Source of the DNA: Bdellovibrionales bacterium
GTDB taxonomy: Bacteria > Bdellovibrionota > Bdellovibrionia > Bdellovibrionales > Bdellovibrionaceae
Length of the DNA stretch: 64,000 nt
Assembly: GCA_018266295.1 (NCBI GenBank)
Contig: JAFEAQ010000006.1
Coordinates: forward strand, 310,001-374,000
Reading direction: 5' to 3'
Part shown: positions 1 through 64,000 of the stretch, piece after piece
Position numbering within the stretch: the first letter of the stretch is position 1
How the letters are laid out: each line of letters opens with the position of its first letter
Program-made: the position numbers and the translations under genes
The notes under the pieces: model-generated
Seen by the model: the letters and a program-made list of their open reading frames with translations, nothing else
Databases searched by the model: none
Told to the model about the DNA's origin: nothing

Positions 1-1092
1 GCGCGGCGCCGGGAACATCAAAAGGCCGAATGTCCAACGCGTCTGATCCGGAGTCTCCGGCGACAAAGTCGCATTATAGTACTCAATTTGCGAAAGCAGA
101 TTATAACCACGAGTGATGAGGTAAAGACCTTCCAGCATCAAATAGCCTCCCATCTTAGTGCTGGGTGCAATGAAGGGACTGTCTTTCACGAAGCCGACCT
201 CAGTGAGCAAGCTATTGCCTTTATCAAGGCCGAGCTTGGAGTGAACTTCGAAGCGTTTCTTTTCGACGTAATTGTTTTTAGACTGCAAGTAAGAAAAGCC
301 GACGCGGTTTTTCTCAGCCACATCGTACTCAAACATCACGGAGCCACCCTTTTGACGGACATCAGCGGCCTCTTGGGCGATGTTTCCGAAGAAGACATTT
401 CCGGTGAGCTCCCAAGCACCACCGTAATATTGCGCGATGATGCCATCCGATTGGTCATTTTGCGCAACGCCCGTGACGGCGCGGCTAAAAGCGGTATGGT
501 CGGCGGTACGAATACCGTAAACCTTATCCATCAAGCCAATATATGTGAAGAGCTTCTTCGTTGGTTGCCAACGGAAGTAATGCTCGCGCGAGATTAAGTT
601 TTTGTCGTTAGACTCTTTATTTGCCTGCTGGGCCATCGGTGTCGGCTGATAACCACCAGAAACCACGAAGAGATACTTCGCCTCTTGATCCAATTGGATG
701 GCGACGTTCAAATCCGCCTGCATCGTCACATACTTTTTAACAGCGGCTTGGCTGCCTGGATTATTTACGAAATAAAGACCGCGGTATTTGATCCCCGGGC
801 GGATCCACCAAGGGAGTTCCGTGGAGCCCAAGAAGCCTGATTTTGCGGCAATTTCTTCTTCAGAAAGCTTGTCGTTGAAGATCTTGCGGGAAGCGATCTC
901 AGTCGTAAAGAGCGCTCGACCGTAGTCGTTCAATGGGCCATTCCCTTGACTGTTATAATGACACGTCAAACAGGAGTTATAGCCGTAGGAAATAAAGTCA
1001 GGATACGCCTCACTCGTTTGTGGGGCAAAAATCCCGGCCAACACCAAAATCGGAAGTAGTAAGATCACGCTGCAACCTCGTTGAATGCTCAT
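1..1092 (-). CDS. Exported protein with N-terminal c-type haem motif and beta-rich body (3' end outside window)
   Basis: The open frame runs off the left edge, so the C-terminus is missing (364 codons seen). It starts with a signal peptide (one Arg, hydrophobic core LLLPILVLAG, Ala-rich cleavage region near residue 29). Just after that is a CLTCH motif (Cys41, Cys44, His45), the standard CxxCH covalent haem-attachment site. The rest alternates polar and hydrophobic residues with many Tyr, Phe and Gly (for example around 200-340), as in outer-membrane beta-barrels; that is inference. The start used is ATG at 1092. A GTG at 1068 has a better ribosome site (GAGG, 7 nt upstream) and still leaves a signal peptide. 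It diverges from the exported protein at 1250. Family not recognised. Confidence 0.75.
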   Translation of the reverse strand, partial: MSIQRGCSVILLLPILVLAGIFAPQTSEAYPDFISYGYNSCLTCHYNSQGNGPLNDYGRALFTTEIASRKIFNDKLSEEEIAAKSGFLGSTELPWWIRPGIKYRGLYFVNNPGSQAAVKKYVTMQADLNVAIQLDQEAKYLFVVSGGYQPTPMAQQANKESNDKNLISREHYFRWQPTKKLFTYIGLMDKVYGIRTADHTAFSRAVTGVAQNDQSDGIIAQYYGGAWELTGNVFFGNIAQEAADVRQKGGSVMFEYDVAEKNRVGFSYLQSKNNYVEKKRFEVHSKLGLDKGNSLLTEVGFVKDSPFIAPSTKMGGYLMLEGLYLITRGYNLLSQIEYYNATLSPETPDQTRWTFGLLMFPAPR

Positions 1093-1130
1093 AAGTGTAT
1101 GGGTGCTTTTTCTTAGGAGCAAACCAAAAA

Positions 1131-1157
1131 TTGTCACAATGATCAGAACTTTGTCAC
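1131..1157. promoter_or_regulatory. Direct repeat TTGTCAC in divergent promoter region
   Basis: The heptamer TTGTCAC occurs at 1131-1137 and again at 1151-1157, exactly 20 bp apart, about two helical turns, in the gap between two divergent genes. It could be a tandem binding site for a regulator. Only the repeat itself is seen; the role is a guess. Confidence 0.25.
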
Positions 1158-1249
1158 TCCGGGCCTAGTTATATTCATCCTGGTGCAGGGCGATTAAGAA
1201 CTTGAGGGACTCATAATTGCATCTCCGATGCCGGTGCGAGGAGTGTGAG

Positions 1250-2971
1250 ATGCAAATGAAACGACTTAAACTGACAGCGGCAATACTGGGTTGGACTCTA
1301 TCCTCAATGGCTTTTGCCCAACAGGACCGCTCTCCCGTGATCGCCAACAAGCATTTTATTAATAATGCTGTTCAAGTGCAGATCACTCCCCGTGGTTTGA
1401 AGTACTTTGAAACTCAACTTTCCACGATTCTCGGAAATTTAGGTTACAATTTCTCCGAAGGTTACTTCCCTGCTCAAAAAATCGTCTCTGAAAAACCCAT
1501 TGATATGAATGAACTCGGGAAAAAAAATCCTGAGGCTTTAAAAACATATCTTATGGTGAAAGACATGCTGACAAAATGGCTCGTCGGCTTCTCTTTGACA
1601 GATCATCGCCCGGTTGTAGAGATCGGCGAATCCGGTTACTCCGCAGCTTTTACTCGATTTGCTTTGATTACTGATGAAGCACTCATGAATCAGCTCGGCA
1701 AACGTGACGGCGCTGTTTTGGCAATCGACCTTGAGGTGAAACGCCTGACTGTGGCGACTCAGGCCGTGCGCGTATGGGATATGAACAACCTTTCCTTCGT
1801 CAAAGTCGGCATGGATGACGTCAGCATCACCGCGGGTGATGATAAAACTCCTCTGAAAGTGCGCCTGCCTTTCTATATTCGCATGAATGCTCAAGGAAAT
1901 ATCGATTTTGAATCGCTGGAGATTCAAGAAAACCTCGCGGATATTCCTTTAACTGTAAAATATAAGAAATTGATTGTTCCGCAAGTGGCCGTCGAAGTCG
2001 ATGGACACAAGTATGTGATGAACACGGATCAACTCAGACAGACCATCGACGAGCAGTTGCCGACGATCTTGGTGGAAGTTCGCAAGTACTTAAGCGACTT
2101 CGCCAAGAAACAGCTCCCGGATATGCTCAATCAAAAAGTGAAAGAGAATCTTTCAGGGGCGCTGGAACAGGTGCAAGACATGGTGGCCCCTGGCCAAGAA
2201 CCTAATGACACTCGCCCTGCCTTTAAATGGGGCTTGAAATTGACCGACTTCCGATTGAAACAATCGCTTGGTATCAGTTTGGCAGCTTACGCAGAAGACC
2301 CGGTGAATCCGAACGTCAATCTGGCTCCAGGCATGGGCTCCCGAGGAGTGCCAACTTTGAACCACTTGCCTGTTGCAAACTACGATATTGCGATGACCTT
2401 GGATCGCGGTTTGATAAACAGAATTTTGCAACTGAGTTTTTTGCGCAAAAACTTTGAAAAAATTCCGCAATCTGACGGCACTTCCCTCAAGTTGACGGAA
2501 GCACCGTTGTTGGACTATATCACTCCACCAGCAGCGACGACAGACAAGGAAACTTATCTGAAGTTGAAAGTCAGCGTAGAGGTGGAACCGCACAAACCGC
2601 TGTGGCTGGATGACAAGGTGATTCTGTCTTTCGATCTTGTTTGCAAATTGCGCCGTTCGCAAAAAGGTGACGAGGGCATGGAAATCGCCCAGCAATACAT
2701 CGATACGAATTCTGTTGTGATGGATAAAAAATATTTAACTATCGCCGGAAAAATCGCCGAGGGTCTTGGCGGTCAAGTGACCAAAGGGATCAAGGAAGAA
2801 CTCAAAACCCGCAGCAAAGACTGGGTTAAAAATAATGAAACAATCCCGGGGTCTCTGGATCTGCCTCCAGCGTTCTTGGGAATGAAACTAGATATACAAA
2901 AAGTAACCATGGATCCAAACGGTCATCTTTTGATGTACCTTAATTACAAAAACGCTTTAGGAGTAAAATAG
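1250..2971 (+). CDS. Large exported protein of unknown function
   Basis: A 573-residue protein with a signal peptide (MQMKRLKLTAAILG..., cleavage near AFA-QQ). ATG 1250 is chosen because AGGAG lies 7 bases upstream; an in-frame ATG 33 bases earlier would add a Cys-rich, non-signal-like extension. The mature part has no membrane helix. It has alternating strand-like segments and an amphipathic helical stretch around 270-315, from which a lipid- or LPS-binding fold could be imagined, but no motif proves it. The gene at 2973 follows after one base with its own AGGAG site, so the two are an operon. Family not recognised. Confidence 0.8.
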   Translation: MQMKRLKLTAAILGWTLSSMAFAQQDRSPVIANKHFINNAVQVQITPRGLKYFETQLSTILGNLGYNFSEGYFPAQKIVSEKPIDMNELGKKNPEALKTYLMVKDMLTKWLVGFSLTDHRPVVEIGESGYSAAFTRFALITDEALMNQLGKRDGAVLAIDLEVKRLTVATQAVRVWDMNNLSFVKVGMDDVSITAGDDKTPLKVRLPFYIRMNAQGNIDFESLEIQENLADIPLTVKYKKLIVPQVAVEVDGHKYVMNTDQLRQTIDEQLPTILVEVRKYLSDFAKKQLPDMLNQKVKENLSGALEQVQDMVAPGQEPNDTRPAFKWGLKLTDFRLKQSLGISLAAYAEDPVNPNVNLAPGMGSRGVPTLNHLPVANYDIAMTLDRGLINRILQLSFLRKNFEKIPQSDGTSLKLTEAPLLDYITPPAATTDKETYLKLKVSVEVEPHKPLWLDDKVILSFDLVCKLRRSQKGDEGMEIAQQYIDTNSVVMDKKYLTIAGKIAEGLGGQVTKGIKEELKTRSKDWVKNNETIPGSLDLPPAFLGMKLDIQKVTMDPNGHLLMYLNYKNALGVK

Positions 2972-2972
2972 T

Positions 2973-3485
2973 ATGAGATCCCTTCAATTCTTTTTCATCA
3001 ATGCGCTGACTTTGATTATCGGCCTGGGTTTGATGAGTGGATCTTTTTCCGCAAACGACGCACAAGCCGCTCCGACGGAAACAGTTCCAACCATTCAAAT
3101 TCAAAAGCTCGGCAATTATAAAGGCCAGTATCTGACGGCGTTCTACGCAGTCGGCACTCGCCCGTTCTTGTCGACGGACTCTAGCCAGTTCACTCTATCT
3201 GAAGTTAAAGAGATCAAGAGTGTTGTGATTGGCGCAGACTTTGTGACATTGCCGCCGGTGGATTTACAAAAGCAAGGCTTCCGCCCTGGCTACAACCTCG
3301 TGGTGGTGGCGGTTTCTCCGGCTCCTGATTTCAGCCTTGTGAATGCTGACGGTTCACCGATCGCGGGCATGCCTGCGACGGCAAACCATCGTGCGACGAT
3401 GCTTCGCTCATTCTCAAAGGCAGAGATTGAGTCTTTGGCGGCTGGCCAAGGGTTGCCGGACGGTTTGGTTCTGACTCTGCAGTAA
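2973..3485 (+). CDS. Exported protein of unknown function, second gene of operon
   Basis: A 170-residue protein with a long signal peptide (hydrophobic core after RSLQFFF, cleavage near AQA-AP around residue 32). The mature domain of about 135 residues looks beta-rich, without Cys residues or recognisable catalytic motifs. It starts one base after the stop of the upstream exported protein with a good AGGAGT ribosome site, so the two are probably translated from one message and act in the same compartment. A rho-independent terminator follows at 3558. Function unknown. Confidence 0.75.
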   Translation: MRSLQFFFINALTLIIGLGLMSGSFSANDAQAAPTETVPTIQIQKLGNYKGQYLTAFYAVGTRPFLSTDSSQFTLSEVKEIKSVVIGADFVTLPPVDLQKQGFRPGYNLVVVAVSPAPDFSLVNADGSPIAGMPATANHRATMLRSFSKAEIESLAAGQGLPDGLVLTLQ

Positions 3486-3557
3486 TTTTGCTGAAGGGAA
3501 CTCCTTTCTTGGGTTCCTTTCTTAAAAAGTGTTCACCTGTGAAAAATTGTTTATTTG

Positions 3558-3588
3558 AAAGGCGTCTTAACCGGCGCCTTTTCTTTTT
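3558..3588 (+). terminator. Rho-independent terminator
   Basis: A 7-bp stem (AAAGGCG / CGCCTTT) with a 10-base loop is followed by a T-rich run (TTTTCTTTTT). It closes the operon ending at 3485. It also covers the first in-frame ATG (3555) of the downstream phospholipase frame, which argues that this gene starts later. Confidence 0.7.
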
Positions 3589-3665
3589 CGCGCTTGGCAG
3601 TGAGTGACGAATCCGTCGACGGAACTTCACTTTCGTTTGTGTTTGATCCTTTCTATTCTGGTCTT

Positions 3666-4511
3666 GTGAAAACGCAAACGCGGGACTTCTTCATCATTGT
3701 TTTCTTCTTGGTTTCTCTGCTTCACGGAGCTATGGGGCGAGCCGAAGTCAGCGAGGACGCAAAACCCGGCGGGGAAGTTCCGATCCAAACTCCCCTTGCT
3801 TCGGGTCATCTTTACGAAGATCTGAAGGATCGCGACGACAACACCATCTTTCGCCACAAACCGGTATACTTTGCTTATAGCAATCCGCTGACGAAGGTGC
3901 AGCTGAGCTTCCGCTCGGCTTTGATTGACGATTGGCCATTGTACTTTGGTTATACGCAGGTCATCTTTTGGAAGCTTGGCGAAGACTCCAAGCCGTTTTT
4001 AGATGCGACTTACAATCCGGAGTTCTTTTACACATGGACAATCAAAGGTCATAAGTTAAAAACGCTGGATCTTGGAATCTGGGAGCATCAATCCAACGGC
4101 AAAGGCGGCACGGACTCGCGTTCTTTCGATCAATCTTACTTGCGTTTCAATTATGCCTTTGAAACTCGAAGCTGGGTGATCGCCGCTTCGGCGAAGTTAA
4201 GTTATATGTACAACAACGATCAAGAGAACCAAGACATCGATGACTACATCGGTCCGTGGGAATTCAATCTGAAATTCATTCAAGTCTTTCCGGGGATCAT
4301 CGATAAAAGCGAGCTCGGCCTGACAGCCCACCCGGGCGGCCAATGGGGCACGGATTGGGCGAAGGGCGGCTACGAAGTTTCGTACAGCTTCCGCTTGGGC
4401 GGAGTGAGGGTCGTCCCCGCTTTTTATATTCAATACTTCACCGGCTACGGCGAGACGTTACTCACGTATAATCTGAAGGAAGATCAATATCGGTTTGGTT
4501 TGTTATTTTAG
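3666..4511 (+). CDS. pldA: Outer-membrane phospholipase A (OMPLA / PldA family)
   Basis: Calcium-dependent outer-membrane phospholipase, hydrolysing acyl chains of phospholipids. The OMPLA signature HQSNG (His141, Ser143) is followed by TDSRSFD, and the C-terminal strand YFTGYGETLLTYN ends in Phe, as in outer-membrane barrels. In E. coli OMPLA the triad is Ser-His-Asn (HESNG, then SRSWN); here the Asn position holds Asp155. Start: GTG 3666 gives 281 residues (E. coli 289 with signal) and a clear signal peptide (VKTQTRDFFIIVFFLVSLL). The earlier ATG 3555 lies inside the preceding terminator and would add 37 residues before the signal peptide. No obvious ribosome site is seen. In predators such an enzyme could attack prey membranes or maintain the bacterium's own asymmetry; which one is unknown. 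Confidence 0.88.
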   Translation: MKTQTRDFFIIVFFLVSLLHGAMGRAEVSEDAKPGGEVPIQTPLASGHLYEDLKDRDDNTIFRHKPVYFAYSNPLTKVQLSFRSALIDDWPLYFGYTQVIFWKLGEDSKPFLDATYNPEFFYTWTIKGHKLKTLDLGIWEHQSNGKGGTDSRSFDQSYLRFNYAFETRSWVIAASAKLSYMYNNDQENQDIDDYIGPWEFNLKFIQVFPGIIDKSELGLTAHPGGQWGTDWAKGGYEVSYSFRLGGVRVVPAFYIQYFTGYGETLLTYNLKEDQYRFGLLF

Positions 4512-4580
4512 TAAGAGCCCGGGGCCTGCCACGACTCCTGGCCTGAGCGCGGGTGCGGAGCCAGCCCCCAGCGCGACAAA

Positions 4581-6137
4581 CTACGAAAAAGTGCCCGAGC
4601 GGAAAGCTTTTTGCAGGGCTTTTTCGGCCGCGGCGATGCCGGCTTCGATGGCGCCGTTCATAGTGCCGGAGTCCGCGAAGTTCCAGTGTTCGCCACCGAG
4701 GAAGAAGTTTTCTTGAAGGCCTTCTTCGGTCAGTGCTTCTAGATATTTCAAATAATTCCCGGGAGCCAGATTAAAACGAGAACCCTTTGCGTAGGGCTTT
4801 TGGCTCCAGTTCACAACCAGGGCGCTTTCTTCAGACGTCATGTCCTTGTAGAAATTCTTCAGATCCTGGACCGTTTCCTGAACGGCGCTCACGCCCGTCG
4901 ACTGCCCCACACTGCCGCCACGCTGAGATGTCAGCAAACCACGCGTGCCCTCTTGCCCGCGCGAACTGTCCCAGTAACTTTGGCCCAAAAGCTGACCACG
5001 GAAAACTCCCTGGAAGTTCGGAGTCGTCTTGTTTTTCTTTTTCCACGGCGGCTCACGGAAGGTGCTGATCACTTTCGAATGAGTTCCGTAGGTCGCACCA
5101 GCGATAAATTCTCGGGCCTTTCCAAGCTGCAGCGTCTGAACGCCGTCAATGTCCTTCAAAACCGAGAACGGCAAAGTGCAAATAATCTGACGAGCCCAAA
5201 TTGTGTCCGAGCCTTTCGCAGTACGGAACGTGCACTCATAACCACCGGACTTCGAGCGAACTGAAATCAGCTGATAACCGAGCTTCAAATTTGTATCCGG
5301 CACAATCCCCTGCACGCGCTCACCAAGAATCTGCGCCATGCGGGACATACCGCCCTCCGCCCGATAAAATTTGGGCGCTGTCACGCGGTTCGCACGCTCT
5401 TCCAGATCGAGCCTCACGAGGAAATGCAGCAAGTTGATATTTTTGCTGTCCACCCCCCACTCAGACACGCACAGATTTTCAAAGCACTGCAACGTGCCCT
5501 CATCCATCCCGCCACGAACTGAGCCCAACAAGTCCGCTAGCGACTGCTGGTCAAGCTCTTTCAGCGAGGGGCTCATAACTAAAGAACGCGCGTTGATTTC
5601 TGTTGAGAATGAAGCAAAGGCGTCCACTTTTGTCTGCGCAAGCTTCGCAATAAGCGGCTTTAAGTTTTTGCGAAATTCTTTTTCGCTGACAACTTTACCG
5701 TTCAGCCAATAAAGCGCGCGGTCCACTTTAGGATCATAAGTAATGTCTTGAATGGCAAGATTCAAATCTTTGCAGAGCTGATGCACAGATGTGTGCGAAG
5801 CTTCGAAGAACTCCGCTCCGAGCTCTGCATACTGTTCGTCGGGATTTGCGTGCAACATCGTTTGAATACGACCACCGACACGCTCCGAAGCCTCAAACAC
5901 GCGATAGGGAATTTTGTTTTTCTTTAAGTGATAAGCCGCCGACAAACCGGCAATCCCGGCCCCCAGAACCATCACTTCTTGTTCCAAGTGATTGCTGTCA
6001 CCCACCACCCACCGGTCAAAGCTCGAGCATGCACTCAAAGCAACGGTCGCAGCAGAACCATAAGCGGTTTTAGTTAAGAAACCGCGACGGGACTGTGAAA
6101 ATGGACGGACGCCTGAAAACGATTTCGTCTTCGCCAT
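4581..6137 (-). CDS. Tat-exported FAD-dependent amine oxidase (flavin monoamine oxidase family)
   Basis: Oxidises an amine substrate using FAD. The dinucleotide-binding motif VLGAGIAGLSAAYHL is followed by an acidic strand end and ERVGGRI, as in the MAO/amino-acid oxidase superfamily. Near the C-terminus, NFFLGGEHW...GTMNGAIEAG is the second FAD-contact motif. The N-terminus carries a twin-arginine motif (SRRGFLTK), a hydrophobic stretch and a lipobox-like LSAC, so the enzyme is probably folded in the cytosol, exported by Tat and perhaps lipid-anchored. ATG 6137 sits just after GGAGG (spacing only 2 bases, short); in-frame ATGs reach back to 6188. Converges on pldA. The substrate cannot be told from sequence. 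Confidence 0.85.
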   Translation of the reverse strand: MAKTKSFSGVRPFSQSRRGFLTKTAYGSAATVALSACSSFDRWVVGDSNHLEQEVMVLGAGIAGLSAAYHLKKNKIPYRVFEASERVGGRIQTMLHANPDEQYAELGAEFFEASHTSVHQLCKDLNLAIQDITYDPKVDRALYWLNGKVVSEKEFRKNLKPLIAKLAQTKVDAFASFSTEINARSLVMSPSLKELDQQSLADLLGSVRGGMDEGTLQCFENLCVSEWGVDSKNINLLHFLVRLDLEERANRVTAPKFYRAEGGMSRMAQILGERVQGIVPDTNLKLGYQLISVRSKSGGYECTFRTAKGSDTIWARQIICTLPFSVLKDIDGVQTLQLGKAREFIAGATYGTHSKVISTFREPPWKKKNKTTPNFQGVFRGQLLGQSYWDSSRGQEGTRGLLTSQRGGSVGQSTGVSAVQETVQDLKNFYKDMTSEESALVVNWSQKPYAKGSRFNLAPGNYLKYLEALTEEGLQENFFLGGEHWNFADSGTMNGAIEAGIAAAEKALQKAFRSGTFS

Positions 6138-6259
6138 TTCCTCCGTAAGGATTCTCATCAGATTTTTAAAAACCATCGTGCGCGCCATGCTCGTTATTTT
6201 GGCGCGGTTTTTAGTCCTGAGGCAAAGAAAAAGTCTCGGTTTTTGGCGATTTCTAGAGT

Positions 6260-6874
6260 ATGAACAACATCATGCAAGCCCGCGACACACTGCTTGAATC
6301 TCTTGAAGAAAAAGGCTGGGCGTTTTCCGATGACATCATGCCAAAGGAACTCGCCGAAGAGCTTTTATTCGAATGCCAGAAATCATGGCACGATGGGCTC
6401 TTCCGCGAGGCTCAGATTGGCCGCGGACAAAGTAAAAATCTCGACTCTGAAATCCGTGGCGATTCCATTTTGTGGCTAAATTCTGAGCAAAAAGACAGTG
6501 CAAGCTCCCGCTTTCTGCAATGGGCCGCGGAACTCCGTCGCGAGCTCAATCAGCGCTACTACTTGGGACTGAACTCCGAGGAATTTCACTTTGCTCGCTA
6601 TCCCGCAGGAAAGGGCTATCAGAAGCACATTGATCAGCATCGCGGAACCCTGGCGCGCAAGATCTCGCTGGTTCTCTACCTCAATCCGCAATGGGGCACC
6701 GAGGACGGCGGCGAGCTTTGTATCTACGATCCGCAGAACGAATCTTTAGAAGTGCAACGAATTTTGCCAAAAGGCGGGCGCCTGGTGCTTTTCCGCAGTG
6801 ACCTCATCCCGCACGCAGTTTTGCCGTGCTTCCAAACGCGCTGGAGTTTGACCGGCTGGTTTAGAACGGACTAG
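6260..6874 (+). CDS. 2-oxoglutarate/Fe(II)-dependent dioxygenase (SM-20 / prolyl-4-hydroxylase type)
   Basis: A 204-residue cytosolic protein of the 2OG-Fe(II) oxygenase superfamily. Iron ligands are visible as His123-x-Asp125 and distal His185, with Arg194 (TRWSLTGWF) as the expected 2-oxoglutarate contact. GGELCIYDP and LPKGGRLVLF are the typical barrel strands. Small bacterial members hydroxylate protein side chains or small molecules; the substrate here is unknown. Twelve bases separate it from the first ABC half-transporter, so it is probably co-transcribed with that pair. It diverges from the amine oxidase. Confidence 0.85.
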   Translation: MNNIMQARDTLLESLEEKGWAFSDDIMPKELAEELLFECQKSWHDGLFREAQIGRGQSKNLDSEIRGDSILWLNSEQKDSASSRFLQWAAELRRELNQRYYLGLNSEEFHFARYPAGKGYQKHIDQHRGTLARKISLVLYLNPQWGTEDGGELCIYDPQNESLEVQRILPKGGRLVLFRSDLIPHAVLPCFQTRWSLTGWFRTD

Positions 6875-6886
6875 GATCTGCTTCTG

Positions 6887-8680
6887 ATGAAGCCGCTCAT
6901 TTACGATGTCATTTTCACTAGAATTCATGCTCGCCTACTCATCGTTTTGAGTTCCCTGGCGGCCACGATTTTTGCGCTCTTCGGCCCTTACTTTCAAAAA
7001 CTTTTTGTCGATGCCCTCACCGGCCAGCCAACACTGCTGCCAATGGGACTTCATGCAGGACCGATTGCCCTGATCGCCTTGGCATTTATCAGCGTCTTTG
7101 CTTCGCAGGTTTTGTTTCAAGCTTCGAATTATCTTGGCATGAGTGAATCCGTTCACATGCAAGGCGTCTTCTCGCAGAGAATTTATCAGAAGACTCTGGA
7201 TCTGCGCGTGGACACTATGAGCAGCCGCCCCGTCGGCGAGATCATTCAGATCTATGCGACGGATATTCCGGGCTCGACCATTTTGCTGGAACAAACACTG
7301 ACGGCGGGAGCTTCCACACTCTTTCCTTTAATCCTGGCGCCTTTTGCTATTTCACTGATCTATGATTTGCCGCTCTTGCCGACCTTATTAATGATGGTTT
7401 TCATTTCGGCGCTGAATAGCTTTATGGCCTTCCGTCAGTCGAAGTTCTTCTACCGCTTTAAGCAGCTCGCCGGCGATCGCATTGCTTTAGTCAATGAGTG
7501 GATTCAAAACATCCGCACCATTCGCATCCTCGGGTGGATTACTTACTTTGAAAAAAATATCTTCGCCAAACGCCAAGTGGAAACAAAGAACCGCGTGATC
7601 ATGGTGACGAACGGGCAAGTGATGAATGCGCTATCAAGCTCCATCACATTTATTCTGAACGTCGTCACTTTGGCTTCACTGATTTACTATTCTAAACGCC
7701 AAGTCACCAGTGGCGAACTCCTCGCGCTTCTTTGGATTGTCGGCGTGTTTTTGACTCGCCCCTTCCGCCAGATGCCTTGGTTTTTTACCTTTGCCTTTGA
7801 TGCCTGGACGTCATTATCACGTCTTGAGAGTTTCCTGCGCGTGACCAATGAAAAGCCCGCCGCCAACGAAGGCCATGGCCCTAGTGATACAGACGTCGTC
7901 AACAAGGTCGTTGACGACGGCAAAACCGGCGATGTGGCTCTTGAGGTTAAAAACTTGAGCCTTTCTATCGGCGGCAAGAACATCCTGAGCGGTATCAACC
8001 TGAGCGTGCGCGATGGCGAGTTCGTGGCCATTGTCGGCGAAGTCGGCGCCGGTAAATCCATGCTGCTACTTTCTCTGCTCGGTGAAACCGGTGCGCAAGT
8101 CGACAGCTATCAAGTTCAAGGCAAGAACGCCACGGCGATGAGTTTGCACGACCTTCGCGGACACTACGCTTACGTTCCGCAAGAGGGTTTCATCATGAGC
8201 GCCAGCCTGCGCGAGAACGTGGCCTTCTTGTATGACATTGAAGCTGAGCGCGATAATGATGTTGAAGAGTCCCTGCGCCTGGCGCAGTTTGAAATCTTTA
8301 AGGAGCGCGTGGAAAACGGCCTTGCCACTGAAATCGGCGAGCGTGGCGTGAATCTTTCCGGCGGCCAAAAACAGCGCGTGAGTCTTGCCCGCGTGCATTT
8401 CCATAAGGCGCCGATTTTACTTCTCGACGACTGCCTGAGCGCCGTCGATGTCGATACCGAGGAAAAGCTCTTCAGCCAACTTCTTGACGGCGCTTGGGGT
8501 GAACGCACACGCCTCTTGGTCACTCACCGCCTGAGTGTTCTTCACCGCGTGGACAAAATTTTCTTCATGCAAGAGGGCCGGATCATCGACCAAGGCAAGT
8601 TCAGCGAACTCATGAGCCGTTCGCAACTCTTCCGTGAATTCACTCAAAGTGTTGAGGAGACCGCCCATGTCGAAGCCTAA
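6887..8680 (+). CDS. ABC exporter half-transporter, degenerate-site subunit (ABCC/MRP-like)
   Basis: 597 residues: an N-terminal six-helix membrane domain (about 1-310) and a C-terminal nucleotide-binding domain. Walker A is GEVGAGKS (about 383-390), the signature is LSGGQ (about 489), and Walker B is ILLLDDCLSAVD, where Asp replaces the catalytic Glu; an H-loop His follows in VTHRLS. This matches NBD1 of eukaryotic MRP/CFTR proteins, whose own ATP site is weak. The partner gene starts inside its 3' end (14-base overlap), which suggests equimolar synthesis of a heterodimer that exports an amphipathic or conjugated compound. Substrate unknown. Confidence 0.88.
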   Translation: MKPLIYDVIFTRIHARLLIVLSSLAATIFALFGPYFQKLFVDALTGQPTLLPMGLHAGPIALIALAFISVFASQVLFQASNYLGMSESVHMQGVFSQRIYQKTLDLRVDTMSSRPVGEIIQIYATDIPGSTILLEQTLTAGASTLFPLILAPFAISLIYDLPLLPTLLMMVFISALNSFMAFRQSKFFYRFKQLAGDRIALVNEWIQNIRTIRILGWITYFEKNIFAKRQVETKNRVIMVTNGQVMNALSSSITFILNVVTLASLIYYSKRQVTSGELLALLWIVGVFLTRPFRQMPWFFTFAFDAWTSLSRLESFLRVTNEKPAANEGHGPSDTDVVNKVVDDGKTGDVALEVKNLSLSIGGKNILSGINLSVRDGEFVAIVGEVGAGKSMLLLSLLGETGAQVDSYQVQGKNATAMSLHDLRGHYAYVPQEGFIMSASLRENVAFLYDIEAERDNDVEESLRLAQFEIFKERVENGLATEIGERGVNLSGGQKQRVSLARVHFHKAPILLLDDCLSAVDVDTEEKLFSQLLDGAWGERTRLLVTHRLSVLHRVDKIFFMQEGRIIDQGKFSELMSRSQLFREFTQSVEETAHVEA

Positions 8681-10547
8681 GTACCTCTCGGACGGCGAAC
8701 AACATGGCGGAACCGGCTATAGCCTGACGGTATTTCTGACTTTGAAAGAAGCTTATCGCCCGTTCATGGGCCGTATTCTGACGACGTTTATCTTTGGCAT
8801 CATCGGGCGAACTCTTTTGCTCGCCAATGCCAACGTGATTGGCTTCTGGGTGGATAGCTTCTGTAAACCCGAGCACGGCATTCAATGCAAACCAGTGCCG
8901 GGCTTCTTGCAGGGCTTTGCTTCAGAGGACTATTTGAAACTCCTCGGCGCAATGGCCGTGATCGGTTTCTTTTGCACCCTGAGCTTCCGCGTGGTTTTCT
9001 CGCGCTTGTCCGCGCAAGCCATCAGCCGTCTGTATGACGAAGTGACTTTGCGGACCTCCCGTCTGCCGATGAGTTTCTTTGATGCGACTCCGGCCGGACG
9101 GATTATCACGCGTTTCTCGAGTGACTATGGCAATGTCTTCCGTCTGTTCGGGGGACCCCTGGCTGAGTTTTTCTCGATCATTTTTGATTTGATGGTCATG
9201 GTGGTCCTTATCACCGTGGCAAGTCCGTATTACCTCATTTTTGTGGTGGTGGTTGCGTGTCTTTACTATGGCCTTTACCGCTTAAATCGCCAGACTCTGC
9301 GCCAAGCCCGCCGCGAACTTTCGGCGAGCCGCTCGCCATCGATTGCTCACTTTGCCGAAACCACTCAAGGAGCGAGCACCATTCGCTCTTTCCGCCGCCA
9401 GGAATCTTTCGTTGAGCGCTTTACTCGCCTGGATCGCTATTTCCTGCAGCAGAAAATGAAAACCACCGGGCGGATTGTAAAATACGCCATTCAGATGAAC
9501 AGCCTGTCGGCGCTGTTGCTGCTGATGACAGGAATCGCGGCTTTCTACTTCGTTCACGGGGGCATGGCTTCCGTGGGGTCTGTCGGGGTGGCGTTTAGCT
9601 TTATTGCTCTTTCAGGAAACACCGTTCAGATGTTCTTTGAGTGGTTGACTCAGTTTGAAGAGGCCATGATTGGCGTTGAGCGGTTGGACCAGTACCTGCG
9701 TAAGGACATGGAGCCGGGCAACTTGCTCCCGTCATCGGCGGAGTTCAACACCGGGCATCCTCGTTATGAAGCGACTCTGGAGAAATACCTCCACAATCGC
9801 CGCCTGACCAACGACCGCAGTGCTTCGGTGCAGGTCGATGGCCTGTGGTTTAAGTACCGCGAAGACCTCCCGTGGGTTTTGAAAAATGTGAACTTCGAAG
9901 TCAAGGCCGGCGAGCGGCTGGGCATCGTCGGCCGTACCGGCAGTGGTAAATCGAGCCTTATTCAGGCGCTGTTCCATCTTTACCCGCTCCAAGAGGGCCG
10001 TATCGCGATCAATGGTTTTAGTCCGAAAATCCATGCGACTGATACGGGCATGGACTTGAACCTCTATCGCCGCTCGATTGCCTTTATTTCACAGGACCCG
10101 GTTTTGTTCCAGGGCACTTTGCGGAGCAATCTCGACATCGAAAACCAGCTCAGTGATGAGCGTCTTTATCAAGTCCTCGATCAAGTCGGCCTCAAGGAAT
10201 GGGTCGAACAACAGCGCGACAGTCTCAACATGAGAATCGAAGAGCGCGGCAAAAATCTGTCCCTCGGTGAACGGCAACTCGTGTGCATGGCCCGGTGCCT
10301 GCTCCAAGAAGCTCCTATTGTGATTATGGACGAAGCCACGAGCTCAGTGGACCCCCAATCCGAAGAGATTCTCGTCAAAGCGACCGAGGAATTTTTCTCG
10401 GATCGTACACAAATTATTATTGCCCATCGCCTTTCGACCCTTGAAAAGTGTGACCGGGTATTATGGTTACACAATGGAGAGATCCAAAGCCTCGGTCCGA
10501 CCCATGAAGTGCTTCCGCGCTTTGAAGCCGCGAACCTGAATCACTGA
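8667..10547 (+). CDS. ABC exporter half-transporter, catalytic-site subunit (ABCC/MRP-like)
   Basis: 626 residues. Start ATG 8667 is chosen for the GAGGAG site 7 bases upstream. The membrane domain (about 20-330) contains the intracellular loop motif FFDATPAGRIITRFSSD, which is typical of ABCC/MRP second halves. The nucleotide-binding domain has Walker A GRTGSGKS (about 422), a variant signature LSLGER (about 531), Walker B IVIMDEATSSVD with the catalytic Glu, and IIAHRLST. Paired with the upstream subunit this gives one canonical ATP site (this Walker B with the partner's LSGGQ) and one degenerate site. In eukaryotes the two halves are fused; here they are separate genes. Confidence 0.9.
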   Translation: MSKPKYLSDGEQHGGTGYSLTVFLTLKEAYRPFMGRILTTFIFGIIGRTLLLANANVIGFWVDSFCKPEHGIQCKPVPGFLQGFASEDYLKLLGAMAVIGFFCTLSFRVVFSRLSAQAISRLYDEVTLRTSRLPMSFFDATPAGRIITRFSSDYGNVFRLFGGPLAEFFSIIFDLMVMVVLITVASPYYLIFVVVVACLYYGLYRLNRQTLRQARRELSASRSPSIAHFAETTQGASTIRSFRRQESFVERFTRLDRYFLQQKMKTTGRIVKYAIQMNSLSALLLLMTGIAAFYFVHGGMASVGSVGVAFSFIALSGNTVQMFFEWLTQFEEAMIGVERLDQYLRKDMEPGNLLPSSAEFNTGHPRYEATLEKYLHNRRLTNDRSASVQVDGLWFKYREDLPWVLKNVNFEVKAGERLGIVGRTGSGKSSLIQALFHLYPLQEGRIAINGFSPKIHATDTGMDLNLYRRSIAFISQDPVLFQGTLRSNLDIENQLSDERLYQVLDQVGLKEWVEQQRDSLNMRIEERGKNLSLGERQLVCMARCLLQEAPIVIMDEATSSVDPQSEEILVKATEEFFSDRTQIIIAHRLSTLEKCDRVLWLHNGEIQSLGPTHEVLPRFEAANLNH

Positions 10548-10667
10548 CCTTTTTGAAAAAGATCCCTTAAGAATTAAATGGTTGAAGTCGATAAGAGATC
10601 GGCGTACAAACAGCACAACTGTTGAAATTCTAAATCGGCTATAATGTCTAAGCTTCGAGGTGGTTGC

Positions 10668-12050
10668 ATGGACTCTGAAAATAAAAACCTCAGTCAGGAA
10701 AACGCGGAAGCCACTGCTTCCTCGTCTCACAAAGAACTGACTCAGACTGAAGAGCAATTCTTCAACCTGTTTGAGAACTGGTCGGCTTTATCGACCTCCG
10801 AGCGCCGGGAAAAATTCAAAGAATTGCCGCGGACTGAAGCCGAGGAACTCTTCCTCAGCCTTAAAACCCATGACCAAGTAGAATTGCTCGAAGAGGCCAC
10901 TCCTCTTGAGAAACGCTCGTGGGTTCGCTTGCTTGCTCCCGATGACGTGGCCGATTTGATCCAGGAAATGGGTTCAGAACACCGTGATGCGGTTCTGGGG
11001 CTGCTCGATCCACAAACTAAGCGCGAAGTGATCGCGCTCTTGGCCTATGCAGAAGACAATGCCGGGGGCTTGATGAGCTCGCGCTTTATTCGTCTGCGCC
11101 CTGACATGAGCGTGGATGAGGCTATTAGCTACATCCGCATTCAAGCCAAAACCCAGGTTGAGACCATTTACTATGCCTACGTTCTAGCTGCCGACCAAAC
11201 GCTGTTAGGCGTTGTCTCATTCCGGGAATTGTTTGCTTCGACTCCAGAGAAAAAGATTAAAGACATCATGACTACGGATATGGTGCGCGTCCTCGTTGAT
11301 ACGGACCAAGAGCAAATCGCAAAGCTCTTCTCCAGCCATGATCTGATGGCCGTGCCGGTTGTCGATGCGGGCGACCACATGGTCGGTATCGTAACTTTCG
11401 ATGACGTGGCCAGCGTTCTTCAAGAAGAAGCGACCGAAGATATCCATAAGCTGGGTGCGGTTGAAACTCTCGATGCTCCTTATTTGAAAATCTCTTTGGT
11501 TGAAATGATTAAAAAGCGCGCCGGTTGGTTGCTGGTTCTCTTCTTGGGTGAAATGTTCACGGCAACGGCGATGGGTTATTTCCAATCGGAAATTGAGCGC
11601 GCAGTGGTGTTAGCGTTATTCATTCCGCTGATTATTAGCTCTGGTGGTAACTCCGGTTCGCAAGCTTCGACATTGATCATCCGTGCGATGGCCCTTGGCG
11701 AGGTTCGTCTGCGTGACTGGTGGCGCGTTTTGGGCCGCGAGATTTTAACGGGCTTGGCGTTGGGCTGCTGCCTGGGCGCCGTTGGTTTGACTCGTATTTT
11801 ACTTTGGCCCTCGAAAGAACAGCTTTACGGCCCCCATTACTTCCTTGTCGCTCTGACTGTGGCTGGAAGTATCGTCGGCGTTGTGCTTTGGGGTTCGCTC
11901 TCAGGATCGATGCTTCCGTTCTTGCTGAAGAAAATGCGCTTTGACCCGGCCTCTGCTTCGGCTCCAGCCGTTGCAACTCTGGTGGACGTGACTGGTTTGA
12001 TTATTTACTTCTCGGTTGCCAGCATGATTCTCCATGGAGTTCTACTGTAA
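10668..12050 (+). CDS. mgtE: Magnesium transporter MgtE
   Basis: Magnesium (and cobalt) channel of the inner membrane. Domain order matches the family: an acidic, helical N domain (about 30-130), paired CBS domains (about 130-255) that sense cytosolic Mg, a connecting helix, then five membrane helices with the pore motif SSGGNSGSQASTLIIRAMA. Length about 460 is normal. ATG 10668 is used because GAGGTGG precedes it by 6 bases; an earlier ATG at 10644 lacks this. The stop overlaps the start of the next gene by one base (TAATG), so the two are translationally coupled. Confidence 0.93.
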   Translation: MDSENKNLSQENAEATASSSHKELTQTEEQFFNLFENWSALSTSERREKFKELPRTEAEELFLSLKTHDQVELLEEATPLEKRSWVRLLAPDDVADLIQEMGSEHRDAVLGLLDPQTKREVIALLAYAEDNAGGLMSSRFIRLRPDMSVDEAISYIRIQAKTQVETIYYAYVLAADQTLLGVVSFRELFASTPEKKIKDIMTTDMVRVLVDTDQEQIAKLFSSHDLMAVPVVDAGDHMVGIVTFDDVASVLQEEATEDIHKLGAVETLDAPYLKISLVEMIKKRAGWLLVLFLGEMFTATAMGYFQSEIERAVVLALFIPLIISSGGNSGSQASTLIIRAMALGEVRLRDWWRVLGREILTGLALGCCLGAVGLTRILLWPSKEQLYGPHYFLVALTVAGSIVGVVLWGSLSGSMLPFLLKKMRFDPASASAPAVATLVDVTGLIIYFSVASMILHGVLL

Positions 12051-12730
12051 TGAAACAGCCGCAACAAAAGCTGCCGCATCTTAAAATCCTGCAGGAGTCC
12101 GCAGATTGGCTCGTGGTCGACAAACCGGTGGGACTCTCGGTTCATAATGAAAAGGTCAACGTTTTGACTCTGCTCACGCAGATCAAGCGCAATCCAAACT
12201 TGTCATTCCATGCAGTTCACCGCTTGGATGCCGAGACCAGCGGCGTTTTGCTTGTTGCAAAAGACGCTGAGATTGCCGCAAAGCTGTCTGAAGACATGCA
12301 AAAAGATTCTCGCAAACTTTATCAAGCCGTTCTTCGCGGCGAGATGAAAGAAGACGAAGTTTCTTGGGACTGGAAGCTTTCGGATAAGGCCGAAGGCCGC
12401 AAGAACCCGCAAGGTCTTTTGAAAGACCGAAAAAATTGCGAGACTCTTGTACGCGTCATCGAAAAGACGAAGTACTTTACCTTGGCGGAGTGTGAGATTC
12501 TCACCGGCCGTCAGCACCAGATCCGTAAGCATTCGGCTCTTGCGAAGCATGCGATCGTTGGCGATAAACGTTATAATGATCCAAAGTACAATGAGCGTAT
12601 TGCAAGCATCTATGGCGCCGAGCGTATGTTCTTGCACGCCTCTGAGCTTCGCATGCGTATCGGCGGTCGTGAAACCGTCTTCACCGCTCCCCCGCCGGCT
12701 GAATTTAAAGCTCTGATGCGCGGGAAATAG
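12050..12730 (+). CDS. RluA-family RNA pseudouridine synthase
   Basis: Isomerises uridine to pseudouridine in rRNA or tRNA. The family motif HRLDAETSGVLL is present with catalytic Asp60. LVVDKPVGLSVH near the N-terminus and LTGRQHQIRKHSALAKHAIVGD later are the other conserved blocks. At 226 residues it lacks an S4 domain, as in the short RluA/RluC-like or TruC forms. Which base it modifies cannot be assigned. It overlaps mgtE by one base. Confidence 0.9.
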   Translation: MKQPQQKLPHLKILQESADWLVVDKPVGLSVHNEKVNVLTLLTQIKRNPNLSFHAVHRLDAETSGVLLVAKDAEIAAKLSEDMQKDSRKLYQAVLRGEMKEDEVSWDWKLSDKAEGRKNPQGLLKDRKNCETLVRVIEKTKYFTLAECEILTGRQHQIRKHSALAKHAIVGDKRYNDPKYNERIASIYGAERMFLHASELRMRIGGRETVFTAPPPAEFKALMRGK

Positions 12731-12783
12731 TTTTTTCTTTCGTGCGGTCCGCCCGCGTGCGTGAGTACTGGCTCCGCACTTCT

Positions 12784-12877
12784 TCCTCCGTCCGTGCTAG
12801 CTGCCGCCGGCGTTCGTCCATCCATGGGAATCGAGGACCTATCCTCGAGCTCCAGTAAGTCCGGCCATCCGGGCCGG
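12784..12877. repeat. Left REP-like palindrome cluster beside RAYT gene
   Basis: Holds one arm of a 13-bp perfect inverted repeat (TCCTCCGTCCGTG, 12784-12796) whose other arm is at 13538-13550, on the far side of the transposase gene. It also holds two local palindromes: TCGAGGA-CCTA-TCCTCGA (12831-12848) and CCGGCC-ATCCG-GGCCGG (12861-12877). The second may also act as a terminator for the synthase gene, though only a short T run follows. Paired palindromes around a RAYT gene are the known arrangement for REP elements. Confidence 0.6.
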
Positions 12878-12924
12878 CCTTTCGGCATTCAGTAATGACT
12901 TTCTCTCCAAAGCATTTACAAGAA

Positions 12925-13440
12925 TCAAAGTACGTTCTTCGGCAGATGTTTATGTGAGCTTTTGGCTTTCTTTTTTCTCACGAACAGTCCGCGTCCTTCT
13001 AAATCGTTGAGTTCGTGATACTTGATCACAGTTTTAAACTGCTTTCCCCAGGATAAAATCTTAGTAAAGGGGCGAAGGTCAAAAAGGCCTTTTAAGGATT
13101 TTCCTTTTAGCTTTGAAAGTAGGCTTACAAGAAGTGATGTGATGGTTCTGATAAATGCTAAATAAGCTTCACGCGATGGAAGTTTAATCAGCAAATGAAT
13201 GTGTGACCAGTTAAGTGAAATCTCGTAGAGCTTTATCCCATACTTTTCTGCATGAGATTTTATCAAAGACTCAATTTTTCTATTCCCAAGAGCAAAACAA
13301 GAACTCCCAGTACTTTTTAAAATGAGATGAATAGGATTTTTTACTGATAGAGGTCTTGCAGTTTTTCGTTTGCCAGCAAGTAAGCTTCCGCCAAATTCTT
13401 TTTTATAATCTTTGATAAAACCAAAGCCCGTCTGTCTCAT
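12925..13440 (-). CDS. RAYT (REP-associated Y1 tyrosine transposase, IS200/IS605 superfamily)
   Basis: A single-strand DNA transposase of the HUH/Y1 class. The metal-binding HUH motif is His80-Ile-His82 in NWSHIHLLIKL, and Tyr141 in KTVIKYHEL is the candidate nucleophile. Length 171 is a little longer than TnpA of IS200 and fits the RAYT group, which mobilises REP palindromes rather than itself. The gene is richer in A and T than the genes on both sides, lacks any partner such as tnpB, and lies between inverted repeats and palindromes (12784-12877 and 13508-13556). It reads toward the pseudouridine synthase gene. It is intact as far as can be seen. Confidence 0.85.
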   Translation of the reverse strand: MRQTGFGFIKDYKKEFGGSLLAGKRKTARPLSVKNPIHLILKSTGSSCFALGNRKIESLIKSHAEKYGIKLYEISLNWSHIHLLIKLPSREAYLAFIRTITSLLVSLLSKLKGKSLKGLFDLRPFTKILSWGKQFKTVIKYHELNDLEGRGLFVRKKKAKSSHKHLPKNVL

Positions 13441-13507
13441 AAAACCCCCGATGAATATTCCCTACTATACACCCTCTAAAAAAATCATTCCCCTCTACAT
13501 CGCCTGG

Positions 13508-13556
13508 CCGACCACGATGGTCGGACAGCCCCGTTCTCACGGACGGAGGACCATCG
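13508..13556. repeat. Right REP-like palindrome cluster beside RAYT gene
   Basis: Contains CCGACCA-CGA-TGGTCGG (13508-13524, perfect 7-bp stem), then CACGGACGGAGGA (13538-13550), the reverse complement of 12784-12796. The octamers CGATGGTC (13515-13522) and GACCATCG (13549-13556) can also pair, giving an alternative larger hairpin. Lies 67 bases upstream of the RAYT start codon. Confidence 0.6.
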
Positions 13557-13874
13557 CGTAATCAAGCGACTGGGCGAGCATGCACACCTCACCGCAAACC
13601 ACAGAAAAGAAAATCCCTCTCCACAAAATCAGAGAAACTTATAACACGATTTTTTAGAGTGAATTCCCAAGCGCAAACCTAACGCAATTCAAATCACTCG
13701 CGAGAGCGCGTAATACCTTCGCCCCGCAGAGATCTCTTACAGAAATAAAAACACAAGGACCCGCACGTAATCTCGCGCCACAACCGAAGCCACCCACGCA
13801 AAAATCACGTCAATGCTAATTTAAATAATTCGTATTTCGGATAGCGTCGCTTTTCGCGGTGTCGCTCTGGAGGG
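13557..13874. other. Intergenic stretch without recognised genes
   Basis: No open frame with a credible start, no RNA gene and no long repeat are seen here. It separates the RAYT/REP unit from the terminator of the lipoprotein gene at 13943 and is probably transferred or decayed DNA. Confidence 0.5.
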
Positions 13875-13906
13875 AAATAAAAAACCCGCGTCTTTCGATG
13901 CGGGTT
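13875..13906 (-). terminator. Rho-independent terminator of the minus-strand lipoprotein gene
   Basis: AACCCGC (13883-13889) pairs with GCGGGTT (13900-13906), extended inward by GTC/GAT pairs around a TTTC loop. Read on the minus strand, the stem is followed by a T run (complement of 13875-13884). It lies about 37 bases beyond the stop at 13943. Confidence 0.8.
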
Positions 13907-13942
13907 CTTTGGATTGTTTTTCGATTGTTTCAGGCGCTGTGA

Positions 13943-15289
13943 TTACCAGATGTTGTATTTGTAGTTGCTCTTACCTGTGTTGTACTTGTACGGATTTTTT
14001 GTGTTGTACTTGCCACCGTTGTTGTTTTGTTGTTGGTTGCAGTCGCTGTAGTTCCACTTGTAGCACCATTTGCCACCTTTGTACTGCCAGCAGTTCTTCC
14101 ACCAGTGAAGTGGGCGGCATTTGCGGTGATTGTGGTGGTGACCGTGGCACTTCGCTTTACCCTTCAAGCAGTAGTCGATCACGACTGTTGCACCTGCAGG
14201 GATCGGGCTAGTGACTGTGACTACGTTACCTTCGATTGTGAACGTTGCAGCGACGCCGTTAACAGTTACTTTTACAGTGCTTGGATCCACATTATCGTGA
14301 GTCAATTCGAACTGAGTCTGGATTGAAGAACCTTGACCAGCCAACTCCGCGATGGAAGCCAAACCGTCAGAGATATCATCGTGAGCGATGTCGATTGCAA
14401 CACCTGGGCTCAAAGCTACCATGTCGATGTAACCGTAACCGATTTCTTTACCTGCTGGAGCCGGAGAATCAACATAAGTGATTGCAGAAACTTGCAAGTC
14501 TTGTGAACCCTTCAACACATGCAGACGATTTGTCAAACCTGCAGCCGTCAAACCTTCACAGTCACGGATGCGAGCGTCGATTTTAACTGGATCTGTTTCA
14601 GCTGGAACACCTGCTGGGATTGCAGCACAGATGTCACGGCGGTCCCCGATGAACACAACTCCAAGAGCAGCGTCAGCGCGGAAGAAACCAAGACCTTGTG
14701 ATTCAGAAAGCAATGCTGGAGTCGTGATACCGTTGAAGAGTGAGAACATGCCCTCTTCACCGCCACCAGAATCTGGATCAGCAACTACTTGAGTCAGCTT
14801 TTGAGACAAGTAAGTTTGGATGTCAGCATTAGACAATTCAGAAGATTTCAAAACGATGGGCTCAGAAGCTGCGCGGTACAAGCGGCCTGACCAGCTTGAA
14901 GTGCTACCGTGTGAAAGCATCACAGCGATATTAAAGTCAGCTGTTGGCGGCAATGTTTGAACGAAAGCATCAATTTCTGAAGCGATGAAGGCTCTTTGTT
15001 CAGCGATAGAGTCTGAAGTTTGAAGTACGAAAAGAACGTCTACTTTACCAGTAGGGTTTGAAGCTACTGTATAAGTGTCTGTGAAACATTTCTCTGAATT
15101 CTGCTTGCAAGTGTGTTTGATTCTGCTGCTAACAGTTTTCGTTTCGCTAACGACTCCTGCGACGCTGGCGTCATCAATGACTTGTGTGGATTGAGCGTCT
15201 GAACCGCCCTTTGCGCAACCGATCATGCTTAAAGCAAAACCGATGATCATGAATACATTTGAAAGTCCGAAGCTTTGTGTGCCTCTCAT
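13943..15289 (-). CDS. Lipoprotein with degenerate vWA-like domain and Cys/His/Trp/Tyr-rich tail
   Basis: 448 residues from ATG 15289, which follows GGAGG at 7 bases. A lipobox (SMIGC) ends the signal peptide. From about residue 85 a von Willebrand A-like fold is suggested by VDVLFVLQTSDSIAE, but the metal-site motif DxSxS reads QTSDS, so the first Asp is missing. A beta domain follows (about 320-375, ending VVIDYCLKG). The last 67 residues are low-complexity and full of Cys, His, Trp, Tyr, Asn and Lys, with blocks such as CHGHHHNHRKC and NYKYNIW. The order (vWA region, then a small beta domain ending near ..DY) matches the C-terminus of the larger lipoprotein upstream, so the two look paralogous. 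Function unknown, presumably at the cell surface or in the periplasm. Confidence 0.8.
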   Translation of the reverse strand: MRGTQSFGLSNVFMIIGFALSMIGCAKGGSDAQSTQVIDDASVAGVVSETKTVSSRIKHTCKQNSEKCFTDTYTVASNPTGKVDVLFVLQTSDSIAEQRAFIASEIDAFVQTLPPTADFNIAVMLSHGSTSSWSGRLYRAASEPIVLKSSELSNADIQTYLSQKLTQVVADPDSGGGEEGMFSLFNGITTPALLSESQGLGFFRADAALGVVFIGDRRDICAAIPAGVPAETDPVKIDARIRDCEGLTAAGLTNRLHVLKGSQDLQVSAITYVDSPAPAGKEIGYGYIDMVALSPGVAIDIAHDDISDGLASIAELAGQGSSIQTQFELTHDNVDPSTVKVTVNGVAATFTIEGNVVTVTSPIPAGATVVIDYCLKGKAKCHGHHHNHRKCRPLHWWKNCWQYKGGKWCYKWNYSDCNQQQNNNGGKYNTKNPYKYNTGKSNYKYNIW

Positions 15290-15527
15290 TTTTGGCCTCC
15301 TACCGTTACTAACCGTTACGATAGAAGTACAGAGCAAGGGGGGTGCCACCGGGACATTCCGGGCGCTTTCCAGCTTAATTCCACATAAAGTTGCTTACTT
15401 TGTCTAAACAAATGACAACTGCCGGGCCAAAAACGGTTTTTCCCGGTAGCAGTGACGAATATAGGTATGTCTCAGAGTGAGAACGGGCCCCTGGAGAGAT
15501 CCAAAGCCCGCCTCTATATATTAGGTA

Positions 15528-18500
15528 TTAGTATTGGTAGTCGACTTTGATCTCTGTGCCCACTGAAGGAGGCGCATCGAATACGACCTTATTGCCAATG
15601 ACTGTATAACCGATCGTTTGAGCTGGTGTGAAAGTCACCTGAACGGAGCCAGCCACCGGCGTATGAGCGAGCTCCACGGAGTTTGTAAGCGTTCTTACGC
15701 TCTCCCCGATGCTCTTAAGCGTTACAGAGTAGTCCGGCGCACAGATACTTGTGCTGAAACCACCCGTGAGGTTCACCGTCTGGTCGATCAAATCGCCGTA
15801 GAAGCTGAAACCACCGCTGCCGACTCGCATTGTATCAAGACAAGTCGAATCGCCTGGTTTCACGATAATGCTATAAACCTTCAACTTTTTGCCAGTAGTG
15901 CCCCAGTTGTTATTAAACGCAGATACCAACTGAGCCGGACGGTCTTTATAAGTCGCACCACCCGTTTGTCTTTCATCGGCGTCACTGAGAATCACGATGG
16001 CAAGATCCGAATCCTGACGGAAGAATCCGTTATTATCTGAGTTGAACTTATTCATGGCCGTCGTCGCAGAAAGTAACGGTTCACTCGCACCCGATGGGCA
16101 AGTCCCTGTATTCAAGCAACCCGCAGTCTCTGGACGCTGGATCGAGTTGTTAAACACAGTGCTGTAGTTCGGTACTGACGGAGTCAAAATCTTGCTATTG
16201 AAACCAGTCATTGTCAGCAATGAACCGCAGATACCGTAAGGACCTGTACTGCAATCCGTTGTCGTAATACCGATCTGCCAATCGATGGATTTCAACTCTG
16301 TTGCAAAGCCTGAGAACTTCGTACCCAATGAAGCCTGCTTAGGATCCATTGAAGCCGAGTTATCATCGATGAACAAGATATCGATCTTACCGAAAGAAGC
16401 GTCACTGATGAATGTTTCAGAAGCACCATCAGATTCACGTCTATAAGTCGCAGTCACTTGACCGACGTTACCCGCAGCGTCTGTTTGTTTCGCTGTGATA
16501 GACTTCGTGCCAAGTCCGGCTGTGAAAGTCACCCCAATTGAGAACGCACCCGCCGTACAAGCGCCGCTGGTGCTTGTGATGTCGCCAGTGAGAGAGACTG
16601 TCAGACCCGTTTCGCAAGTTCCTTTCAAAGTCACTGCAATTGGAACTGCAGTGCCTGGAACTGGATCAGTGATAGTGATAACAGGCGCTGCAGTATCGCG
16701 CATAAAGCTGCGAGAGGCTTGACCCACGTTACCGGCAGCGTCTGTTTGAGTTGCTGTGACTACTTTAGCGCCGTCGCCTGAAGACGCGCTGACGTTTGCA
16801 GAGTATGCACTGCTTGTACAAGCCACTGTCACTGGGCTTGCAAGGCCGGCACCAGCCAACACAACGTTGAAACCCGTTTCACAAGCACCTTGAACTACGA
16901 AGCTTGCGCCCACATAGCTGTTAGCCGCTGGTGAAGTGATTGTGACGATTGGTGGATCTATATCACGAACAAAGTTACGTGAACTTGTACCAACGTTGCC
17001 AACAGCATCCGTTTGAGTTGCTGTGACCGCTTTAGTGCCGCTACCCGCAGTGAATAGGATATCACCTGCGAAGACACCGCTCGCGCAAGCCACCACAACA
17101 GGAGTCGCAACACCTGAGCCCGCAAGTGTCACGTTCAAGCCCGTTTCACAAGTACCACTGACATTGAGACCGTCTTTAGCCACAGTGCCTTCAGCGGGAG
17201 CTGTGATCGCCACTGCTGGAGGAGTCGCATCTTTATTATAGTTACCAGTCACTTGAGTGCTGTTCCCCGCACCGTCTGTCTCAGTCACAACAACTGTTTT
17301 AGCACCGTCGTTGTCGCTGAAAGTGATGGTTGAAGAGTAAGTCCCGTTCACACAAGTCGTCGAAGACGCACTTGCAACGCCAGAGCCTGAGAAATTCACA
17401 GTCAGACCTGTTTCACATGTACCAGTAATCGTAAGACCTGTACGGCCGGTAGTTCCGTTAGCTGGGTTTGTGATAGTCAATACTGGGGGTGTTGTATCAC
17501 GGAGATATGTTTTAGAAGCTGTCGCTGTATTACCGGCGCCATCTGTCTGCTTCGCAGTGACTACTTTCGTGCCGTCGCCATTAGAAACAGTCACGTTGGC
17601 AGAGTATGAACCAGAAGGACATGTCACGGTCACTTCAGCCGCAAGACCCGCACCGCCAACAACGACATTTAAACCCGTTTCACAAGCACCTTGAACTGTG
17701 AAGTTCGTTGGCAAGTATGTATTTGCCGCAGGCGAAGTGATTGTCACTGTTGGTGGAGTTGTATCGCTCACGAAAGTTCTAGAATCAGAACCCGTGTTAC
17801 CTGCCAAGTCAGTTTGTGAAGCCGTCACTGGTTTATTACCGCTGCCCGTGCTGAACACGATCGAAGCTGCGAAAGTACCTTGAGCAGAGCATGGAGTCAC
17901 AACATTTGCTGAAACCCCTGTTCCTGACAGGGTCACATTCAAGCCCGCTTCACAAGTACCGGCTACATCAAGACCTGATTGGCCTGTTGTGCCTGCATCT
18001 GGCGAAGTGAATTTCACCACTGGAGGTGTTGAGTCACGCAAATAAGAGCCATCCGCTGTCGAAACGTTGCCAGCAGCATCCACTTCTTTTGCATTTACTG
18101 CCTTAGCACCGTCACCGGCACTCAAAGCAAGAGTGATTGTATAAGTACCGCCCGAGCTACAAACCACAGAACCTGCATTGGCAATGCCTGCGCCCGTGAA
18201 ATTGATAGTCAGACCCGCCTCACACGCACCTGTCAAAGTCACAGAGGTATTGACAATCGTGCCGTTGGCCGGAGAAGCAATAGTCAATTTTGGCGGCAAT
18301 GTATCGCGCAAGAATGTGCGTGATGTAGAACCGGTGTTACCGGCAGCATCCGTTTGCGATGCGATGACCTCTTTGTTGCCATCAAGCGGAGAAGTCGTCA
18401 CCATTGCAGAGAATGTACCCGCAGCACAAGTCGCCGTCGCTGTCGGCAAGATTCCGCCGCCAGAGAGCTGAACCATCAGACCCGCTTCACAAGTCCCAGT

Positions 18501-19772
18501 GACTGTGAAAGAAGAGCCCACATAAGTACCGGCAGCCGGGCTTGTGAAAGCCAACACCGGAGCGATTGTATCAACCATGTAATTTTGGTTTGCAGTACCG
18601 ACGTTACCGGCAGCATCTGTTTGAGTTGCGACAAGAGTCTTAGTCCCTTGACCTGAAGTGATTGCTGTTGTCAGAGTCCAAGCACCGCTTGAGCAAGCCA
18701 CTGTTTTAGCGGCACTCAAGACAGAGCCAGACAAGACCACGTTAATACCTGTTTCACACGCTCCAGAGAAGGTGCTGTTTGCAGGCAAGTAAGCATTTGC
18801 CAAAGGTGAAGTGATTGTCACTTTTGGAGCGATTGTATCTTTGATTGTATTTTTGGAATCAAGACCGAAATTGCCGGCAAGGTCGACTTGGTAAACTTGG
18901 AGTTTTACCGGACCATCCGCACCCGGCATAGGAATGCTGGCTGTGAAGGTTCCATTTGTACAAGGCACATCCGGAGCAAGGCCTGAACGGAACTCCCCGA
19001 GTCCCACTGGCAAACCGGATTCACAAGTACCGGAAACGGTCATAGCAGAAAGATTTGTAATTGCAGGAATTGCAGAGGTGATTTTAACAGCTGGCGGAGT
19101 TGTATCAATGCTCATCGCTGTTGAATCTTTACCTTGGTTACCGGCGCGGTCGATTTGGCCGGCGATGATGTCTTTAGTACCATCGCCGCTGCTTGTTTGA
19201 ATTGTGGCGCTGAATTGACCGTTTTCACAGTCCGTAGAAATTGGAGTTACGATACCAGGACCATAAATCAAAACAGGCAAACCTGTTTCACAAGTTCCGT
19301 TGATGACAGAGGTCACAACGTTGGTCGCTAAAGAAGAAGCGCCGTTAGTGATTTTAACTGCTGGAGGTGTTGTATCTTTTTGAACGCAAAGACGGTCGAC
19401 AACATCTGTTCCATCGCTTGCAGTTTTCTGAGTTACTACGAGGTCTTTTTGACCATCACCGCTTGAAAGCGTGTAAGTCGTTGAGAAACTACCGGCATTA
19501 CAAGCCACCGTTGTTGGGGCACCTTCCATGCCCTCTTTAATATCTACCGGAACGCCAGTTACACAGCTACCTGTGACAACAACTGTATTGGTCGCAACTG
19601 TATCAATGGTTGGATAAAGAATGATAGGACCATCATTCAACCCGAACTTCGCTGAAGTATCTGGAGCTTTACAGGCGACATCCTGCCCAAGGAAAGTGAG
19701 TTTAGAGCACGCCGTTGTCGTCATCAAAGCTGTTAAGCCAAAAAGTAGCGTGAGTGTTTTAATTTGAACCAT
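15528..19772 (-). CDS. Giant lipoprotein: 12 Ig-like repeats plus C-terminal vWA domain
   Basis: 1414 residues. A signal peptide ends in a lipobox-like TTAC. Residues about 40-1115 are 12 tandem repeats of about 85-95 residues, each beginning with a pattern like PPxVTITSP, carrying G-[TA]-C-E-[TS]-G-L and a second Cys about 25 residues later, and ending AGNxxxxxxxxxxDTTPP. This resembles bacterial Ig-like adhesin modules. The last 287 residues hold a von Willebrand A-like domain with an intact DxSxS metal motif (Asp1137 in IDDNSASMD) and ILSDADER. Such proteins are usually surface adhesins or stalks that present a binding head. No anchor other than the lipid is seen. Downstream (15289) lies a smaller relative. 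The gene is AT-poor like its neighbours, so recent transfer is not suggested. Confidence 0.88.
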   Translation of the reverse strand: MVQIKTLTLLFGLTALMTTTACSKLTFLGQDVACKAPDTSAKFGLNDGPIILYPTIDTVATNTVVVTGSCVTGVPVDIKEGMEGAPTTVACNAGSFSTTYTLSSGDGQKDLVVTQKTASDGTDVVDRLCVQKDTTPPAVKITNGASSLATNVVTSVINGTCETGLPVLIYGPGIVTPISTDCENGQFSATIQTSSGDGTKDIIAGQIDRAGNQGKDSTAMSIDTTPPAVKITSAIPAITNLSAMTVSGTCESGLPVGLGEFRSGLAPDVPCTNGTFTASIPMPGADGPVKLQVYQVDLAGNFGLDSKNTIKDTIAPKVTITSPLANAYLPANSTFSGACETGINVVLSGSVLSAAKTVACSSGAWTLTTAITSGQGTKTLVATQTDAAGNVGTANQNYMVDTIAPVLAFTSPAAGTYVGSSFTVTGTCEAGLMVQLSGGGILPTATATCAAGTFSAMVTTSPLDGNKEVIASQTDAAGNTGSTSRTFLRDTLPPKLTIASPANGTIVNTSVTLTGACEAGLTINFTGAGIANAGSVVCSSGGTYTITLALSAGDGAKAVNAKEVDAAGNVSTADGSYLRDSTPPVVKFTSPDAGTTGQSGLDVAGTCEAGLNVTLSGTGVSANVVTPCSAQGTFAASIVFSTGSGNKPVTASQTDLAGNTGSDSRTFVSDTTPPTVTITSPAANTYLPTNFTVQGACETGLNVVVGGAGLAAEVTVTCPSGSYSANVTVSNGDGTKVVTAKQTDGAGNTATASKTYLRDTTPPVLTITNPANGTTGRTGLTITGTCETGLTVNFSGSGVASASSTTCVNGTYSSTITFSDNDGAKTVVVTETDGAGNSTQVTGNYNKDATPPAVAITAPAEGTVAKDGLNVSGTCETGLNVTLAGSGVATPVVVACASGVFAGDILFTAGSGTKAVTATQTDAVGNVGTSSRNFVRDIDPPIVTITSPAANSYVGASFVVQGACETGFNVVLAGAGLASPVTVACTSSAYSANVSASSGDGAKVVTATQTDAAGNVGQASRSFMRDTAAPVITITDPVPGTAVPIAVTLKGTCETGLTVSLTGDITSTSGACTAGAFSIGVTFTAGLGTKSITAKQTDAAGNVGQVTATYRRESDGASETFISDASFGKIDILFIDDNSASMDPKQASLGTKFSGFATELKSIDWQIGITTTDCSTGPYGICGSLLTMTGFNSKILTPSVPNYSTVFNNSIQRPETAGCLNTGTCPSGASEPLLSATTAMNKFNSDNNGFFRQDSDLAIVILSDADERQTGGATYKDRPAQLVSAFNNNWGTTGKKLKVYSIIVKPGDSTCLDTMRVGSGGFSFYGDLIDQTVNLTGGFSTSICAPDYSVTLKSIGESVRTLTNSVELAHTPVAGSVQVTFTPAQTIGYTVIGNKVVFDAPPSVGTEIKVDYQY
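16430..19655 (-). repeat. Tandem coding repeats, 12 copies of about 270 bp
   Basis: In-frame repeats encoding the Ig-like modules of the 1414-residue lipoprotein. Copies differ by many substitutions at the protein level, yet blocks such as GTCETGLTV and DAAGN recur closely. Boundaries are approximate. Confidence 0.8.
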
Positions 19773-20153
19773 GGACGTCCCCCGTAGACCTAGTCAAATC
19801 TAAGCAATGCAAAGATGGGTCCATCCGGACATCGTCGTGTCAACATATCAAGTCTTGAGAAAGACTGAGTATTCTCATTGTGAAATTTTGAGTTTTTTGC
19901 GCAAACAATGACGATCACCAAGGTTACAACACTTTTTATGATCTTCGTTATGTTGCACGCAATCTCGAGCAAGAACTTTGCTCCTTCATGACCACTAGGA
20001 GCGTTCCTAAACAGGCAACATTTTCGCAGACCTAGACCTCGTCGTCAGCACCGAGCACCGATTGGCATCAAAGATGCATTTTCAAATCGCATGTCACAGG
20101 AAATCGTCAAAACTTTTAGCATCTTTTAAGATGCGCACTCTGGCAGGCGCAAT
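19773..20153. other. Intergenic region between protease terminator and giant lipoprotein
   Basis: No credible gene is seen. It should hold the promoter of the minus-strand lipoprotein gene (start 19772). A short dyad GCATCTT-TT-AAGATGC lies at 20119-20134. A 60-codon minus-strand frame at 19790-19972 shows no gene-like composition and no ribosome site and was not called. Confidence 0.5.
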
Positions 20154-20185
20154 AAAAAAACCGGAGTCTTTCGACTCCGGTTTTT
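20154..20185. terminator. Bidirectional rho-independent terminator
   Basis: CCGGAGTC (20161-20168), loop TTTC, GACTCCGG (20173-20180), flanked by an A run on the left and a T run on the right, so it can work on both strands. On the minus strand it ends the protease-PilZ gene, whose stop lies at 20217. Confidence 0.88.
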
Positions 20186-20216
20186 GGTGTTATTTCACTC
20201 TGTGGTTAGAGGCTGA

Positions 20217-22109
20217 TTATACCTTCATCAAACCTGCAGTCCATTTCTGGATCATAGCCAGAGTTGACTGCTCGGCACCCGCGAACTGAACCCCGTAAGA
20301 CTGGTTCGCTTCGCTCCACACGACTTGACCTGTGACCTCGACGAGATCTCGGCCATCTGGGCTTGCGATCTTCATAGTGATAATTCCGCCTTTTTCGAGG
20401 GCCTCGTCGGCACTGAACGACGCACCACCGAGGGAGATCGTTTTGAGTGAACCGGAAAGCTCGCGGTCTCCGACCATGAGTCGGATGTCGGAATCCATTT
20501 TGAAGCGCTCGAACTTACGACGGCCTGCTGGATCTGCCGCTTTTTGTTTTTCCATCGCGCGCTGTCTGAGAACAGTCCACACGATCAATGGAATCATCAG
20601 CAAGCCCGCAAGAATGCCGGCGCCGCTGAAGCCGTCTTTATTATTGCCCGGGCCCTTCAACAAAGCCGTTGAAACCATCCCGCAACCCGCTTTAGGCGGA
20701 GTCGCTTCCGACGCTAGACCACGGGCATCGGCTTGGTAAACCGGAGAATAATCCGGCTGACTTGCCTGCACATTGGCTTGAGCTTTGGCCTCAACGATGA
20801 GGTTGTAAGAGTTAATGCGAGCTGAAGTCGAAACTTTTCCAAGCAAGCTTGAAATCGCGGTCGCCTTCGCCAGCATGATGTCTTTAATTTGATAGCCCGT
20901 GAGGAACGGAGCCTCGCGCATGGCAAGAGCTGCCATCCCCGCGACAAATGGAGTTGCCATACTTGTACCGGACATAGTGCCCGTACGGTTATTCGGCAAT
21001 GTACTCAAGATCAAAACCCCTGGGCTGGCAATTTGGACTGAGCGAGAACCGAAGTTTGAGAAGCTTGCCAAGTAGTCATAATCCGTGGTCGCAGCCACAG
21101 ATACGTTTGAAGGAACGTCATAGTTTGCCGGATACATCGAAACAGAATCGTTGTTCTTGCCGTTATTACCCGCCGCTGTTGCAATGAACATACGGTTTGA
21201 GTAAGCAAAAGTCAGAGCTTCATGGAGGGCGCGGCTATAAGACGAACCACCCCAAGAGTTGTTGATCACGCGCGCACCGTTATTCACGGCATAGTAAATC
21301 GCGCGGATGGCATTTGAAGTGGTGCCCGAGCCGTTTGCATCGAGGAATTTCAAAGGCATGATGCGCATTTTCGCAGTTTCGGTAATTGTCGGCGCGAAGA
21401 TATTGAGACTCGTTCCAACGATAATACCAGCCACGTGGGTACCATGACCGTCGTCATCATAGAAGTCCGGCGAATTGCTGATGAAATTCCAGCCGTTGAT
21501 GTCATCGATATAACCGTTATAGTCGTCGTCTACGCCGTTCAAAGCTTCGCGAGTATTCACCCACAATGCATTTGAGTTCTGGAACACCGGATGATTCTTA
21601 TCAAGGCCCGTATCGACGATTGCTACGATCGGACGGTAGGTTGACGAAGACGATTCGATGGCCCAAGCTTCAGCAACTTTCGTTTGAGCGCCGTTTTGAG
21701 AATAGCTCGTCGACGAAGCCGACACTTGATCTAACGCTTGAACTTCACCGGCTTCGTAAACCTTGTCAGGGGCACCGAGGCCCGCACGGTCATCGAAGTC
21801 TGATTTCTTAAAGACAAAGTTAGGCTCAATATACTCAACATCTGGATCGTTTGAGAGCTCCTCAATCGAAGTCGTATCTCCCGTTCCGCCCTTCAACGAG
21901 ATATGAACCATGTTCATCTGCGGAAAGGAGCCCTTCATGTTGATTTTATTAGAGACCTTATTGAGTGCACCCGAGGGCGCCGCCATCGGTTTGAACTTCA
22001 CGATATACTCTCCCGGGACCGCTTCCGGACCAGAAGATTGGGCATTGGCCATAGAAAGGCCGACAAAAAACGCAAATATCGTTGTAAGCATTGCCGAATG
22101 ACTATCCAC
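20217..22109 (-). CDS. Subtilisin-like (S8) serine protease fused through a membrane helix to a PilZ domain
   Basis: 630 residues from GTG 22109 (GGGAG five bases upstream). Order: signal peptide (1-23), I9-like propeptide (about 30-100, EYIVKF... to VEYIEPNF), S8 protease with Asp166 (AIVDTG), His222 (GHGTHVAG), Asn315 (AAGNNG) and Ser383 (GTSMATP), a linker with two Cys near 476, one membrane helix (about 496-514), a basic stop-transfer segment, then a PilZ domain (about 529-615). PilZ shows RKFER (Arg531, Arg535), the RxxxR cyclic-di-GMP motif, and TISLGG in place of [D/N]xSxxG. The protease should face the periplasm and PilZ the cytosol. The GCG...helix...basic pattern also recalls MYXO-CTERM-like sorting tails, but those end right after the basic residues. 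Confidence 0.9.
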   Translation of the reverse strand: MDSHSAMLTTIFAFFVGLSMANAQSSGPEAVPGEYIVKFKPMAAPSGALNKVSNKINMKGSFPQMNMVHISLKGGTGDTTSIEELSNDPDVEYIEPNFVFKKSDFDDRAGLGAPDKVYEAGEVQALDQVSASSTSYSQNGAQTKVAEAWAIESSSSTYRPIVAIVDTGLDKNHPVFQNSNALWVNTREALNGVDDDYNGYIDDINGWNFISNSPDFYDDDGHGTHVAGIIVGTSLNIFAPTITETAKMRIMPLKFLDANGSGTTSNAIRAIYYAVNNGARVINNSWGGSSYSRALHEALTFAYSNRMFIATAAGNNGKNNDSVSMYPANYDVPSNVSVAATTDYDYLASFSNFGSRSVQIASPGVLILSTLPNNRTGTMSGTSMATPFVAGMAALAMREAPFLTGYQIKDIMLAKATAISSLLGKVSTSARINSYNLIVEAKAQANVQASQPDYSPVYQADARGLASEATPPKAGCGMVSTALLKGPGNNKDGFSGAGILAGLLMIPLIVWTVLRQRAMEKQKAADPAGRRKFERFKMDSDIRLMVGDRELSGSLKTISLGGASFSADEALEKGGIITMKIASPDGRDLVEVTGQVVWSEANQSYGVQFAGAEQSTLAMIQKWTAGLMKV

Positions 22110-22277
22110 TCATGCTCCCTTGATGATAGATATTTATCGGACAATGGTCGGGAGGGCTTTAGGGCCTTTTAGCCTCAAACTGGGATGGGTGTGGAAATCT
22201 CAAAATGTTTACCTATGTCCACACCAATTCGCTTTGAGCTACCAATCAAAATGAGACTCTAATAGAATGGTTTCAAT

Positions 22278-22889
22278 ATGAATCACTTCCTCAAAACACT
22301 CCGTCAGATCTTCCTTAAGGGTCTTTTCACCTTCTTGCCTATCGCCGTCACGATTTACATCATCTACGCCGGTATTGTGATCATGGAAAGCATGCTGGGC
22401 ACAACCATCCAGCGCTTCTTCCCGTCTCTGTATGTTCCAGGGATTGGTTTGTTACTCACGATTGTGTTTATTTTCCTGTTGGGTCTTCTGCTTAACAATA
22501 TCCTGACAGCCAGCTTCTTCGGAAATATTGAAAGACAGCTGATGAAGGTGCCCTTTATTAAGGCGATCTACTCTCCGCTCAAGGACGTGATGAACTTGTT
22601 CTCGCATAATGGCTCTAAAGAAATGAAGAGCGTTGTGCTGGTCGATGTCGGCGACATCAAGATGCTGGGGCTTGTAACCCGCGATGACTTTAGCGATATT
22701 CAAGTCAACGGCCATCTGAATGACCGCGTGGCGGTGTTTGTTCCGCTCAGCTACGGCTTGGGTGGTTACACGATGCTGGTGTCGCGTTCAAAGATCACTG
22801 AAATCGATATGCCGGCGGAAAAGGCCATGAGCCTCGCCATCACTGGTTGGGTGAAAGTCGCCCACAAACATGACGGAGAATCTCGATGA
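22278..22889 (+). CDS. DUF502 family inner-membrane protein
   Basis: 203 residues with two membrane helices in the first 80 residues (FLPIAVTIYIIYAGIVI and GIGLLLTIVFIFLLGLL) and a soluble domain with IKAIYSPLKDVMNLF and VFVPLSYGLGGYTMLVSRSK, the conserved blocks of DUF502. The family is widespread and of unknown function. Its stop overlaps the start of the next gene by four bases (ATGA type), so the two are co-translated. Confidence 0.85.
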   Translation: MNHFLKTLRQIFLKGLFTFLPIAVTIYIIYAGIVIMESMLGTTIQRFFPSLYVPGIGLLLTIVFIFLLGLLLNNILTASFFGNIERQLMKVPFIKAIYSPLKDVMNLFSHNGSKEMKSVVLVDVGDIKMLGLVTRDDFSDIQVNGHLNDRVAVFVPLSYGLGGYTMLVSRSKITEIDMPAEKAMSLAITGWVKVAHKHDGESR

Positions 22890-24289
22890 GTGAACCGGTA
22901 ATGACAACTCTGAATAAGGCCCATCGAATTAACCTGAATCCAGCGATCTACGGAACCTTTGCTGAGATCGGTGCCGGCCAAGAAGTGGCAAGACACTTTT
23001 TCGTTGCCGGGAAAGCTTCTCAGACTGTTGCCAAAACTATTTCCGCTTACGACATGACTTTCAGTGATGAGATCTATGGCCGTGAAAAGCATGGCCGTTA
23101 TGTTTGCGAATCCCGTCTCGAAAAAATGCTGGGCCACGAGTACTCCCTTCTGGTCGAGCGTTTGAGTTCGAAGCGCGGCCCGCAAACTCAGTTCTTTGCT
23201 TTTGCCAATACCGTGGCGACCGGCTCTGCCAATGACAATAAAAAATACTGCCATGGCTGGATGGGAGTCCGTTTCCAGAAACGCCCCCAAGGACCTTTCT
23301 GCGACATCATCCTGCATGTTCGCATGCAAGACCGTCATCGCCTGCAACAACAAGAGGCCCTCGGTATTTTGGGTGTCAACTTAGTCGATGCGGCTTTCTA
23401 TCATTCTGACAATGCTGAAGAGTTCATTCCTTGCCTCGTTGATAACCTCAAAGAAGGCCAGATCATCATCGATGTTTTGCGCTTCCATGGTGATGACCTC
23501 AAACACTTCAATCCGCACCTCATGAACTTGGAACTTGTTCACCGCGGACTTTCTGAAGCGGTTCTCTTCGGCCCGAATAAAGAGATCCTGCACGTCTCGG
23601 ATGCCACTTACAAAAAAGCTCTGCTTATTCAGCGCGGGACCTACCGCCCTGTCACGAAGACTCACATTGATGTTCTTAGCAAGGGCCTGATCCACTTTAA
23701 AAAAGACTTCAACCTCAAAGACGATCAGTGCCTCTCCGTGATGGAACTGACAATGAGAAATCTGCAACAGTCCGACGGCGAAGTGGATACCAAAGACTTC
23801 TTAGACCGCATCGAAACTCTGTGCAGCTTAGGGCAGCACGTTTTGGTTTCTAACTTCTTCTATTTTTATTCGCTTAAGACGTTTATCCGTCAGTACTCCC
23901 AGGAACCTATGGCGATCGTGATTGGCGCCTCTCACTTAGACCGCGTCTTTGATGAGGCCCGCTACAAAAATCTTCAGGGCGGTATCCTTGAAGGCCTTGG
24001 TAAGCTCTTGGATGCCAATACGAAGCTCTACGTCTATCCACACAAGACGGATATCACTTGCATGACAGCAAAGAGCTTCTTCCCTGCTCCGGCATTAAGA
24101 CATATCTACACGCATTTCAAAGACAGCGGTCAGGTTTGCGATATCGCAGGCTGTGATGAGACTGAGGTGTACACCCACTCGGATCAGGTGCACGAAATGA
24201 TCCTCAAAAAAAATCCCCAGTGGGAGACTCTAGTTCCAACTGGGGTCCGGGATCTTATTCGTACCAAAAAATTATTTGGATACTTGTAA
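22886..24289 (+). CDS. Conserved soluble protein of unknown function, coupled to DUF502 gene
   Basis: 467 residues, no signal peptide or membrane helix, so cytosolic. The N-terminal block LNPAIYGTFAEIGAGQEVA is very well formed and, as far as I recall, belongs to a widely conserved family whose database names vary and are not reliable. Other visible features are GVNLVDAAFYHSDN, QRGTYRPVTKTH and a hydrophobic strand MAIVIGASHLDRVFDEARY. No nucleotide-binding or metal motif is evident. It overlaps the upstream DUF502 gene by four bases. I do not assign a function. Confidence 0.75.
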   Translation: MSEPVMTTLNKAHRINLNPAIYGTFAEIGAGQEVARHFFVAGKASQTVAKTISAYDMTFSDEIYGREKHGRYVCESRLEKMLGHEYSLLVERLSSKRGPQTQFFAFANTVATGSANDNKKYCHGWMGVRFQKRPQGPFCDIILHVRMQDRHRLQQQEALGILGVNLVDAAFYHSDNAEEFIPCLVDNLKEGQIIIDVLRFHGDDLKHFNPHLMNLELVHRGLSEAVLFGPNKEILHVSDATYKKALLIQRGTYRPVTKTHIDVLSKGLIHFKKDFNLKDDQCLSVMELTMRNLQQSDGEVDTKDFLDRIETLCSLGQHVLVSNFFYFYSLKTFIRQYSQEPMAIVIGASHLDRVFDEARYKNLQGGILEGLGKLLDANTKLYVYPHKTDITCMTAKSFFPAPALRHIYTHFKDSGQVCDIAGCDETEVYTHSDQVHEMILKKNPQWETLVPTGVRDLIRTKKLFGYL

Positions 24290-24475
24290 GTATGAAAAAA
24301 TAGGGTCCGTGCTAAAGCCGTATTTATTAAATACCTGTGAGTAACCTCCCTCCCAACTTGGATACAAAGATCCTATTTCAAACTTCGTACCGAGATGGGA
24401 GAAAATCTACGATGTTCCCACTTTCAAAAGATATACACCTGTTCAAACGCTGACGAACACCGTCGAACTCTTTAG

Positions 24476-24526
24476 GTGCCAGGCCCTGTTTCTTGTTGCA
24501 CCGAGTCCGGAAAGAGGACCTGGCAC
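24476..24526. repeat. Inverted repeat GTGCCAGG / CCTGGCAC
   Basis: GTGCCAGG at 24476-24483 and CCTGGCAC at 24519-24526 are perfect reverse complements 35 bases apart, each followed shortly by CTGTTTC. It lies between the convergent genes ending at 24289 and 24542. It could be a terminator stem or a dispersed repeat; no T run is adjacent. Confidence 0.4.
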
Positions 24527-24541
24527 TGTTTCATTTCGAGA

Positions 24542-25321
24542 TTATTTCCACAGCGCGGTTCGCATGGAAATCGCGGCCATTTGATAGCCTTCGATCGGAA
24601 AGCTGAGGGTGTCTTCTTTGTCCGTGACGGCCATGGTGTAAAGCAATGGCAAGTAGTGCTCCGAAGTCGGAACCGACATCGCCGCATCTTCCGGCCATAC
24701 CTTATCGTAGTCGATGAGCTTTTGCACGTCGCGCTCTTCGATTGCTTTTTTGACGTTCGTATCAAAATTCAAAGACCAGGCATAAGGCGATGGATCGCCA
24801 TGCCATTTCACCGCACGCAGGTTGTGAACGATATTGCCGCTGGCAATGATCATCACCCCTTCTTCGCGAAGACGCTTCAAACCCTGAGCAAACGCATAGT
24901 GCTCCACCGGAGTAAAGAGTTCATTCAGACTCAACTGCAAAACAGGAATGTCGGCTTTTGGAAAAAGATGAATGAGAACCGACCACGCGCCATGATCCAA
25001 GCCCCATGCTTTTGTCAGCTTCACCGTCGGCATGAGTTCGTGAATACGATGCGCAAGCTCAGGCGCACCGGGTGCAGGATACTCGGTCTTAAAGAGCTTT
25101 TCTGGAAATCCGAAAAAATCATGAATCGTCTGCGGTTTGTCGACACTCACCACTTGAGTTCCGGAGGTCTGCCAATGGGCAGACACCACCAGAATGGCTT
25201 TTGGCCGAGGGAGGGACCCACCAAGTCTGAGGAGGGCATCCCCAAACTCAGTGTGATCTATTGCATTCATCGGAGACCCATGGCCAGCAAATAACACGGG
25301 CATGCGATTTGAGTTCGTCAT
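24542..25321 (-). CDS. ygiD: DODA-type extradiol dioxygenase (YgiD / LigB family)
   Basis: Class III extradiol ring-cleaving enzyme, related to E. coli YgiD and plant 4,5-DOPA dioxygenase. Conserved blocks: FAGHGSPMNAI near the N-terminus (zinc or iron His), VVSAHWQT, AWGLDHGAWSVL and MIIASGNIVHNLR. 259 residues is normal. The natural substrate of bacterial members is mostly unknown. It follows the YceI gene by 30 bases on the same strand, and a LysR regulator reads away from them, a grouping seen in other bacteria. Confidence 0.9.
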   Translation of the reverse strand: MTNSNRMPVLFAGHGSPMNAIDHTEFGDALLRLGGSLPRPKAILVVSAHWQTSGTQVVSVDKPQTIHDFFGFPEKLFKTEYPAPGAPELAHRIHELMPTVKLTKAWGLDHGAWSVLIHLFPKADIPVLQLSLNELFTPVEHYAFAQGLKRLREEGVMIIASGNIVHNLRAVKWHGDPSPYAWSLNFDTNVKKAIEERDVQKLIDYDKVWPEDAAMSVPTSEHYLPLLYTMAVTDKEDTLSFPIEGYQMAAISMRTALWK

Positions 25322-25351
25322 AAAGGTCTCCTTTCAGAATGAAATATAAAA

Positions 25352-25957
25352 CTACTTAGCAGCTTGCGCTTTTTCTTTAATAGCTTCGACTCTCAAATCA
25401 AGAGTCACTTCGTCGCCAACAACGGGGCCGACTTCAACTGCTTTAGACCAGTTCAAACCATAGTCTTTGCGGTTGATTTTAGTCGATGCACGGAAAGCAA
25501 CGCGCTCGTTACCCCATGGATCTTTCACACTACCGGTATATTTTGCATCCAAAGTCACAGGCTTCGTCACGCCATGAATCGTCAAATCACCGGAAATCTT
25601 CAAAGCTTCTGGAGTGCCAGTCACTTTCTTAGATTTAAACGTCAGCTTTTCGAATTTCTTCGCATCGAAGAAGTCCGGGCTGCGCAAGTGCTCGTCACGG
25701 TCTTTGTTATCTGTGTTAATTGACGCTGCCTTAATCGACACATCTAATGTCGACTTATCCAATTTAGGATCAATTTTGATAGTGCCTTCAAAATCAGTGA
25801 ACTTACCCTCGACTGTCGCGACTACCAAGTGAGTCACTTCGAAGCCGACTTTTGAGTGAGCTGCATCGAGTTTGTAAGTTCCCTCTGGAACTTTTGTTTC
25901 TGCCATTGCCATAGAGCCCATCAAAAGAGCTGGAGCGATAAGTGTCATGAGTTTCAT
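25352..25957 (-). CDS. YceI family periplasmic lipid-binding protein
   Basis: 201 residues with a signal peptide (cleavage near AMA-ET). The YceI lipocalin-like fold is shown by PEGTYKLDAAHSKVGFEVTHL at the start of the mature protein, then FTDFEGTIKID, HLRSPDFFDA, LTIHGVTKPVTL and NRKDYGLNW. Family members bind isoprenoid chains in the periplasm. A LysR gene diverges 112 bases away, and the DODA dioxygenase lies downstream; the pair may be controlled by that regulator. Confidence 0.93.
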   Translation of the reverse strand: MKLMTLIAPALLMGSMAMAETKVPEGTYKLDAAHSKVGFEVTHLVVATVEGKFTDFEGTIKIDPKLDKSTLDVSIKAASINTDNKDRDEHLRSPDFFDAKKFEKLTFKSKKVTGTPEALKISGDLTIHGVTKPVTLDAKYTGSVKDPWGNERVAFRASTKINRKDYGLNWSKAVEVGPVVGDEVTLDLRVEAIKEKAQAAK

Positions 25958-26069
25958 AAGGTCATTCCTCCTAGTTTGTTGACTTGTTCACATGGACTAT
26001 CCTAGGCCGCTTTATGTTGTTGCGGCAGGAGACAAAATCAAGATATACTGTTTCACAGGTGCAACAATT

Positions 26070-26948
26070 ATGAGTATCGATCTGAATCAAATATTGATAT
26101 TTACCAAGGTGATAGAGACCGGAAGTTTTACAAAAGCGGCCGAGTTGCTAAAACAACCTAAGTCGAGGATCAGCCGAAGACTCGCCGCGCTAGAAAAATC
26201 CCTCGGCACTCAACTGATCTATCGCACAACGAGACAGTTGCAGCTCACCGAAACCGGCAAAGATTATTATCGCCGTTGCGCTCCCCTGATTCAGGATCTG
26301 GAAAATGCGAACAATGCAATGACTTCGCACGCAGAAGAAATCAGTGGCACTCTTCGCATCACCGCGCCTGAAGACTACGGCAAGCACATCGTTGTGCCGC
26401 TCATTGATGAGTTCATTAAGAAGCACCCCAAGGTCAGAGCCGAAGTGATCTTGTCAGGGGCCTACTTGGATTTGGTGAAGGAATCCATCGACATTGCTTT
26501 TCGCATCGGGAATCTCAAAGACGCTGCGATGAAATCAAAACGCATTTCAAGCATTGTCTCGATCCCCGTGGCGGCGCCGGCGTTTCTAGAAAAGTTGCCG
26601 CCGATCACCAAGCCCGAACAGCTCTCGCACGTGCCGTGCTTAAGTTTCCGGCCCGGCTCACGCAATCAGTGGCGCCTGCTTCGCGAAAAGCAAGATGTGA
26701 AGGTCAAAGTGCAAGGACCGATCTCGTCGAACTCTCCGGAGTTCATCTATCACTGCACCCTGCTCGGCCGCGGCGTAGGTCTGGTGCCGGAGTTCTTGTG
26801 TTCCGAAGCTCTCCAGAGTGGTCGCTTGGTCCAGGTGCTAAAAGGCTGGAGTTCAGAGGCCATCCCAATCCACATTCTCACTCCGGTACAGAAGGATATT
26901 CCGCTTAAGACCAAAGCCTTTATGGCCTTTGCCGCCGAGCGATTGTAG
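26070..26948 (+). CDS. LysR family transcriptional regulator
   Basis: 292 residues from ATG 26070, preceded by AGGTG; an upstream ATG at 25992 would add 26 unlike residues. The N-terminal winged helix-turn-helix reads SIDLNQILIFTKVIETGSF...LLKQPKSRISRRLAALE, and the rest is the periplasmic-binding-protein-like effector domain (SGTLRITAPEDYGKHIVVP, then GRGVGLVPEF). Divergent from yceI and the DODA gene, so these are its likely targets, with binding sites expected in 25958-26069. Confidence 0.9.
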   Translation: MSIDLNQILIFTKVIETGSFTKAAELLKQPKSRISRRLAALEKSLGTQLIYRTTRQLQLTETGKDYYRRCAPLIQDLENANNAMTSHAEEISGTLRITAPEDYGKHIVVPLIDEFIKKHPKVRAEVILSGAYLDLVKESIDIAFRIGNLKDAAMKSKRISSIVSIPVAAPAFLEKLPPITKPEQLSHVPCLSFRPGSRNQWRLLREKQDVKVKVQGPISSNSPEFIYHCTLLGRGVGLVPEFLCSEALQSGRLVQVLKGWSSEAIPIHILTPVQKDIPLKTKAFMAFAAERL

Positions 26949-27027
26949 CTCCTCAAGGCGCTTTCATTTTCACTCCATATTTCAAAAACTTATAAAGTCA
27001 GCGCGGCTAAATACCGATTTTTTAGGC

Positions 27028-28155
27028 ATGAAAGACGACGGACAAAACGGCCCCGCGGGGCTTAATGGTGGAACAATCGATATCACTTCTTCTGACTGGA
27101 AGTCAGAGGCGGGACCTATCAAAGTTTATCTGAACGATAAAACGGTTTCTGAAATCATGGTGAACCGCTGGGATCGTATCTTTATCGAAAGAAATGGCAT
27201 GATCCAAGAAGCCGAACACGGCTTTCAGAATGCCGAAGCTCTGGCGCGCTTGGTGCGCGCACTGGCAGTGGCTGTCGGCAAAGAACTCAATCGCCGCTTT
27301 CCTTGCTTGGATGCTCGTCTGCCCGACGGCTCGCGCTTGCACTTGGTGGTTCCACCGGTGGCCCTCGATGGCCCGACGATTACGATTCGTAAATCTTCAG
27401 ATCACGTCATGAGCTATCAAGAGCTGATTCAAAAAGGCTCGATTGATGGCAAGGCGATTTTCTTTTTAAATCGCGCGGTCTACGCCAAACAAAACATGGT
27501 GATCAGCGGCGGTACCGGCAGCGGCAAAACAACGTTGCTAAATGTCATGAGCTCTTTCATCGGCGATCACGAGCGCGTGGTCACGATCGAAGACACCGCG
27601 GAATTAAAACTCAACGTCAGAAATGTTGTTCGCATGGAGACCAAACCCGCCGTGGGCTCTGAACCTGCCATCACGATGGAAAGTCTTTTGAAGAATGCTC
27701 TTCGTATGCGTCCGGATCGCATTGTGATTGGTGAGTGCCGTGGCGCTGAAGCCATGGACATGCTCATGGCGATGAACACGGGTCACGAAGGCAGCCTAAC
27801 CACGGTGCATGCCAATAGCGCCGCCGATGCCCTTCGCCGGATGGAATCGATGGTTCTGCGTTCAGGAATCGAAGCGCCGCTGTCGATGATCCAGATGGAC
27901 CTCGGCAACACAATCAACTTCATTGTTCAGGCCGAGCGGTCTTTTGACGGCAAACGCCGCGTGGTCGAGATCCTCGAGGTCTGTGGCCGCGATAAGGATT
28001 CTTATATCACTCGCGAGATCTTTAAGTACGATCCAGACAAGGGCAGCCTTGTGTCCACAGGTATCGTGCCTCGTTTTGTCGAGCAAAGTCGCGATGAAAA
28101 ACTCGCCCTCAATGCGGAGATATTCGATCCTGACAAGAAAGTCCGCCTGACTTAA
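27028..28155 (+). CDS. cpaF: CpaF/TadA-type secretion ATPase (VirB11 superfamily)
   Basis: Hexameric motor ATPase of Tad pilus or type II/IV secretion machines. Walker A is SGGTGSGKTTLLN, the Asp box is VTIEDTAEL, Walker B lies in RPDRIVIGECRGAEA, and the His box is GHEGSLTTVHANSA. 375 residues from ATG 27028; an earlier frame start at 26929 overlaps the LysR gene and adds unlike sequence. CpaF proteins usually sit with tadB, tadC and pilin genes, but none is nearby, so this is an orphan copy in this window. Confidence 0.9.
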   Translation: MKDDGQNGPAGLNGGTIDITSSDWKSEAGPIKVYLNDKTVSEIMVNRWDRIFIERNGMIQEAEHGFQNAEALARLVRALAVAVGKELNRRFPCLDARLPDGSRLHLVVPPVALDGPTITIRKSSDHVMSYQELIQKGSIDGKAIFFLNRAVYAKQNMVISGGTGSGKTTLLNVMSSFIGDHERVVTIEDTAELKLNVRNVVRMETKPAVGSEPAITMESLLKNALRMRPDRIVIGECRGAEAMDMLMAMNTGHEGSLTTVHANSAADALRRMESMVLRSGIEAPLSMIQMDLGNTINFIVQAERSFDGKRRVVEILEVCGRDKDSYITREIFKYDPDKGSLVSTGIVPRFVEQSRDEKLALNAEIFDPDKKVRLT

Positions 28156-28188
28156 TGTCAGATTCTTAGACAGTCTTCCCTTCTTTAC

Positions 28189-28227
28189 AAGCCCCCTGCC
28201 ATTCAGGGGCGCCGACCCGGGGTTTTT
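28189..28227 (+). terminator. Probable rho-independent terminator after cpaF
   Basis: AAGCCCC pairs with GGGGTTT (one G-T pair) across an inner hairpin CCCCTG-CCATT-CAGGGG, followed by TTTTT. The structure is compound, so confidence is moderate. Confidence 0.55.
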
Positions 28228-28243
28228 GCTATAACAAACCTCT

Positions 28244-29140
28244 ATGAAATGGACATTGTTGTTGGCCTCCGTGGCCCTCCTTGGCGCATGCACTCCGAAG
28301 AATGGTTTTGTGGAAGCTCTTCCGATGGAGGACCATCAGTCTGTTATTTGGAACGAAGACACGCGCGAAGACATCGGCGCCTTTGATCAAGACGGCCAGC
28401 TCGCCCAATCCACGGCACTTTTTATTCGCGACTACCGCCTTAAAAAGGACGCAAACGGCGACTTCAATTTCGAAGCCCGCCCGCTGAGTTCTGCCTACCC
28501 GATCTGTAAAGACGAAAAATTTCTCGATCAGAATGTCCTAGGTCATTGCTCAGGAGTTCTGATTGGTCCACGCCAGGTTCTAACCGCGGGCCACTGCGTA
28601 CCTGAAGAAAAACTCTGCACCGGCAGCTTCGTGACGTTTGGTCACACCCAAATCAAAGCGATGGATTTGAAACTCACAGGCGATGAAGTCTATGCTTGTA
28701 AGCGCATTATCAAACTTGAATACACCAGCACCCGGGACTATGCGATTATTGAACTTGATCGCGACGTGACTCAGGCGCAGCCGGTGAAGATCGGCCGCGC
28801 AGATGTTCTGCAAGAGAATGAACCCGTCTTGAGCTTCTCGTACCCTCTGGGTTTGCCGTTAAAGCGCGACGAAGGCTCTGTTTTCCAAAATTCTGCCGGT
28901 GGCTTTTATCTGCGTGTGCGAGCCGACACTTTTGCCGGAAGCTCAGGCTCGCCATTATTTAACAGCAAGGGTGAGCTCGTCGGCATTCTCAGTTCAGGCA
29001 CCGAAGACTTCGATGAAGACGAAGTTCGTAAAATCCAAGAAGAGAAAAAGCCCGGCGCTTGCATCAACTTCAAGCGCTGCACGGATTCAAACTGCTTCGG
29101 CGAGCGCTATCTCAAAACCGAGGGCATTGAATTCCCTTAG
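28244..29140 (+). CDS. Trypsin-like (S1/V8) serine protease lipoprotein
   Basis: 298 residues. The signal peptide ends in a lipobox (LLGAC, Cys16). The catalytic triad is visible: His117 in VLTAGHC, Asp165 in RDYAIIEL and Ser234 in [10 protein letters not shown]. The general form is closer to glutamyl endopeptidases of the V8 type than to HtrA, as no PDZ domain follows. The C-terminus has extra Cys residues ([13 protein letters not shown]). Anchored in a membrane facing the periplasm or surface. Its stop overlaps by four bases the stop of the convergent chemoreceptor gene. Confidence 0.88.
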
Positions 29141-30618
29141 GCCTCGCCGCTTTGCTGACTTCGACCTGATTTTCCGTCAATCAATTCATTGAGCTGCCAA
29201 ATCGTAGTTTGGAAAGTTCGGACTTGCGCGCCTAATTCTTCAGACGAGGCGGCCACTTCCTCAGCCGTGGCTGAGTTGCTTTGAATCCCTTGATCAATCT
29301 GATTCAGACCCGAGGTCGCCTGCTCAATTCCTGCTGCTTGATTGCTGCTGGCCTCGGCGATTTGCCGGCTAAGATCCGTGATCTTGCGGATAGAGCCCAC
29401 AACACTTTGGAAAGATTTTTGACTTTGCCCGGTCATATCAACACCACTTTGAACTTGGCCCGAAGACTTGCGAATGAGGTCGGCAATTTCTTTTGCTGAC
29501 AACGCACTCTTTTGCGCCAAAGATCTCACGGCATCCGCAACAACCGCAAAGCCTTTTCCCAACTCGCCGGCACGAGCAGCTTCAACTGCCGCATTGAGCG
29601 CCAGCAAGTTTGTTTGGAAAGCAATGTCGTCGATTGTCGCGATGATCTCTTCCATTTTATTGGATTCATTTTGGATTTGTGACATGCGGCCCGCGAGTTC
29701 GTCCATTCCTTTGCCTCCGGTTTCAGCTTCAGACTGGACTTCGTGCGCAGACTCCGCAGCTTCGCTGGAGTTTTTTGCGTTTAACTGAATCATGCTTGAA
29801 AGCTCTTCCATTGAAGCCACGCTTTCCTCTACGGATGCTGCGGACTCAACCGCAGATTCTGAAAGTCTTTGCGAAGCCGTCGTCAAATGCTCTGAAGCAA
29901 GCTTGACCTGCTGAATGGCCTCGGTCATAGCTCTTTGCACGGAAGACAGGGTCGAGAAAATATAGCGGAAGAAAACCACCAAAAGCAGGATCGACACCAA
30001 CAGCGCAACAGCCAGCCCCGTCAAGAGAGCCATCTTGGTTTTTTCAGCGGCATCAATGGTCGCGTTAGATCTTTCAATCATGCGGGACTTAAGCCCCTCC
30101 ACCAAATCGTCATTGGTTTTAATCATGCTCTCTTTCACAGTAGAAACCGGGCCTGTGGCGAACTCTTGTAAAAGCGCCGTCTTTTCTTCAGGTGTAAAAG
30201 AAGACTTTTCGATTTTTGCTAAAAGCGCTTCCGCGGCATTTTCAAATTTATCTGAATCATTCTTGAAAGCTGTAAAGAGCTGCTTTACTTGAGGACTCAT
30301 TTCGATCTTCTCGAGTTTATCGAGCTCATCGCCGATCCCTTTGATGCTCTCGTGAGCCTGCTTAATAAAACTATCTCTTTTAGTAGGATTGTCCCAGGTC
30401 ATAAAAACTCCGTTGAAGTAACGGAGAGTACTCACTAAATAAACTTGAGTCTCATAAGAACCAATCAACTGAGGCACGTTTCGATCCCCGATCAGGTGAC
30501 TCCACTCTGCAACTTCAGACGACTCCTTAATCCCAATCGCACTCACGATGACCATGCAAAACAACGGAACTGCCGACAACAACAACAACTTCAACCGCAA
30601 ACCACTCAGTAATTTCAT
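29137..30618 (-). CDS. Methyl-accepting chemotaxis protein
   Basis: 493 residues from ATG 30618 (GGGGG 4-8 bases upstream). A first membrane helix (about 5-28) and a second (about 190-212) enclose a periplasmic four-helix-bundle-like sensor domain. The cytosolic signalling coiled coil has the tip sequence [26 protein letters not shown] in which the receptor trimers contact CheA and CheW. A clear HAMP domain is hard to see between helix 2 and the coiled coil. No C-terminal CheR-binding pentapeptide is seen. Ligand unknown. Confidence 0.9.
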
Positions 30619-30821
30619 AAATCCCCCGCTCTTCTGTTTTCGGAGTTCCTGAGGCTTTCTTGAGACTGGTTCACAAATTGGCGGCGGGGATTTTTCTTCG
30701 GTAAGAACGGATAAACCGAACAAGTCGCTTGCCGATGCCGCCTCCAGCACTGATAAGCGCGACCTTCATCCTGATTCTTCTTCTCTTCAGAAGTATCCTG
30801 AATTGGTTTAAGAACCGCCAT
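30615..30821 (-). CDS. Possible 68-residue protein overlapping the chemoreceptor start
   Basis: A frame starting [20 protein letters not shown] whose stop TGA overlaps the chemoreceptor ATG (ATGA). This is the layout of translationally coupled genes. The first 20 residues look gene-like, whereas the C-terminal half is an unusual basic sequence and no strong ribosome site precedes it. It may be only the transcribed leader of the chemoreceptor. Confidence 0.3.
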
Positions 30822-30913
30822 GATATCTTCATTTGACCGTGTCCCGTGTAATGGGGATGTAACTTTGATGTAATGCTATCAGCTTAATATTTGGTCAACC
30901 AATGAGGTAAGAA

Positions 30914-31423
30914 ATGAAAATGACATTGTTTTTAGCAACCCTCCTCAGTTTTCAGCTCGTCTTTGCCGCCGGCACTCAGCCGAAGAATTTCCATGCCGTG
31001 GATGCTGTTGTGGTCAGAGGTGCTGAACCGACGAAAAGCAATATTTCATGGCTCCAAGATCTCGGAGTTCAAACGATTGTGAAATTAGACGACGAAAATC
31101 GCGAAGAGCTCTCATGGGGAATTCCGGTAGAGTATTTACCGATTAATAGATTCGGTTTGAATCTCTCGTATGAAATGGTCACAAATATTTTAGACCGTAT
31201 TGAGAGTGCTAAGAGCAAAGGTCTCGTTTACGTTCACTGCCAGAAAGGTGCAGACCGTACGGGACTTATTATTGCTCTTTATAGAATTAAAAACGGCTGG
31301 TCGATCGATGCGGCAAGAGCTGAAATGAATGCGCCACAATACGGACATAGCTCGCTGCAGGTATGGATTGATTTAAAATTCGAAGAGTACGCTGCGCGTT
31401 TGGTTCAAGAACAAACCAACTAA
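30914..31423 (+). CDS. Exported dual-specificity/tyrosine phosphatase-like protein
   Basis: 169 residues with a signal peptide (cleavage near VFA-AG) and the phosphatase loop HCQKGADRTG (His108, Cys109, Arg115), which fits HCx5R. The fold is that of small dual-specificity phosphatases. A clear general-acid Asp upstream of the loop is not evident (the expected area reads LPINRFGLN), so activity may be slow or the acid may be elsewhere. A periplasmic or secreted phosphatase could act on prey or on phospholipid- or inositol-phosphate substrates; unknown. Converges on the phosphoesterase gene, only 11 bases apart. Confidence 0.82.
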   Translation: MKMTLFLATLLSFQLVFAAGTQPKNFHAVDAVVVRGAEPTKSNISWLQDLGVQTIVKLDDENREELSWGIPVEYLPINRFGLNLSYEMVTNILDRIESAKSKGLVYVHCQKGADRTGLIIALYRIKNGWSIDAARAEMNAPQYGHSSLQVWIDLKFEEYAARLVQEQTN

Positions 31424-31434
31424 CTCCCCTTCTT

Positions 31435-32274
31435 TCATTTCCAGATTTGAGGGACTGAAGCTGCCGTGGCATCTCCGCGGCCCAAATCGCCTAAGTCCCA
31501 ATTCTCTTCCATCAATTTCAAAAGACTATAAGTCGACAAACTCGCTGAGTAATTCCCAGCCTGTACAGCGGGTCCGAAAATGCTCGTATAGATTTGGTTA
31601 CGCAACCCAGGACCGCTCTCATCAAACGTCGAGATAAGAACCGTGTTTTCCATAAATTTTGAATTGCTAATGTAACTACCAAACTTCTGCCCGTACCACT
31701 TATCGGCGTACGCAACACCGGTGTCATGCCCACAATTTTTAAGGTTAGGAACGTAGAACACATAATTTGGCAACGTCCCGTTGGCGACATCTTTATCAAA
31801 ATCAGAAGCATTCACGATGCGCGCGCAGCGAGCCAGATTTTTCTGAATATTGATATAGCTGATAAAAGGATTGTGTCTGCGTACATAACCTTTGCTGGAC
31901 ATGCCGGTAAAACAATTTCCGGGATAATCTTCGGCATAAACCTTCCAGGTGAGGTTCTTCTTCTCTAAAAGATCGATGATATTCGTGGAGTCAATATCAT
32001 ACTGAGCATCGCCCTTCACTCCGTTGAGCGATCCTGAAGTTAAAGCGACATAATTTCCCTGAGAAGGATGTGTGAGTGCTGAAAAGTTTGTAAAGTTAGA
32101 TCCGGACTTCGCGAGTTTTCCAAAAAATGGCTGCGCCAGCGCCGTTGAGTAATTGGTATTTTCAAAGAGAACAAATATCGCGTGATCAAAATACTTCCCG
32201 CTCTGGGGCGCCGCCAATGTCAATTGAGAAACAGTCACGAATGAGATGAAGGTAAGAATTTTTAAGAGCTGCAT
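31435..32274 (-). CDS. Exported phosphoesterase (PF04185-type, acid phosphatase/phospholipase C-like)
   Basis: 279 residues; signal peptide with cleavage near LAA-PQ; GGAG ribosome site. FDHAIFVLFENTNYS carries the metal-binding Glu-Asn of the family, followed by LTHPSQGNYVALTSG (nucleophile and metal region), VYAEDYPGNCF, NLKNCGHDTG and STFDESG, which are the other metal-ligand blocks. Enzymes of this alkaline-phosphatase-like group cleave phosphate esters outside the cytoplasm. It follows the PepSY gene after 15 bases and is probably part of that operon. Confidence 0.87.
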   Translation of the reverse strand: MQLLKILTFISFVTVSQLTLAAPQSGKYFDHAIFVLFENTNYSTALAQPFFGKLAKSGSNFTNFSALTHPSQGNYVALTSGSLNGVKGDAQYDIDSTNIIDLLEKKNLTWKVYAEDYPGNCFTGMSSKGYVRRHNPFISYINIQKNLARCARIVNASDFDKDVANGTLPNYVFYVPNLKNCGHDTGVAYADKWYGQKFGSYISNSKFMENTVLISTFDESGPGLRNQIYTSIFGPAVQAGNYSASLSTYSLLKLMEENWDLGDLGRGDATAASVPQIWK

Positions 32275-32289
32275 ACGGACTCCTTTTAT

Positions 32290-32592
32290 TTATTTTGCAC
32301 GATCCTGATGCTCCTGTGGGCGGACCTTATTCAGCGAAAGAATCCTTCCGTCGCCGGCATCAACGACCACCTCCATAAGATTGGCGTCGGGGTGCATGAT
32401 TTGAACGGAGTAAACCAAATGTCCTTCGTCTTTTTCGAGATTCATGGATAGAAGACTTCCCGGCTGAGCTCTTTGGGCAATTCTCAGGGCTTGGCTTGAC
32501 GGAATCTTTGCATGCACTGGCATTTCTCTATGCGGGGCCCCACCTTTTGCAAAGGCCATCACAGGAAAAATCAAGTAAGCAAGACTCAACAT
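32290..32592 (-). CDS. Small exported PepSY-like protein
   Basis: 100 residues: signal peptide (cleavage near AFA-KG), then one PepSY-type module (IPSSQALRIAQRAQPGSLLSM, then HLVYSVQI and EVVVDAGDGRILSL). PepSY modules are thought to bind or inhibit enzymes or ligands in the periplasm and often sit next to two-component systems. It lies 81 bases after the kinase gene and 15 before the phosphoesterase gene, with AGGGG ahead of its ATG. Confidence 0.82.
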   Translation of the reverse strand: MLSLAYLIFPVMAFAKGGAPHREMPVHAKIPSSQALRIAQRAQPGSLLSMNLEKDEGHLVYSVQIMHPDANLMEVVVDAGDGRILSLNKVRPQEHQDRAK

Positions 32593-32673
32593 AAGGACCC
32601 CTTTTAACGCGGCCTTTGCTAGGACCGCGACTCTAACCTAGTCTACTCAGATTGCAGGAGAATTACAGGCGGA

Positions 32674-34080
32674 TTACGCCTTCAAATCAGGGATAAAAAC
32701 AGAAACTTGAAAGCCACGGCCTTTTTCTTGTGAGACTTCCACACGGCCGCTATGGGCCTCTACGATGGACTTCACGATGGCAAGCCCCAGTCCCGAACCC
32801 TTGGTTGTGCGGCTCTTGTCGCCGCGATAAAGACGGTCCCAGATCCTATGAATTTCCGATTCAGGAACTCCAGGGCCTTCGTCGCTGACCGAAATAACAA
32901 GTTCTTGAGATCTTTTTTCAGCCATAATGGTCACTTTAGAATCTGCCGGTGAAAACTTAATGGCATTATCCAGCAAATTGCCTAGCACCTGCTTGACTCG
33001 TTTTCTATCGAGCTGCCATTGCAGTCCCGCTTCAACTGACTGAACGGCGATATGAATTCGTTTTTCTTGCGCAACAAATTCATAAATATCCGCCACGTCG
33101 CCAAGAAGACTGCCTACGTCAGAAAGTTCATACTTCAAAGACAGTGTGCCCGCTTGAGCTTCGGAAATACTCATCAGCTGATCTACCAGATTGGATATTT
33201 CTGCCGAGCTTTCGGCGCACTCAGAAAGGGCCTCTCGATGATATTCAAGATTGTCCGTATTCAGCGCGTCCTCGGCAATGGCGCGGATTCTTGTCAAAGG
33301 AGTTCTAATATCATGAGCCACATTATCCAGCGACTCCCTCATCACTTGAACCAGCTTTTCGATCCGGGCGATCATCCGGTTAAAAGTCTCCGTCAGATCG
33401 TAGATCTCATCACGAACTTTACCGAACTCAACCCGTTTGCTGAGGTCCCCGCGCTCAATTTCATGCATCGCCGACAACAAGTGTCTAAGCGGCGCCAGCG
33501 AACGGCGCGCATACCAAATCCCCAGGCCAATACTCATAAGCGCGATGACCACTTCAGTCACTCCGAAAATTTGAACGATGCTCTCAAGTATGTCTTCACG
33601 ATCTTCGCTGCTTTTACCCACTTGCAAGTAATAGCCACCGTCAATTTTTTCAGTGAGCAAATCAAATTTATCTTCGTCGTTGATCGCCGACAGCGCATGC
33701 CAACCGAGGATTTTTTCCGGGTGTGCTTCTTTTTCAAGTAAGCTATCGAAGTTGAATTGCTTTTCTTGGACCGAAGGCTTCACGTAAATAGTTTCGCCAA
33801 GATCATTTAAAACTCGGATCATAAAAGGCGCATTCACAATGCGGTTCTTTTCATTCGATTGAAAGAGCTTCAGCCCCTTCACTCCTTCGGTCGAAAGAAC
33901 CGTTGCCGACTCTTGAAGTTTCGCGAACAAAACTTCCCGGTTTGAAGTCTCTAAAGACATTTGCAGCTGGAAGTAAGTAATGGCAAAGGCGACGACCAGG
34001 CCAAGAGCCAACGTCAGCGAAAACATCAAAGCGATGCGGGCTGAAATGGAAAGACGTTGTCTCTTATTTTCGGATGGCAT
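32674..34080 (-). CDS. Two-component sensor histidine kinase
   Basis: About 468 residues. Two membrane helices (about 13-35 and 172-195) enclose a periplasmic sensor region; then HAMP (about 195-250), the dimerisation and phosphoacceptor helix with the phospho-His in DNVAHDIRTPLTRIR, and the ATPase domain with N box LLDNAIKFSP, G1 DEGPGVPE, F box-like region and G2 GSGLGLAIVKS. ATG 34080 lies inside the end of the response-regulator gene (17-base overlap), so the pair is coupled. Length and order resemble CusS/CopS-type kinases, though ligand specificity is unknown. Confidence 0.93.
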   Translation of the reverse strand: MPSENKRQRLSISARIALMFSLTLALGLVVAFAITYFQLQMSLETSNREVLFAKLQESATVLSTEGVKGLKLFQSNEKNRIVNAPFMIRVLNDLGETIYVKPSVQEKQFNFDSLLEKEAHPEKILGWHALSAINDEDKFDLLTEKIDGGYYLQVGKSSEDREDILESIVQIFGVTEVVIALMSIGLGIWYARRSLAPLRHLLSAMHEIERGDLSKRVEFGKVRDEIYDLTETFNRMIARIEKLVQVMRESLDNVAHDIRTPLTRIRAIAEDALNTDNLEYHREALSECAESSAEISNLVDQLMSISEAQAGTLSLKYELSDVGSLLGDVADIYEFVAQEKRIHIAVQSVEAGLQWQLDRKRVKQVLGNLLDNAIKFSPADSKVTIMAEKRSQELVISVSDEGPGVPESEIHRIWDRLYRGDKSRTTKGSGLGLAIVKSIVEAHSGRVEVSQEKGRGFQVSVFIPDLKA

Positions 34081-34735
34081 AGCCGACACCGCGGATGGTC
34101 TTAATGATCTTACTCTCAAAGCCCTTATCGATTTTATTTCTCAGCCGGCAAATCAAAACATCCACCACATTGGTTTGTGGATCAAAGTCGTATTTCCAAA
34201 CTTTTTCTAAAATCTGAGTTTTAGAAAGAATGCGGTCTTGATTCCGCATCAGGCACTCCAGCAATGCAAATTCTTTTTGGTGAAGCACGATTTCAGATCC
34301 GCCGCGCGTGACAGTTCTGTTCAGAAGATCCATTTCAAGATCCTGGAATTTTAATTTTTTGCTTTCCACTTGTTTGACGGAACGACGGAGTAACGACCGC
34401 GCTCGCAGCAGCAGCTCTGAAAACGAGAACGGCTTCACCATGTAGTCATCTCCGCCTCTTTGCAGACCTTCGATGCGATCTTCGGTGGAACGTTTGGCAC
34501 TTAAGAATAGCACCGGCGTATCGATCCCCTCACCGCGCAGCTTTTCGACGAGCGAAAAACCATCAAGACCCGGCAGCATGACATCGACGATGAAAAGATC
34601 ATACTCTTCGGCAAGGGCCAACTGCAGCGCTTGACTCCCATCACTCGAGGTCTCTGCATTATAGCCGGCCTCACTAAAGCCTTTTAGTAATAACTGGGCA
34701 ACTTTTGCTTCGTCTTCTACTATCAATACTCGCAT
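34064..34735 (-). CDS. OmpR/PhoB-type response regulator
   Basis: 223 residues. The receiver domain holds the acidic pair in VEDEA, phosphoacceptor Asp51 (DLFIVDVMLPG), Ser/Thr in LFLSAK and Lys in VKPFSFSEL. The C-terminal winged helix (from about 130) has LTKKEFALLECLM-like KEFALLECLM, VWKYDFDPQTNVVDV and IRGVGYAIRK. It is the first gene of the operon with the kinase that overlaps its end, and probably regulates the PepSY and phosphoesterase genes downstream. Confidence 0.94.
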   Translation of the reverse strand: MRVLIVEDEAKVAQLLLKGFSEAGYNAETSSDGSQALQLALAEEYDLFIVDVMLPGLDGFSLVEKLRGEGIDTPVLFLSAKRSTEDRIEGLQRGGDDYMVKPFSFSELLLRARSLLRRSVKQVESKKLKFQDLEMDLLNRTVTRGGSEIVLHQKEFALLECLMRNQDRILSKTQILEKVWKYDFDPQTNVVDVLICRLRNKIDKGFESKIIKTIRGVGYAIRK

Positions 34736-34838
34736 CAGAGACTCTCCCCAGAGTGGATAGGAGATAGGAAATCCTAGTTTATGTACTCCGGCAATTATTT
34801 TCTCTCAAGTGACGTGTGCGTAATGAACGTAAAAACGT

Positions 34839-35978
34839 TTAGTTTGAACGAACGGCCTTGTACTTCTTACTCATAAAGTGAGCCATGGTGTTCACGTCGC
34901 TCTTCCAGCCTTCAATATCATGGGTCTGAAGGGCTTTGATATAGCCATTGAGATCCGTCACGCTCTGACGGTGGATCTGACCCAATGTGTAAGCTTCAAA
35001 GTAGATGGCATCAAAGTCATCATCTTGGCTGCTACCGAGGCTCACGCCCACACTCCCCCAGAAGATGGGGCGGATCAACATGTCCGCGCCAAGGACCTGG
35101 GCGTAACCATAGAGCTTCGAGGCCTGCGACCCCTGCTCCATGCGAATGGCTGTGAAAATCTTGGACTTCGCATCCAAAAGCGGAGCGGTTGCAACCGGAT
35201 AGACCGAGGCCTGCGTTTGCTCTTTGAATTCCAAGTATCTGACTTGGCCGCCGATGTTAGCAAGGACCTGATAGCGAACCATGCCTGCCGAGCCGCCACC
35301 TTCTTTCATCGTTTTCACGATATCAAGAATTCGGCTCGACGGTGCAAATCCCAGGAGCGCCACTCGCACCGCCTCGCGGACTTGCGGAGTGACCTCAGAG
35401 GTCAAATCATCGCGAACGAGATTTGAGCCCGTCAGTTTCTTGGGACTGATGCTATCACCACGACTTTGTGAAGTCGCGAGCATGTTTTGGATGACCGGGG
35501 GAGGGGCCACTTGTTCGCCCATCAGGCCTTTCATGTACATATCAAAAACACGGCCGACATCCAGAGTGGAATCATAGAGTGTCGACGACATCATAAAACG
35601 ATAAAGATCATAGGCCACAGGGCACGGGCCAAAATCGTCGAAGTCGTTCACGGTAAACTTAGAAGCACCATTCTGTTGAACGAGAAAACCAAAGTTCTCT
35701 GCGTGGGCATCACCGACACAGAGCCCAGCGAATTTAGAAAAGTTTTTGGTAATGTACAACTCATCCTGATTCGCCTTCAAAATCAGGTAAAAATAGTCGA
35801 CGAAGGAGCGGACAAAGTGAAACGAGTTCTTAGAATTTTCGACCTTCGTTGCATCAAACGAGTAGCTCACATCCGTCAAAGCCACCGAAGCCATCCCTCG
35901 GTCTGGCGACATACTCCCCGTGGATTGACACCCTAAAACTGAAACCATTAACCACACTGCTAAATTAAGCACCTTCAT
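34839..35978 (-). CDS. DUF2252 family lipoprotein
   Basis: 379 residues from ATG 35978, with GGAG seven bases upstream. A short signal peptide ends in a lipobox (VLGC). The DUF2252 blocks CVGDAHAENFGF and VNDFDDFGPCP are clear; by analogy with the related aminoglycoside-phosphotransferase fold, these Asp and His residues would form a phosphotransfer-like site, but no activity is known for the family. Export of a DUF2252 domain as a lipoprotein is noteworthy, since many family members lack a signal. Its start overlaps the end of the membrane-protein gene by 14 bases. Confidence 0.85.
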   Translation of the reverse strand: MKVLNLAVWLMVSVLGCQSTGSMSPDRGMASVALTDVSYSFDATKVENSKNSFHFVRSFVDYFYLILKANQDELYITKNFSKFAGLCVGDAHAENFGFLVQQNGASKFTVNDFDDFGPCPVAYDLYRFMMSSTLYDSTLDVGRVFDMYMKGLMGEQVAPPPVIQNMLATSQSRGDSISPKKLTGSNLVRDDLTSEVTPQVREAVRVALLGFAPSSRILDIVKTMKEGGGSAGMVRYQVLANIGGQVRYLEFKEQTQASVYPVATAPLLDAKSKIFTAIRMEQGSQASKLYGYAQVLGADMLIRPIFWGSVGVSLGSSQDDDFDAIYFEAYTLGQIHRQSVTDLNGYIKALQTHDIEGWKSDVNTMAHFMSKKYKAVRSN

Positions 35979-36744
35979 GCTGCAACTCCATCGAGGAACT
36001 TTTACGATAAGAAATGACAATGGCAATCACAAGAATCGCCAAAAGAATCAGTGACGAATATCCCCGTCCAAAATTCAAACCACCTTGATCCGGAGACTTC
36101 GTCAGCACATCGCCAAATGTCGCTCCGAAAGGACGTGTCAGGACAAACGCAACCCAGAAAAGCAATATGCGCGGGATTTTTGTAAAGTAGTACGCGGCAA
36201 GAATCACCCCTAAGACCGTGGTGATAAGTATCCAACTCCCTAAGAAACCAAGACCTGAATCATCCGCCAAGAAATCACCCAGCGCTGTTCCCAGCGTGTT
36301 CGAGAACAGAATCGTCATCCAGTAAAAAATCTCGGCCTGACGGGTTTTAATATTATCAACCGAAACATTCCCGACAGTGATTCTCCAAGCGGCAAGCAAC
36401 GACAACAAGATGCTGATCAAGATCAAAGCGCCCGTCGTGTAACCGAGCTCAAGGGTGCGATCCATATAATCCGACATTGTCGTGCCGGCGGTGCTTGTTG
36501 CAATAATGACAGTCCAGTAAAGGTAAGGGTGATGTTTCTTCGATGCCAGCTGCAGGCCCAAAGCAATCAGGAAAATGGAAAAGAAGATCAGCGTGCTTGC
36601 GAGGTAGCCCATATTCATCGTCATCGAAAGCCAGTCGCCACCGGTTTCACCCAGCGTCGTTGCAGTGATTTTCATGACCCAAAACGCGGCAGTAATTTGC
36701 GGGAGCTTATTAACGAAATCGGAGTTTTGCTGGGTGGTCTCCAA
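35965..36744 (-). CDS. Membrane protein built from four internal repeats (COG4705-like)
   Basis: 259 residues with about eight membrane helices. Four copies of a pattern T-x-G-(x)4-D are visible in ATTLGETGGDWLSM, STAGTTMSDYMDR, NTLGTALGDFLADD and RPFGATFGDVLTK, each placed between helix pairs, so the protein arose by duplication of a two-helix unit. This matches an uncharacterised membrane-anchored family. The start is TTG 36744, with AGGG upstream; an ATG lies only after the first repeat begins. It is followed by the DUF2252 lipoprotein with 14 bases of overlap, so the two may work together. Confidence 0.8.
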   Translation of the reverse strand: METTQQNSDFVNKLPQITAAFWVMKITATTLGETGGDWLSMTMNMGYLASTLIFFSIFLIALGLQLASKKHHPYLYWTVIIATSTAGTTMSDYMDRTLELGYTTGALILISILLSLLAAWRITVGNVSVDNIKTRQAEIFYWMTILFSNTLGTALGDFLADDSGLGFLGSWILITTVLGVILAAYYFTKIPRILLFWVAFVLTRPFGATFGDVLTKSPDQGGLNFGRGYSSLILLAILVIAIVISYRKSSSMELQHEGA

Positions 36745-36789
36745 AAGACGCCCTTTCCTTTAAGATGTAAAGGTCAAAGGGTAACGGAT

Positions 36790-36832
36790 GGACCTTGCAT
36801 GGTCCTGGCACACACATTACATGAGTGTAATG
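36790..36832. promoter_or_regulatory. Two adjacent dyads in divergent promoter region
   Basis: GGACC-TTGCAT-GGTCC (36790-36805) and CATTACA-TGAG-TGTAATG (36815-36832) are perfect dyads in the 197-base gap between the membrane-protein and hydrolase genes. Their size and spacing fit operator sites of dimeric repressors, although no regulator gene is adjacent. A 17-codon frame (36870-36923) after GGGAGG could be a leader peptide, but support is thin. Confidence 0.35.
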
Positions 36833-36941
36833 CAGCGAGTTCATTCGAAGGTCTTAGGGAGGTTGCCTATGGCGTCCATTTCTTTATCGGCCCTAAACAA
36901 AGCTGAAGACACGGGCTATTGAGTTTGCTAGGCTCGTTGAG

Positions 36942-37814
36942 ATGAGACCATGTGACCGCAAATACTATTATGGCGAACCAGGAAAGAAGCTCCTCATTCA
37001 AGAGTGGGGTTCTGAAGATTTGCCTGTGGTTTTGTTCGTTCATGGCTTTCCCGGATGCGCCGATCACGGTGGTCTGATGGCCGCTTCATCCAAATGGGGT
37101 GCCTTTCGCTTGATCGCCATGGATCGCCCTGGCTATGGTCTATCCGATCTGCAAAAAAATATCACGCCATCTAAGTTTGCCGAGCAGATCAAAGGCCTTT
37201 TGGATGAAAAAGGGATTGATGAGCTTTCAATCATCACCGTGAGCGGTGGTGCCCCTTACGCGATGGCCGTTGCTTATCTTTTGCAAGAACGGGTTCGCAA
37301 GATGACCTCGGTTGCTGGTGCGGCCCCTTTGACTTTGAAAAACTGCCGCTACATGAGCTCAGCTCAAGTGCGCATGTGGATGCTACGTACTTTCGTTCCG
37401 CAATCGGTTTTGGAATACACGATGGGCCGCTTGTGGAAATCAGGCATCGAAAAAGTCGACCAATTTCTTTTTAGTGAAAACAATGAGTTCTCTGCACCCG
37501 ATCAGGAAGTCTTTGCTCACGCTGAAATTGGTCCGTTGCTGATGAGTACTCTCAGAACGGCCCTCTCTCAGGGACCGGGCGCTTTGTTAGTGGATCTTCA
37601 AGTGATTAAAAGCGCGTGGGGATTCCCGCTGAGTGGAATCACTTGCCCCGTGACTTTGTGGCACGGAAGCTCCGACAACGTGATTCATTACCAATACGCC
37701 CATGAAATGCAGAAGCTTTTGCCAAAGGCCGAGTTAAAATTCATTTCCGACGAAGGCCACTACTCTATTTCTTTGAATCGCCGCGACGAAATCCTCGGCG
37801 ATTTGTTGTTCTAA
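36942..37814 (+). CDS. Alpha/beta hydrolase
   Basis: 290 residues, no signal peptide. The oxyanion region is LFVHGFPGCADHGG, the nucleophile elbow is TVSGGAPYAM (Ser in the GxSxG position, with Thr for the first Gly), the acid is expected in WHGSSDNVIHY, and the His in EGHYSI. MDRPGYGLSD is the usual strand-4 block. Substrate not predictable. It is divergent from the membrane-protein gene and converges on the small lipoprotein, 14 bases apart. Confidence 0.9.
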   Translation: MRPCDRKYYYGEPGKKLLIQEWGSEDLPVVLFVHGFPGCADHGGLMAASSKWGAFRLIAMDRPGYGLSDLQKNITPSKFAEQIKGLLDEKGIDELSIITVSGGAPYAMAVAYLLQERVRKMTSVAGAAPLTLKNCRYMSSAQVRMWMLRTFVPQSVLEYTMGRLWKSGIEKVDQFLFSENNEFSAPDQEVFAHAEIGPLLMSTLRTALSQGPGALLVDLQVIKSAWGFPLSGITCPVTLWHGSSDNVIHYQYAHEMQKLLPKAELKFISDEGHYSISLNRRDEILGDLLF

Positions 37815-37828
37815 GCAAGAACTAGACT

Positions 37829-38239
37829 TTACTTCATGTTAATGCAGCTGGTGCTTGTGCAAATCTGCAAGGCGCCGCTGGATTTCGTATAGTTGCCAGT
37901 GGGCTTTAACGAAACGCAACCAATGCTTCCGTTCGTACAACTTGAAAAGACCATGGTGCCGGCGCTCTCAGAGCCTTGAATCGTAACCTGGCACTCGCAG
38001 CTGCCGACGGTCCCTGAGGTGATGTACACCATCGAAGTCCCTCCAAACTGTGCTGATCTAAAATCCAATTGAAAAGTATTGTTCTCTTCGTTCCATTGAC
38101 TAAAGAGGCTTTTGGAAGAACCATTACTGCCGGCCGCTGCGGCATCCGAACCAGAATCTGAGTTCGATGAGCCGCCTGATTTTGCGCAGCCGGAGATGAG
38201 TAAAGACAAGCAAGTGATAGTCAGCAGAAGCAGTCTCAT
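37829..38239 (-). CDS. Small lipoprotein of unknown function
   Basis: 136 residues. Signal peptide ending in lipobox LISGC, a Gly/Ser/Asn linker of about 30 residues, then a small beta-rich domain with six Cys after the lipid Cys (CECQ, SSCTNGSIGC, ICTSTSC), probably three disulfides. AGGAC ribosome site. No family recognised. Confidence 0.8.
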   Translation of the reverse strand: MRLLLLTITCLSLLISGCAKSGGSSNSDSGSDAAAAGSNGSSKSLFSQWNEENNTFQLDFRSAQFGGTSMVYITSGTVGSCECQVTIQGSESAGTMVFSSCTNGSIGCVSLKPTGNYTKSSGALQICTSTSCINMK

Positions 38240-38400
38240 AAGTCCTCCATGTACCTATTTGATGCGTTCTTATAGCTTATCACTGTTGCCGCAGGAATGA
38301 CCGCACCGGATACACAGAGTCTCAAAATGAGATAGGGAGCTCGCAAAGTCAGTGCACGACCTTGAACACTTGTATAAACCCTAAACGCAAACGAGGGAGT

Positions 38401-38565
38401 CTATGCGAAATCCTTCGCGAAAATATTTGAGAGCTTCGAGACTTCGTAGCCCTCGCGAATGTAAAAACGATTTCCAATAGCCTCGATTCCCACAGGATAG
38501 CCGAGTTGCTTTGCCAACAACTCGACTCCAGGAAGATCCGCTAGGTTCATCTTAAAAATTCTCAT
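38401..38565 (-). pseudogene. GNAT acetyltransferase remnant with internal deletion
   Basis: The 54-codon frame joins an N-terminal GNAT start (MRIFKMNLADLPGVELLAKQ, LGYP) directly to a GNAT C-terminal end (GNRFYIREGYEVSKLSNIF, AKDF). In complete GNAT proteins about 90 residues with the acetyl-CoA site lie between these parts. The frame is open, so this is either a relic of an in-frame deletion or, less likely, a new small protein. No strong ribosome site. Confidence 0.6.
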
Positions 38566-38589
38566 GCTTCAATAATAAGAGGAGGAGTC

Positions 38590-38688
38590 ATGCGGGTCAC
38601 TGATTTAATGCCTTTAGCCTTGTCTAAAATAAAAAGTATGTTCAATTCCGGGAGGCCTCCCCTTGCCGCGTGCGATTTTCCGCACTAA
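38590..38688 (+). CDS. Possible 32-residue small protein
   Basis: ATG 38590 follows a near-perfect ribosome site (AGGAGGAG, 3-5 bases before the ATG). The peptide starts MRVTDLMPLALSKIKSMF and ends CDFPH. It resembles no family I know. It may be a small gene, a leader, or the start of a lost gene in this decayed stretch. Confidence 0.3.
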   Translation: MRVTDLMPLALSKIKSMFNSGRPPLAACDFPH

Positions 38689-39009
38689 CAAGAAACTCGA
38701 TATCAGTAACAACAATCACTCTCCGCTTAGCCAAGAAACAGGATGTCATATCGAATTTGTAACAACAAAAAATTTGACGTGTTTTTTAGTTTTGTAAAAT
38801 GGCGAATATTAAGCTTTTCCGAATCACTCGAGAACGATCGCACGAAGAGAAATTGGGAAGCGTATTGAGGCTATAGTGATTAAATAGAAGCGCGCTAGGC
38901 ATGTTTCTGAATTGCCTCTTCGGTATCTAAAACACGCAAAAAGTGATTTTTAAAACCCGTGGTAGAACCTTTTTACATATCAAAGATATGTAAGTAAGGA
39001 GTCGCGAGC
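38689..39009. other. AT-rich intergenic stretch upstream of HNH gene
   Basis: No open frame or RNA gene is seen. Its base composition, richer in A and T than the genes on either side, continues into the HNH gene, so it was probably acquired with it. ACATATCAAAGATATGT (38976-38992) is a short dyad (ACATATC / GATATGT) close to the expected HNH promoter. Confidence 0.4.
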
Positions 39010-39966
39010 ATGGAACTAAAAAAAATATCAAATCAAGAACTCTTAAGCCGTTTGGACAAATTAGTTAGAACTGAAAGAAAACTCACACATGTGATTTTAT
39101 GTCATATCAATGAAGTTGAGTCTCGCAGGCTTTATGCTGAAATGGGATTTGATTCGATGTTTAAGTATTTAACCTCTCACTGTGGCTATGGAGAGGATAG
39201 TGCTTATCGAAGACTCCAAGCAGCACGCCTTTTAAAGAAAACCCCGGAGATCGCAGAAAAACTTCAGGAAGGAACTTTAAACCTCACTCAACTCACACAA
39301 GTGCAAAAATGCATCCGTCAAGAACAGCAAAGTGGTGGCATGGTGAGTTCTGCTCAGACTCTGCAGATTTTAGAGCAAATCGAAAACAAATCCGCTTTTG
39401 AAACTAAGAAGGTTCTGGCATTAGAATTCAATCAGCCCATTCAAACTCATGAAGTGGTAATGCTCCAACAAGATGACAGCGTCCGTCTGGAATTAACTTT
39501 TACTCACGAGCAAATGAAAGTGCTCAAACAAGCTAAAGACCTTTTATCTCATACTATGCCTGACGGAAGTTGGGCAGATGTCATTGCGCTTTTGGCAGAA
39601 AAGCATATGCAAAAAACCTTGGGTAAAAATCAATCCGGTAATGAACCGAAAGCACCAAACAATTCTAAAGATTCCAGGTCAAATAAAAAATCAACGCCAA
39701 GCTTCACGGCTAAGCCAAAGCGCGGGCATATTAAAATCACAGTACGTAGAAGAGTTTTTCAAAAAGCTCATCATTGCTGCGAGTTTATAGATCCAAAGAC
39801 TCAGCGAAAATGTCAGAGTAATTATCAGCTTGAAGTCGATCACAGAATTCCTCTAGCGCGTGGAGGATCCGATAAGGAAAGCAACTTGCGGGTTCTCTGT
39901 CGTACGCATAATTTGCTAGCGGCAAAACAGTGGGGGCTTAAAAGTAAAAAGCCTGGGCATTTCTGA
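39010..39966 (+). CDS. HNH endonuclease domain protein
   Basis: 318 residues. The N-terminal helical region (about 1-190, including GYGEDSAYRRLQAARLL) is of the type found in Bdellovibrio HNH proteins and resembles DUF222-like regions. A Lys/Ser-rich linker (205-240) precedes the C-terminal HNH: CEF...KCQSNYQLEVDHRIPLARGG...NLRVLCRTHNLLAA, with DH as the catalytic pair and paired Cys (CC, C, C) likely for zinc. AGGAG 7 bases upstream supports the start. Composition is AT-rich relative to the neighbours, and the gene sits between two gene remnants, which suggests a mobile or selfish nuclease; that is inference. Confidence 0.85.
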   Translation: MELKKISNQELLSRLDKLVRTERKLTHVILCHINEVESRRLYAEMGFDSMFKYLTSHCGYGEDSAYRRLQAARLLKKTPEIAEKLQEGTLNLTQLTQVQKCIRQEQQSGGMVSSAQTLQILEQIENKSAFETKKVLALEFNQPIQTHEVVMLQQDDSVRLELTFTHEQMKVLKQAKDLLSHTMPDGSWADVIALLAEKHMQKTLGKNQSGNEPKAPNNSKDSRSNKKSTPSFTAKPKRGHIKITVRRRVFQKAHHCCEFIDPKTQRKCQSNYQLEVDHRIPLARGGSDKESNLRVLCRTHNLLAAKQWGLKSKKPGHF

Positions 39967-40028
39967 ACAGGCACTTGATGGAAATGTAGCGTTTGGATCA
40001 GCTGAAATAACCAACGCGGAGGCGTGAA

Positions 40029-40238
40029 TTGGTTGCCATTCACTTACCGAGCACTGAGCGCCGTTTTAGATCGCTGTTTTTTGCAATGAAGCCTGAAGAA
40101 GTTCAGGATTTTGTTTCACGCCTTGATAAGTTCGCGCAAGAACAGCTCGCGAATTATAACTTCGACGAGCTCGAAGATCGCAGGCTGTTTCAGGTGCATT
40201 TTAACTTCTTCCCGATCACACAACCTGCTTTGGATTAA
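40029..40238 (+). pseudogene. C-terminal fragment of a TIGR02147-family protein
   Basis: The frame TERRFRSLFFAMKPEEVQDF ... RLFQVHFNFFPIT matches the end of TIGR02147 proteins as I know them (a Rdf-like start, a helix of about 25 residues, and a final xxLFPLT-like block). Full members have about 270 residues; here only about 65 remain. The open frame begins after a stop at 40008. A TTG at 40029 has GGAGG six bases upstream, so expression of the fragment cannot be excluded. It lies 62 bases after the HNH gene. Confidence 0.55.
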
Positions 40239-40249
40239 GTGGTATTAGA

Positions 40250-41215
40250 CTATTTTACCACCTGGCAATTACATGTGTTTGAGATCCACTTGTTGGTAGT
40301 GGCAGAACATCTTACAAATAACTGACAACGTGTATTCTGGGAGTTAATGCTTGCAATCCAATCTCGACTAAAGAAACCGTCGTTATTGAGCTCCGGCACA
40401 GTAAAATTCTGGCCACCGCAGGCTGTGGTCGCTCCCGCACAAGGCAGTTTAGGTGTTGGGGTGGGAGGCGGATTACCTCCACTCGCGACAACAGCCACAG
40501 TGCATTTCTGAGTGTCCTCATTGTAGGTTCCGCCGACAGAAGCGCAGACCTTTTCTAATGTGACTTCTTTTTCGTTGGCGCCTGCGCACAGGCCCGTCTT
40601 CGGATCCAAGGCCTGGCCAAGTAAGGCGCAAATCTCAGCCGGTGTCGTCGAGGATCCCGATCCCCCGGGGGTTGTGCCTCCAGCAGTTGTGCCAAAAGTG
40701 CTGCAACCCGTAACCTCCCCACCGGCAGACGCGAGCGTTAAGGCAATGGGAATTCGGCGGACGATATTGCGAGCCCCAAGGAATCCCTGCCCTTTATCTA
40801 AATTGAAATTGATATTTGCAAGGTAAGAAACCGTCGTGATTTGCTTAATAGTATCGATACTGAGAGCTATTTTTGTACTGGGCTCATTAGCAAGAGACGC
40901 ATTATTGATCACTAAAGGTTTCGTCATTGCCGGCAAAGTGACTTGCGTGAGACCAATCGCGCCTCCTTCTAAAGGTGAAGGCAAGGTTGTCGTTGCAAAA
41001 TTAGCAAGGTTGCTTTGGCAGACCGCGGGATCTTTCAAAGCCATACTCACTTCGGTCGTTAGATTGTCTAAAGATGCCGCAAGTTCGACGGCCTTTGTCG
41101 CTTTAAGATTCGTAAAAATCAGCTGAAGAACTGTAAATGAAAGGAATGAAACGACCGCCAGTGCGACCATCACTTCAAGCAAACTAAAGCCTTGTTGCTT
41201 TTTACTCAACCTCAC
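40250..41215 (-). CDS. Prepilin-like protein with type IV N-methylation motif
   Basis: 321 residues. The N-terminus KKQQGFSLLEVMVALAVVSF is a type III signal: cleavage after Gly9, Phe10 becomes residue 1 and Glu14 is the conserved Glu5. The hydrophobic helix follows. The C-terminal half is rich in Gly, Thr and Cys, with a Pro/Thr linker (PPPTPTPKLP) and paired Cys ending NTCNCQVVK. Resembles minor pilins or pseudopilins such as PilV or GspI. No other pilus genes are nearby except the distant orphan CpaF at 27028. Confidence 0.85.
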   Translation of the reverse strand: MRLSKKQQGFSLLEVMVALAVVSFLSFTVLQLIFTNLKATKAVELAASLDNLTTEVSMALKDPAVCQSNLANFATTTLPSPLEGGAIGLTQVTLPAMTKPLVINNASLANEPSTKIALSIDTIKQITTVSYLANINFNLDKGQGFLGARNIVRRIPIALTLASAGGEVTGCSTFGTTAGGTTPGGSGSSTTPAEICALLGQALDPKTGLCAGANEKEVTLEKVCASVGGTYNEDTQKCTVAVVASGGNPPPTPTPKLPCAGATTACGGQNFTVPELNNDGFFSRDWIASINSQNTRCQLFVRCSATTNKWISNTCNCQVVK

Positions 41216-41386
41216 TAAGACCCTCCAACGAACTGCTAAAAGATTTATTTGTGCCGGACTTGATGTGAATCTATGTACGACGATAAATTGTTTACTACAT
41301 CCTCGCAGCAGTTTTTTAGTGACATCGCCATAATCAATACCTGCTGCAAATTCGCAGCACTTTCTCTGTTAGATTTTGGTTGAGAA

Positions 41387-42574
41387 TTACTTCTGCAAAG
41401 TTGAATTCACGACACTGGAAGTCTTAGCATTCACGCCAAAGGCGGTCCCAAGATTTGGCCCTGTCGCTTGGGTCCAATAGCCGCCGGTATTCCCCGTCAC
41501 AATCGAATCTTGCACCGAGATCGAACCGGTAAAATCATTGCTCGTCATGAACACGCCACCGGCATTGGCATTCACACCCGCCTTGTTGTTCACGATATAA
41601 TCACCGCAGAGGATGACATTTGTCGACTGACCACCATCTTGATAAATAGCACCGCCATTACCACCCGATCCGACTTCGTGCTGATTATTGTGAATCACCG
41701 AACACTTCGTCGCATCGTCGTAATTCGCCCCGTTGCCAGTCGCTGCGTTGTTCTGAAATAAGCTGTTATAGATTTCAAACTGCGCAAAGAGTCCCGCGAC
41801 CGCGCCCCCGTTGCTGGCTTTGTTATTCATGAACTTGCTATTCACGATGACCACACCGGACTTACTGCCTAAAACATAAATCGCACCGCCACCGGTATCA
41901 GGTCCGAGTTGCGCTGCTTGGTTGTTCGAAAAAGTACTGTTGATAATCGTGAGATTCCCGTCACGCATATAGAGCGCGCCGCCCTCGCCATCGTCATAGC
42001 CTTGCGAGCATGGGAGCGGTGCTGTCGGAATCGTCTGGACGGGCGTAGTCTTACCGTTAATCACCGTGAGGTTTTGCAAAGTCACGCGAACTGTGTTCAC
42101 CATAAAGTTATTGTGATCAAAACGCAGAATCTGAACGGAGCTTTGTCCGTCGAGTGTAACAAGGCCTCCGCCATCAATCACGGTGTTCACAGCTGTCGGT
42201 AAACTCAATGTTGCTGTAATTGGAATGGTGACGGGACTCGCGCCACATTTAAAGGTAATCACGCCCCCCGCAGTCACAGCCGCTTTTAAAGCCGCAAAGG
42301 TGCAGCTTGCCGCCGTACCATTGCCAACGACTGTCGTTGGGTTGGTAACAACTGCTAATTGCGTTGATGCCGGCAGAGCGCTTGTACAACGAGTTGGAAT
42401 CGAAGGATCCACAACTGGCGTTGGATTTGGGTTCGTGCCCGAAGAAGCTTGGTTTGCAGTTTGCTCCTCAGATAAATTTGGAGAAGAGCCACAGTTTTGA
42501 AATACTAAAATCAGGATCGAAGCCGCGACGGCTTGCAAAATGACGATTCCGATCCTGCGATGATTTTTGGCCAT
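41387..42574 (-). CDS. Lipoprotein-like exported right-handed beta-helix protein
   Basis: 395 residues from ATG 42574 (GGGGGAAG upstream). The signal ends at a Cys (VFQNCGSS), a lipobox-like site. After a Ser/Asn/Pro linker, repeats of about 25-35 residues with NSTFSNNQA, NSKFMNNKA, NSLFQNNAA and DSIVTGNTG form a parallel beta-helix as in polymorphic outer-membrane and pectate-lyase-like proteins. Motif GGAIY recurs. The function may be adhesion or polysaccharide binding; catalytic residues are not identified. Confidence 0.82.
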   Translation of the reverse strand: MAKNHRRIGIVILQAVAASILILVFQNCGSSPNLSEEQTANQASSGTNPNPTPVVDPSIPTRCTSALPASTQLAVVTNPTTVVGNGTAASCTFAALKAAVTAGGVITFKCGASPVTIPITATLSLPTAVNTVIDGGGLVTLDGQSSVQILRFDHNNFMVNTVRVTLQNLTVINGKTTPVQTIPTAPLPCSQGYDDGEGGALYMRDGNLTIINSTFSNNQAAQLGPDTGGGAIYVLGSKSGVVIVNSKFMNNKASNGGAVAGLFAQFEIYNSLFQNNAATGNGANYDDATKCSVIHNNQHEVGSGGNGGAIYQDGGQSTNVILCGDYIVNNKAGVNANAGGVFMTSNDFTGSISVQDSIVTGNTGGYWTQATGPNLGTAFGVNAKTSSVVNSTLQK

Positions 42575-42778
42575 ACTTCCCCCAAAAGCCCGTGCCACTC
42601 CATTTTAGCGCCACTTACAATGAGCGAACACTAGTTAAAGCCGAGTGGCTCAAAACGAGCCTTCGAAAATTTCCCAATTATTCGGAAAATTGCTCTGGGA
42701 AAATGATGGAATAAAACCGCGATCCCGCTCCCACAAAACGGAAGTACGGATGCCGCTGAATAGAGATAAGGCGTTGAT

Positions 42779-44119
42779 TTAAGGATTCAGCAACGCCGCC
42801 TGGGCAGCTTGAAGAGCGGAGTAATCCAATTGCAATAATCGATCATTCTCTTCGCCGTCGACGCGTCCTACGAAATAGAGAGGCGAATCCGGTTGATCAG
42901 AGACATCGACGTGCTGAACGTGACTGACCTTTTTGCCGTTATAGCTGAGCTTCAAGAAAAGAGGCGGACGCTCGGGGTGATCCATTGAAATAACCCCAAT
43001 AGCCTTTTTGCAGGCCTCTGGATTTTCAGCACACCCTTCACCGACGCGTTCATGGAACAAAACCAGACGCAAACCCGCGTGATAGGCCGGATGTTTTTGA
43101 TAAACGTAGTCCGTCCCCAGAGCTCGGGTTGGGTCATTGAAAAAGGTTCTATTTTTGACTCTCACATCGTTGCCGCTGAACTCAAGATCATAGAAGCCAA
43201 CGCGCGCCACTTCCGTCTTCCCCATCTTTCCTTGCTCATGGAAGAAAATCTGCTGACCATCAGCACTCCACGTGGGGTGTTTGTCGGCATGATTTCCGAG
43301 ATACGTGGTCTGTCTTGTTTCGAAGTTGTAAAGGTAAATCCCCTGAGTCACAGGGCTCGGCATTTCCGCACCCGGTTGAACATAGAACGTCAGCCATTTT
43401 TGATCAGGCGACACTCGCGGATGCTCAAGGAAGGTCTTATCTGGCAAACCGAATGCGCGAGCATCCAGGGCTGAAACTCTTTTTCCATTTTTGTAAAAGC
43501 TGATGACGGAATGGTATCCAATCGGGTCCCACTCTTTTGTCTTAAGGTAGTTGATCACTGTTTTAGGCAATGAACTCGGTCGAAACTCCAGTTCACAGGC
43601 AACAATTTGATCCGCACTTCCGACGAACGCACCTTTAATAAAAAGATTCATGAGCGGTTTACCCAGCTTCGTTCCGAGGTCACTTGGTTCGTTCAACTTT
43701 TTAACAATGATATCGACCGGCGCCTTCCCAGCGAGGTCACTGATGGCCAGAATCGTTTTGCCATCAGGCGAAACCATGGGTGACTCCAGCGCTTTGCCTT
43801 TCATATTAATCACCGTGACGTGCCCGTCGTCGATTTTTAGCTGATTGATCTTCGCGCTGTCATCATTACTTTGTTTTTCAGTTTTTGCTTTATCGTCCTT
43901 AGCTTTCTCACTTGCCGGAGCTTGCGCTGAGGAATCGTGACCACTCATGATATGCTCACACGAGTTTGCCGCCGGACCGCGCGCAGAACTGCCATCAGCG
44001 CAAACGAGCCCCTCGGACTTGTGCGTTGTCGTCTCACTTGCACAAGCAGCCAGAAGGAGACTGGCGAACAGCACACTCATTTTCATATTTACGAAAGGGT
44101 ATTTTTGCTTAGCATGCAT
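42779..44119 (-). CDS. Lipoprotein with TolB-like (PD40) beta-propeller
   Basis: 446 residues from ATG 44119 (GAGG six bases upstream). A lipobox (LLAAC) ends the signal. A charged linker (about 60-90, rich in Lys, Asp, Ala and Ser) leads to propeller blades: VSPDGKTILAISD, VSPDQKWLTFYV and WSADGQQIFFHEQG have the PD40 pattern of TolB and dipeptidyl-peptidase propellers. No protease domain follows, so it is likely a scaffold or ligand-binding protein of the envelope. Confidence 0.82.
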   Translation of the reverse strand: MHAKQKYPFVNMKMSVLFASLLLAACASETTTHKSEGLVCADGSSARGPAANSCEHIMSGHDSSAQAPASEKAKDDKAKTEKQSNDDSAKINQLKIDDGHVTVINMKGKALESPMVSPDGKTILAISDLAGKAPVDIIVKKLNEPSDLGTKLGKPLMNLFIKGAFVGSADQIVACELEFRPSSLPKTVINYLKTKEWDPIGYHSVISFYKNGKRVSALDARAFGLPDKTFLEHPRVSPDQKWLTFYVQPGAEMPSPVTQGIYLYNFETRQTTYLGNHADKHPTWSADGQQIFFHEQGKMGKTEVARVGFYDLEFSGNDVRVKNRTFFNDPTRALGTDYVYQKHPAYHAGLRLVLFHERVGEGCAENPEACKKAIGVISMDHPERPPLFLKLSYNGKKVSHVQHVDVSDQPDSPLYFVGRVDGEENDRLLQLDYSALQAAQAALLNP

Positions 44120-44374
44120 TTCGATCCTCACAGGTTTGTATTTAGTAATAATACCTTAGGTGCTCAGGGCTAAAAAGCAGAAGCAAGTCTGGCTGGCCTG
44201 TCTCCGGGACGAACTTTTGGATGAAGCTCAAGGCTTCTGTCTAGCTCAGGTGTTCGAGAATATCAGCCCCTGATGCAGCGATCATAGGTTTCTCCCTATC
44301 ACAATGCTTGTGCTTATCAATTTTATTTATATCGAGCTTTCCCCTATTTTCCTTTCCAGCAAGGGAGGCGTTAT

Positions 44375-45016
44375 ATGAAACGCAGACAGTTTTTACAGAT
44401 CGGTGTTGGTTCTTTGATGGCAGCGGGTGTGGCTAAAGCCGCAGATGTGTGCGCTTTGACGCCGCAACAAACTGAAGGACCGTTTTATCCTGTGAAAGAT
44501 CAGGCAGATAAAGATTGGGATCTCACGCAAGTTGCAGGCCGCCGTGGCACTGCTCTCGGTGAAGTCATCTGGGTTGGCGGCATCGTCAGTGATCAAAACT
44601 GCGACCCCGTTGCCGGAGCTCTCGTAGAAATCTGGCAAGCTTGCGCCTCTGGAAAATATGATCATCCGCAAGATCCTAACACAGCCCCCCTCGATCCAAA
44701 TTTTCAGTACTGGGGAAAGGCGATCACAGATGCCAAGGGCCAGTATGTGTTTAAGACCATTAAGCCAGGTTCTTATCCCGCAGCACCGGGCTGGGTCCGC
44801 CCACCGCACATTCACTATAAAGTCACGAAGCTTGGATACATCGAACTCACAACACAGTTGTACTTTGCAGGCGATGCACTGAATAGCCGCGATGAAATTT
44901 TAAAAAGGCTTAAACCCACAGAGCAAGAACAAGTGGTTCGCCCGGTAGAAGTTCGCAATCAGCAAGGTGAACTTATTAAATGGGTCGACTTCTCATTACA
45001 AATTGAAAAACCATAA
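44375..45016 (+). CDS. Exported intradiol ring-cleavage dioxygenase-like protein
   Basis: 213 residues with a KRRQFLQIG twin-arginine-like motif and hydrophobic core (cleavage near AKA-AD). The non-haem Fe(III) ligands of intradiol enzymes are visible: Tyr95 (GKYDH), Tyr134 (GSYP), His145 and His147 (RPPHIHYKV). The closest known relatives are the beta chain of protocatechuate 3,4-dioxygenase and a branch of exported intradiol-like proteins. Substrate uncertain, since no catechol pathway genes are nearby. A second exported protein follows after 12 bases with GGAG. Confidence 0.88.
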   Translation: MKRRQFLQIGVGSLMAAGVAKAADVCALTPQQTEGPFYPVKDQADKDWDLTQVAGRRGTALGEVIWVGGIVSDQNCDPVAGALVEIWQACASGKYDHPQDPNTAPLDPNFQYWGKAITDAKGQYVFKTIKPGSYPAAPGWVRPPHIHYKVTKLGYIELTTQLYFAGDALNSRDEILKRLKPTEQEQVVRPVEVRNQQGELIKWVDFSLQIEKP

Positions 45017-45028
45017 AAGGAGAATTTT

Positions 45029-45487
45029 ATGAAATACTTTACAGTTTTATTGACGCTATTTTTTGTGAATCTAGCTTCTGCAGCTACAAAATCCAAGGAA
45101 ACTTCTCTCCTCGTAGGCAGAGTGAACGAGGCTATTTCCATTACTTCCCACATGGACCATTTGCGAGCGTACCCAGATCCTGTTTGGCAGGTAGAGGTCA
45201 AAGCGCAAGTGAATCAGCAAGTGACTGTGCTGAAGTCTGCAGAGTTCGATAGCCTTGCCGAAGCCGAAGAGCTCCAGACACGATTGCAAGAGATCGTCCT
45301 CATGCACTTCAATTATCTGCCGGTAAAGCTCACGAAGACTGAAACTGAAATATCGGTTTACTGTACGATTATTACAACCACGGCCATTGAAGCTGAGGTT
45401 CGAGATCTTCCCGACACTCAGCCCGCAATCATACTCAACGGAAAAAACTCAACGAGCCATTACGACGAACGGTGTGCTGACTTCTAA
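45029..45487 (+). CDS. Small exported protein, operon with intradiol dioxygenase
   Basis: 152 residues: signal peptide (cleavage near ASA-AT), then a soluble domain without known motifs, with two Cys (positions about 112 and 150). GGAGA ribosome site. It follows the dioxygenase gene by 12 bases. Stop overlaps by four bases with the stop of the convergent membrane protein gene. Not recognised. Confidence 0.72.
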   Translation: MKYFTVLLTLFFVNLASAATKSKETSLLVGRVNEAISITSHMDHLRAYPDPVWQVEVKAQVNQQVTVLKSAEFDSLAEAEELQTRLQEIVLMHFNYLPVKLTKTETEISVYCTIITTTAIEAEVRDLPDTQPAIILNGKNSTSHYDERCADF

Positions 45488-45939
45488 GAAGGTTTAACAG
45501 GGCCTTTACTTTTGAACTGCCGCCACAAATGGCGAATGATCAAAAAGTAAATGGGCGCTAGTGCCAGCAGAATTCCAAAAAGGACCCATTTTTTAATGGG
45601 TCTAAAGCTCAAGTCTTTCGCATCAATGGGATCTTTGAGGATGCTTGTGACAATGGGCTCGCACATGGTCGGGACGTTCCATTTGTTCACAACTTGGGCC
45701 AGGCAGTTCATTTTAAATGAAGCTGTCAGTGCTTGGACATCCGCTTCCGACTGAATTTGTATCCCGTCGCTATCATAGACCGGAGTGGTCTTCGGAGCCT
45801 TATTGACTTCATCAATAAGGGCGGTCATTTCCGCAAGGACTTTGTCTTTATGATTCGATTTTCGATAGATCTCGCCGAGGCTGAGAGTCAGACCGAGGAT
45901 ACACAAGACAAGGCTTAGGCGGAAAATGATTTTTTGCAC
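45484..45939 (-). CDS. Small membrane protein with two helices
   Basis: 151 residues: helix 1 about 5-23, an external domain of about 80 residues with two Cys (NCLA, MCEP), helix 2 about 115-137, and a basic tail RHLWRQFKSKG, so N-in/C-in is likely. Not recognised; no motif for an enzyme. Convergent with the small exported protein, four bases shared. Confidence 0.7.
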   Translation of the reverse strand: MQKIIFRLSLVLCILGLTLSLGEIYRKSNHKDKVLAEMTALIDEVNKAPKTTPVYDSDGIQIQSEADVQALTASFKMNCLAQVVNKWNVPTMCEPIVTSILKDPIDAKDLSFRPIKKWVLFGILLALAPIYFLIIRHLWRQFKSKGPVKPS

Positions 45940-46039
45940 CTAGAAAGTATAGGTTACCCGCGAGTCCCCTGTCTAAGGTTTTTCCGACCGGTCTTTCTAG
46001 CCTTTACATACAAAACATAAGCACCTAAAATCTTCGTAC

Positions 46040-46609
46040 ATGACCAGCCAGCCGATAAAGCCTTCTTATGACAAGATTAAATTTCCAGGGAAAATCCACC
46101 TCATCACGAACAATCAAGAGCTCGCCGTCATCGCCCCTGCCTTAAAATCGGCCACGGCGCTTGGATTTGACACGGAAACCAGAGCGAGCTTTAAAGTCGG
46201 CGAGATCTATCAAGTCGCACTCCTTCAATTGGCCACAGAACACGAGGCCTATCTGGTGAGACTCCATGGGATTACAGAGTTTCACTCCATCAAAGGTGTC
46301 TTCGAAGATCCGAACATTCTTAAAGTCGGTGCAGCGATCCGCGATGACATAAAAGCACTGCAGAAGCTTTTCAAGTTCACGCCCGAAAACTTTATTGAGC
46401 TTCAAACTGTCGCCAAAAACGCGAACCTCAAAAATTTGGGCCTTCGCGGAATGACAGAAGAAGTTTTGCAGGCAAGCCTGTCCAAGAGAGCGAAAACTTC
46501 TAACTGGGAAGTAAAGCAACTATCGGCCGATCAGATCATGTACGCAGCCACCGACGCTTGGATTGGCCTTAAGCTTTACCAAACCATCAACAGCAAGGTT
46601 TCTAAATAA
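46040..46609 (+). CDS. DEDDy 3'-5' exonuclease (RNase D / WRN-like exonuclease domain)
   Basis: 189 residues, cytosolic. Exo I is LGFDTETR, Exo II is in VGAAIRDDIKAL, and Exo III is YAATDAWIGLKLY, which puts it in the DEDDy class. It is a bare exonuclease domain without HRDC, so it could trim RNA 3' ends or process DNA. Bdellovibrio-like genomes carry such short forms. Start at ATG 46040; no strong ribosome site. Confidence 0.9.
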   Translation: MTSQPIKPSYDKIKFPGKIHLITNNQELAVIAPALKSATALGFDTETRASFKVGEIYQVALLQLATEHEAYLVRLHGITEFHSIKGVFEDPNILKVGAAIRDDIKALQKLFKFTPENFIELQTVAKNANLKNLGLRGMTEEVLQASLSKRAKTSNWEVKQLSADQIMYAATDAWIGLKLYQTINSKVSK

Positions 46610-46622
46610 AAAGCACTGATTG

Positions 46623-47228
46623 TTAGACGATCGCTTTTCGCAAAAAGACTGCAACCTCGCCTCGATCTAGGTCATCGTTCCTATAAAGCGAGAGGTCCAA
46701 TCCTTGAATTGTGAATCCAAATCTTTGGTAGAACTCGACCGCAGGAACATTCGTCGATTGAGTTTCGCAAAGCACTCCACGCAATCCTTCTTGCTTGGCT
46801 TTTCCTAGCGCCGCTTCGAGAAGCGCTTTTCCGATTCCTTGTCTTTGCAGATGAGGAGAGACTCCGAACTCACGGATGACGAGTGTTGAGTTCCAAGACT
46901 GAATTTCCCCTACAATGAACCCAACAAGTTCATTATTCACAAACGCACCATAAGAAGCCCCTTGGCGGGCGATGTCGTTATAGTGAACTAATGTTTCGGG
47001 ATTAGAATAATCGTGCTTCTTCACAAAAGGCACATCTAACTTCTTCAGTGTTAAAGAAAAGGTCGTTTCCCTCGGAGCTATTTTGTGACTTACCTGAAAT
47101 ACATAAGACGAAGAGTAGCCAGGAACAATGGCTTCCAACCTGTCATGAGTGATCGAAAAAATTGGCTGAATCAAATGCATGCTAGTTTCCATATTTGGCA
47201 CATCAATACCGTATTGTTTATGACCCAT
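46623..47228 (-). CDS. GNAT family N-acetyltransferase
   Basis: 201 residues. The acetyl-CoA loop is REFGVSPHLQRQGIGKALL (pattern V-x-P-x-x-Q-x-x-G-I-G-x-x-L), followed by CETQSTNVPAVEFYQRFGF. The first 60 residues are extra compared with minimal GNATs. Acceptor unknown. Convergent with the exonuclease gene, with 13 bases between the stops. Confidence 0.88.
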   Translation of the reverse strand: MGHKQYGIDVPNMETSMHLIQPIFSITHDRLEAIVPGYSSSYVFQVSHKIAPRETTFSLTLKKLDVPFVKKHDYSNPETLVHYNDIARQGASYGAFVNNELVGFIVGEIQSWNSTLVIREFGVSPHLQRQGIGKALLEAALGKAKQEGLRGVLCETQSTNVPAVEFYQRFGFTIQGLDLSLYRNDDLDRGEVAVFLRKAIV

Positions 47229-47291
47229 TAACTCTCATGTCATCTCACAATACAGTGATTTTTCCAAGTTATTGGAGTAACTTGAGCTCTC

Positions 47292-48104
47292 ATGGCAAAA
47301 TATCAATTACAACATCCTTTCTTCCTCTTAGGAATTCTCTTAGGCTTCCTCTTACTATCGTCAGTGAGTTCGAGTAAATCCTTCGCTGAAGCACCCGCAT
47401 TACCTCGCCCCGTCAGCATTATTACCGAAGATTGGCCCCCTCTGAACTACGCCGAAGACGGCGAGGTCAAAGGATTCGCCACCGAGGTCATTCGCCTTGT
47501 GATGAAAGAGATGAAGGTCGACGACCCGATCGTCGTTTTACCCGGCAATCGCGGTCTGAATGTTTTAGATCGAGGCCCCCGAGTTTTGTTTTACTCTTTC
47601 ATTCAGACTCCCGAGCGTAAAGATCTTTACAAATGGATTGGCCCGTTTGCCAACGAATCAATTTACCTCTACAAAAAAAGAGGCAGCAAATTACAAATCA
47701 AAACACTAGAAGACGCTAAAAAAGTCCACAGCGTTTGCTGCCGGGATGCCGGACTAGTGTTTAACTTTCTAAAAAAGGAAGGCTTTAAAAATCTCGATGT
47801 CGGCACCAACGCCACGAGCATCTATGTGAAAGCCATCCACGGACGTTGCGATCTCGCGGTGGGCGAACCCGCGGGCGGCGTCGATTATTGGCTCAAAAAA
47901 TCCAATTTATCGCCGGATTTGCTCGAGAGAACTTCAGTAAAAATCTCGGACTCACCTCTTTACTTTGCTGCCAGCAAAGATATTCCAGATGCTGAAATCC
48001 AAATCTGGCAACAAGCCCTTGATAAAGTAAAGACTACCAAAGTATACGAAAAGCTATATCGAGAATATCAAGGCACGATTCAAGCGCCCACACAGAAGAA
48101 ATAA
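47292..48104 (+). CDS. Periplasmic solute-binding protein (SBP family 3-like)
   Basis: 270 residues with a signal peptide (cleavage near SFA-EA). SIITEDWPPLNYAEDGEVKGF opens the binding lobe, and two-lobe architecture is visible through GPRVLFYSFIQTPER and DLAVGEPAGG. Belongs to the amino-acid-binding type (PF00497) but no transporter genes are adjacent, as in solitary binding proteins that feed a distant permease or a sensor. Contains vicinal Cys (SVCCRDAG). Confidence 0.83.
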   Translation: MAKYQLQHPFFLLGILLGFLLLSSVSSSKSFAEAPALPRPVSIITEDWPPLNYAEDGEVKGFATEVIRLVMKEMKVDDPIVVLPGNRGLNVLDRGPRVLFYSFIQTPERKDLYKWIGPFANESIYLYKKRGSKLQIKTLEDAKKVHSVCCRDAGLVFNFLKKEGFKNLDVGTNATSIYVKAIHGRCDLAVGEPAGGVDYWLKKSNLSPDLLERTSVKISDSPLYFAASKDIPDAEIQIWQQALDKVKTTKVYEKLYREYQGTIQAPTQKK

Positions 48105-48106
48105 TT

Positions 48107-48580
48107 CTATTTCAAATCTTTTTTCATCATTCGGTTGGTTGTAATAAAACCAGATTTTTCATAAAGCGCAATAGCTGCGGTATTATGGCCAAAAACATGC
48201 AACCCCACGGAAACGCATCCCAAGCGGCGAGCTTCTTCTTCCATAAGGTTCATTAATATCTTACCAAGTCCCTTACCGCGATTTTCCGCCTTTAATTCAA
48301 TGTCATATATAAAGGCATAAGGCTTATCACCATTCATCTTTTTCGCAATCCACAGAATTCCCGCGGAACTTTTTGTCCCACTATCCACGACTGTGAAAAG
48401 AAACTGATCCGGAGTCTGCAATCCTTGTGGAAGAAGTCTTTCAAAAGACTCTTTTGCAACCGTCATGGCATCTGTAGGACTAAGCCCCTCGCCCTTTTCT
48501 TTCTCCGCCGCATAATTATCGACCGAGTACTTCATATACTCGGCGAATTCCTGCTGATTCATTTTTCTAAGTTCAATCAT
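48107..48580 (-). CDS. GNAT family N-acetyltransferase
   Basis: 157 residues from ATG 48580; a start 10 codons earlier is possible. The acetyl-CoA motif is ENRGKGLGKILMNLMEEEA and the C-terminal block is GHNTAAIALYEKSGF, close to protein or small-molecule acetyltransferases. Convergent with the binding-protein gene, two bases apart, without terminator. Confidence 0.88.
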   Translation of the reverse strand: MIELRKMNQQEFAEYMKYSVDNYAAEKEKGEGLSPTDAMTVAKESFERLLPQGLQTPDQFLFTVVDSGTKSSAGILWIAKKMNGDKPYAFIYDIELKAENRGKGLGKILMNLMEEEARRLGCVSVGLHVFGHNTAAIALYEKSGFITTNRMMKKDLK

Positions 48581-48726
48581 GAAAAAATCATGGCCTAGAA
48601 AAGACACCAAGTCACATCAAAAACAAAACGGCGCAGGCTCTTCACCCACGCCGTCGCTAGTTCCCTGAACCCGAGTGGCACTATACGCACCTCGAGTGCG
48701 AATAGCGCTACTTGCTCCCGAAGGAC

Positions 48727-50226
48727 TTAAATGCGCGACTCGAGATACTCGATCAGCGCTTGTACCGGTTGACCGCTACCGCCCTGAGCACCTAGCGCGC
48801 CTTGGGCCTTGTCCGTCCATGCGTACACGTCTAAGTGAGCCCATTTTTTTCCGCGCACGAATTTTTGCAAGAAGAGCGCGGCCGTGATCGCGCCGCCGAA
48901 GCTGCCGCCAGAGTTTTTGAAATCAGCAAACGGCGAAGACAAATCGCCGAAGTATTTGTTAAATAAAGGCATGCGCCAGTTCAGATCGCCCGCACGAACA
49001 CCGGCTGAGTTCAATGAATCCGCCAGTTCGTCATCGTTCGAGAACAATCCCGCGATATCCGCGCCCAAGCCCACTTTAATCGCGCCCGTCAAAGTTGCAA
49101 CGTTGATCACGACTTCTGGTTCGTCAGCACCTTTTTGAGTAACAGCTACGTCCAAAGCATCGGCCAAAACCAAGCGGCCTTCCGCATCGGTGTTATCGAT
49201 TTCAACACTGAGACCGTTACGAGCGACACACACGTCACTTGGACGGAATGATTTCGCATCCACAGAGTTTTCAGCCAAAGCCATGTAGAAATCCACTGGC
49301 CCTGGATACTTAATATCCGCAACCCATGAAGCCAAGCCAAGAATGCTGGCAGCCCCGCCCATATCTTTTTTCATCAGGCGCATTGCTGCTGACGGCTTCA
49401 AATCCAAACCACCGGTATCAAACGTGATCCCTTTTCCGACGAAAGCAATCGGCTTTAAATTCGATTTTTTTCCGGTTGGACGATACTTAATGTGCAACAA
49501 GTAAGGACCAAACTCCGCCCCCTGACCTACACCCAAAATCAAACCGGCTTTTTCTTTTTCTAAGCGAGCTTTATCCCACACAGCGATTTTCATAGTCGCG
49601 GGGAATCCCATCTTCTTTGCAAAATCAACGAACGTCTTTGGATTCAGTTCATTCGGTGGCAAGTTCACCAAGTGACGAGCCACGTTCACAGCCATTGCAC
49701 GAGCTTGAGCTTGGTGCAAAGTACTCTTATCGAAATCACCGAGTGATTTCTGCACGTACACCTCAGGCCACTCTTGCGGTTTTTCTTCGAACACGGAGCG
49801 GAAGTTGTAAGAAGCGACTTCCATTCCCACCAAAGAACCCAGTTCGTGTTCGAAATCAGTGCCGATGTATTCGAGACGGATTTGCGTCAGCGCATGAGCT
49901 TTGAAGTGACCAAACAAAGCTCCGAACAAATCACGGCTAAATGCATAGTCGGATTCTTCTAAAAGACCTTGATGCTGAGGGTTCTCAGTTTTGCGACGAG
50001 GGCGAATGATCCAAACAGGGCCCTTGACACCGACAAAGAAAACCATTTCACGTTCGTTTTTCTTGAGGTCAGCAAGCTGCCAGTTCAATGCATGTTCTTC
50101 GGCGAGCGAGATGAATTTATTTTTATCATTCGTTCCCAAGTAATAAACATAGCCAATATTCGCGTTTTTAGGCGTTTTTGGCTCTTTTCCAACAACAAAA
50201 CTGTCCAACCAAGATTTAAATCGCAT
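48727..50226 (-). CDS. Leucyl aminopeptidase family (M17) peptidase
   Basis: Metal-dependent N-terminal exopeptidase of the cytosol. 499 residues: an N-terminal domain (1-170) less conserved, then the catalytic domain with FVGKGITFDTGGLDLKPS (Lys and Asp metal ligands), MKKDMGGAA, and the signature NTDAEGRLVLADAL with Asp/Glu ligands and the Arg. The family usually forms hexamers. The ribosome site GGGGTG lies ahead of ATG 50226. Confidence 0.92.
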   Translation of the reverse strand: MRFKSWLDSFVVGKEPKTPKNANIGYVYYLGTNDKNKFISLAEEHALNWQLADLKKNEREMVFFVGVKGPVWIIRPRRKTENPQHQGLLEESDYAFSRDLFGALFGHFKAHALTQIRLEYIGTDFEHELGSLVGMEVASYNFRSVFEEKPQEWPEVYVQKSLGDFDKSTLHQAQARAMAVNVARHLVNLPPNELNPKTFVDFAKKMGFPATMKIAVWDKARLEKEKAGLILGVGQGAEFGPYLLHIKYRPTGKKSNLKPIAFVGKGITFDTGGLDLKPSAAMRLMKKDMGGAASILGLASWVADIKYPGPVDFYMALAENSVDAKSFRPSDVCVARNGLSVEIDNTDAEGRLVLADALDVAVTQKGADEPEVVINVATLTGAIKVGLGADIAGLFSNDDELADSLNSAGVRAGDLNWRMPLFNKYFGDLSSPFADFKNSGGSFGGAITAALFLQKFVRGKKWAHLDVYAWTDKAQGALGAQGGSGQPVQALIEYLESRI

Positions 50227-50284
50227 GTGTCACCCCTAGAATTAGTTTGAGATTCTGCCACGATTTTTCTTACAATGTAAGAGT

Positions 50285-51319
50285 ATGGCGTGGTCTGAAG
50301 CCTTAAATATCAAATTTTGTTTTCTCAACGCAGAGAATCTCTTTCTGTTGTTTGACGAGGCTCCCACAGCGGAGGCCCTGAAACTGGATGAAACCAAGTG
50401 GCAGCGCCTCTCGACGTCGACCTATGAGAACAAGCCTTTGTCAAAATGCCTGGAACTGGCTAAGACGCTGAAAGACATCGATGCCGACATCGTCATGCTC
50501 TGCGAAGTCGGTGGAGTGGAATCCCTTAAGAATTTTAATGAATTGTTCTTAAATAACGCCTACTCCCCGATTTTGACGGAAGGCAACTCCAATCGGAATA
50601 TTGACGTGGGCTTTTTGATCCGCAAGAACATGCCGTTTTACTTTGACCTGCAGTCGAACAAAAACCGCCTGATCAATTATCTGTATCCCCACGAACGCAC
50701 GTCGATGGAGAACAACTACCCCGTGAACAGCGTCAAAAACCCGGCGACGAGCCATAAGTTTTCGCGCGACGTGGCAGAGTTGAGACTCTTTAAGAAGGAC
50801 GTCGAAAAACCGTTCCTTGGAATTTTGCTGACACATTTGAAATCCCGTCTTGATCCCGAAGGCATCGATCCAGGGGGCTTCGAGCGCCGCCAAGCCGAGC
50901 TCCAAGCGCTGATTGAAATCTATAAAGAGTTCGAAGCAAAACACGTGGGAACACCTGTGATGGTGGTGGGTGACTTCAACGGAAACGCCAGCCTGCAGAA
51001 CACCGATGAAGAATTCAAGGCGCTTTATGAGAAAACAGAACTTAAAGACGTACTTGAACTAAGTAATGTGACTACGGAAAACCGAGCAACTTTCTATCAG
51101 GTGCGATCTTCGAGCCGCACCGAGGGTCGTCAGATCGACTTCTGCTTCCTCTCGCCACTTTTGGCGACGGAGCTCAAACCAAATACCTCCTACGTCTATC
51201 GTTACAAAGATGAATTCGGCATGAGTGTTGGCATCCCAATGACATTGGACGCCAAAATGCGCCTACCTTCGGACCACTATCCGATCGTTTTTGAAATCGC
51301 CAATATGAAAATCTGGTGA
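50285..51319 (+). CDS. Endonuclease/exonuclease/phosphatase (EEP) family hydrolase
   Basis: 344 residues, cytosolic (no signal peptide). The EEP fold is shown by FLNAENLF (Asn), MLCEVGG (Glu metal ligand), LTHLKSR (His), VGDFNGNA (Asp/Asn) and SDHYPIV (terminal catalytic His). Relatives cleave DNA, phosphoinositides or sphingomyelin; without export signals a nuclease or phosphatase role inside the cell is more likely. ApaG follows 38 bases downstream. Confidence 0.88.
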   Translation: MAWSEALNIKFCFLNAENLFLLFDEAPTAEALKLDETKWQRLSTSTYENKPLSKCLELAKTLKDIDADIVMLCEVGGVESLKNFNELFLNNAYSPILTEGNSNRNIDVGFLIRKNMPFYFDLQSNKNRLINYLYPHERTSMENNYPVNSVKNPATSHKFSRDVAELRLFKKDVEKPFLGILLTHLKSRLDPEGIDPGGFERRQAELQALIEIYKEFEAKHVGTPVMVVGDFNGNASLQNTDEEFKALYEKTELKDVLELSNVTTENRATFYQVRSSSRTEGRQIDFCFLSPLLATELKPNTSYVYRYKDEFGMSVGIPMTLDAKMRLPSDHYPIVFEIANMKIW

Positions 51320-51357
51320 TTGACCAGCCTGGCATTCGACTTTAAATTGGCTATGTT

Positions 51358-51747
51358 ATGCCAATTCAGAAATCAACGACTCCTCATATTCAGGTGGATG
51401 TTACGGCGTCTTATGTTCCGGCGGAATCTCGCCCGGAGCAGAACTATCATTTTTTTGCTTACAAAATTAGCATTAAAAACACTGGCAGCCGCATGGCTCA
51501 ATTGATGAGCCGTCACTGGATTATCACCGACGGACTTGGCCGCACTGAAGATGTCCGCGGTCCGGGAGTGGTGGGATTGCAACCAAAGATCACACCTGGT
51601 CAAACTTTTGAGTACGAGAGCGCTTGCCCGCTGAGCACGTCTTCAGGTTCGATGAAGGGTTCGTATCAAATGGTCAGCGAAGAGGGCGAAACCTTCACGG
51701 TTGAAATCCCAGAATTCTATCTGATCGCACCTCAAGCTTTGCATTAA
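51358..51747 (+). CDS. apaG: ApaG domain protein
   Basis: 129 residues, a fibronectin-like single domain: VDVTASYVPAESRPEQNYHF, FAYKISIKNTG, LMSRHWIITDGLGR, VRGPGVVGLQPKITPGQTFEY, YESACPL and GSMKGSYQMV all match ApaG. The protein binds nucleotides such as pyrophosphate in some species and is linked to Co/Mg homeostasis. Its stop directly abuts the stop of the convergent exported protein gene. Confidence 0.95.
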   Translation: MPIQKSTTPHIQVDVTASYVPAESRPEQNYHFFAYKISIKNTGSRMAQLMSRHWIITDGLGRTEDVRGPGVVGLQPKITPGQTFEYESACPLSTSSGSMKGSYQMVSEEGETFTVEIPEFYLIAPQALH

Positions 51748-53283
51748 TTATCTTCCGTTATAGTACGAGTTCGTTGTTGTAATGGCCGGGATCGGCACAT
51801 ACGCCGACGACGATGTTGTCGCCGGAATAATTCCCGATGAAGTGTAGTTATAACTCGTCGACGGAGCCGGGATCGGCACATACGGATTTGAAGACGTGCC
51901 CGTTAAGTACGAGTTGTTGTTGTAGCCGTAGTTTCCGTAAGTCCCATAACTCGAGTTCATCATCTGCATACGATAGAGCATCTGTTGGTACTGCATCTGA
52001 GTCAGATAATTGCTGGACCCATAGTTGCTCCCCATGCCCATGTAGCTATTGCCCATGCCATAGCCACCGATGCCGAGATTAAAGTTCAGTCCCATGCTGC
52101 CCATGGAGTTTCCGTACATTGAGTTGCCATAACCATACATCGAGCTATACGGTGACATCATACTCCCGGCCATACCAGACATGTACATCCCTCCGCCCAT
52201 CGGAGAGCCGTACATATTTTGCGGATAACCGAAGGCCCCGCCTTGCATATTGCCGTACTGTCCGCCGGAGCTTCCGCAGCCGAAAGAGCCCTGTCCCGTA
52301 CCACCGCCCATCGCACCGTAGAGACCGGCTGCTACGTAGGGAAGTCCGTAACCAAAGCTTGCCGTTGATTGCGTTGGCCAGCCGGCGTTGGAGTTATATT
52401 GTGCAACCATTTTATTTTGCTGATAACCCATGTACATCGCCGCAAGTCCGGTCCCGAGATTAGCGGCGACTCCGCCCCAATCGGTTTGACGTTGCTGTTG
52501 CTGACTTTGGTAACCGCTGCCGCTAGCGATACATTCCAAACATATATCGCCTTCGGTGCCGCCGCCATTTTGACGCTCTTCGCGCGCTTCCCTGCGGGCG
52601 TCAGCAATATCAGTTTTCAGATCTTCGAGGCGCGCTTGGGTTTTCTCGATTTCACTTGCGAGTTTTTGGCTCTCGACTGTTTTCTTGCGGTAATCAGGCA
52701 GAGCTTTTTTACAAGCATTGTCACCGCGACGATTTTCACTGGCTTTATAATGAACATCACTACAGATATCAGGACGGATCGTTCCTGCGCGTGTGGCATC
52801 ACAGTATTTTGTAATTCCCGCCACACTCATGCCACCGGGATGCTGCTTGTTTTGATTATCTGAAACTTTTTTAGAAGAGCGCGGAGGCATCCCATTCACC
52901 TCCGCCGGGGGTAACTCCTGATCGTCTTTATATTCTTCACAGCGGAAGCCGTTCTCCATATGCGCAAATGCAAAATCCGCACTTTCACTCGTCAAGGATT
53001 CTGAAATCGTATCATGAAGTTTTTCAAGCTCGCGCTCAAGGGTCTTTTGCTTCCGCTGTTTTTCTTGCAGGGCTTGTTTCAGGTCTTTTTGTTCCTGAAG
53101 AAGGTCGTTGACGGCATCGTTATCGCTGACAGCTCCCATTCCGGTGCGCTGTTGGTAGCCGCAGCCTTGTTGTCCCATCGCCATCCCTGTGCCCCATTGC
53201 ATATTCTGTGCGTGAGCAGATGTCATCATGAGAGCGCTCAACAGCACAGTTGTTAAAGATAGTTTTTGTTTCTGAGTACACAT
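51748..53283 (-). CDS. Exported coiled-coil protein with Gly/Tyr/Met/Ser-rich C-terminal half
   Basis: 511 residues; signal peptide (cleavage near AHA-QN), GAGGA ribosome site. Residues about 50-90 and 195-240 form charged coiled coils (LLQEQKDLKQALQEKQRKQ). From about 265 to the end the sequence is almost free of charge, rich in Gly, Tyr, Met, Ser and Asn, with repeats such as MYGYGNSMYGNSM and GTSSNPYVPIPAPS. This composition is typical of fibrous, adhesive or aggregation-prone surface proteins. No known family. Stop abuts the stop of apaG. Confidence 0.8.
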   Translation of the reverse strand: MCTQKQKLSLTTVLLSALMMTSAHAQNMQWGTGMAMGQQGCGYQQRTGMGAVSDNDAVNDLLQEQKDLKQALQEKQRKQKTLERELEKLHDTISESLTSESADFAFAHMENGFRCEEYKDDQELPPAEVNGMPPRSSKKVSDNQNKQHPGGMSVAGITKYCDATRAGTIRPDICSDVHYKASENRRGDNACKKALPDYRKKTVESQKLASEIEKTQARLEDLKTDIADARREAREERQNGGGTEGDICLECIASGSGYQSQQQQRQTDWGGVAANLGTGLAAMYMGYQQNKMVAQYNSNAGWPTQSTASFGYGLPYVAAGLYGAMGGGTGQGSFGCGSSGGQYGNMQGGAFGYPQNMYGSPMGGGMYMSGMAGSMMSPYSSMYGYGNSMYGNSMGSMGLNFNLGIGGYGMGNSYMGMGSNYGSSNYLTQMQYQQMLYRMQMMNSSYGTYGNYGYNNNSYLTGTSSNPYVPIPAPSTSYNYTSSGIIPATTSSSAYVPIPAITTTNSYYNGR

Positions 53284-53495
53284 TGGATCCTCGCCTTGTT
53301 ATGCAGCAAGAATACGTGATGACTATTGGGAGACTGTGGATCCATCTCAAGATGAGACACTGTCAACGAACTCTTTGCAGTGTGTTTAGAAAAAATTAGA
53401 ACAAATCGGCTCGCTTCCTTCCAACGGACTCCACACTCTTTCACTACTTTCTTTCTACTTTGTTCATTCATCAACAAATCCAAGGAGGAATTTTT

Positions 53496-54206
53496 ATGAA
53501 CATGAAGTTAGTGATTCTAGCAACTCTATTGACAGGCGGCATTGCTCGCGCGGCGGATGTAGCGGTACAAGTTGGTCAACCAGCAAAACAATCGCCACAA
53601 ATCGACTTGAACTACATTCAGGATGCCTCTCAGGACATGCTGATGTTTGTCGATCCGACTCCAGAACCGTCTCCGGAACCGTCCCCGTCTCCAGAACCAT
53701 CACCAACGCCTGAACCGAATCCGTCTCCAGAACCTTCTCCAAGTCCTGAGCCATCGCCAATGCCTTCACCAACTCCGGCCCCAAACCCAACACCAGCTCC
53801 TCCGACTCCGGACAAATGGCCAAAGGCTTGCGTTGATGCCAACATCACTGCAGACCAAAAAGTTCTGATCAAAGAAGCGATCTACAATAACATGCGTAGC
53901 GAGATCCAACTCAAAACAGATTTGAAATTGGCCTTCATGGACTATGGCCACACCGTGATGGATAAAACATCCGACAAAGCAGCGGCCGACGCTTCAGCTG
54001 CGAAAATCACTGATGCCGTGACAAAATTGGCTCAAGGTCATTTAGCTTTGAGTAACAACATTTTGTACGACATCGTGACTCCTGATCAAAGAGCAAAAAC
54101 TTACGAATGTATGATTACTCTTCATAAGAAGGTTCAGAAAAAAGGCAGCGACCACGGCAAAAAGCACGACGACCACAGACGTGGCGGCAAACACGGCAAG
54201 CACTAG
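53496..54206 (+). CDS. Exported Spy/CpxP-like protein with Pro-rich linker and His/Lys tail
   Basis: 236 residues from ATG 53496 (AGGAGG eight bases upstream). Signal peptide (cleavage near ARA-AD), a Pro/Glu/Ser linker (about 53-107), then a helical domain whose ITADQKVLIKEA and VTPDQRAKTYEC fit the LTxxQ repeats of Spy/CpxP-type metal-responsive periplasmic proteins. It ends in a basic, His-rich tail (KKHDDHRRGGKHGKH), suggesting metal or polyanion binding. The long linker may let the domain reach through peptidoglycan. A good terminator follows at 54231. Family assignment is tentative. Confidence 0.75.
   Translation: MNMKLVILATLLTGGIARAADVAVQVGQPAKQSPQIDLNYIQDASQDMLMFVDPTPEPSPEPSPSPEPSPTPEPNPSPEPSPSPEPSPMPSPTPAPNPTPAPPTPDKWPKACVDANITADQKVLIKEAIYNNMRSEIQLKTDLKLAFMDYGHTVMDKTSDKAAADASAAKITDAVTKLAQGHLALSNNILYDIVTPDQRAKTYECMITLHKKVQKKGSDHGKKHDDHRRGGKHGKH
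53651..53816 (+). repeat. Coding repeat for Pro-Glu-Pro-Ser linker
   Basis: Short in-frame repeats of PEPSP and SPTPAP type, built from CCA/CCG/CCT Pro and GAA/GAG Glu codons. Such arrays expand and contract by slippage, so length may vary between strains. Confidence 0.8.
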
Positions 54207-54230
54207 ATACTGAACTGGCTAAAAACCCCT

Positions 54231-54260
54231 GCCCTCGCGCTGCCGGCGCGGGGGCTTATT
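54231..54260. terminator. Strong bidirectional terminator hairpin
   Basis: GCCCTCGCGC (54231-54240) pairs with GCGCGGGGGC (54246-54255), ten pairs with one G-T, loop TGCCG, then TTATT. It lies between the ends of the Spy-like gene and the minus-strand exported protein (stop at 54259) and can serve both. Confidence 0.75.
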
Positions 54261-55635
54261 ATTTCCCGTCCCACTCCACAGGTGGATTCACGCGGCGATC
54301 GATGATTTTGATTCCGTGCTTTTTAAGCTCGGCGAGGAATTCGCCAGAAGGCGGAGTTTTTTCAAATTCGAAGGTCTTGACCATATCCAAGGTTACACGA
54401 CCGAATATTTGTGATTCCCAGTATTCATGCGCTCGATCCTGCTGTCGCTTTATTGGCAGCTCAGGGGCTGCGCTATACGAGGGCCGGTAAAAGGCATTGC
54501 TGTATTTCAGCGTTTCAATCATATAAGGCACGATCAATAGACGGCGACTCCATGGAATCAACATTCCGTCCCAGTTATTCACCGGCGCGGTTCTGCCAAC
54601 ATGCCAATTCACCCCTGAACTATTATAATGATTCAAACTATCACCAACAAAAATCGATAGACGATCGGCAATGGCCTCTAATTTTAAAGTGTAAATATCC
54701 GAGCCATACCAATTCGCGCTCGAAACATCATCTTTCACACCTGTGCCTTCTTTGACTCTCAGAGCGCCATACTTCGGCTTCAACTCATTATCGAGCTTTG
54801 AATATTCAGCCACATTTCGATCTGTCAGCAAACTCTCAACGCCGTTGCGCCCTTCCTTGCCCATGTAACCGCGCGAAGAATCCGTGACGAACTGATTTTG
54901 AAAACCTGTCATCGGGATCCAGAACCGCCCTTGCTCAGGCCGTCGGATATATACATCCAACTGATTCTGATCAATCAGAGCCACCGCCCGTTGCACCACC
55001 GGATCCGCCGAGCTTCTCACGGCTTTTTCATAGGCCGCATAGTCACTGTAACCTGTCGATGGAATGGTTTTCTCGAACAAGGCCTCATGCTCACGCATGA
55101 ACTTGCGGGCTTTGTCATTGATCTTTGCTAAGCGCTTATCGCCAGGAACTTGTCCCACGGAAAATCTAAATTCAGGTGGCAAACTCTTCAGAGCCTCTGA
55201 AAGTTTGTTGTAAAAACTCATTCGGAGATCATACTTCGTGGGTGTGTATTTCATCGCCTTTGGAGCTGCCAAGGCATCGACGATTTCGCTGGCGATCGGA
55301 GTTTCCTCTAAAAGATTCACAAAATCACGAAGCTCTTTAGCGCGCTCTGAGGGGGTCAAGGTGTTTAACTTCGCCGTATAAGCATCCGCTTTGGCCTTCA
55401 CAGACGATAGAGAATCAAAACTATTCCAGGTCAACGCCTGACGGCCGGGATTTACCAACGGGCCGACGATTTCGGGAATTTCAGTGATACCTGCCACCAA
55501 GGCCGCGCCCTCAGCACTGACCTGCGATTTATCGCCAGTCACGCGAAAGACATTTTCACAAGAAAGCGGCGCTGCCACTGTAAATGCAGAAGGGACCAAC
55601 AAGCTTACAAGGGTCGCAAATAGATAGTTCCTCAT
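54259..55635 (-). CDS. Large exported protein, unknown; possible ADP-ribosyltransferase-like C-terminal region
   Basis: 458 residues from ATG 55635 (AGG just upstream). Signal peptide (cleavage near VAA-AP). Residues about 40-250 are mainly helical. From about 285 there are blocks NELKPKYGALRV, ADRLSIFVGDSLNH and YWESQIFGRVTL with acidic residues; the order basic-Tyr-Gly strand, a central Ser block, then Glu-x-Gln resembles the layout of some ADP-ribosyltransferase-like families (DUF3626-type). This is a weak impression and could be wrong. No neighbour supports a toxin-antitoxin role. Confidence 0.6.
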   Translation of the reverse strand: MRNYLFATLVSLLVPSAFTVAAPLSCENVFRVTGDKSQVSAEGAALVAGITEIPEIVGPLVNPGRQALTWNSFDSLSSVKAKADAYTAKLNTLTPSERAKELRDFVNLLEETPIASEIVDALAAPKAMKYTPTKYDLRMSFYNKLSEALKSLPPEFRFSVGQVPGDKRLAKINDKARKFMREHEALFEKTIPSTGYSDYAAYEKAVRSSADPVVQRAVALIDQNQLDVYIRRPEQGRFWIPMTGFQNQFVTDSSRGYMGKEGRNGVESLLTDRNVAEYSKLDNELKPKYGALRVKEGTGVKDDVSSANWYGSDIYTLKLEAIADRLSIFVGDSLNHYNSSGVNWHVGRTAPVNNWDGMLIPWSRRLLIVPYMIETLKYSNAFYRPSYSAAPELPIKRQQDRAHEYWESQIFGRVTLDMVKTFEFEKTPPSGEFLAELKKHGIKIIDRRVNPPVEWDGK

Positions 55636-55841
55636 ACCTGCCAGTGTTGCAAACCAGATGCCCGTTTCAGCAAGCAGCCTTCTACCGGCAGAAACAGACA
55701 ACAGAAATTTGTCACTCACGTGTTCATGATTTCAACAAGTCGACCTCTCAGACCGCTTTGTATACGGAAAATAGGTTTGAGTCTCATATTGAGACAACCT
55801 TTAATTCGAATCCAACGTCGGATGTGGCGCTCAGAATGTCA

Positions 55842-57755
55842 CTACTCCCAATCCCAAACGCGCACGAATGCAGGCGAGCGATTGGTCGCGGTGACAAGCT
55901 CACCGTTTTCATCCAGCAGCGAGAAGCGTGTGTTTGCAAAACGAGTCATCGATGTGACTTCGTACTTACCCACCGGGGCCTCGCGCATCTCAAGCGGCAA
56001 TGAGCGGATTGGCACTGCCACTTTCAGGTCGCGATAGCAGCGCGGATCGTTTTTGAATACGCGATCCAGCGGGCAGGTCGCCGCATCCCCGATCATTCGC
56101 GGCGAGAAGATTTTTACTTTTAAATACATATTGTCGTCGCCCTCGCGCGCGCGCCAAACCGTTTCAACGATGCGCTCGTGATCCGCCATCGGGATGCGAA
56201 GCTCAGGCAAGCGCACCGTATTCGGCTTCCAGTGATCTTTGGCCTCTGGACTGTGGGTCAGAATATATTCACGCAAAAGCATCGAATAATTCCCCCAGCC
56301 ATTCGCGACACCAAAGGCGCAGTGGTTTCCCTGCTTAAAGAAAACTGTGTCGATAGAATCATTCGGAGATTTTTTCAAGGCGTCCGTTAGAAGCTTCGTG
56401 TTCGCATCCACACGCACCAAATCGTCGTTCTCTGCCGCAATTGTTAAAGTCGGCACCTTCACGTCGGAAATATAGTTACGGAAATCATTCACCTGCCAAA
56501 ATTGTTTTTGCGAAGTGATCTTGGTGCCTTTGAACGGCTGCAAGTCCCATGGCTTTTTGGCAGTCCAATCACGATAATACTCGTAGATAGCCTCACTCAC
56601 CTTCTCGTAGAGCTTATCGCCCTTTAAGCGGTGCCAGCCGTCAGGCAAAACCTTGCCAAGCACGGGAACAAAACCAAAAAGACTTTTTAGACGATTCAAA
56701 GTTTCAAAGGTCGCCACCGTCGAAATCGGTTTTGCCGCGTACAAACGCTTTGCCGAATTTTCAACGACAACCACCGGGCACACCGCCGTTACGCTCTGAA
56801 TACTCTGCTGAGGAGGGTAATCGTTCAAGCTCGAGTAAAGACCCGAATACAAAGCACCACTGCCGCCGAGACTTGCGCCGACGACATGCACACTGGAAAT
56901 GCGGCTCGCAATCGGTGAATCCGGAGAACGCACAAGCTGGGCAATTTGATAGAGCTGTCGACCTTCATCAAAGCCACCGACAGAAAACGCCTTATTCTGC
57001 ATTTGAAAATCCGAGCCCGTGATATTCGCCAAGGTCAGTACGTGAAACGGAGATTCGTCAAAAAGGTGCATCATAAAAGCGCGATGCGTGGTGCTCTGGG
57101 TGGCATTACAAAGAACACCGCACTTCGCAATAATAAACGGCCGCGGCGTATTCCCAGGCTTCATCGCAACAAAACCCGTCAGCATCCGCCCGTCCGGCAA
57201 CGTCGCCTTCACCGCCTGGATGTAAGGATTATCCAAGAAATTATAATCCACCGTCGCATACTTAATCAGCGGTACAAATGAGTGGCGCGAAAGTGGCGAG
57301 CTGATTTCATCAGAACAACGGTTCACCCACGCGTTCACGGCCTTGCCCTGATCACAAGTCTTATTGCTTTTCCAGATAAGCGAGCGAAGCGCATCCTGCG
57401 AACACTCAGGACTTGTTGGAAAATTATTCGCCCCCGTTGGATCCCACGGGAACCAATTGTGCTTACCAGGATCTACGCCATCAGAAACCGTCAAGTCCCC
57501 CGGAAACTCCGGCGGTTGCTGTGGTTTGCGCGGAGGCTTTAACCGCGGCGGAGGAGAATCATCCTCCGGAGTCTTGCGTTTTTCCCCCGGCTTCTTGGCA
57601 TTCTTCGGGCGCTTATAAAATTCGATCTTGAGCCCCGTAGGGCCAACCACTTCGACGTCTGAAACGGGATCTGGCTCCGCATGGACAACAGCCACAAATG
57701 CAAACGACACACTGATAACCATAAGGCCTTGGAAAAATATTTTAATTTTGCTCAT
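55842..57755 (-). CDS. Exported alpha/beta-hydrolase (esterase/peptidase-like)
   Basis: 637 residues with a signal peptide (cleavage near VHA-EP), a Pro/Lys-rich linker (about 55-90: PKRRKTPEDDSPPP-like, KPPRKPQQPPEFP) and a large hydrolase domain with nucleophile elbow VVGASLGGSGAL (Ser), acid in IAAENDDLVRV and His in QGNHCAFG. The C-terminal 120 residues look like a separate beta-rich domain (to VWDWE). Substrate unknown. A perfect dyad lies just before the start codon (57757-57772). Confidence 0.82.
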   Translation of the reverse strand: MSKIKIFFQGLMVISVSFAFVAVVHAEPDPVSDVEVVGPTGLKIEFYKRPKNAKKPGEKRKTPEDDSPPPRLKPPRKPQQPPEFPGDLTVSDGVDPGKHNWFPWDPTGANNFPTSPECSQDALRSLIWKSNKTCDQGKAVNAWVNRCSDEISSPLSRHSFVPLIKYATVDYNFLDNPYIQAVKATLPDGRMLTGFVAMKPGNTPRPFIIAKCGVLCNATQSTTHRAFMMHLFDESPFHVLTLANITGSDFQMQNKAFSVGGFDEGRQLYQIAQLVRSPDSPIASRISSVHVVGASLGGSGALYSGLYSSLNDYPPQQSIQSVTAVCPVVVVENSAKRLYAAKPISTVATFETLNRLKSLFGFVPVLGKVLPDGWHRLKGDKLYEKVSEAIYEYYRDWTAKKPWDLQPFKGTKITSQKQFWQVNDFRNYISDVKVPTLTIAAENDDLVRVDANTKLLTDALKKSPNDSIDTVFFKQGNHCAFGVANGWGNYSMLLREYILTHSPEAKDHWKPNTVRLPELRIPMADHERIVETVWRAREGDDNMYLKVKIFSPRMIGDAATCPLDRVFKNDPRCYRDLKVAVPIRSLPLEMREAPVGKYEVTSMTRFANTRFSLLDENGELVTATNRSPAFVRVWDWE

Positions 57756-57756
57756 A

Positions 57757-57772
57757 GATGCTAGATAGCATC
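57757..57772. promoter_or_regulatory. Dyad immediately upstream of hydrolase start codon
   Basis: GATGCTA-GA-TAGCATC is a perfect 7-bp dyad ending one base before the ATG at 57755 of the minus-strand hydrolase. In mRNA it would be a hairpin covering the ribosome site; as DNA it could be an operator. Confidence 0.4.
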
Positions 57773-57829
57773 CATAAACAGAAAAACATAATCCGCCTTT
57801 AGCGACAGTTTCGTAACCTCAAGAAATAC

Positions 57830-58423
57830 TTAGGGAGCGCGCATGAAAGTGCGCCAAGGACTCTTTGGATCTTTGCGGCTATACACATAGCGCTCATGCA
57901 GACGGCCATTTTTGCCGTACCAGAACTCGAACTCTTCCGGAATGATATGATACCCGCCCCAGTTTTCAGGACAAGGAACCGCTTGGCCATCGAAAGACTT
58001 TTCGTACTCAGCCACGCGCTGAACGAAGTACTCCGTCCCCGGAATTTCAGAGCTTTGATTTGAAGCCCACGCCCCGATTTGGCTGAGGCGGGCACGCGTA
58101 TTAAAATACGCCACACTCTCTTCGCGGGTGAGTTTGTAGGCACGGCCCGTAATACGGATCTGCTGCCACTCTTTCGGCGAATAGAAATTCACGCAGACTT
58201 GATTGTTCTCTGCGATCGCTTTGCCTTTGGACGAATTGTAATTGCCATAAAAAGAAAGACCTCCGCGAATCAGTCCTTTGTAGTAGACAATTCTAACGGA
58301 GGGCTTTAGGTCGGCACCGACGGTCGCCAGTGCCATCGCATTGTGTTCAGGCTCCCCGCGCTTTTCAGCTTCTTGGAGGAGCCTTTCAAAGTGTAAGAAA
58401 GGATCTACACTTAAATCAAACAC
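57830..58423 (-). CDS. pdxH: Pyridoxamine 5'-phosphate oxidase
   Basis: FMN enzyme that makes pyridoxal 5'-phosphate. 197 residues, short at the N-terminus compared with E. coli (218). Core blocks PSVRIVYYKGLIRGGLSFYG, GNYNSSKGKAIAEN, QQIRITGRAYKL, and the C-terminal EFWYGKNGRLHER, YVYSR and W near the end match PdxH. The start is GTG 58423, two bases after the FKBP gene stop, so the two form an operon. Confidence 0.93.
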   Translation of the reverse strand: MFDLSVDPFLHFERLLQEAEKRGEPEHNAMALATVGADLKPSVRIVYYKGLIRGGLSFYGNYNSSKGKAIAENNQVCVNFYSPKEWQQIRITGRAYKLTREESVAYFNTRARLSQIGAWASNQSSEIPGTEYFVQRVAEYEKSFDGQAVPCPENWGGYHIIPEEFEFWYGKNGRLHERYVYSRKDPKSPWRTFMRAP

Positions 58424-58425
58424 GA

Positions 58426-59172
58426 CTATTTAGTCTCTTTAGCTTCTTTTTTCTCTTTTTTAGCTTTGCCGTGAGCTGCATCAGCTGGAGCCGCGCCGCC
58501 AGCACCTGGCTTCACGATATCAACCAATTCAACTTCGAAAACCAATACAGAGTTTGCTGGGATGCCTGGACGACCAGAAGCACCGTAAGCCAATTCAGGT
58601 GGGATGAAGAGTTTGTATTTAGAACCCACTTTCATCATTTGCAGAGCTTCAGACCAGCCTGGGATCACACCTTGAACTGGGAATTCAGCAGGTTGACCGC
58701 GATCGTATGAAGAATCGAATTGAGTTCCGTCGATCAAAGTCCCTTTGTAGTGAGCTTTTACAGTGTCTGTTTTAGAAGGAGTTTTGCCTTCGCCTTCTTT
58801 TTCAACTTTATACTGAAGACCAGAAGCAGTGACTTTTACGCCTTCTGCAGACTTGTTCTTTTCCAAGAACTCAGCGCCTTTTTTCTTGTTCTCTTCAGCC
58901 GCTTCTTGTTGCTTCTTCATAGCAGCTTCTTGAAGCTTCATCATCGCTTGCTGAATTTCTTCTTTAGTCATTTTGCTATCGCCTTTGATAGCATCTTTCA
59001 TCGCCATCGCCATCACGTCAGAATCGATTTCGATGTTTTGTTGTTTCATATTGCCGCCGATTTGTTGGCCAATAGCGTAGCTAGCTTTTTTCAAATCAGT
59101 GTCCAATTTTTTTGTACAACCTACAGCAACCAAAAGTGCTGCAGACGAACCCGCAATAATCAACTTTTTCAT
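58426..59172 (-). CDS. FKBP-type peptidyl-prolyl isomerase lipoprotein
   Basis: 248 residues; lipobox VAVGC; AGGAGA ribosome site. N-terminal dimerisation helices (SYAIGQQIGGNMKQQ...QQEAAEENKKKGAEFLEKN) as in FkpA/Mip, then the FKBP domain with VKAHYKGTLIDGTQFDSSYD, QGVIPGWSEALQMM and IPPELAYGASGRPGIPANS, all catalytic-pocket residues present. Ends in a Lys/Glu-rich tail. Acts as a periplasmic foldase. pdxH follows directly. Confidence 0.95.
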   Translation of the reverse strand: MKKLIIAGSSAALLVAVGCTKKLDTDLKKASYAIGQQIGGNMKQQNIEIDSDVMAMAMKDAIKGDSKMTKEEIQQAMMKLQEAAMKKQQEAAEENKKKGAEFLEKNKSAEGVKVTASGLQYKVEKEGEGKTPSKTDTVKAHYKGTLIDGTQFDSSYDRGQPAEFPVQGVIPGWSEALQMMKVGSKYKLFIPPELAYGASGRPGIPANSVLVFEVELVDIVKPGAGGAAPADAAHGKAKKEKKEAKETK

Positions 59173-59260
59173 TTATTCTCCTGTTTTCTGTTCTTTAACC
59201 TTCATGGTTTTTTTAATCTGAACAACCAATCTTTAAACAGAATTCATTTTTTTCAAAGAG

Positions 59261-60364
59261 TTAACATCCCGCGCGAAGATTTCTTAAGTAGCTCAAGATC
59301 TCGGTGGATGGGCCCCGGTGAAGCACTTTCGGCTGCCTTTTTTCGAAGCTCTTTGAGTAAAGTGGGTCATAATAATAAAGTAGAAGTTTGCGAATCCACT
59401 CTTTGTTGGCCTCAAGCCCCCGGCCCGAGCGATAGTCTGCTTCAGAAATTGCTATATCTTGCAGCACTTCTTGCGTCCGAAGGCCGCCGAGTTTACGAGA
59501 AATCGCTTCGATCGAGGCTCGGTAACGGGCAAAAATCTGCATCGCCGCCTGTTCAGAACCTCGAGCCAAAGCAGTCCCTATGACATAATCTTGGAAGATA
59601 TTTTCCACACGCTGTTCGAATTTTTCGTCAACAAACACAACCGGAGAGGCCCGCATAGTAAAGAAAAAACTCTCAGGCACGGTTCGGCTGCCGATCATGC
59701 GGCTCTCGTCTTCAAACAAGGCCGGCCCGTGTGGAAACTGCGCGCGCAGTTGGATCAGCCCGACGCCGATGCGATTTTCAAAATCCTTTTGCGACGGCTG
59801 AGGCACGTCCCACGCGCCGAAGGCCGAACCGCGATGGTGAGCGAGAGCCTCTAAATCCATCGCTGGATAAAACTCCGAAGCTTGCTTGAGGATGTGCGTT
59901 TTTGCACTCCCCGTGGGCCCCGTGAGCATGAGAAAATTTCCTTGATTGGAAAACTGTTCGATTTCATTTAACAAAAACTGTCGCACTTTTTTATAGCCGC
60001 CCGAGATCACCGGGCGATCGACACCGACTTCACGCAACCAACGTTGAGTGATTTGCGAGCGAAGTCCGCCACGAAAACAGTAAATGACAGCGTCAGGATG
60101 CTGACGGATCTGTTCCTGCCAGGCCTGCATGCGTGCTTCTTTGACCTCACCCGACACTAAGGAATGACCGAGTTCAATCGCCTTTTCACGGCCTTCACGC
60201 TTGTAAGCCGTACCGACCAGTGCACGCTCTTCATTGTTCATGATCGGCAGGTTCACCGCCCCCGGCAGGGCCCCTTGCTGAAATTCGACCGGCGCTCTGA
60301 CATCTATCAGAGGAACTTTTTTCGTGAACAGTTCCCGGAGACCGGCTTCTTGGATATTACTCAA
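59261..60364 (-). CDS. selU: tRNA 2-selenouridine synthase
   Basis: Also called MnmH or YbbB; replaces sulfur by selenium in tRNA 2-thiouridine at position 34, via a geranyl intermediate. 367 residues: rhodanese domain with catalytic Cys96 (YCFRGGLRS), then a P-loop domain with GPTGSAKT (149-156). VPLIDVRAPVEF opens the rhodanese domain. It starts with TTG 60364 inside the end of selD (8-base overlap), so both are translated from one message. Its substrate, selenophosphate, is made by SelD. Confidence 0.95.
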   Translation of the reverse strand: MSNIQEAGLRELFTKKVPLIDVRAPVEFQQGALPGAVNLPIMNNEERALVGTAYKREGREKAIELGHSLVSGEVKEARMQAWQEQIRQHPDAVIYCFRGGLRSQITQRWLREVGVDRPVISGGYKKVRQFLLNEIEQFSNQGNFLMLTGPTGSAKTHILKQASEFYPAMDLEALAHHRGSAFGAWDVPQPSQKDFENRIGVGLIQLRAQFPHGPALFEDESRMIGSRTVPESFFFTMRASPVVFVDEKFEQRVENIFQDYVIGTALARGSEQAAMQIFARYRASIEAISRKLGGLRTQEVLQDIAISEADYRSGRGLEANKEWIRKLLLYYYDPLYSKSFEKRQPKVLHRGPSTEILSYLRNLRAGC

Positions 60365-61409
60365 AGCTCACCTGAATAGAAGTTTCACGGGCGATCACTT
60401 CACCCACAATGGCTGCTTTTGCGAAGCCCTTTTGCAATTGGCGAAGGACTTCAGCGGCTTTGTCTTTTTGAACCGAAAGCAGCAAGCCACCGCTGGTTTG
60501 CGGGTCATGCAATAGGTGCTTTTGGACTTCGGACAATCCCCCAAACAGAGTGGCTTCCGCCGTGTACTGAGCGTTGCTTCGATGGGCTTTTGTCAGGAAG
60601 GACTTTTCAAGGAACTCTATAGCGCGGCCGAACTTTGGCAGAGCTTCAAAATGGAACTTCATGCTGACTTGGCTCGCTTTTGCCATTTGCATGCCGTGGC
60701 CTGAAAGACCGAAGCCGGTAATGTCCGTCGCCGAATGAATCGCTGTCATCGAATCGGCCGTCAAAAAATCGACAGCATTATTTAATTGAGCCATGCTTTG
60801 CAGAGCCTCGTCGATCTCATTTTCAGTGGCTTCACGGCGTTTCAAAGCCGCCGTCATTGTGCCCGTTCCCAGAGCTTTTGTAAGAATCAACACATCCCCC
60901 GGCTGAGCTTTGGCGTTGGACCAAACTCTGTCTGGATGTACAAAGCCGGTCACCGAAAGGCCGAACTTCAAAGTGTCATCATCAATCGAATGCCCGCCGA
61001 CAAAGTTGGCCTTGGCCTCACTGATCACGTCACTCGCCCCTTGCATGACGTCGACAATCACGGACTCGGGCATATTTGCTAAAGGAAAGGCCAAAATCCC
61101 CATCGCCGTCATCGGTTTTCCACCCATGGCATAGACGTCGCTCAAAGAGTTCGCAGCAGCAATCCGGCCAAAGAGTTTCGGCGTATCCACAATGGGAGTG
61201 AAGAAATCCAGGGTTTGGACCAGAGCCACTTCCTCATTGATTTTATAAATGGCGGCATCGTCGAACAAGCCACCATCTACAAGCAAGGCCGGATGGGCCT
61301 GAGGAAAGCGCACTTGAGAAAGGATCTTTCGCAATTCCGAGGCCGCTACTTTCGCAGCGCACCCGCCTTTTTGAACGGTCTGAGTGAGGGCAATGCTTTC
61401 TGAGCTCAT
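60357..61409 (-). CDS. selD: Selenophosphate synthase (Cys form)
   Basis: Makes selenophosphate from selenide and ATP. 350 residues. The Gly-rich catalytic loop is KGGCAAK with Cys17 (Cys, not selenocysteine) and Lys20. Further blocks are LVDGGLFDDAAI, DFFTPIVDTPKLFGRIAAAN, DVYAMGG, VGGHSIDD and CTDITGFG-like ATDITGFGLSGHG, and the ending QTSGGLLLSV. With selU downstream it forms a minimal pathway for seleno-modified tRNA. No selA, selB or tRNA-Sec is in the window. Confidence 0.95.
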   Translation of the reverse strand: MSSESIALTQTVQKGGCAAKVAASELRKILSQVRFPQAHPALLVDGGLFDDAAIYKINEEVALVQTLDFFTPIVDTPKLFGRIAAANSLSDVYAMGGKPMTAMGILAFPLANMPESVIVDVMQGASDVISEAKANFVGGHSIDDDTLKFGLSVTGFVHPDRVWSNAKAQPGDVLILTKALGTGTMTAALKRREATENEIDEALQSMAQLNNAVDFLTADSMTAIHSATDITGFGLSGHGMQMAKASQVSMKFHFEALPKFGRAIEFLEKSFLTKAHRSNAQYTAEATLFGGLSEVQKHLLHDPQTSGGLLLSVQKDKAAEVLRQLQKGFAKAAIVGEVIARETSIQVSFE

Positions 61410-61482
61410 AATGGGTCATCCTATCTACTCACTTATTGCACTGCAATTTAAATCTGGCAGAATAAAAAGACTGGAGGATTCG

Positions 61483-61869
61483 ATGAAAAAACTCAACTTG
61501 GCGTTAGCCTCTGTGCTCGCATTTTCTTTAGCACTGCCGGCTTTCGCCGAAGGTACTAAAAAGAACAAGCTCAATACGAATCTGTATGAACAAGAAGCGA
61601 AGGACTCCACAATTTCAGGCAAAGTCAAAGCCGTCCGCGAAGTTCAGGGCGACACCGAGGTTTTCATCGACAACCCCAAAGGCAATAGCGGCCCTTACAC
61701 CCTTCCAGAAAACATCAAAGACCGCGCAAATCTTCTGAAGATCCTCCAAGCCAGTCAAAAACCCGGCGGCGGCTCTGTGACAATGAGCATCGACGAGCAA
61801 CAACGTATTAAATCCGTTGAATCTTCCGGCGGTTCGGCTAAATCTTCATCATCGATTCCCGAGTTCTAA
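61483..61869 (+). CDS. Small exported protein upstream of a two-component system
   Basis: 128 residues from ATG 61483 (GGAGG six bases upstream). Signal peptide (cleavage near AFA-EG), then a beta-rich domain (STISGKVKAVREVQGDTEVF, then SVTMSIDEQQRIKSVES) like small OB- or DUF5666-type domains of regulated envelope proteins. It ends 14 bases before the response regulator and is probably in the same operon, so it may provide a signal or be a target. Confidence 0.78.
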   Translation: MKKLNLALASVLAFSLALPAFAEGTKKNKLNTNLYEQEAKDSTISGKVKAVREVQGDTEVFIDNPKGNSGPYTLPENIKDRANLLKILQASQKPGGGSVTMSIDEQQRIKSVESSGGSAKSSSSIPEF

Positions 61870-61883
61870 ACCGAGGTTCACCC

Positions 61884-62570
61884 GTGCGCATTCTCGTTGT
61901 TGAAGATCAGATTAAGATGGCAAACTTCCTTAAGAAGGGCCTGAATGAAGTGGGCTATGCCGTCGACCTTGCCGAAAACGGCATGGATGCTGAGTCCTTC
62001 ATGGCTCAAGGCGAATACGACCTGGTGATTTTGGATGTGATGTTACCGGAACAAAACGGCATTGAAACGGCTCGCCACATTCGCCGCGATGGTTACGAAG
62101 GCCCGATCCTGATGCTGACGGCTCTTTCAACCACGAAAGATAAAATCACAGGCCTTGATGCAGGGGCTGATGATTACCTGACAAAGCCTTATTCATTTGA
62201 TGAGCTTTTGGCCCGCGTGCGCGCGCTTCTTCGCCGCAAATCCTCGGCTTCAACCAGTGGTGGAAACTCACTGTTGCAATACTCGGATCTTGAAGTCGAT
62301 CTGCTTCACCGCAAGGTTCGCAGATCCAATCAAGAAGTGAGCCTTACGACGAAAGAATTTGCGTTGCTGGAATACCTCATCCGTAATGCCGAGCGCCCCT
62401 TGGGCCGCGTCTCTATTGCGGAACACGTTTGGGATATTCACTTTGATTCTGAAAGCAATGTCATCGATGTGTACATCAACATGCTTCGTAAAAAGATCGA
62501 TGCGCCTTTTAATAAAAAACTCATCCACACGGTGGTAGGCGTTGGCTACGTTCTCAAAGAAAATCCTTAA
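61884..62570 (+). CDS. OmpR-family response regulator
   Basis: 228 residues. The receiver has VEDQ, phosphoacceptor Asp51 (DLVILDVMLPEQNG), ALSTTKDK and Lys in LTKPYSFDEL. The DNA-binding winged helix shows LTTKEFALLEYLI, VWDIHFDSESNVIDVYI and HTVVGVGYVLKE. Start ATG/GTG region: the first codon GTG at 61884 follows GAGG nine bases before. The kinase gene overlaps its 3' end. Confidence 0.94.
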   Translation: MRILVVEDQIKMANFLKKGLNEVGYAVDLAENGMDAESFMAQGEYDLVILDVMLPEQNGIETARHIRRDGYEGPILMLTALSTTKDKITGLDAGADDYLTKPYSFDELLARVRALLRRKSSASTSGGNSLLQYSDLEVDLLHRKVRRSNQEVSLTTKEFALLEYLIRNAERPLGRVSIAEHVWDIHFDSESNVIDVYINMLRKKIDAPFNKKLIHTVVGVGYVLKENP

Positions 62571-64000
62571 ACCTCTCAGCAAAATCAGCATTCGTCTGCG
62601 TCTAACGCTGATTTTCGTCATGATTTTCGGTACGACGACGATCGTGTTTAACACCTTCCTTTTCCTGTTCATGATTCAAACCCTGCAGCAGGATTTCGAT
62701 GATGCTCTTTTCAACTATGCCGTCGACGTTTCTCAATCCATCGAAATTGGCGTGAAGGGGGACTTGAACTTCCCTCCTCTGAAACTTGATACGGGTAAAG
62801 TTCTGCCCTTTCCGCTTGGTACGGCCTTGATTCAGGTCGTGCATACGTCAGGCACAGTGCTGGCGCGCGTGGGTGATTTCGGGGATTTCAATCCACCTTT
62901 TAAAAAAGACTTTGAGCGCCTCGCCAGGGGCGAAGAGGCCACCTATCGCACGATCTCAAATATCAGTAAAATCCCGTCGGCCGAAGCTGACTCTTACCGA
63001 CTGATCAGCTTTCCGCTGGATAACTCCACTCACCCGCAGGTGATTTTGCAAATCGCGGTGCCGATGACTCTGTTAGAAACGCAGATTAGCAATCGTCTGA
63101 CGCTTCTTCAGATCGGTATCCCCCTGGTGCTTTTCATTGCCACTCTCGGTGGTCTGTTCTTCTCCTCGCGTGCGTTGGCGCCTGTGAAACATATGATCCA
63201 AGCCGCGCAGGGAATCGATGCGAGCGAACTTGATCAGCGCGTGCCCGTGCCAGAAGCCAATGATGAAATTAAAAAATTGTCACTCACCCTGAATGAGATG
63301 CTCGATCGTATCCATCAGGCCTTCCAATCCCAGGAGCGGTTCGTCGCCGATGCCTCTCATCAGCTGCTGACACCGCTGGCGATTGTGAAGGGCGAACTCG
63401 AAGTCATGCAGAAGCGTGAATACAATAAAGAAGAAGTCGATGCGTTCTTGCGCAGCTCTTTGCAAGAAATCGACAGCCTGGCAAAGATCGTCAAAGACAT
63501 GTTGCTGCTAGCGCGTGTGGATGCCGGTTTGGGCGGTCTCAACCTCCAGGAAATCTTCATGGATGAATTGGTGTTTGAGGCCATCGGCCGAGTTGAGAAA
63601 ATTGCCAATGCCAAAAGCATTCGCTTGAAAGTGGATTTGCTTGATGACGATGCCGTCGGCCGCCAATCCGTGCGCGGTGATTATGATCTGCTATTAAACT
63701 TGCTTGTAAACATCATTGAAAATGCGATCAAATACTCGCCAACCGGAGAGATGGTTTCTATTACTCTGACTTGGAAAAAAGACCTCAGTGCCGTCGTTGT
63801 GACTGATCACGGCCCTGGGATCTCTAAAGACCAACTCAATCTTATTTTTGAACGCTTCAGCCGTGGCCCTAATGCTGAGCGCGACACAAAAGGGTTTGGC
63901 TTAGGTCTAGCCATTGCACAGAAAATAGCCATTCTTCACCACGCCAAGCTCTATGCTGAGAACAATTTAGGCAATGGCGCGCAGTTTCATTTTGAGATTA
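62543..64000 (+). CDS. Sensor histidine kinase (3' end outside window)
   Basis: At least 486 residues, cut by the right edge within the ATPase domain. Start: TTG 62543 is the first possible codon after an in-frame stop at 62537, with GGTAGG near it; the next ATG lies within the first membrane helix. Order: two membrane helices around a periplasmic domain (about 40-175), HAMP (about 205-255), phosphoacceptor helix with ASHQLLTPLAIVK, where Gln follows His and Leu replaces the usual Arg, then N box NIIENAIKYSP, G1 DHGPGIS and G2 GFGLGLAIAQ. Overlaps the regulator gene by 28 bases, so the two are coupled. Confidence 0.92.

Follow-up and report, generated by a model that had tools for sequence, protein, structure and literature searches.

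The closest described systems are the MIDAS adhesins of Bdellovibrio bacteriovorus. Bd0875 was located at the predator-prey junction and its MIDAS Asp is required for normal invasion; surface location and adhesion are also described for Bd0875, and a lipoprotein signal for both Bd0875 and Bd1483 (PMC11003981). Four MIDAS proteins were deleted in strain HD100, and three of these deletions caused no defect (PMC11003981), so a member of the family need not matter for predation.

Our study describes a gene from a bacterial relative of the predator Bdellovibrio, found in a 64,000-nucleotide stretch of DNA (the window), which places a MIDAS head on a long stalk (Table 1). A preliminary description had proposed a lipid-anchored stalk of 12 Cys-paired Ig-like repeats with a vWA head. 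The adhesin-like design, an Ig stalk with a vWA head bearing a metal site, is supported by the domain make-up, and the N-terminal lipoprotein signal is present. It ends in TTAC-22, which matches a relaxed lipobox pattern, and the lipoboxes of the two full-length orthologs read VGTGC and LLVGC. The residue at -3 is T and not L, an atypical choice that counts against the reading as a lipid-anchored adhesin.

Table 1. Stalk and head gene, its parts and its surroundings (window positions).
Feature	Position	Strand	Details and basis
Stalk and head ORF	15528..19772	-	1414 aa; single uninterrupted frame
Signal peptide and lipobox	19707..19772	-	residues 1-22, lipidated Cys22 predicted; sequence; lipobox also in 2 full-length orthologs
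Stalk, 12 Cys-paired bacterial Ig-like repeats	16434..19646	-	residues 43-1113; Pfam Big_6/Big_13, NF033510, AF2 model
Stalk module 1	19377..19646	-	residues 43-132; base module, diverged; flanked by an additional Cys pair (C34/C129)
Head, MIDAS-family unit	15531..16433	-	residues 1114-1414; NF052240, AF2 model, paralogs and orthologs
vWA domain	15681..16391	-	residues about 1128-1364; VIA-align to integrin alpha2 I domain
MIDAS DxSxS (D1137 N S1139 A S1141)	16350..16364	-	40 aligned heads
Small beta domain, N-terminal part	16392..16433	-	residues 1114-1127; AF2 strands; Bd0875-like layout
Small beta domain, C-terminal part	15531..15680	-	residues 1365-1414; AF2 strands; Bd0875-like layout
Accessory islet, absent from conserved gene order in three relatives	12731..20216		gene-order comparison
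Downstream gene, diverged MIDAS paralog	13943..15349	-	NF052240 E 2.4e-9; DxSxS lost; Cys/His/Tyr/Asn-rich tail
IS200-like (Y1_Tnp) transposase-type ORF, edge of inserted block	12925..13440	-	PF01797 E 2e-5, 25.1 bits vs cut-off of 23
Near-palindromic terminator-like hairpin separating the S8-PilZ and stalk genes	20156..20185	+	scan; counts no higher than shuffles
Terminator-like hairpin beside diverged paralog	13883..13906	+	scan; counts no higher than shuffles

By sequence, the head is a member of the Bdellovibrio MIDAS adhesin superfamily (NF052240), in a tree with paralogs as well. Its match to this model (E 4.5e-31) reaches 108 bits, below the curated cut-off of 700 bits, and we regard it as a paralog of Bd0875 and not as its equivalog. 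The best NF052240 match of the genome lies elsewhere (G000:C11:832705, 389 bits). A scan of the genome contigs gave four loci, with matches confined to the head. The DxSxS metal site is intact, as had been described, and the remaining positions typical of a MIDAS are taken by T1172 and the further acidic residue D1264; among 40 aligned heads the D and the last S occur in all 40 and the first S in 38. The head is indeed a vWA domain with a metal site, but it is not an isolated one: as in the MIDAS family, the vWA is inserted in a small beta domain made by both flanks. In the AF2 model (pLDDT 90.8) strands 180-186 and 442-477 (model numbering) flank the vWA, and the modelled topology is integrin-beta-like. 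The vWA aligned with the integrin alpha2 I domain with a VIA-align Z of 15.0 over 192 residues at 3.3 A, and the VIA list for the head named no clear single family. The head contains six Cys.

The stalk is built on a period of 88-90 aa, with protein identities of 20-65% from repeat to repeat. The two-Cys pattern was found in each of the 12 Ig-like repeats, at columns C28 and C49 of the module, and Cys makes up 2.3% of the stalk versus 1.1% across the other 35 window ORFs above 250 aa. The GxCExGL block assigned to every repeat held in part: there are 12 GxC..G blocks, spanning residues 68-1051, but the acidic residue occurs in 11 of them (repeat 1 reads GSCVTG), and what follows the second G varies. 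The second Cys, placed about 25 residues on, actually follows at 21 in 11 repeats and at 19 in the last. NF033510 matched the stalk in 11 stretches with 156 bits, above its curated cut-off of 50 bits; Foldseek returned SiiE as the best match and the sequence matches were SiiE, Baps and Lap. The repeats are Ig modules of the SiiE/Ca-tandemer type. Asp and Asn are conserved in the aligned repeats of this calcium-stabilized family, with D at position 1 in all 85 rows that have a letter there, D75 in 93% of 135 and N79 in 92% of 130. These residues would fit calcium between modules, and the rigidity of the stalk may partly stem from them.

We propose, with a probability of about 0.68, that the protein would be a long-reach, lipid-anchored adhesin with a MIDAS head on a disulfide-closed Ig rod, most likely directed at prey. 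A metal-dependent surface adhesin with long reach would be the best reading and prey the likeliest target. An oxidase pathway would close one disulfide in every module and calcium would bridge adjacent modules. Since an Ig module measures 3.5-4.5 nm, the resulting stiff rod of about 40-55 nm would hold the head outside the cell envelope, where the MIDAS metal would bind an acidic group of a partner surface, most likely that of another bacterium in predatory contact. Pull on the stalk may reach the vWA through the small hinge domain, a route known from integrins and proposed for Bd0875, while the disulfides would guard the modules against unfolding. The complete genes hold 9, 12 and 24 repeats while the heads of complete orthologs are 48-50% identical to the window head, and for this reason a spacer role of the stalk is suggested.

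An ortholog of the stalk and head unit was found in 5 of 140 genomes of the order, which makes the gene accessory and counts against the main reading. The five ortholog heads form one clade (support 99/99), which supports a single origin of the unit. This patchy distribution, with no match in the HD100-sized genome G036 at the threshold of the 140-genome survey, fits the strongest of the alternatives, a clearly less probable one, by which the surface adhesin would serve attachment to biofilm, particles or sibling cells and not to prey. The solved stalk relatives SiiE, Baps, Lap and MpIBP, in part going by database entry titles, likewise act in host, biofilm or ice attachment. Against it, Bd0875, the experimentally studied relative of the head, works at the prey junction, which favors the prey-directed adhesin.

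It is also conceivable, though unlikely, that the protein points into the periplasm and works there as a spacer or sensor of the envelope, its head binding an envelope partner. Outer-membrane lipoproteins of E. coli face inward by default, and other Cys-Ig arrays of the lineage bear cytochrome c/DUF1592, FGE-sulfatase or propeller domains. However, the estimated length of the stalk, with 12 modules here and 24 in one ortholog, exceeds the usual width of the periplasm, and Bd0875 was detected on the surface.

The state of the cysteines bears on the rod itself. Cys parity in the sequences speaks for a single disulfide in each repeat, as exactly two Cys occur in 129 of 132 repeats of one set and in all 64 of a second, an argument that is weaker because the repeats share ancestry. 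The same genome encodes DsbA homologs and a VKOR-DsbA fusion ORF, and no DsbB was found in it at E 0.001. In the AF2 model of repeats r8-r10 (pLDDT 97.9) both Cys lie at strand ends, one where strand B ends and the other in the turn that precedes strand E. Such a location would suit Cys that serve in metal binding, in links between molecules or as a redox switch, with no disulfide inside the module, but this option is slightly more doubtful than the periplasmic one: nearly all repeats hold exactly two Cys, and the strand order suggests that these two sites share one pole.

The Cys pair had been considered unusual, which is true against the solved relatives of other phyla and does not hold within Bdellovibrionota, where it is common to usual. 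We rejected the idea that it is peculiar to the stalk gene. A first set, fetched with a Cys-containing query and aligned to a repeat profile in which both Cys columns were masked, gave 135 covered unique repeats (8 further rows were gapped there), with both Cys in 119, one at those columns in 13 and none in 3. In a second set, retrieved across the phylum with NF033510 (19 of 30 loci matched and the 11 without match were dropped), 53 of the 90 covered repeats had both Cys in these columns, and each of the 64 unique repeats that passed the length and E-value filter contained exactly two Cys, whether there or at other sites. The Cys-paired Ig module, frequent in the phylum under varied heads, may be its general-purpose stable rod.

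A 7.5-kb block that interrupts an otherwise conserved order of genes carries the stalk gene, with the diverged paralog 178 bp downstream on the same strand. Neighbor probing of six loci with relatives led us to reject a conserved unit of the stalk gene, this paralog and the S8-PilZ protease: among seven neighbor proteins compared with these loci, four of them stalked orthologs, the diverged paralog alone matched, and to the heads themselves. S8-PilZ is widespread, with matches in 124 of 140 genomes at E 1e-60. A plasmid search with three repeats gave no match, and the promoter and terminator scan gave site counts no higher than in shuffled sequence. The least credible reading is a gene in decay or without expression, carried along by a mobile islet and lacking a present function, since the frame is intact and the 24 paired Cys and all MIDAS residues were kept despite the divergence of the repeats, even if the block also holds a Y1_Tnp-like ORF and a paralog without metal site.

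Other MIDAS heads of the order are mounted on Cys-rich stalks of unrelated kinds, among them thrombospondin type-1 repeats (TSR), found in other family members and not by Pfam in the window protein. We tentatively suggest, as a possibility short of even odds, a modular set of force-bearing adhesins in Bdellovibrionota, in which one integrin-beta-like MIDAS head was joined, each time independently, to four or more types of Cys-paired rod (Big_6-type Ig, Big_13-type Ig, a 26/80-spaced module and TSR), the number of repeats (9 to 24 in the family studied) determining the reach, the TSR versions converging on TRAP/MIC2 and the window gene being a horizontally moving, long-reach member. The literature searched, with subscription papers mostly outside it, gave no report of Ig-stalked MIDAS adhesins of Bdellovibrio and no paper joining TSR with Bdellovibrio, and the word "thrombospondin" is absent from Tyson 2024 (PMC11003981). 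The stalk gene shows that the MIDAS adhesins that aid prey entry by Bdellovibrio are members of a larger, modular family, whose head sits on stalks differing in kind and length. Whether stalk length or kind sets the prey range or the gripping distance from the prey surface becomes a testable question. Additionally, the TSR versions in relatives provide a bacterial counterpart of the parasite adhesins TRAP and MIC2.

Predation is served by GhpA in the grappling hook of Aureispira, and malaria parasites and Toxoplasma, the bearers of TRAP and MIC2, also glide and invade. TRAP/MIC2 resemble the window protein in a MIDAS vWA on an anchored invasion adhesin (PMC9019593); they share TSR modules with its relatives and not with the protein itself, and differ in another anchoring and no Ig stalk, the likeness being one of domain make-up. 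The integrin beta headpiece also has a vWA, the beta-I domain, inserted in a beta-sandwich, and gave the top Foldseek matches (E 3.5e-9) and a VIA Z of about 14 over 236-240 residues, but identity is 11-16%, the rmsd over both domains 6-8 A, and equal scores are reached by alpha I domains and other vWA proteins. A long Ig stalk with covalent cross-links within domains is described for cross-linked giant adhesins such as that of Mobiluncus mulieris, a Gram-positive, where ester and isopeptide bonds predominate and some disulfides occur (PMC10619420). SiiE and the Ca2+-stabilized Ig arrays (NF033510; PDB 2yn3, 7dm0, 6xi3, 4p99) share tandem Ig modules and conserved Asp near module borders and are the closest solved folds, whereas SiiE, Baps and Lap lack Cys at both places in three alignments. 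SiiE is not a lipoprotein with a vWA tip: it undergoes type I secretion with a C-terminal signal instead of an N-terminal signal peptide (PMC6272769), and the window protein has an N-terminal lipoprotein signal. The Bdellovibrio bacteriovorus MIDAS adhesins, Bd0875 among them, share with it the lipobox, a DxSxS vWA inserted in a two-flank small beta domain and head Cys pairs; in Bd0875 the lipobox runs straight into the small domain, whereas here 12 Ig modules stand between.

The stalk gene encodes a real, well-formed protein: an unusual, stalked member of a known superfamily of adhesins. As the preliminary description had it, a lipoprotein signal, 12 Ig-like repeats (r1-r12) and a vWA head are all present in this single ORF. 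Big_6, Big_13 and Glucodextran_B were matched in Pfam. In NCBIfam, 11 stretches scored above the cut-off of the Ca_tandemer repeat (NF033510), and NF052240, the model of the Bdellovibrio MIDAS adhesins, reached E 4.5e-31, yet far under its 700-bit equivalog cut-off. In each repeat a GxC..G block is followed by a second Cys; the two-Cys layout proposed earlier stands, whereas the proposed gap of about 25 residues is in fact 21 (19 in the last repeat). Protein identity among repeats is 20-65%, repeat 1 being the lowest. By DNA, r6/r9 (58%), r7/r10 (61%) and r8/r11 (68%) are mutual best partners, suggesting a past duplication of three repeats as one block.

Positions of the features discussed (window unless a locus or contig is named)
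Feature	Position	Strand	Remark
Stalk gene ORF	15528-19772	minus	1414 aa
Lipoprotein signal	N-terminus		ends at Cys22
12 Ig-like repeats	residues 43-1113
vWA head	residues 1114-1414
Diverged MIDAS paralog	13943-15349	minus
Subtilase-PilZ gene	20217-22109	minus
VKOR/DsbA frame	G000:C15:35662-36801		409 aa
Cys-Ig array, window's genome	L045 3919-7038
MIDAS-like head with DxTxS	L034 946-2448		G020
Stretch between MgtE and S8/PilZ genes	L185 1941-7785		G010:C32
TSR before MIDAS vWA head	L084 3677-5446		G054:C54
TSR before MIDAS vWA head	L080 4175-5569		G052:C3
TSR before MIDAS vWA head	L161-L166, L168-L172

For the count of cysteine parity, both Cys columns were masked in the profile. Among unique repeats in relatives' loci, 129/132 had exactly two Cys (three in two, four in one, fewer in none), as did 64/64 of an independently fetched set; about 36 and 17 would be expected under a Poisson null of equal Cys content, a comparison that is not a clean probability because repeats share ancestry. 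The Cys are kept despite divergence of the remaining sequence. In a three-repeat model (r8-r10, pLDDT 97.9) C28 lies at the end of strand B and C49 after strand 4, so by strand order both should sit at the same pole of the Ig sandwich. The window's genome encodes several DsbA homologs and one frame with both VKOR and DsbA matches, likely a fused disulfide oxidase, while DsbB gave no match at E 0.001; homologs and frame together indicate an oxidase pathway.

A PDB sequence search with the repeats returned SiiE, Baps and Lap, and SiiE was the first Foldseek match of the stalk model. For one module VIA placed glucodextranase domain B first (Z 12.7, 1.8 A, 85 residues), and over three modules it also lists Lap, MpIBP, SiiE and the Aureispira GhpA neck. 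Unlike the stalk studied here, SiiE, Baps and Lap lack Cys at either place in their PDB alignments. The Cys pairs, described before as unusual, are so against these proteins but not within the lineage, where the Cys-Ig module is general: MIDAS-less arrays end in cytochrome c/DUF1592-type, FGE-sulfatase or LamG-like domains or in DUF5122 propellers (six proteins scanned). A protein of the window's own genome (locus L045) has four Cys-Ig repeats and likewise looks cytochrome c/DUF1592-like by eye.

The AlphaFold2 model of r11-r12-head (40-row alignment, mean pLDDT 90.8) shows the vWA domain inserted in a small beta domain made by flanking strands, the layout given for Bd0875 and Bd1483 by Tyson (2024, PMC11003981). 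Integrin beta chains ranked top in Foldseek (E 3.5e-9, TM-score 0.30). Since VIA-align tied the integrin alpha2 I domain (Z 15.0, 192 residues, 3.3 A) with integrin beta (Z about 14, 236-240 residues, 6-8 A), we claim for the modelled head a vWA fold with a beta-I/hybrid-like arrangement, not kinship to integrins. The reported DxSxS metal site is indeed intact: D1137 and S1141, together with D1264, C1311 and C1344, are invariant in 40 aligned heads, and S1139 and T1172 are conserved in 38/40.

A close match (E 1e-55) was found in 33/140 genomes of the order, spanning stalk and head in five: the window's own, G048, G241, G232 and G211, the latter four genes being 48-50% identical to the window's. 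G232 and G241 have an extra short stalkless close head, which makes the stalked gene a distinct gene in these two genomes. Repeat number, whose comparison had been proposed, differs among complete genes (12 in the window, 24 in G232, 9 in G211); contig ends truncate those of G048 (at least 6) and G241 (at least 4). Every module in the four relatives has exactly two Cys except G211 module 1, with three. In the tree, the five stalked heads form one clade (support 99/99) inside a group made up mainly of short proteins that have no stalk. Since they are spread over three families (f1, f4, f8) and no other genome searched in the window's own family matches through the stalk, transfer or repeated loss is likely.

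In three relatives (G036, G033, G001) ABC-MgtE-S8/PilZ-DUF502 genes are consecutive, with RluA between MgtE and S8/PilZ in G001 only. There, 25 to about 115 bp precede the end of the S8/PilZ gene, at the place where the window holds about 7.5 kb; none of the three relatives has the stalk gene, the diverged paralog or the Y1_Tnp-like ORF at this place. In G010 another stretch of about 5.9 kb, with oxidoreductase-like and LysR-like ORFs by eye, lies at the same place, which suggests a variable insertion site. Missing from three genomes, and with a different stretch in its place in the fourth, the block is therefore an accessory islet whose site varies. The paralog, directly downstream of the stalk gene, has lost DxSxS, and His, Cys, Tyr and Asn abound in its C-terminal tail. 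The subtilase (S8/PilZ) appears by eye to have a membrane span, and its C-terminal domain is PilZ, apparently with the protease part outside and the c-di-GMP-type domain inside; it has matches in 124/140 genomes of the order (E 1e-60).

In the proposed working, the lipid would anchor the protein in the outer membrane, a rod stabilised by disulfides and calcium, possibly force-bearing, would keep the head off the envelope, and the head would bind a ligand via its metal. Prey contact may serve as a first guess, because the MIDAS Asp of Bd0875 is required for normal invasion; other family members gave no phenotype (PMC11003981). In this scheme the signal, modules, Cys pattern, metal-site residues and homology were observed, and the disulfides, calcium, surface location, ligand and force bearing are inferred.

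MIDAS heads also occur on other stalks. In the loci collected, 51 head-bearing ORFs are complete and have heads that differ from one another; the part preceding the head measures up to 110 aa in 22 of them, 111-250 in 6, 251-500 in 13 and more than 500 in 10. Many long ones show other regular Cys spacings, such as about 10/77 in Big_13-type MIDAS proteins of ~980 aa and 26/80 in L072; some, e.g. L074, have none. Seven loci (L063, L059, L049, L058, L061, L062, L064) encode MIDAS proteins of about 980 aa whose several Ig modules each contain two Cys ~10 residues apart, a second Cys-paired stalk type. In L034, the N-terminal pair of Cys-rich repeats matched no Pfam model.

The most interesting lead comes from outside the window: in related genomes, MIDAS heads are mounted on thrombospondin repeats. 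The six-Cys modules of L084 and L080 are thrombospondin type-1 repeats (TSR) by Pfam (E 1.1e-42 and 8.4e-18), and L084 matched thrombospondin-1 among solved structures. TSP1_ADAMTS matches occur in 37/140 genomes of the order and 0/14 controls. In 11/20 TSR loci fetched, a single ORF contains the TSR match as well as the MIDAS head; no head was found in the examined stretch of the remaining nine. Window, Big_13 and TSR types fall in different parts of the head tree, which suggests that MIDAS heads gained their stalks independently. The word "thrombospondin" does not occur in the Tyson paper, which compares MIDAS function to TRAP and MIC2 (PMC11003981). In apicomplexan TRAP proteins the domain set consists of TSR and a MIDAS vWA (PMC9019593); the TSR-MIDAS proteins of this order have the vWA and TSR combination also present in TRAP/MIC2.

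Follow-up and report, generated by a model that had tools for sequence, protein, structure and literature searches.

A Bdellovibrionales subtilase with a predicted cytosolic PilZ domain behind a probable MYXO-CTERM-like membrane signal

Described systems closest to the protein

The pairing of a subtilase with a PilZ domain has been on record since a 2008 survey listed Subt-PilZ of B. bacteriovorus HD100 (NP_969350.1) and counted PilZ among the co-domains whose function was unknown or indeterminate (PMC2605481). That entry has the same domain pair and lineage as the protein described here and, judged by architecture and not by sequence, is very probably its orthologue. The survey lists Subt-PilZ only; the topology, the distribution, the relation to other proteins and the sorting-type signal, which we call the GCG signal, are not described there. 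An earlier note on this DNA took the architecture not to be a described system; it had in fact been listed, though without a function. The literature that we searched, which included few subscription journals, contained neither a functional study of the S8-PilZ protein nor any account of the GCG signal in the order.

Other described systems resemble parts of the protein. In LapD-LapG, intracellular cyclic-di-GMP (c-di-GMP) governs proteolysis outside the inner membrane, as may be the case here, but the receptor LapD is separate from the protease LapG, whereas the S8-PilZ protein carries sensor (PilZ) and protease (S8) in one chain (PMC3032545, PMC3032553). MYXO-CTERM signals consist of an invariant-Cys motif, a helix and basic residues; they are cut by myxosortase, and the pathway uses type II secretion (PMC11980579). 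GlyGly-CTERM, the signal of the rhombosortase system, is likewise a three-part C-terminal signal on secreted proteases (PMC3237569).

Gene, domains and distribution

The window that we analysed is a stretch of 64,000 nucleotides from a Bdellovibrionales genome, and all of its features with coordinates below on which a strand is given lie on the minus strand. The gene at 20217-22109 (-) is read from a GTG start at 22109 to 20217 as one uninterrupted frame of 630 amino acids, in the order S8 subtilase, GCG signal, membrane helix and PilZ. By reading the sequence, we place a likely ribosome-binding site, AGGGAG, at 22115-22120 (-), which leaves 5 bases to the GTG; an unscored inspection by eye also picked out, 3' of the stop codon at 20154-20180 (-), a hairpin and T run that resemble an intrinsic terminator. 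As judged from its sequence, the product is predicted to be an exported subtilase of the S8 family in which the triad is complete, with a single membrane helix and a genuine PilZ domain. The fusion is no accident of assembly or frame, since the frame is single and the same architecture is kept throughout the order.

The earlier note had read this chain as a signal peptide, an I9 propeptide, a complete S8 triad, a membrane helix and a PilZ-type domain with RxxxR, with the protease outside and PilZ inside. The predicted export leader, residues 1-23 (MDSHSAMLTTIFAFFVGLSMANA before Q; 22041-22109 (-)), is plausible and has comparable counterparts in orthologues, though it is atypical in having an n-region without Lys or Arg ahead of the hydrophobic stretch. 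The propeptide has to be renamed: I9 scores 15.1 in Pfam, below its cut-off of 21.2, and the prodomain (residues 21-97; 21819-22049 (-)) passes instead as Fervidolysin_NPro-like PF22148 (33.9 bits, cut-off 21). Pfam matches both PF00082 and PF07238 in the one chain, as proposed. The Peptidase_S8 catalytic domain covers residues 160-417 (20859-21632 (-); PF00082, E 4.4e-52), and its triad is where the note had placed it, at Asp166 (21612-21614 (-)), His222 (21444-21446 (-)) and Ser383 (SGTSMA; 20961-20963 (-)). In an alignment of 46 homologues (43 distinct sequences), these residues are invariant, as are the oxyanion Asn315, Gly475-Cys476-Gly477, Pro507 within the helix (20589-20591 (-)), and Arg531, Arg535, Gly561 and Gly562 of the PilZ domain.

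The membrane helix between S8 and PilZ is likewise borne out, at residues 492-516 (20562-20636 (-)), by hydropathy, in which this is the sole stretch besides the leader hydrophobic enough for a membrane helix, and by an AlphaFold2 helix. The mean net charge of the 15 residues past the helix is +3.5, against +0.3 before it, and the flanking charge is higher on the inside than on the outside in 39 of 43 sequences. Because positive charge is greater after the helix than before it, the C-terminus is predicted to be cytosolic, and the single helix with its flanking charge thus predicts the same topology as the earlier note, protease outside and PilZ inside. From 35 sequences, AlphaFold2 gives good models of the helix and of PilZ (mean pLDDT 87); in the full chain, the region 457-505 falls below a pLDDT of 50, and the S8 part is poor (mean pLDDT 56), so that the S8 model supports no claim here. 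The linker from S8 to the helix is 50-70 residues long, variable and predicted to be disordered.

The PilZ assignment is strong. PF07238 matches residues 530-624 (20238-20522 (-)) at E 2e-17 (63.8 bits; cut-off 22.5), and among the 13 PilZ matches of its own genome the protein ranks first. Both Arg residues of the RxxxR motif (20505-20519 (-)) stand where the earlier note had placed them and are kept in 46 of 46 sequences. The second motif, which has the form [D/N]xSxxG, reads TISLGG in this protein (residues 557-562; 20424-20441 (-)), with Thr replacing Asp/Asn; the concern that the earlier note raised over Thr557 is fair, and Thr or Ser is the family norm at that position (T in 30, S in 13, D in 2 and N in 1 of the 46, i.e., Asp/Asn in 3 and Thr/Ser in 43). 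Ser559 is present in 45 of the 46. For the PilZ model, Foldseek ranks the c-di-GMP-bound PilZ domain of Alg44 first among PDB entries (4rt0_A; E 8.7e-7, probability 1.00, TM 0.72 by target length). Alg44 (PDB 4rt0, 4xrn) is also a membrane protein with a cytosolic PilZ domain; it serves alginate synthesis and, unlike the S8-PilZ protein, is not known to have a protease or a sorting-type signal. Because the contact residues (the Arg pair, Ser and Gly) are conserved, the sequence supports a working receptor, and the PilZ domain most likely binds c-di-GMP, perhaps with low affinity because Asp/Asn is usually Thr or Ser. It is improbable that PilZ no longer binds the ligand and persists as a structural or partner-binding relic: the replacement at position 557 would fit such a loss, but the retention of Arg531, Arg535, Ser559, Gly561 and Gly562 across the order and a closest fold that is a c-di-GMP-bound PilZ speak against it.

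The architecture is a feature of the order. When 84,980 species genomes were scanned with a pattern, full-length S8-helix-PilZ relatives turned up in Bdellovibrionales, among them B. bacteriovorus kdesi (43-53% identity over the best segment), and the remaining kept matches comprised the S8 part alone. A profile covering signal, helix and PilZ, the C-terminal part of the chain, found one full-length copy per genome in 35 of the order's 37 sampled genomes, one of these copies (in G111) having an internal stop; the two genomes without it were G027 and G136. The same profile gave ordinary PilZ matches only, and no full-length S8-PilZ protein, in the 107 genomes sampled from the rest of the phylum. 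In a tree of S8 domains, from which L160 and L184 were left out by the trimming rule, the S8-PilZ proteins form a single clade (branch 100/100) that also includes two PilZ-less members, L035 and L185. Both chains end directly after the signal, and L185 comes from G027, one of the two genomes without the PilZ form. L035 (1467-2930) and the PilZ-bearing L040 (5980-7845) lie in the same Pseudobdellovibrio genome bin, which makes them a natural comparison pair.

Gene neighbourhood is kept only locally. Beside the protease gene, conservation of MgtE (10644-12050) and of the genes at 8.0-10.5 kb and 22278-24289 is confined to one family and does not extend to L029, L031 and L034; no operon partner was found. 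Adjoining the protease gene in the window is a 1414-amino-acid exported protein (15528-19772 (-)) with Ig-like repeats in tandem and, at its C-terminal end, a von Willebrand A-like stretch containing a DxSxS-like motif, FIDDNSASMD, which is reminiscent of the Bdellovibrio MIDAS adhesins (PMC11003981). Beside it lies a 468-amino-acid exported protein (13943-15349 (-)) that has a VWA-like stretch of similar kind and whose tail is rich in His, Lys, Asn and Gly. The window also holds an ORF resembling REP-associated tyrosine transposases, with the motif HIHLLIKLP (12925-13440 (-)); a similar ORF adjoins a CPBP gene in L114 (2181-2783).

A three-part signal shared with other exported proteins

A highly conserved stretch that the earlier note had not picked out lies in the linker. 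Residues 475-479, Gly-Cys-Gly-Met-Val (20673-20687 (-)), have a mean conservation of 0.88, compared with 0.65 for the S8 domain and 0.57 for PilZ, and the linker falls to 0.46 on one side of them and 0.30 on the other. The signal has three parts: the GCG just outside the helix in the variable linker, the helix with its invariant Pro, and a basic tail. The window protein has no Cys other than Cys476, and in 22 of the 46 sequences this residue is the sole mature Cys, so it has no conserved disulfide partner.

The same signal was first spotted at the C-terminus of a 251-amino-acid matrixin in the window's genome (L109) and of the PilZ-less S8 protein L035, and further carriers were collected by profile searches in 40 relatives. 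A profile trained solely on the S8-PilZ signals (Z set to 4000) matches an LPMO-like protein (L145, E 7.5e-9), L035 (2.6e-8), proteins of the matrixin type (L146, 1e-6; L109, 4e-6; L148, 7e-6; also L177, L181, L182, L186 and L187), a C25 peptidase (L178, 4e-4), a Gly-rich protein (L179) and the S8 proteins L184 and L185, with E-values that are guides only because the targets had been pre-selected by earlier, partly overlapping profiles. In all of these carriers, the signal lies 1-15 residues from the C-terminus (at the very end in, e.g., L109, L145, L146, L178, L035 and L185), whereas in the window protein about 115 residues of linker and PilZ follow the helix. By eye, L158, L160 and L189 have the same layout. 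Few carriers were seen per genome, with at least one other, the matrixin, in the window's genome. As a genome-wide motif, GCG[LMIFV]V was rejected: its DNA pattern has 10 matches in the protein's own genome, compared with 18 for the reversed control. The short motif by itself thus shows no enrichment, and what is informative is the arrangement of all three parts.

L178 (3-1853, in G028) is the end of a 3539-amino-acid frame, a C25 peptidase of gingipain/PorU-like type with GCG, helix and basic residues at its C-terminus. L145 (1035-1820, in G035), which is LPMO-like (SCE4755 family, 57.5 bits, below cut-off), has the same C-terminal signal. L189 (677-1228, in G029) is a 184-amino-acid protein with a CLLCH haem-type motif and an Asp-rich repeat that ends in GGGGGGCGMI, a helix and basic residues.

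How does this signal compare with those already described? Since the same three parts end unrelated exported proteins of the order, the helix of the S8-PilZ protein is probably part of a MYXO-CTERM-like sorting or anchoring signal with PilZ added behind. The layout of invariant-Cys motif, helix and basic cluster is that of MYXO-CTERM, and the GCG signal shares with the MYXO-CTERM/MrtX system an invariant Cys outside, basic cytosolic residues and a place on exported proteins; in contrast to MYXO-CTERM, PilZ follows the S8-PilZ signal, its helix has an invariant Pro, and myxosortase is not conserved in the order (PMC11980579). No myxosortase, rhombosortase or exosortase conserved above cut-off, and thus no known processing enzyme of these kinds, was found in the 40 relatives: the myxosortase core NF040914 matches in 7 of the 40 and never over its cut-off, rhombosortase TIGR03902 exceeds its cut-off in none, and exosortase PF09721 is found in none. 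The window's genome encodes one CPBP protein, a weak myxosortase match. The NCBIfam sorting-signal models gave no match at E up to 10 or up to 1, in a search whose HMMER filters may lose short models. By anatomy, the GCG signal looks like MYXO-CTERM, yet, with neither an NCBIfam match nor a conserved sorting enzyme over cut-off, we do not class it as such. A type II secretin, which is part of the exit route for MYXO-CTERM and GlyGly-CTERM proteins, is present in all 40 relatives. Rhomboid family proteins are too, which adds to the likeness to GlyGly-CTERM but is uninformative, because they also occur in all 14 controls. Unlike GlyGly-CTERM, the signal is Cys-centred, and none of the rhomboids passes the rhombosortase cut-off (PMC3237569).

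Readings of the architecture and what they would mean

From the sequence, we think it more likely that c-di-GMP affects retention, sorting or release than that it switches the active site directly. A zymogen subtilase would cross the inner membrane and be retained in it by GCG, Pro-containing helix and basic residues, with PilZ, most likely able to bind c-di-GMP, fused to the inner end of the signal. Some enzyme may recognise the signal, which would perhaps be lipidated at the Cys and/or cut near the GCG, and c-di-GMP on PilZ would control retention, sorting or release, or the membrane site of that step. The second messenger would then determine the time and place of delivery of the protease instead of switching its active site. 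Control of anchoring, sorting or release is indicated because GCG, helix and basic residues are common to unrelated exported proteins. That the protease is held by a MYXO-CTERM-like signal and that c-di-GMP acts on this holding through PilZ is a reading whose chances we consider evenly balanced; the more specific proposal, in which the receptor sits in the cytosolic tail of a processed Cys-based sorting signal and c-di-GMP gates cutting, lipidation or export, is tentative.

Several alternatives have to be set against this. One serious rival, polar docking, has the protein stay anchored while PilZ positions it through a c-di-GMP-dependent polar partner, so that proteolysis takes place at prey contact or at the flagellar pole. 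PilZ domains frequently act through protein-protein docking, and a single helix with a conserved PilZ domain would suit this, but docking does not by itself account for the GCG motif, and no partner gene is kept next to the S8-PilZ gene outside one family; we think it unlikely. A plain membrane anchor, in which the conserved Cys is lipidated or redox-active and nothing is cut, would agree with the lack of a conserved known sorting enzyme in the order and with the small number of carriers per genome. It is nonetheless somewhat doubtful, given that the conserved three-part layout, and its position so close to the C-terminus of unrelated exported enzymes, are those of processed signals like MYXO-CTERM (PMC11980579). 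Direct switching was the proposal of the earlier note: c-di-GMP inside would act on the protease outside through the helix, for example if dimerisation exposed or obstructed the active site. The fusion of sensor and protease and the conserved PilZ contact residues are in its favour, and LapD-LapG provides a precedent for inside-out control of a periplasmic protease by c-di-GMP (PMC3032545, PMC3032553). However, the switch must work through one helix and a linker that, being variable and disordered over 50-70 residues, is a poor relay, and it leaves unexplained both the invariant GCG and its presence in PilZ-less proteins. Direct switching is thus quite unlikely.

Control of retention, sorting or release, the reading that we prefer, is worth testing because c-di-GMP controls Bdellovibrio predation (PMC3271064). 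The pilZ genes Bd2524, Bd2545 and Bd3100, which may or may not include the S8-PilZ gene, fall on leaving the attack phase (PMC2797640). If the reading is right, the order, which has no recognised sorting enzyme for such a signal, would possess a previously undescribed type of C-terminal sorting signal that contains a Cys, and the S8-PilZ protein would be the first case of a sorting signal with its own regulator. It would also connect c-di-GMP, the messenger that governs prey invasion in Bdellovibrio, directly with the step at which an exported protease is delivered.
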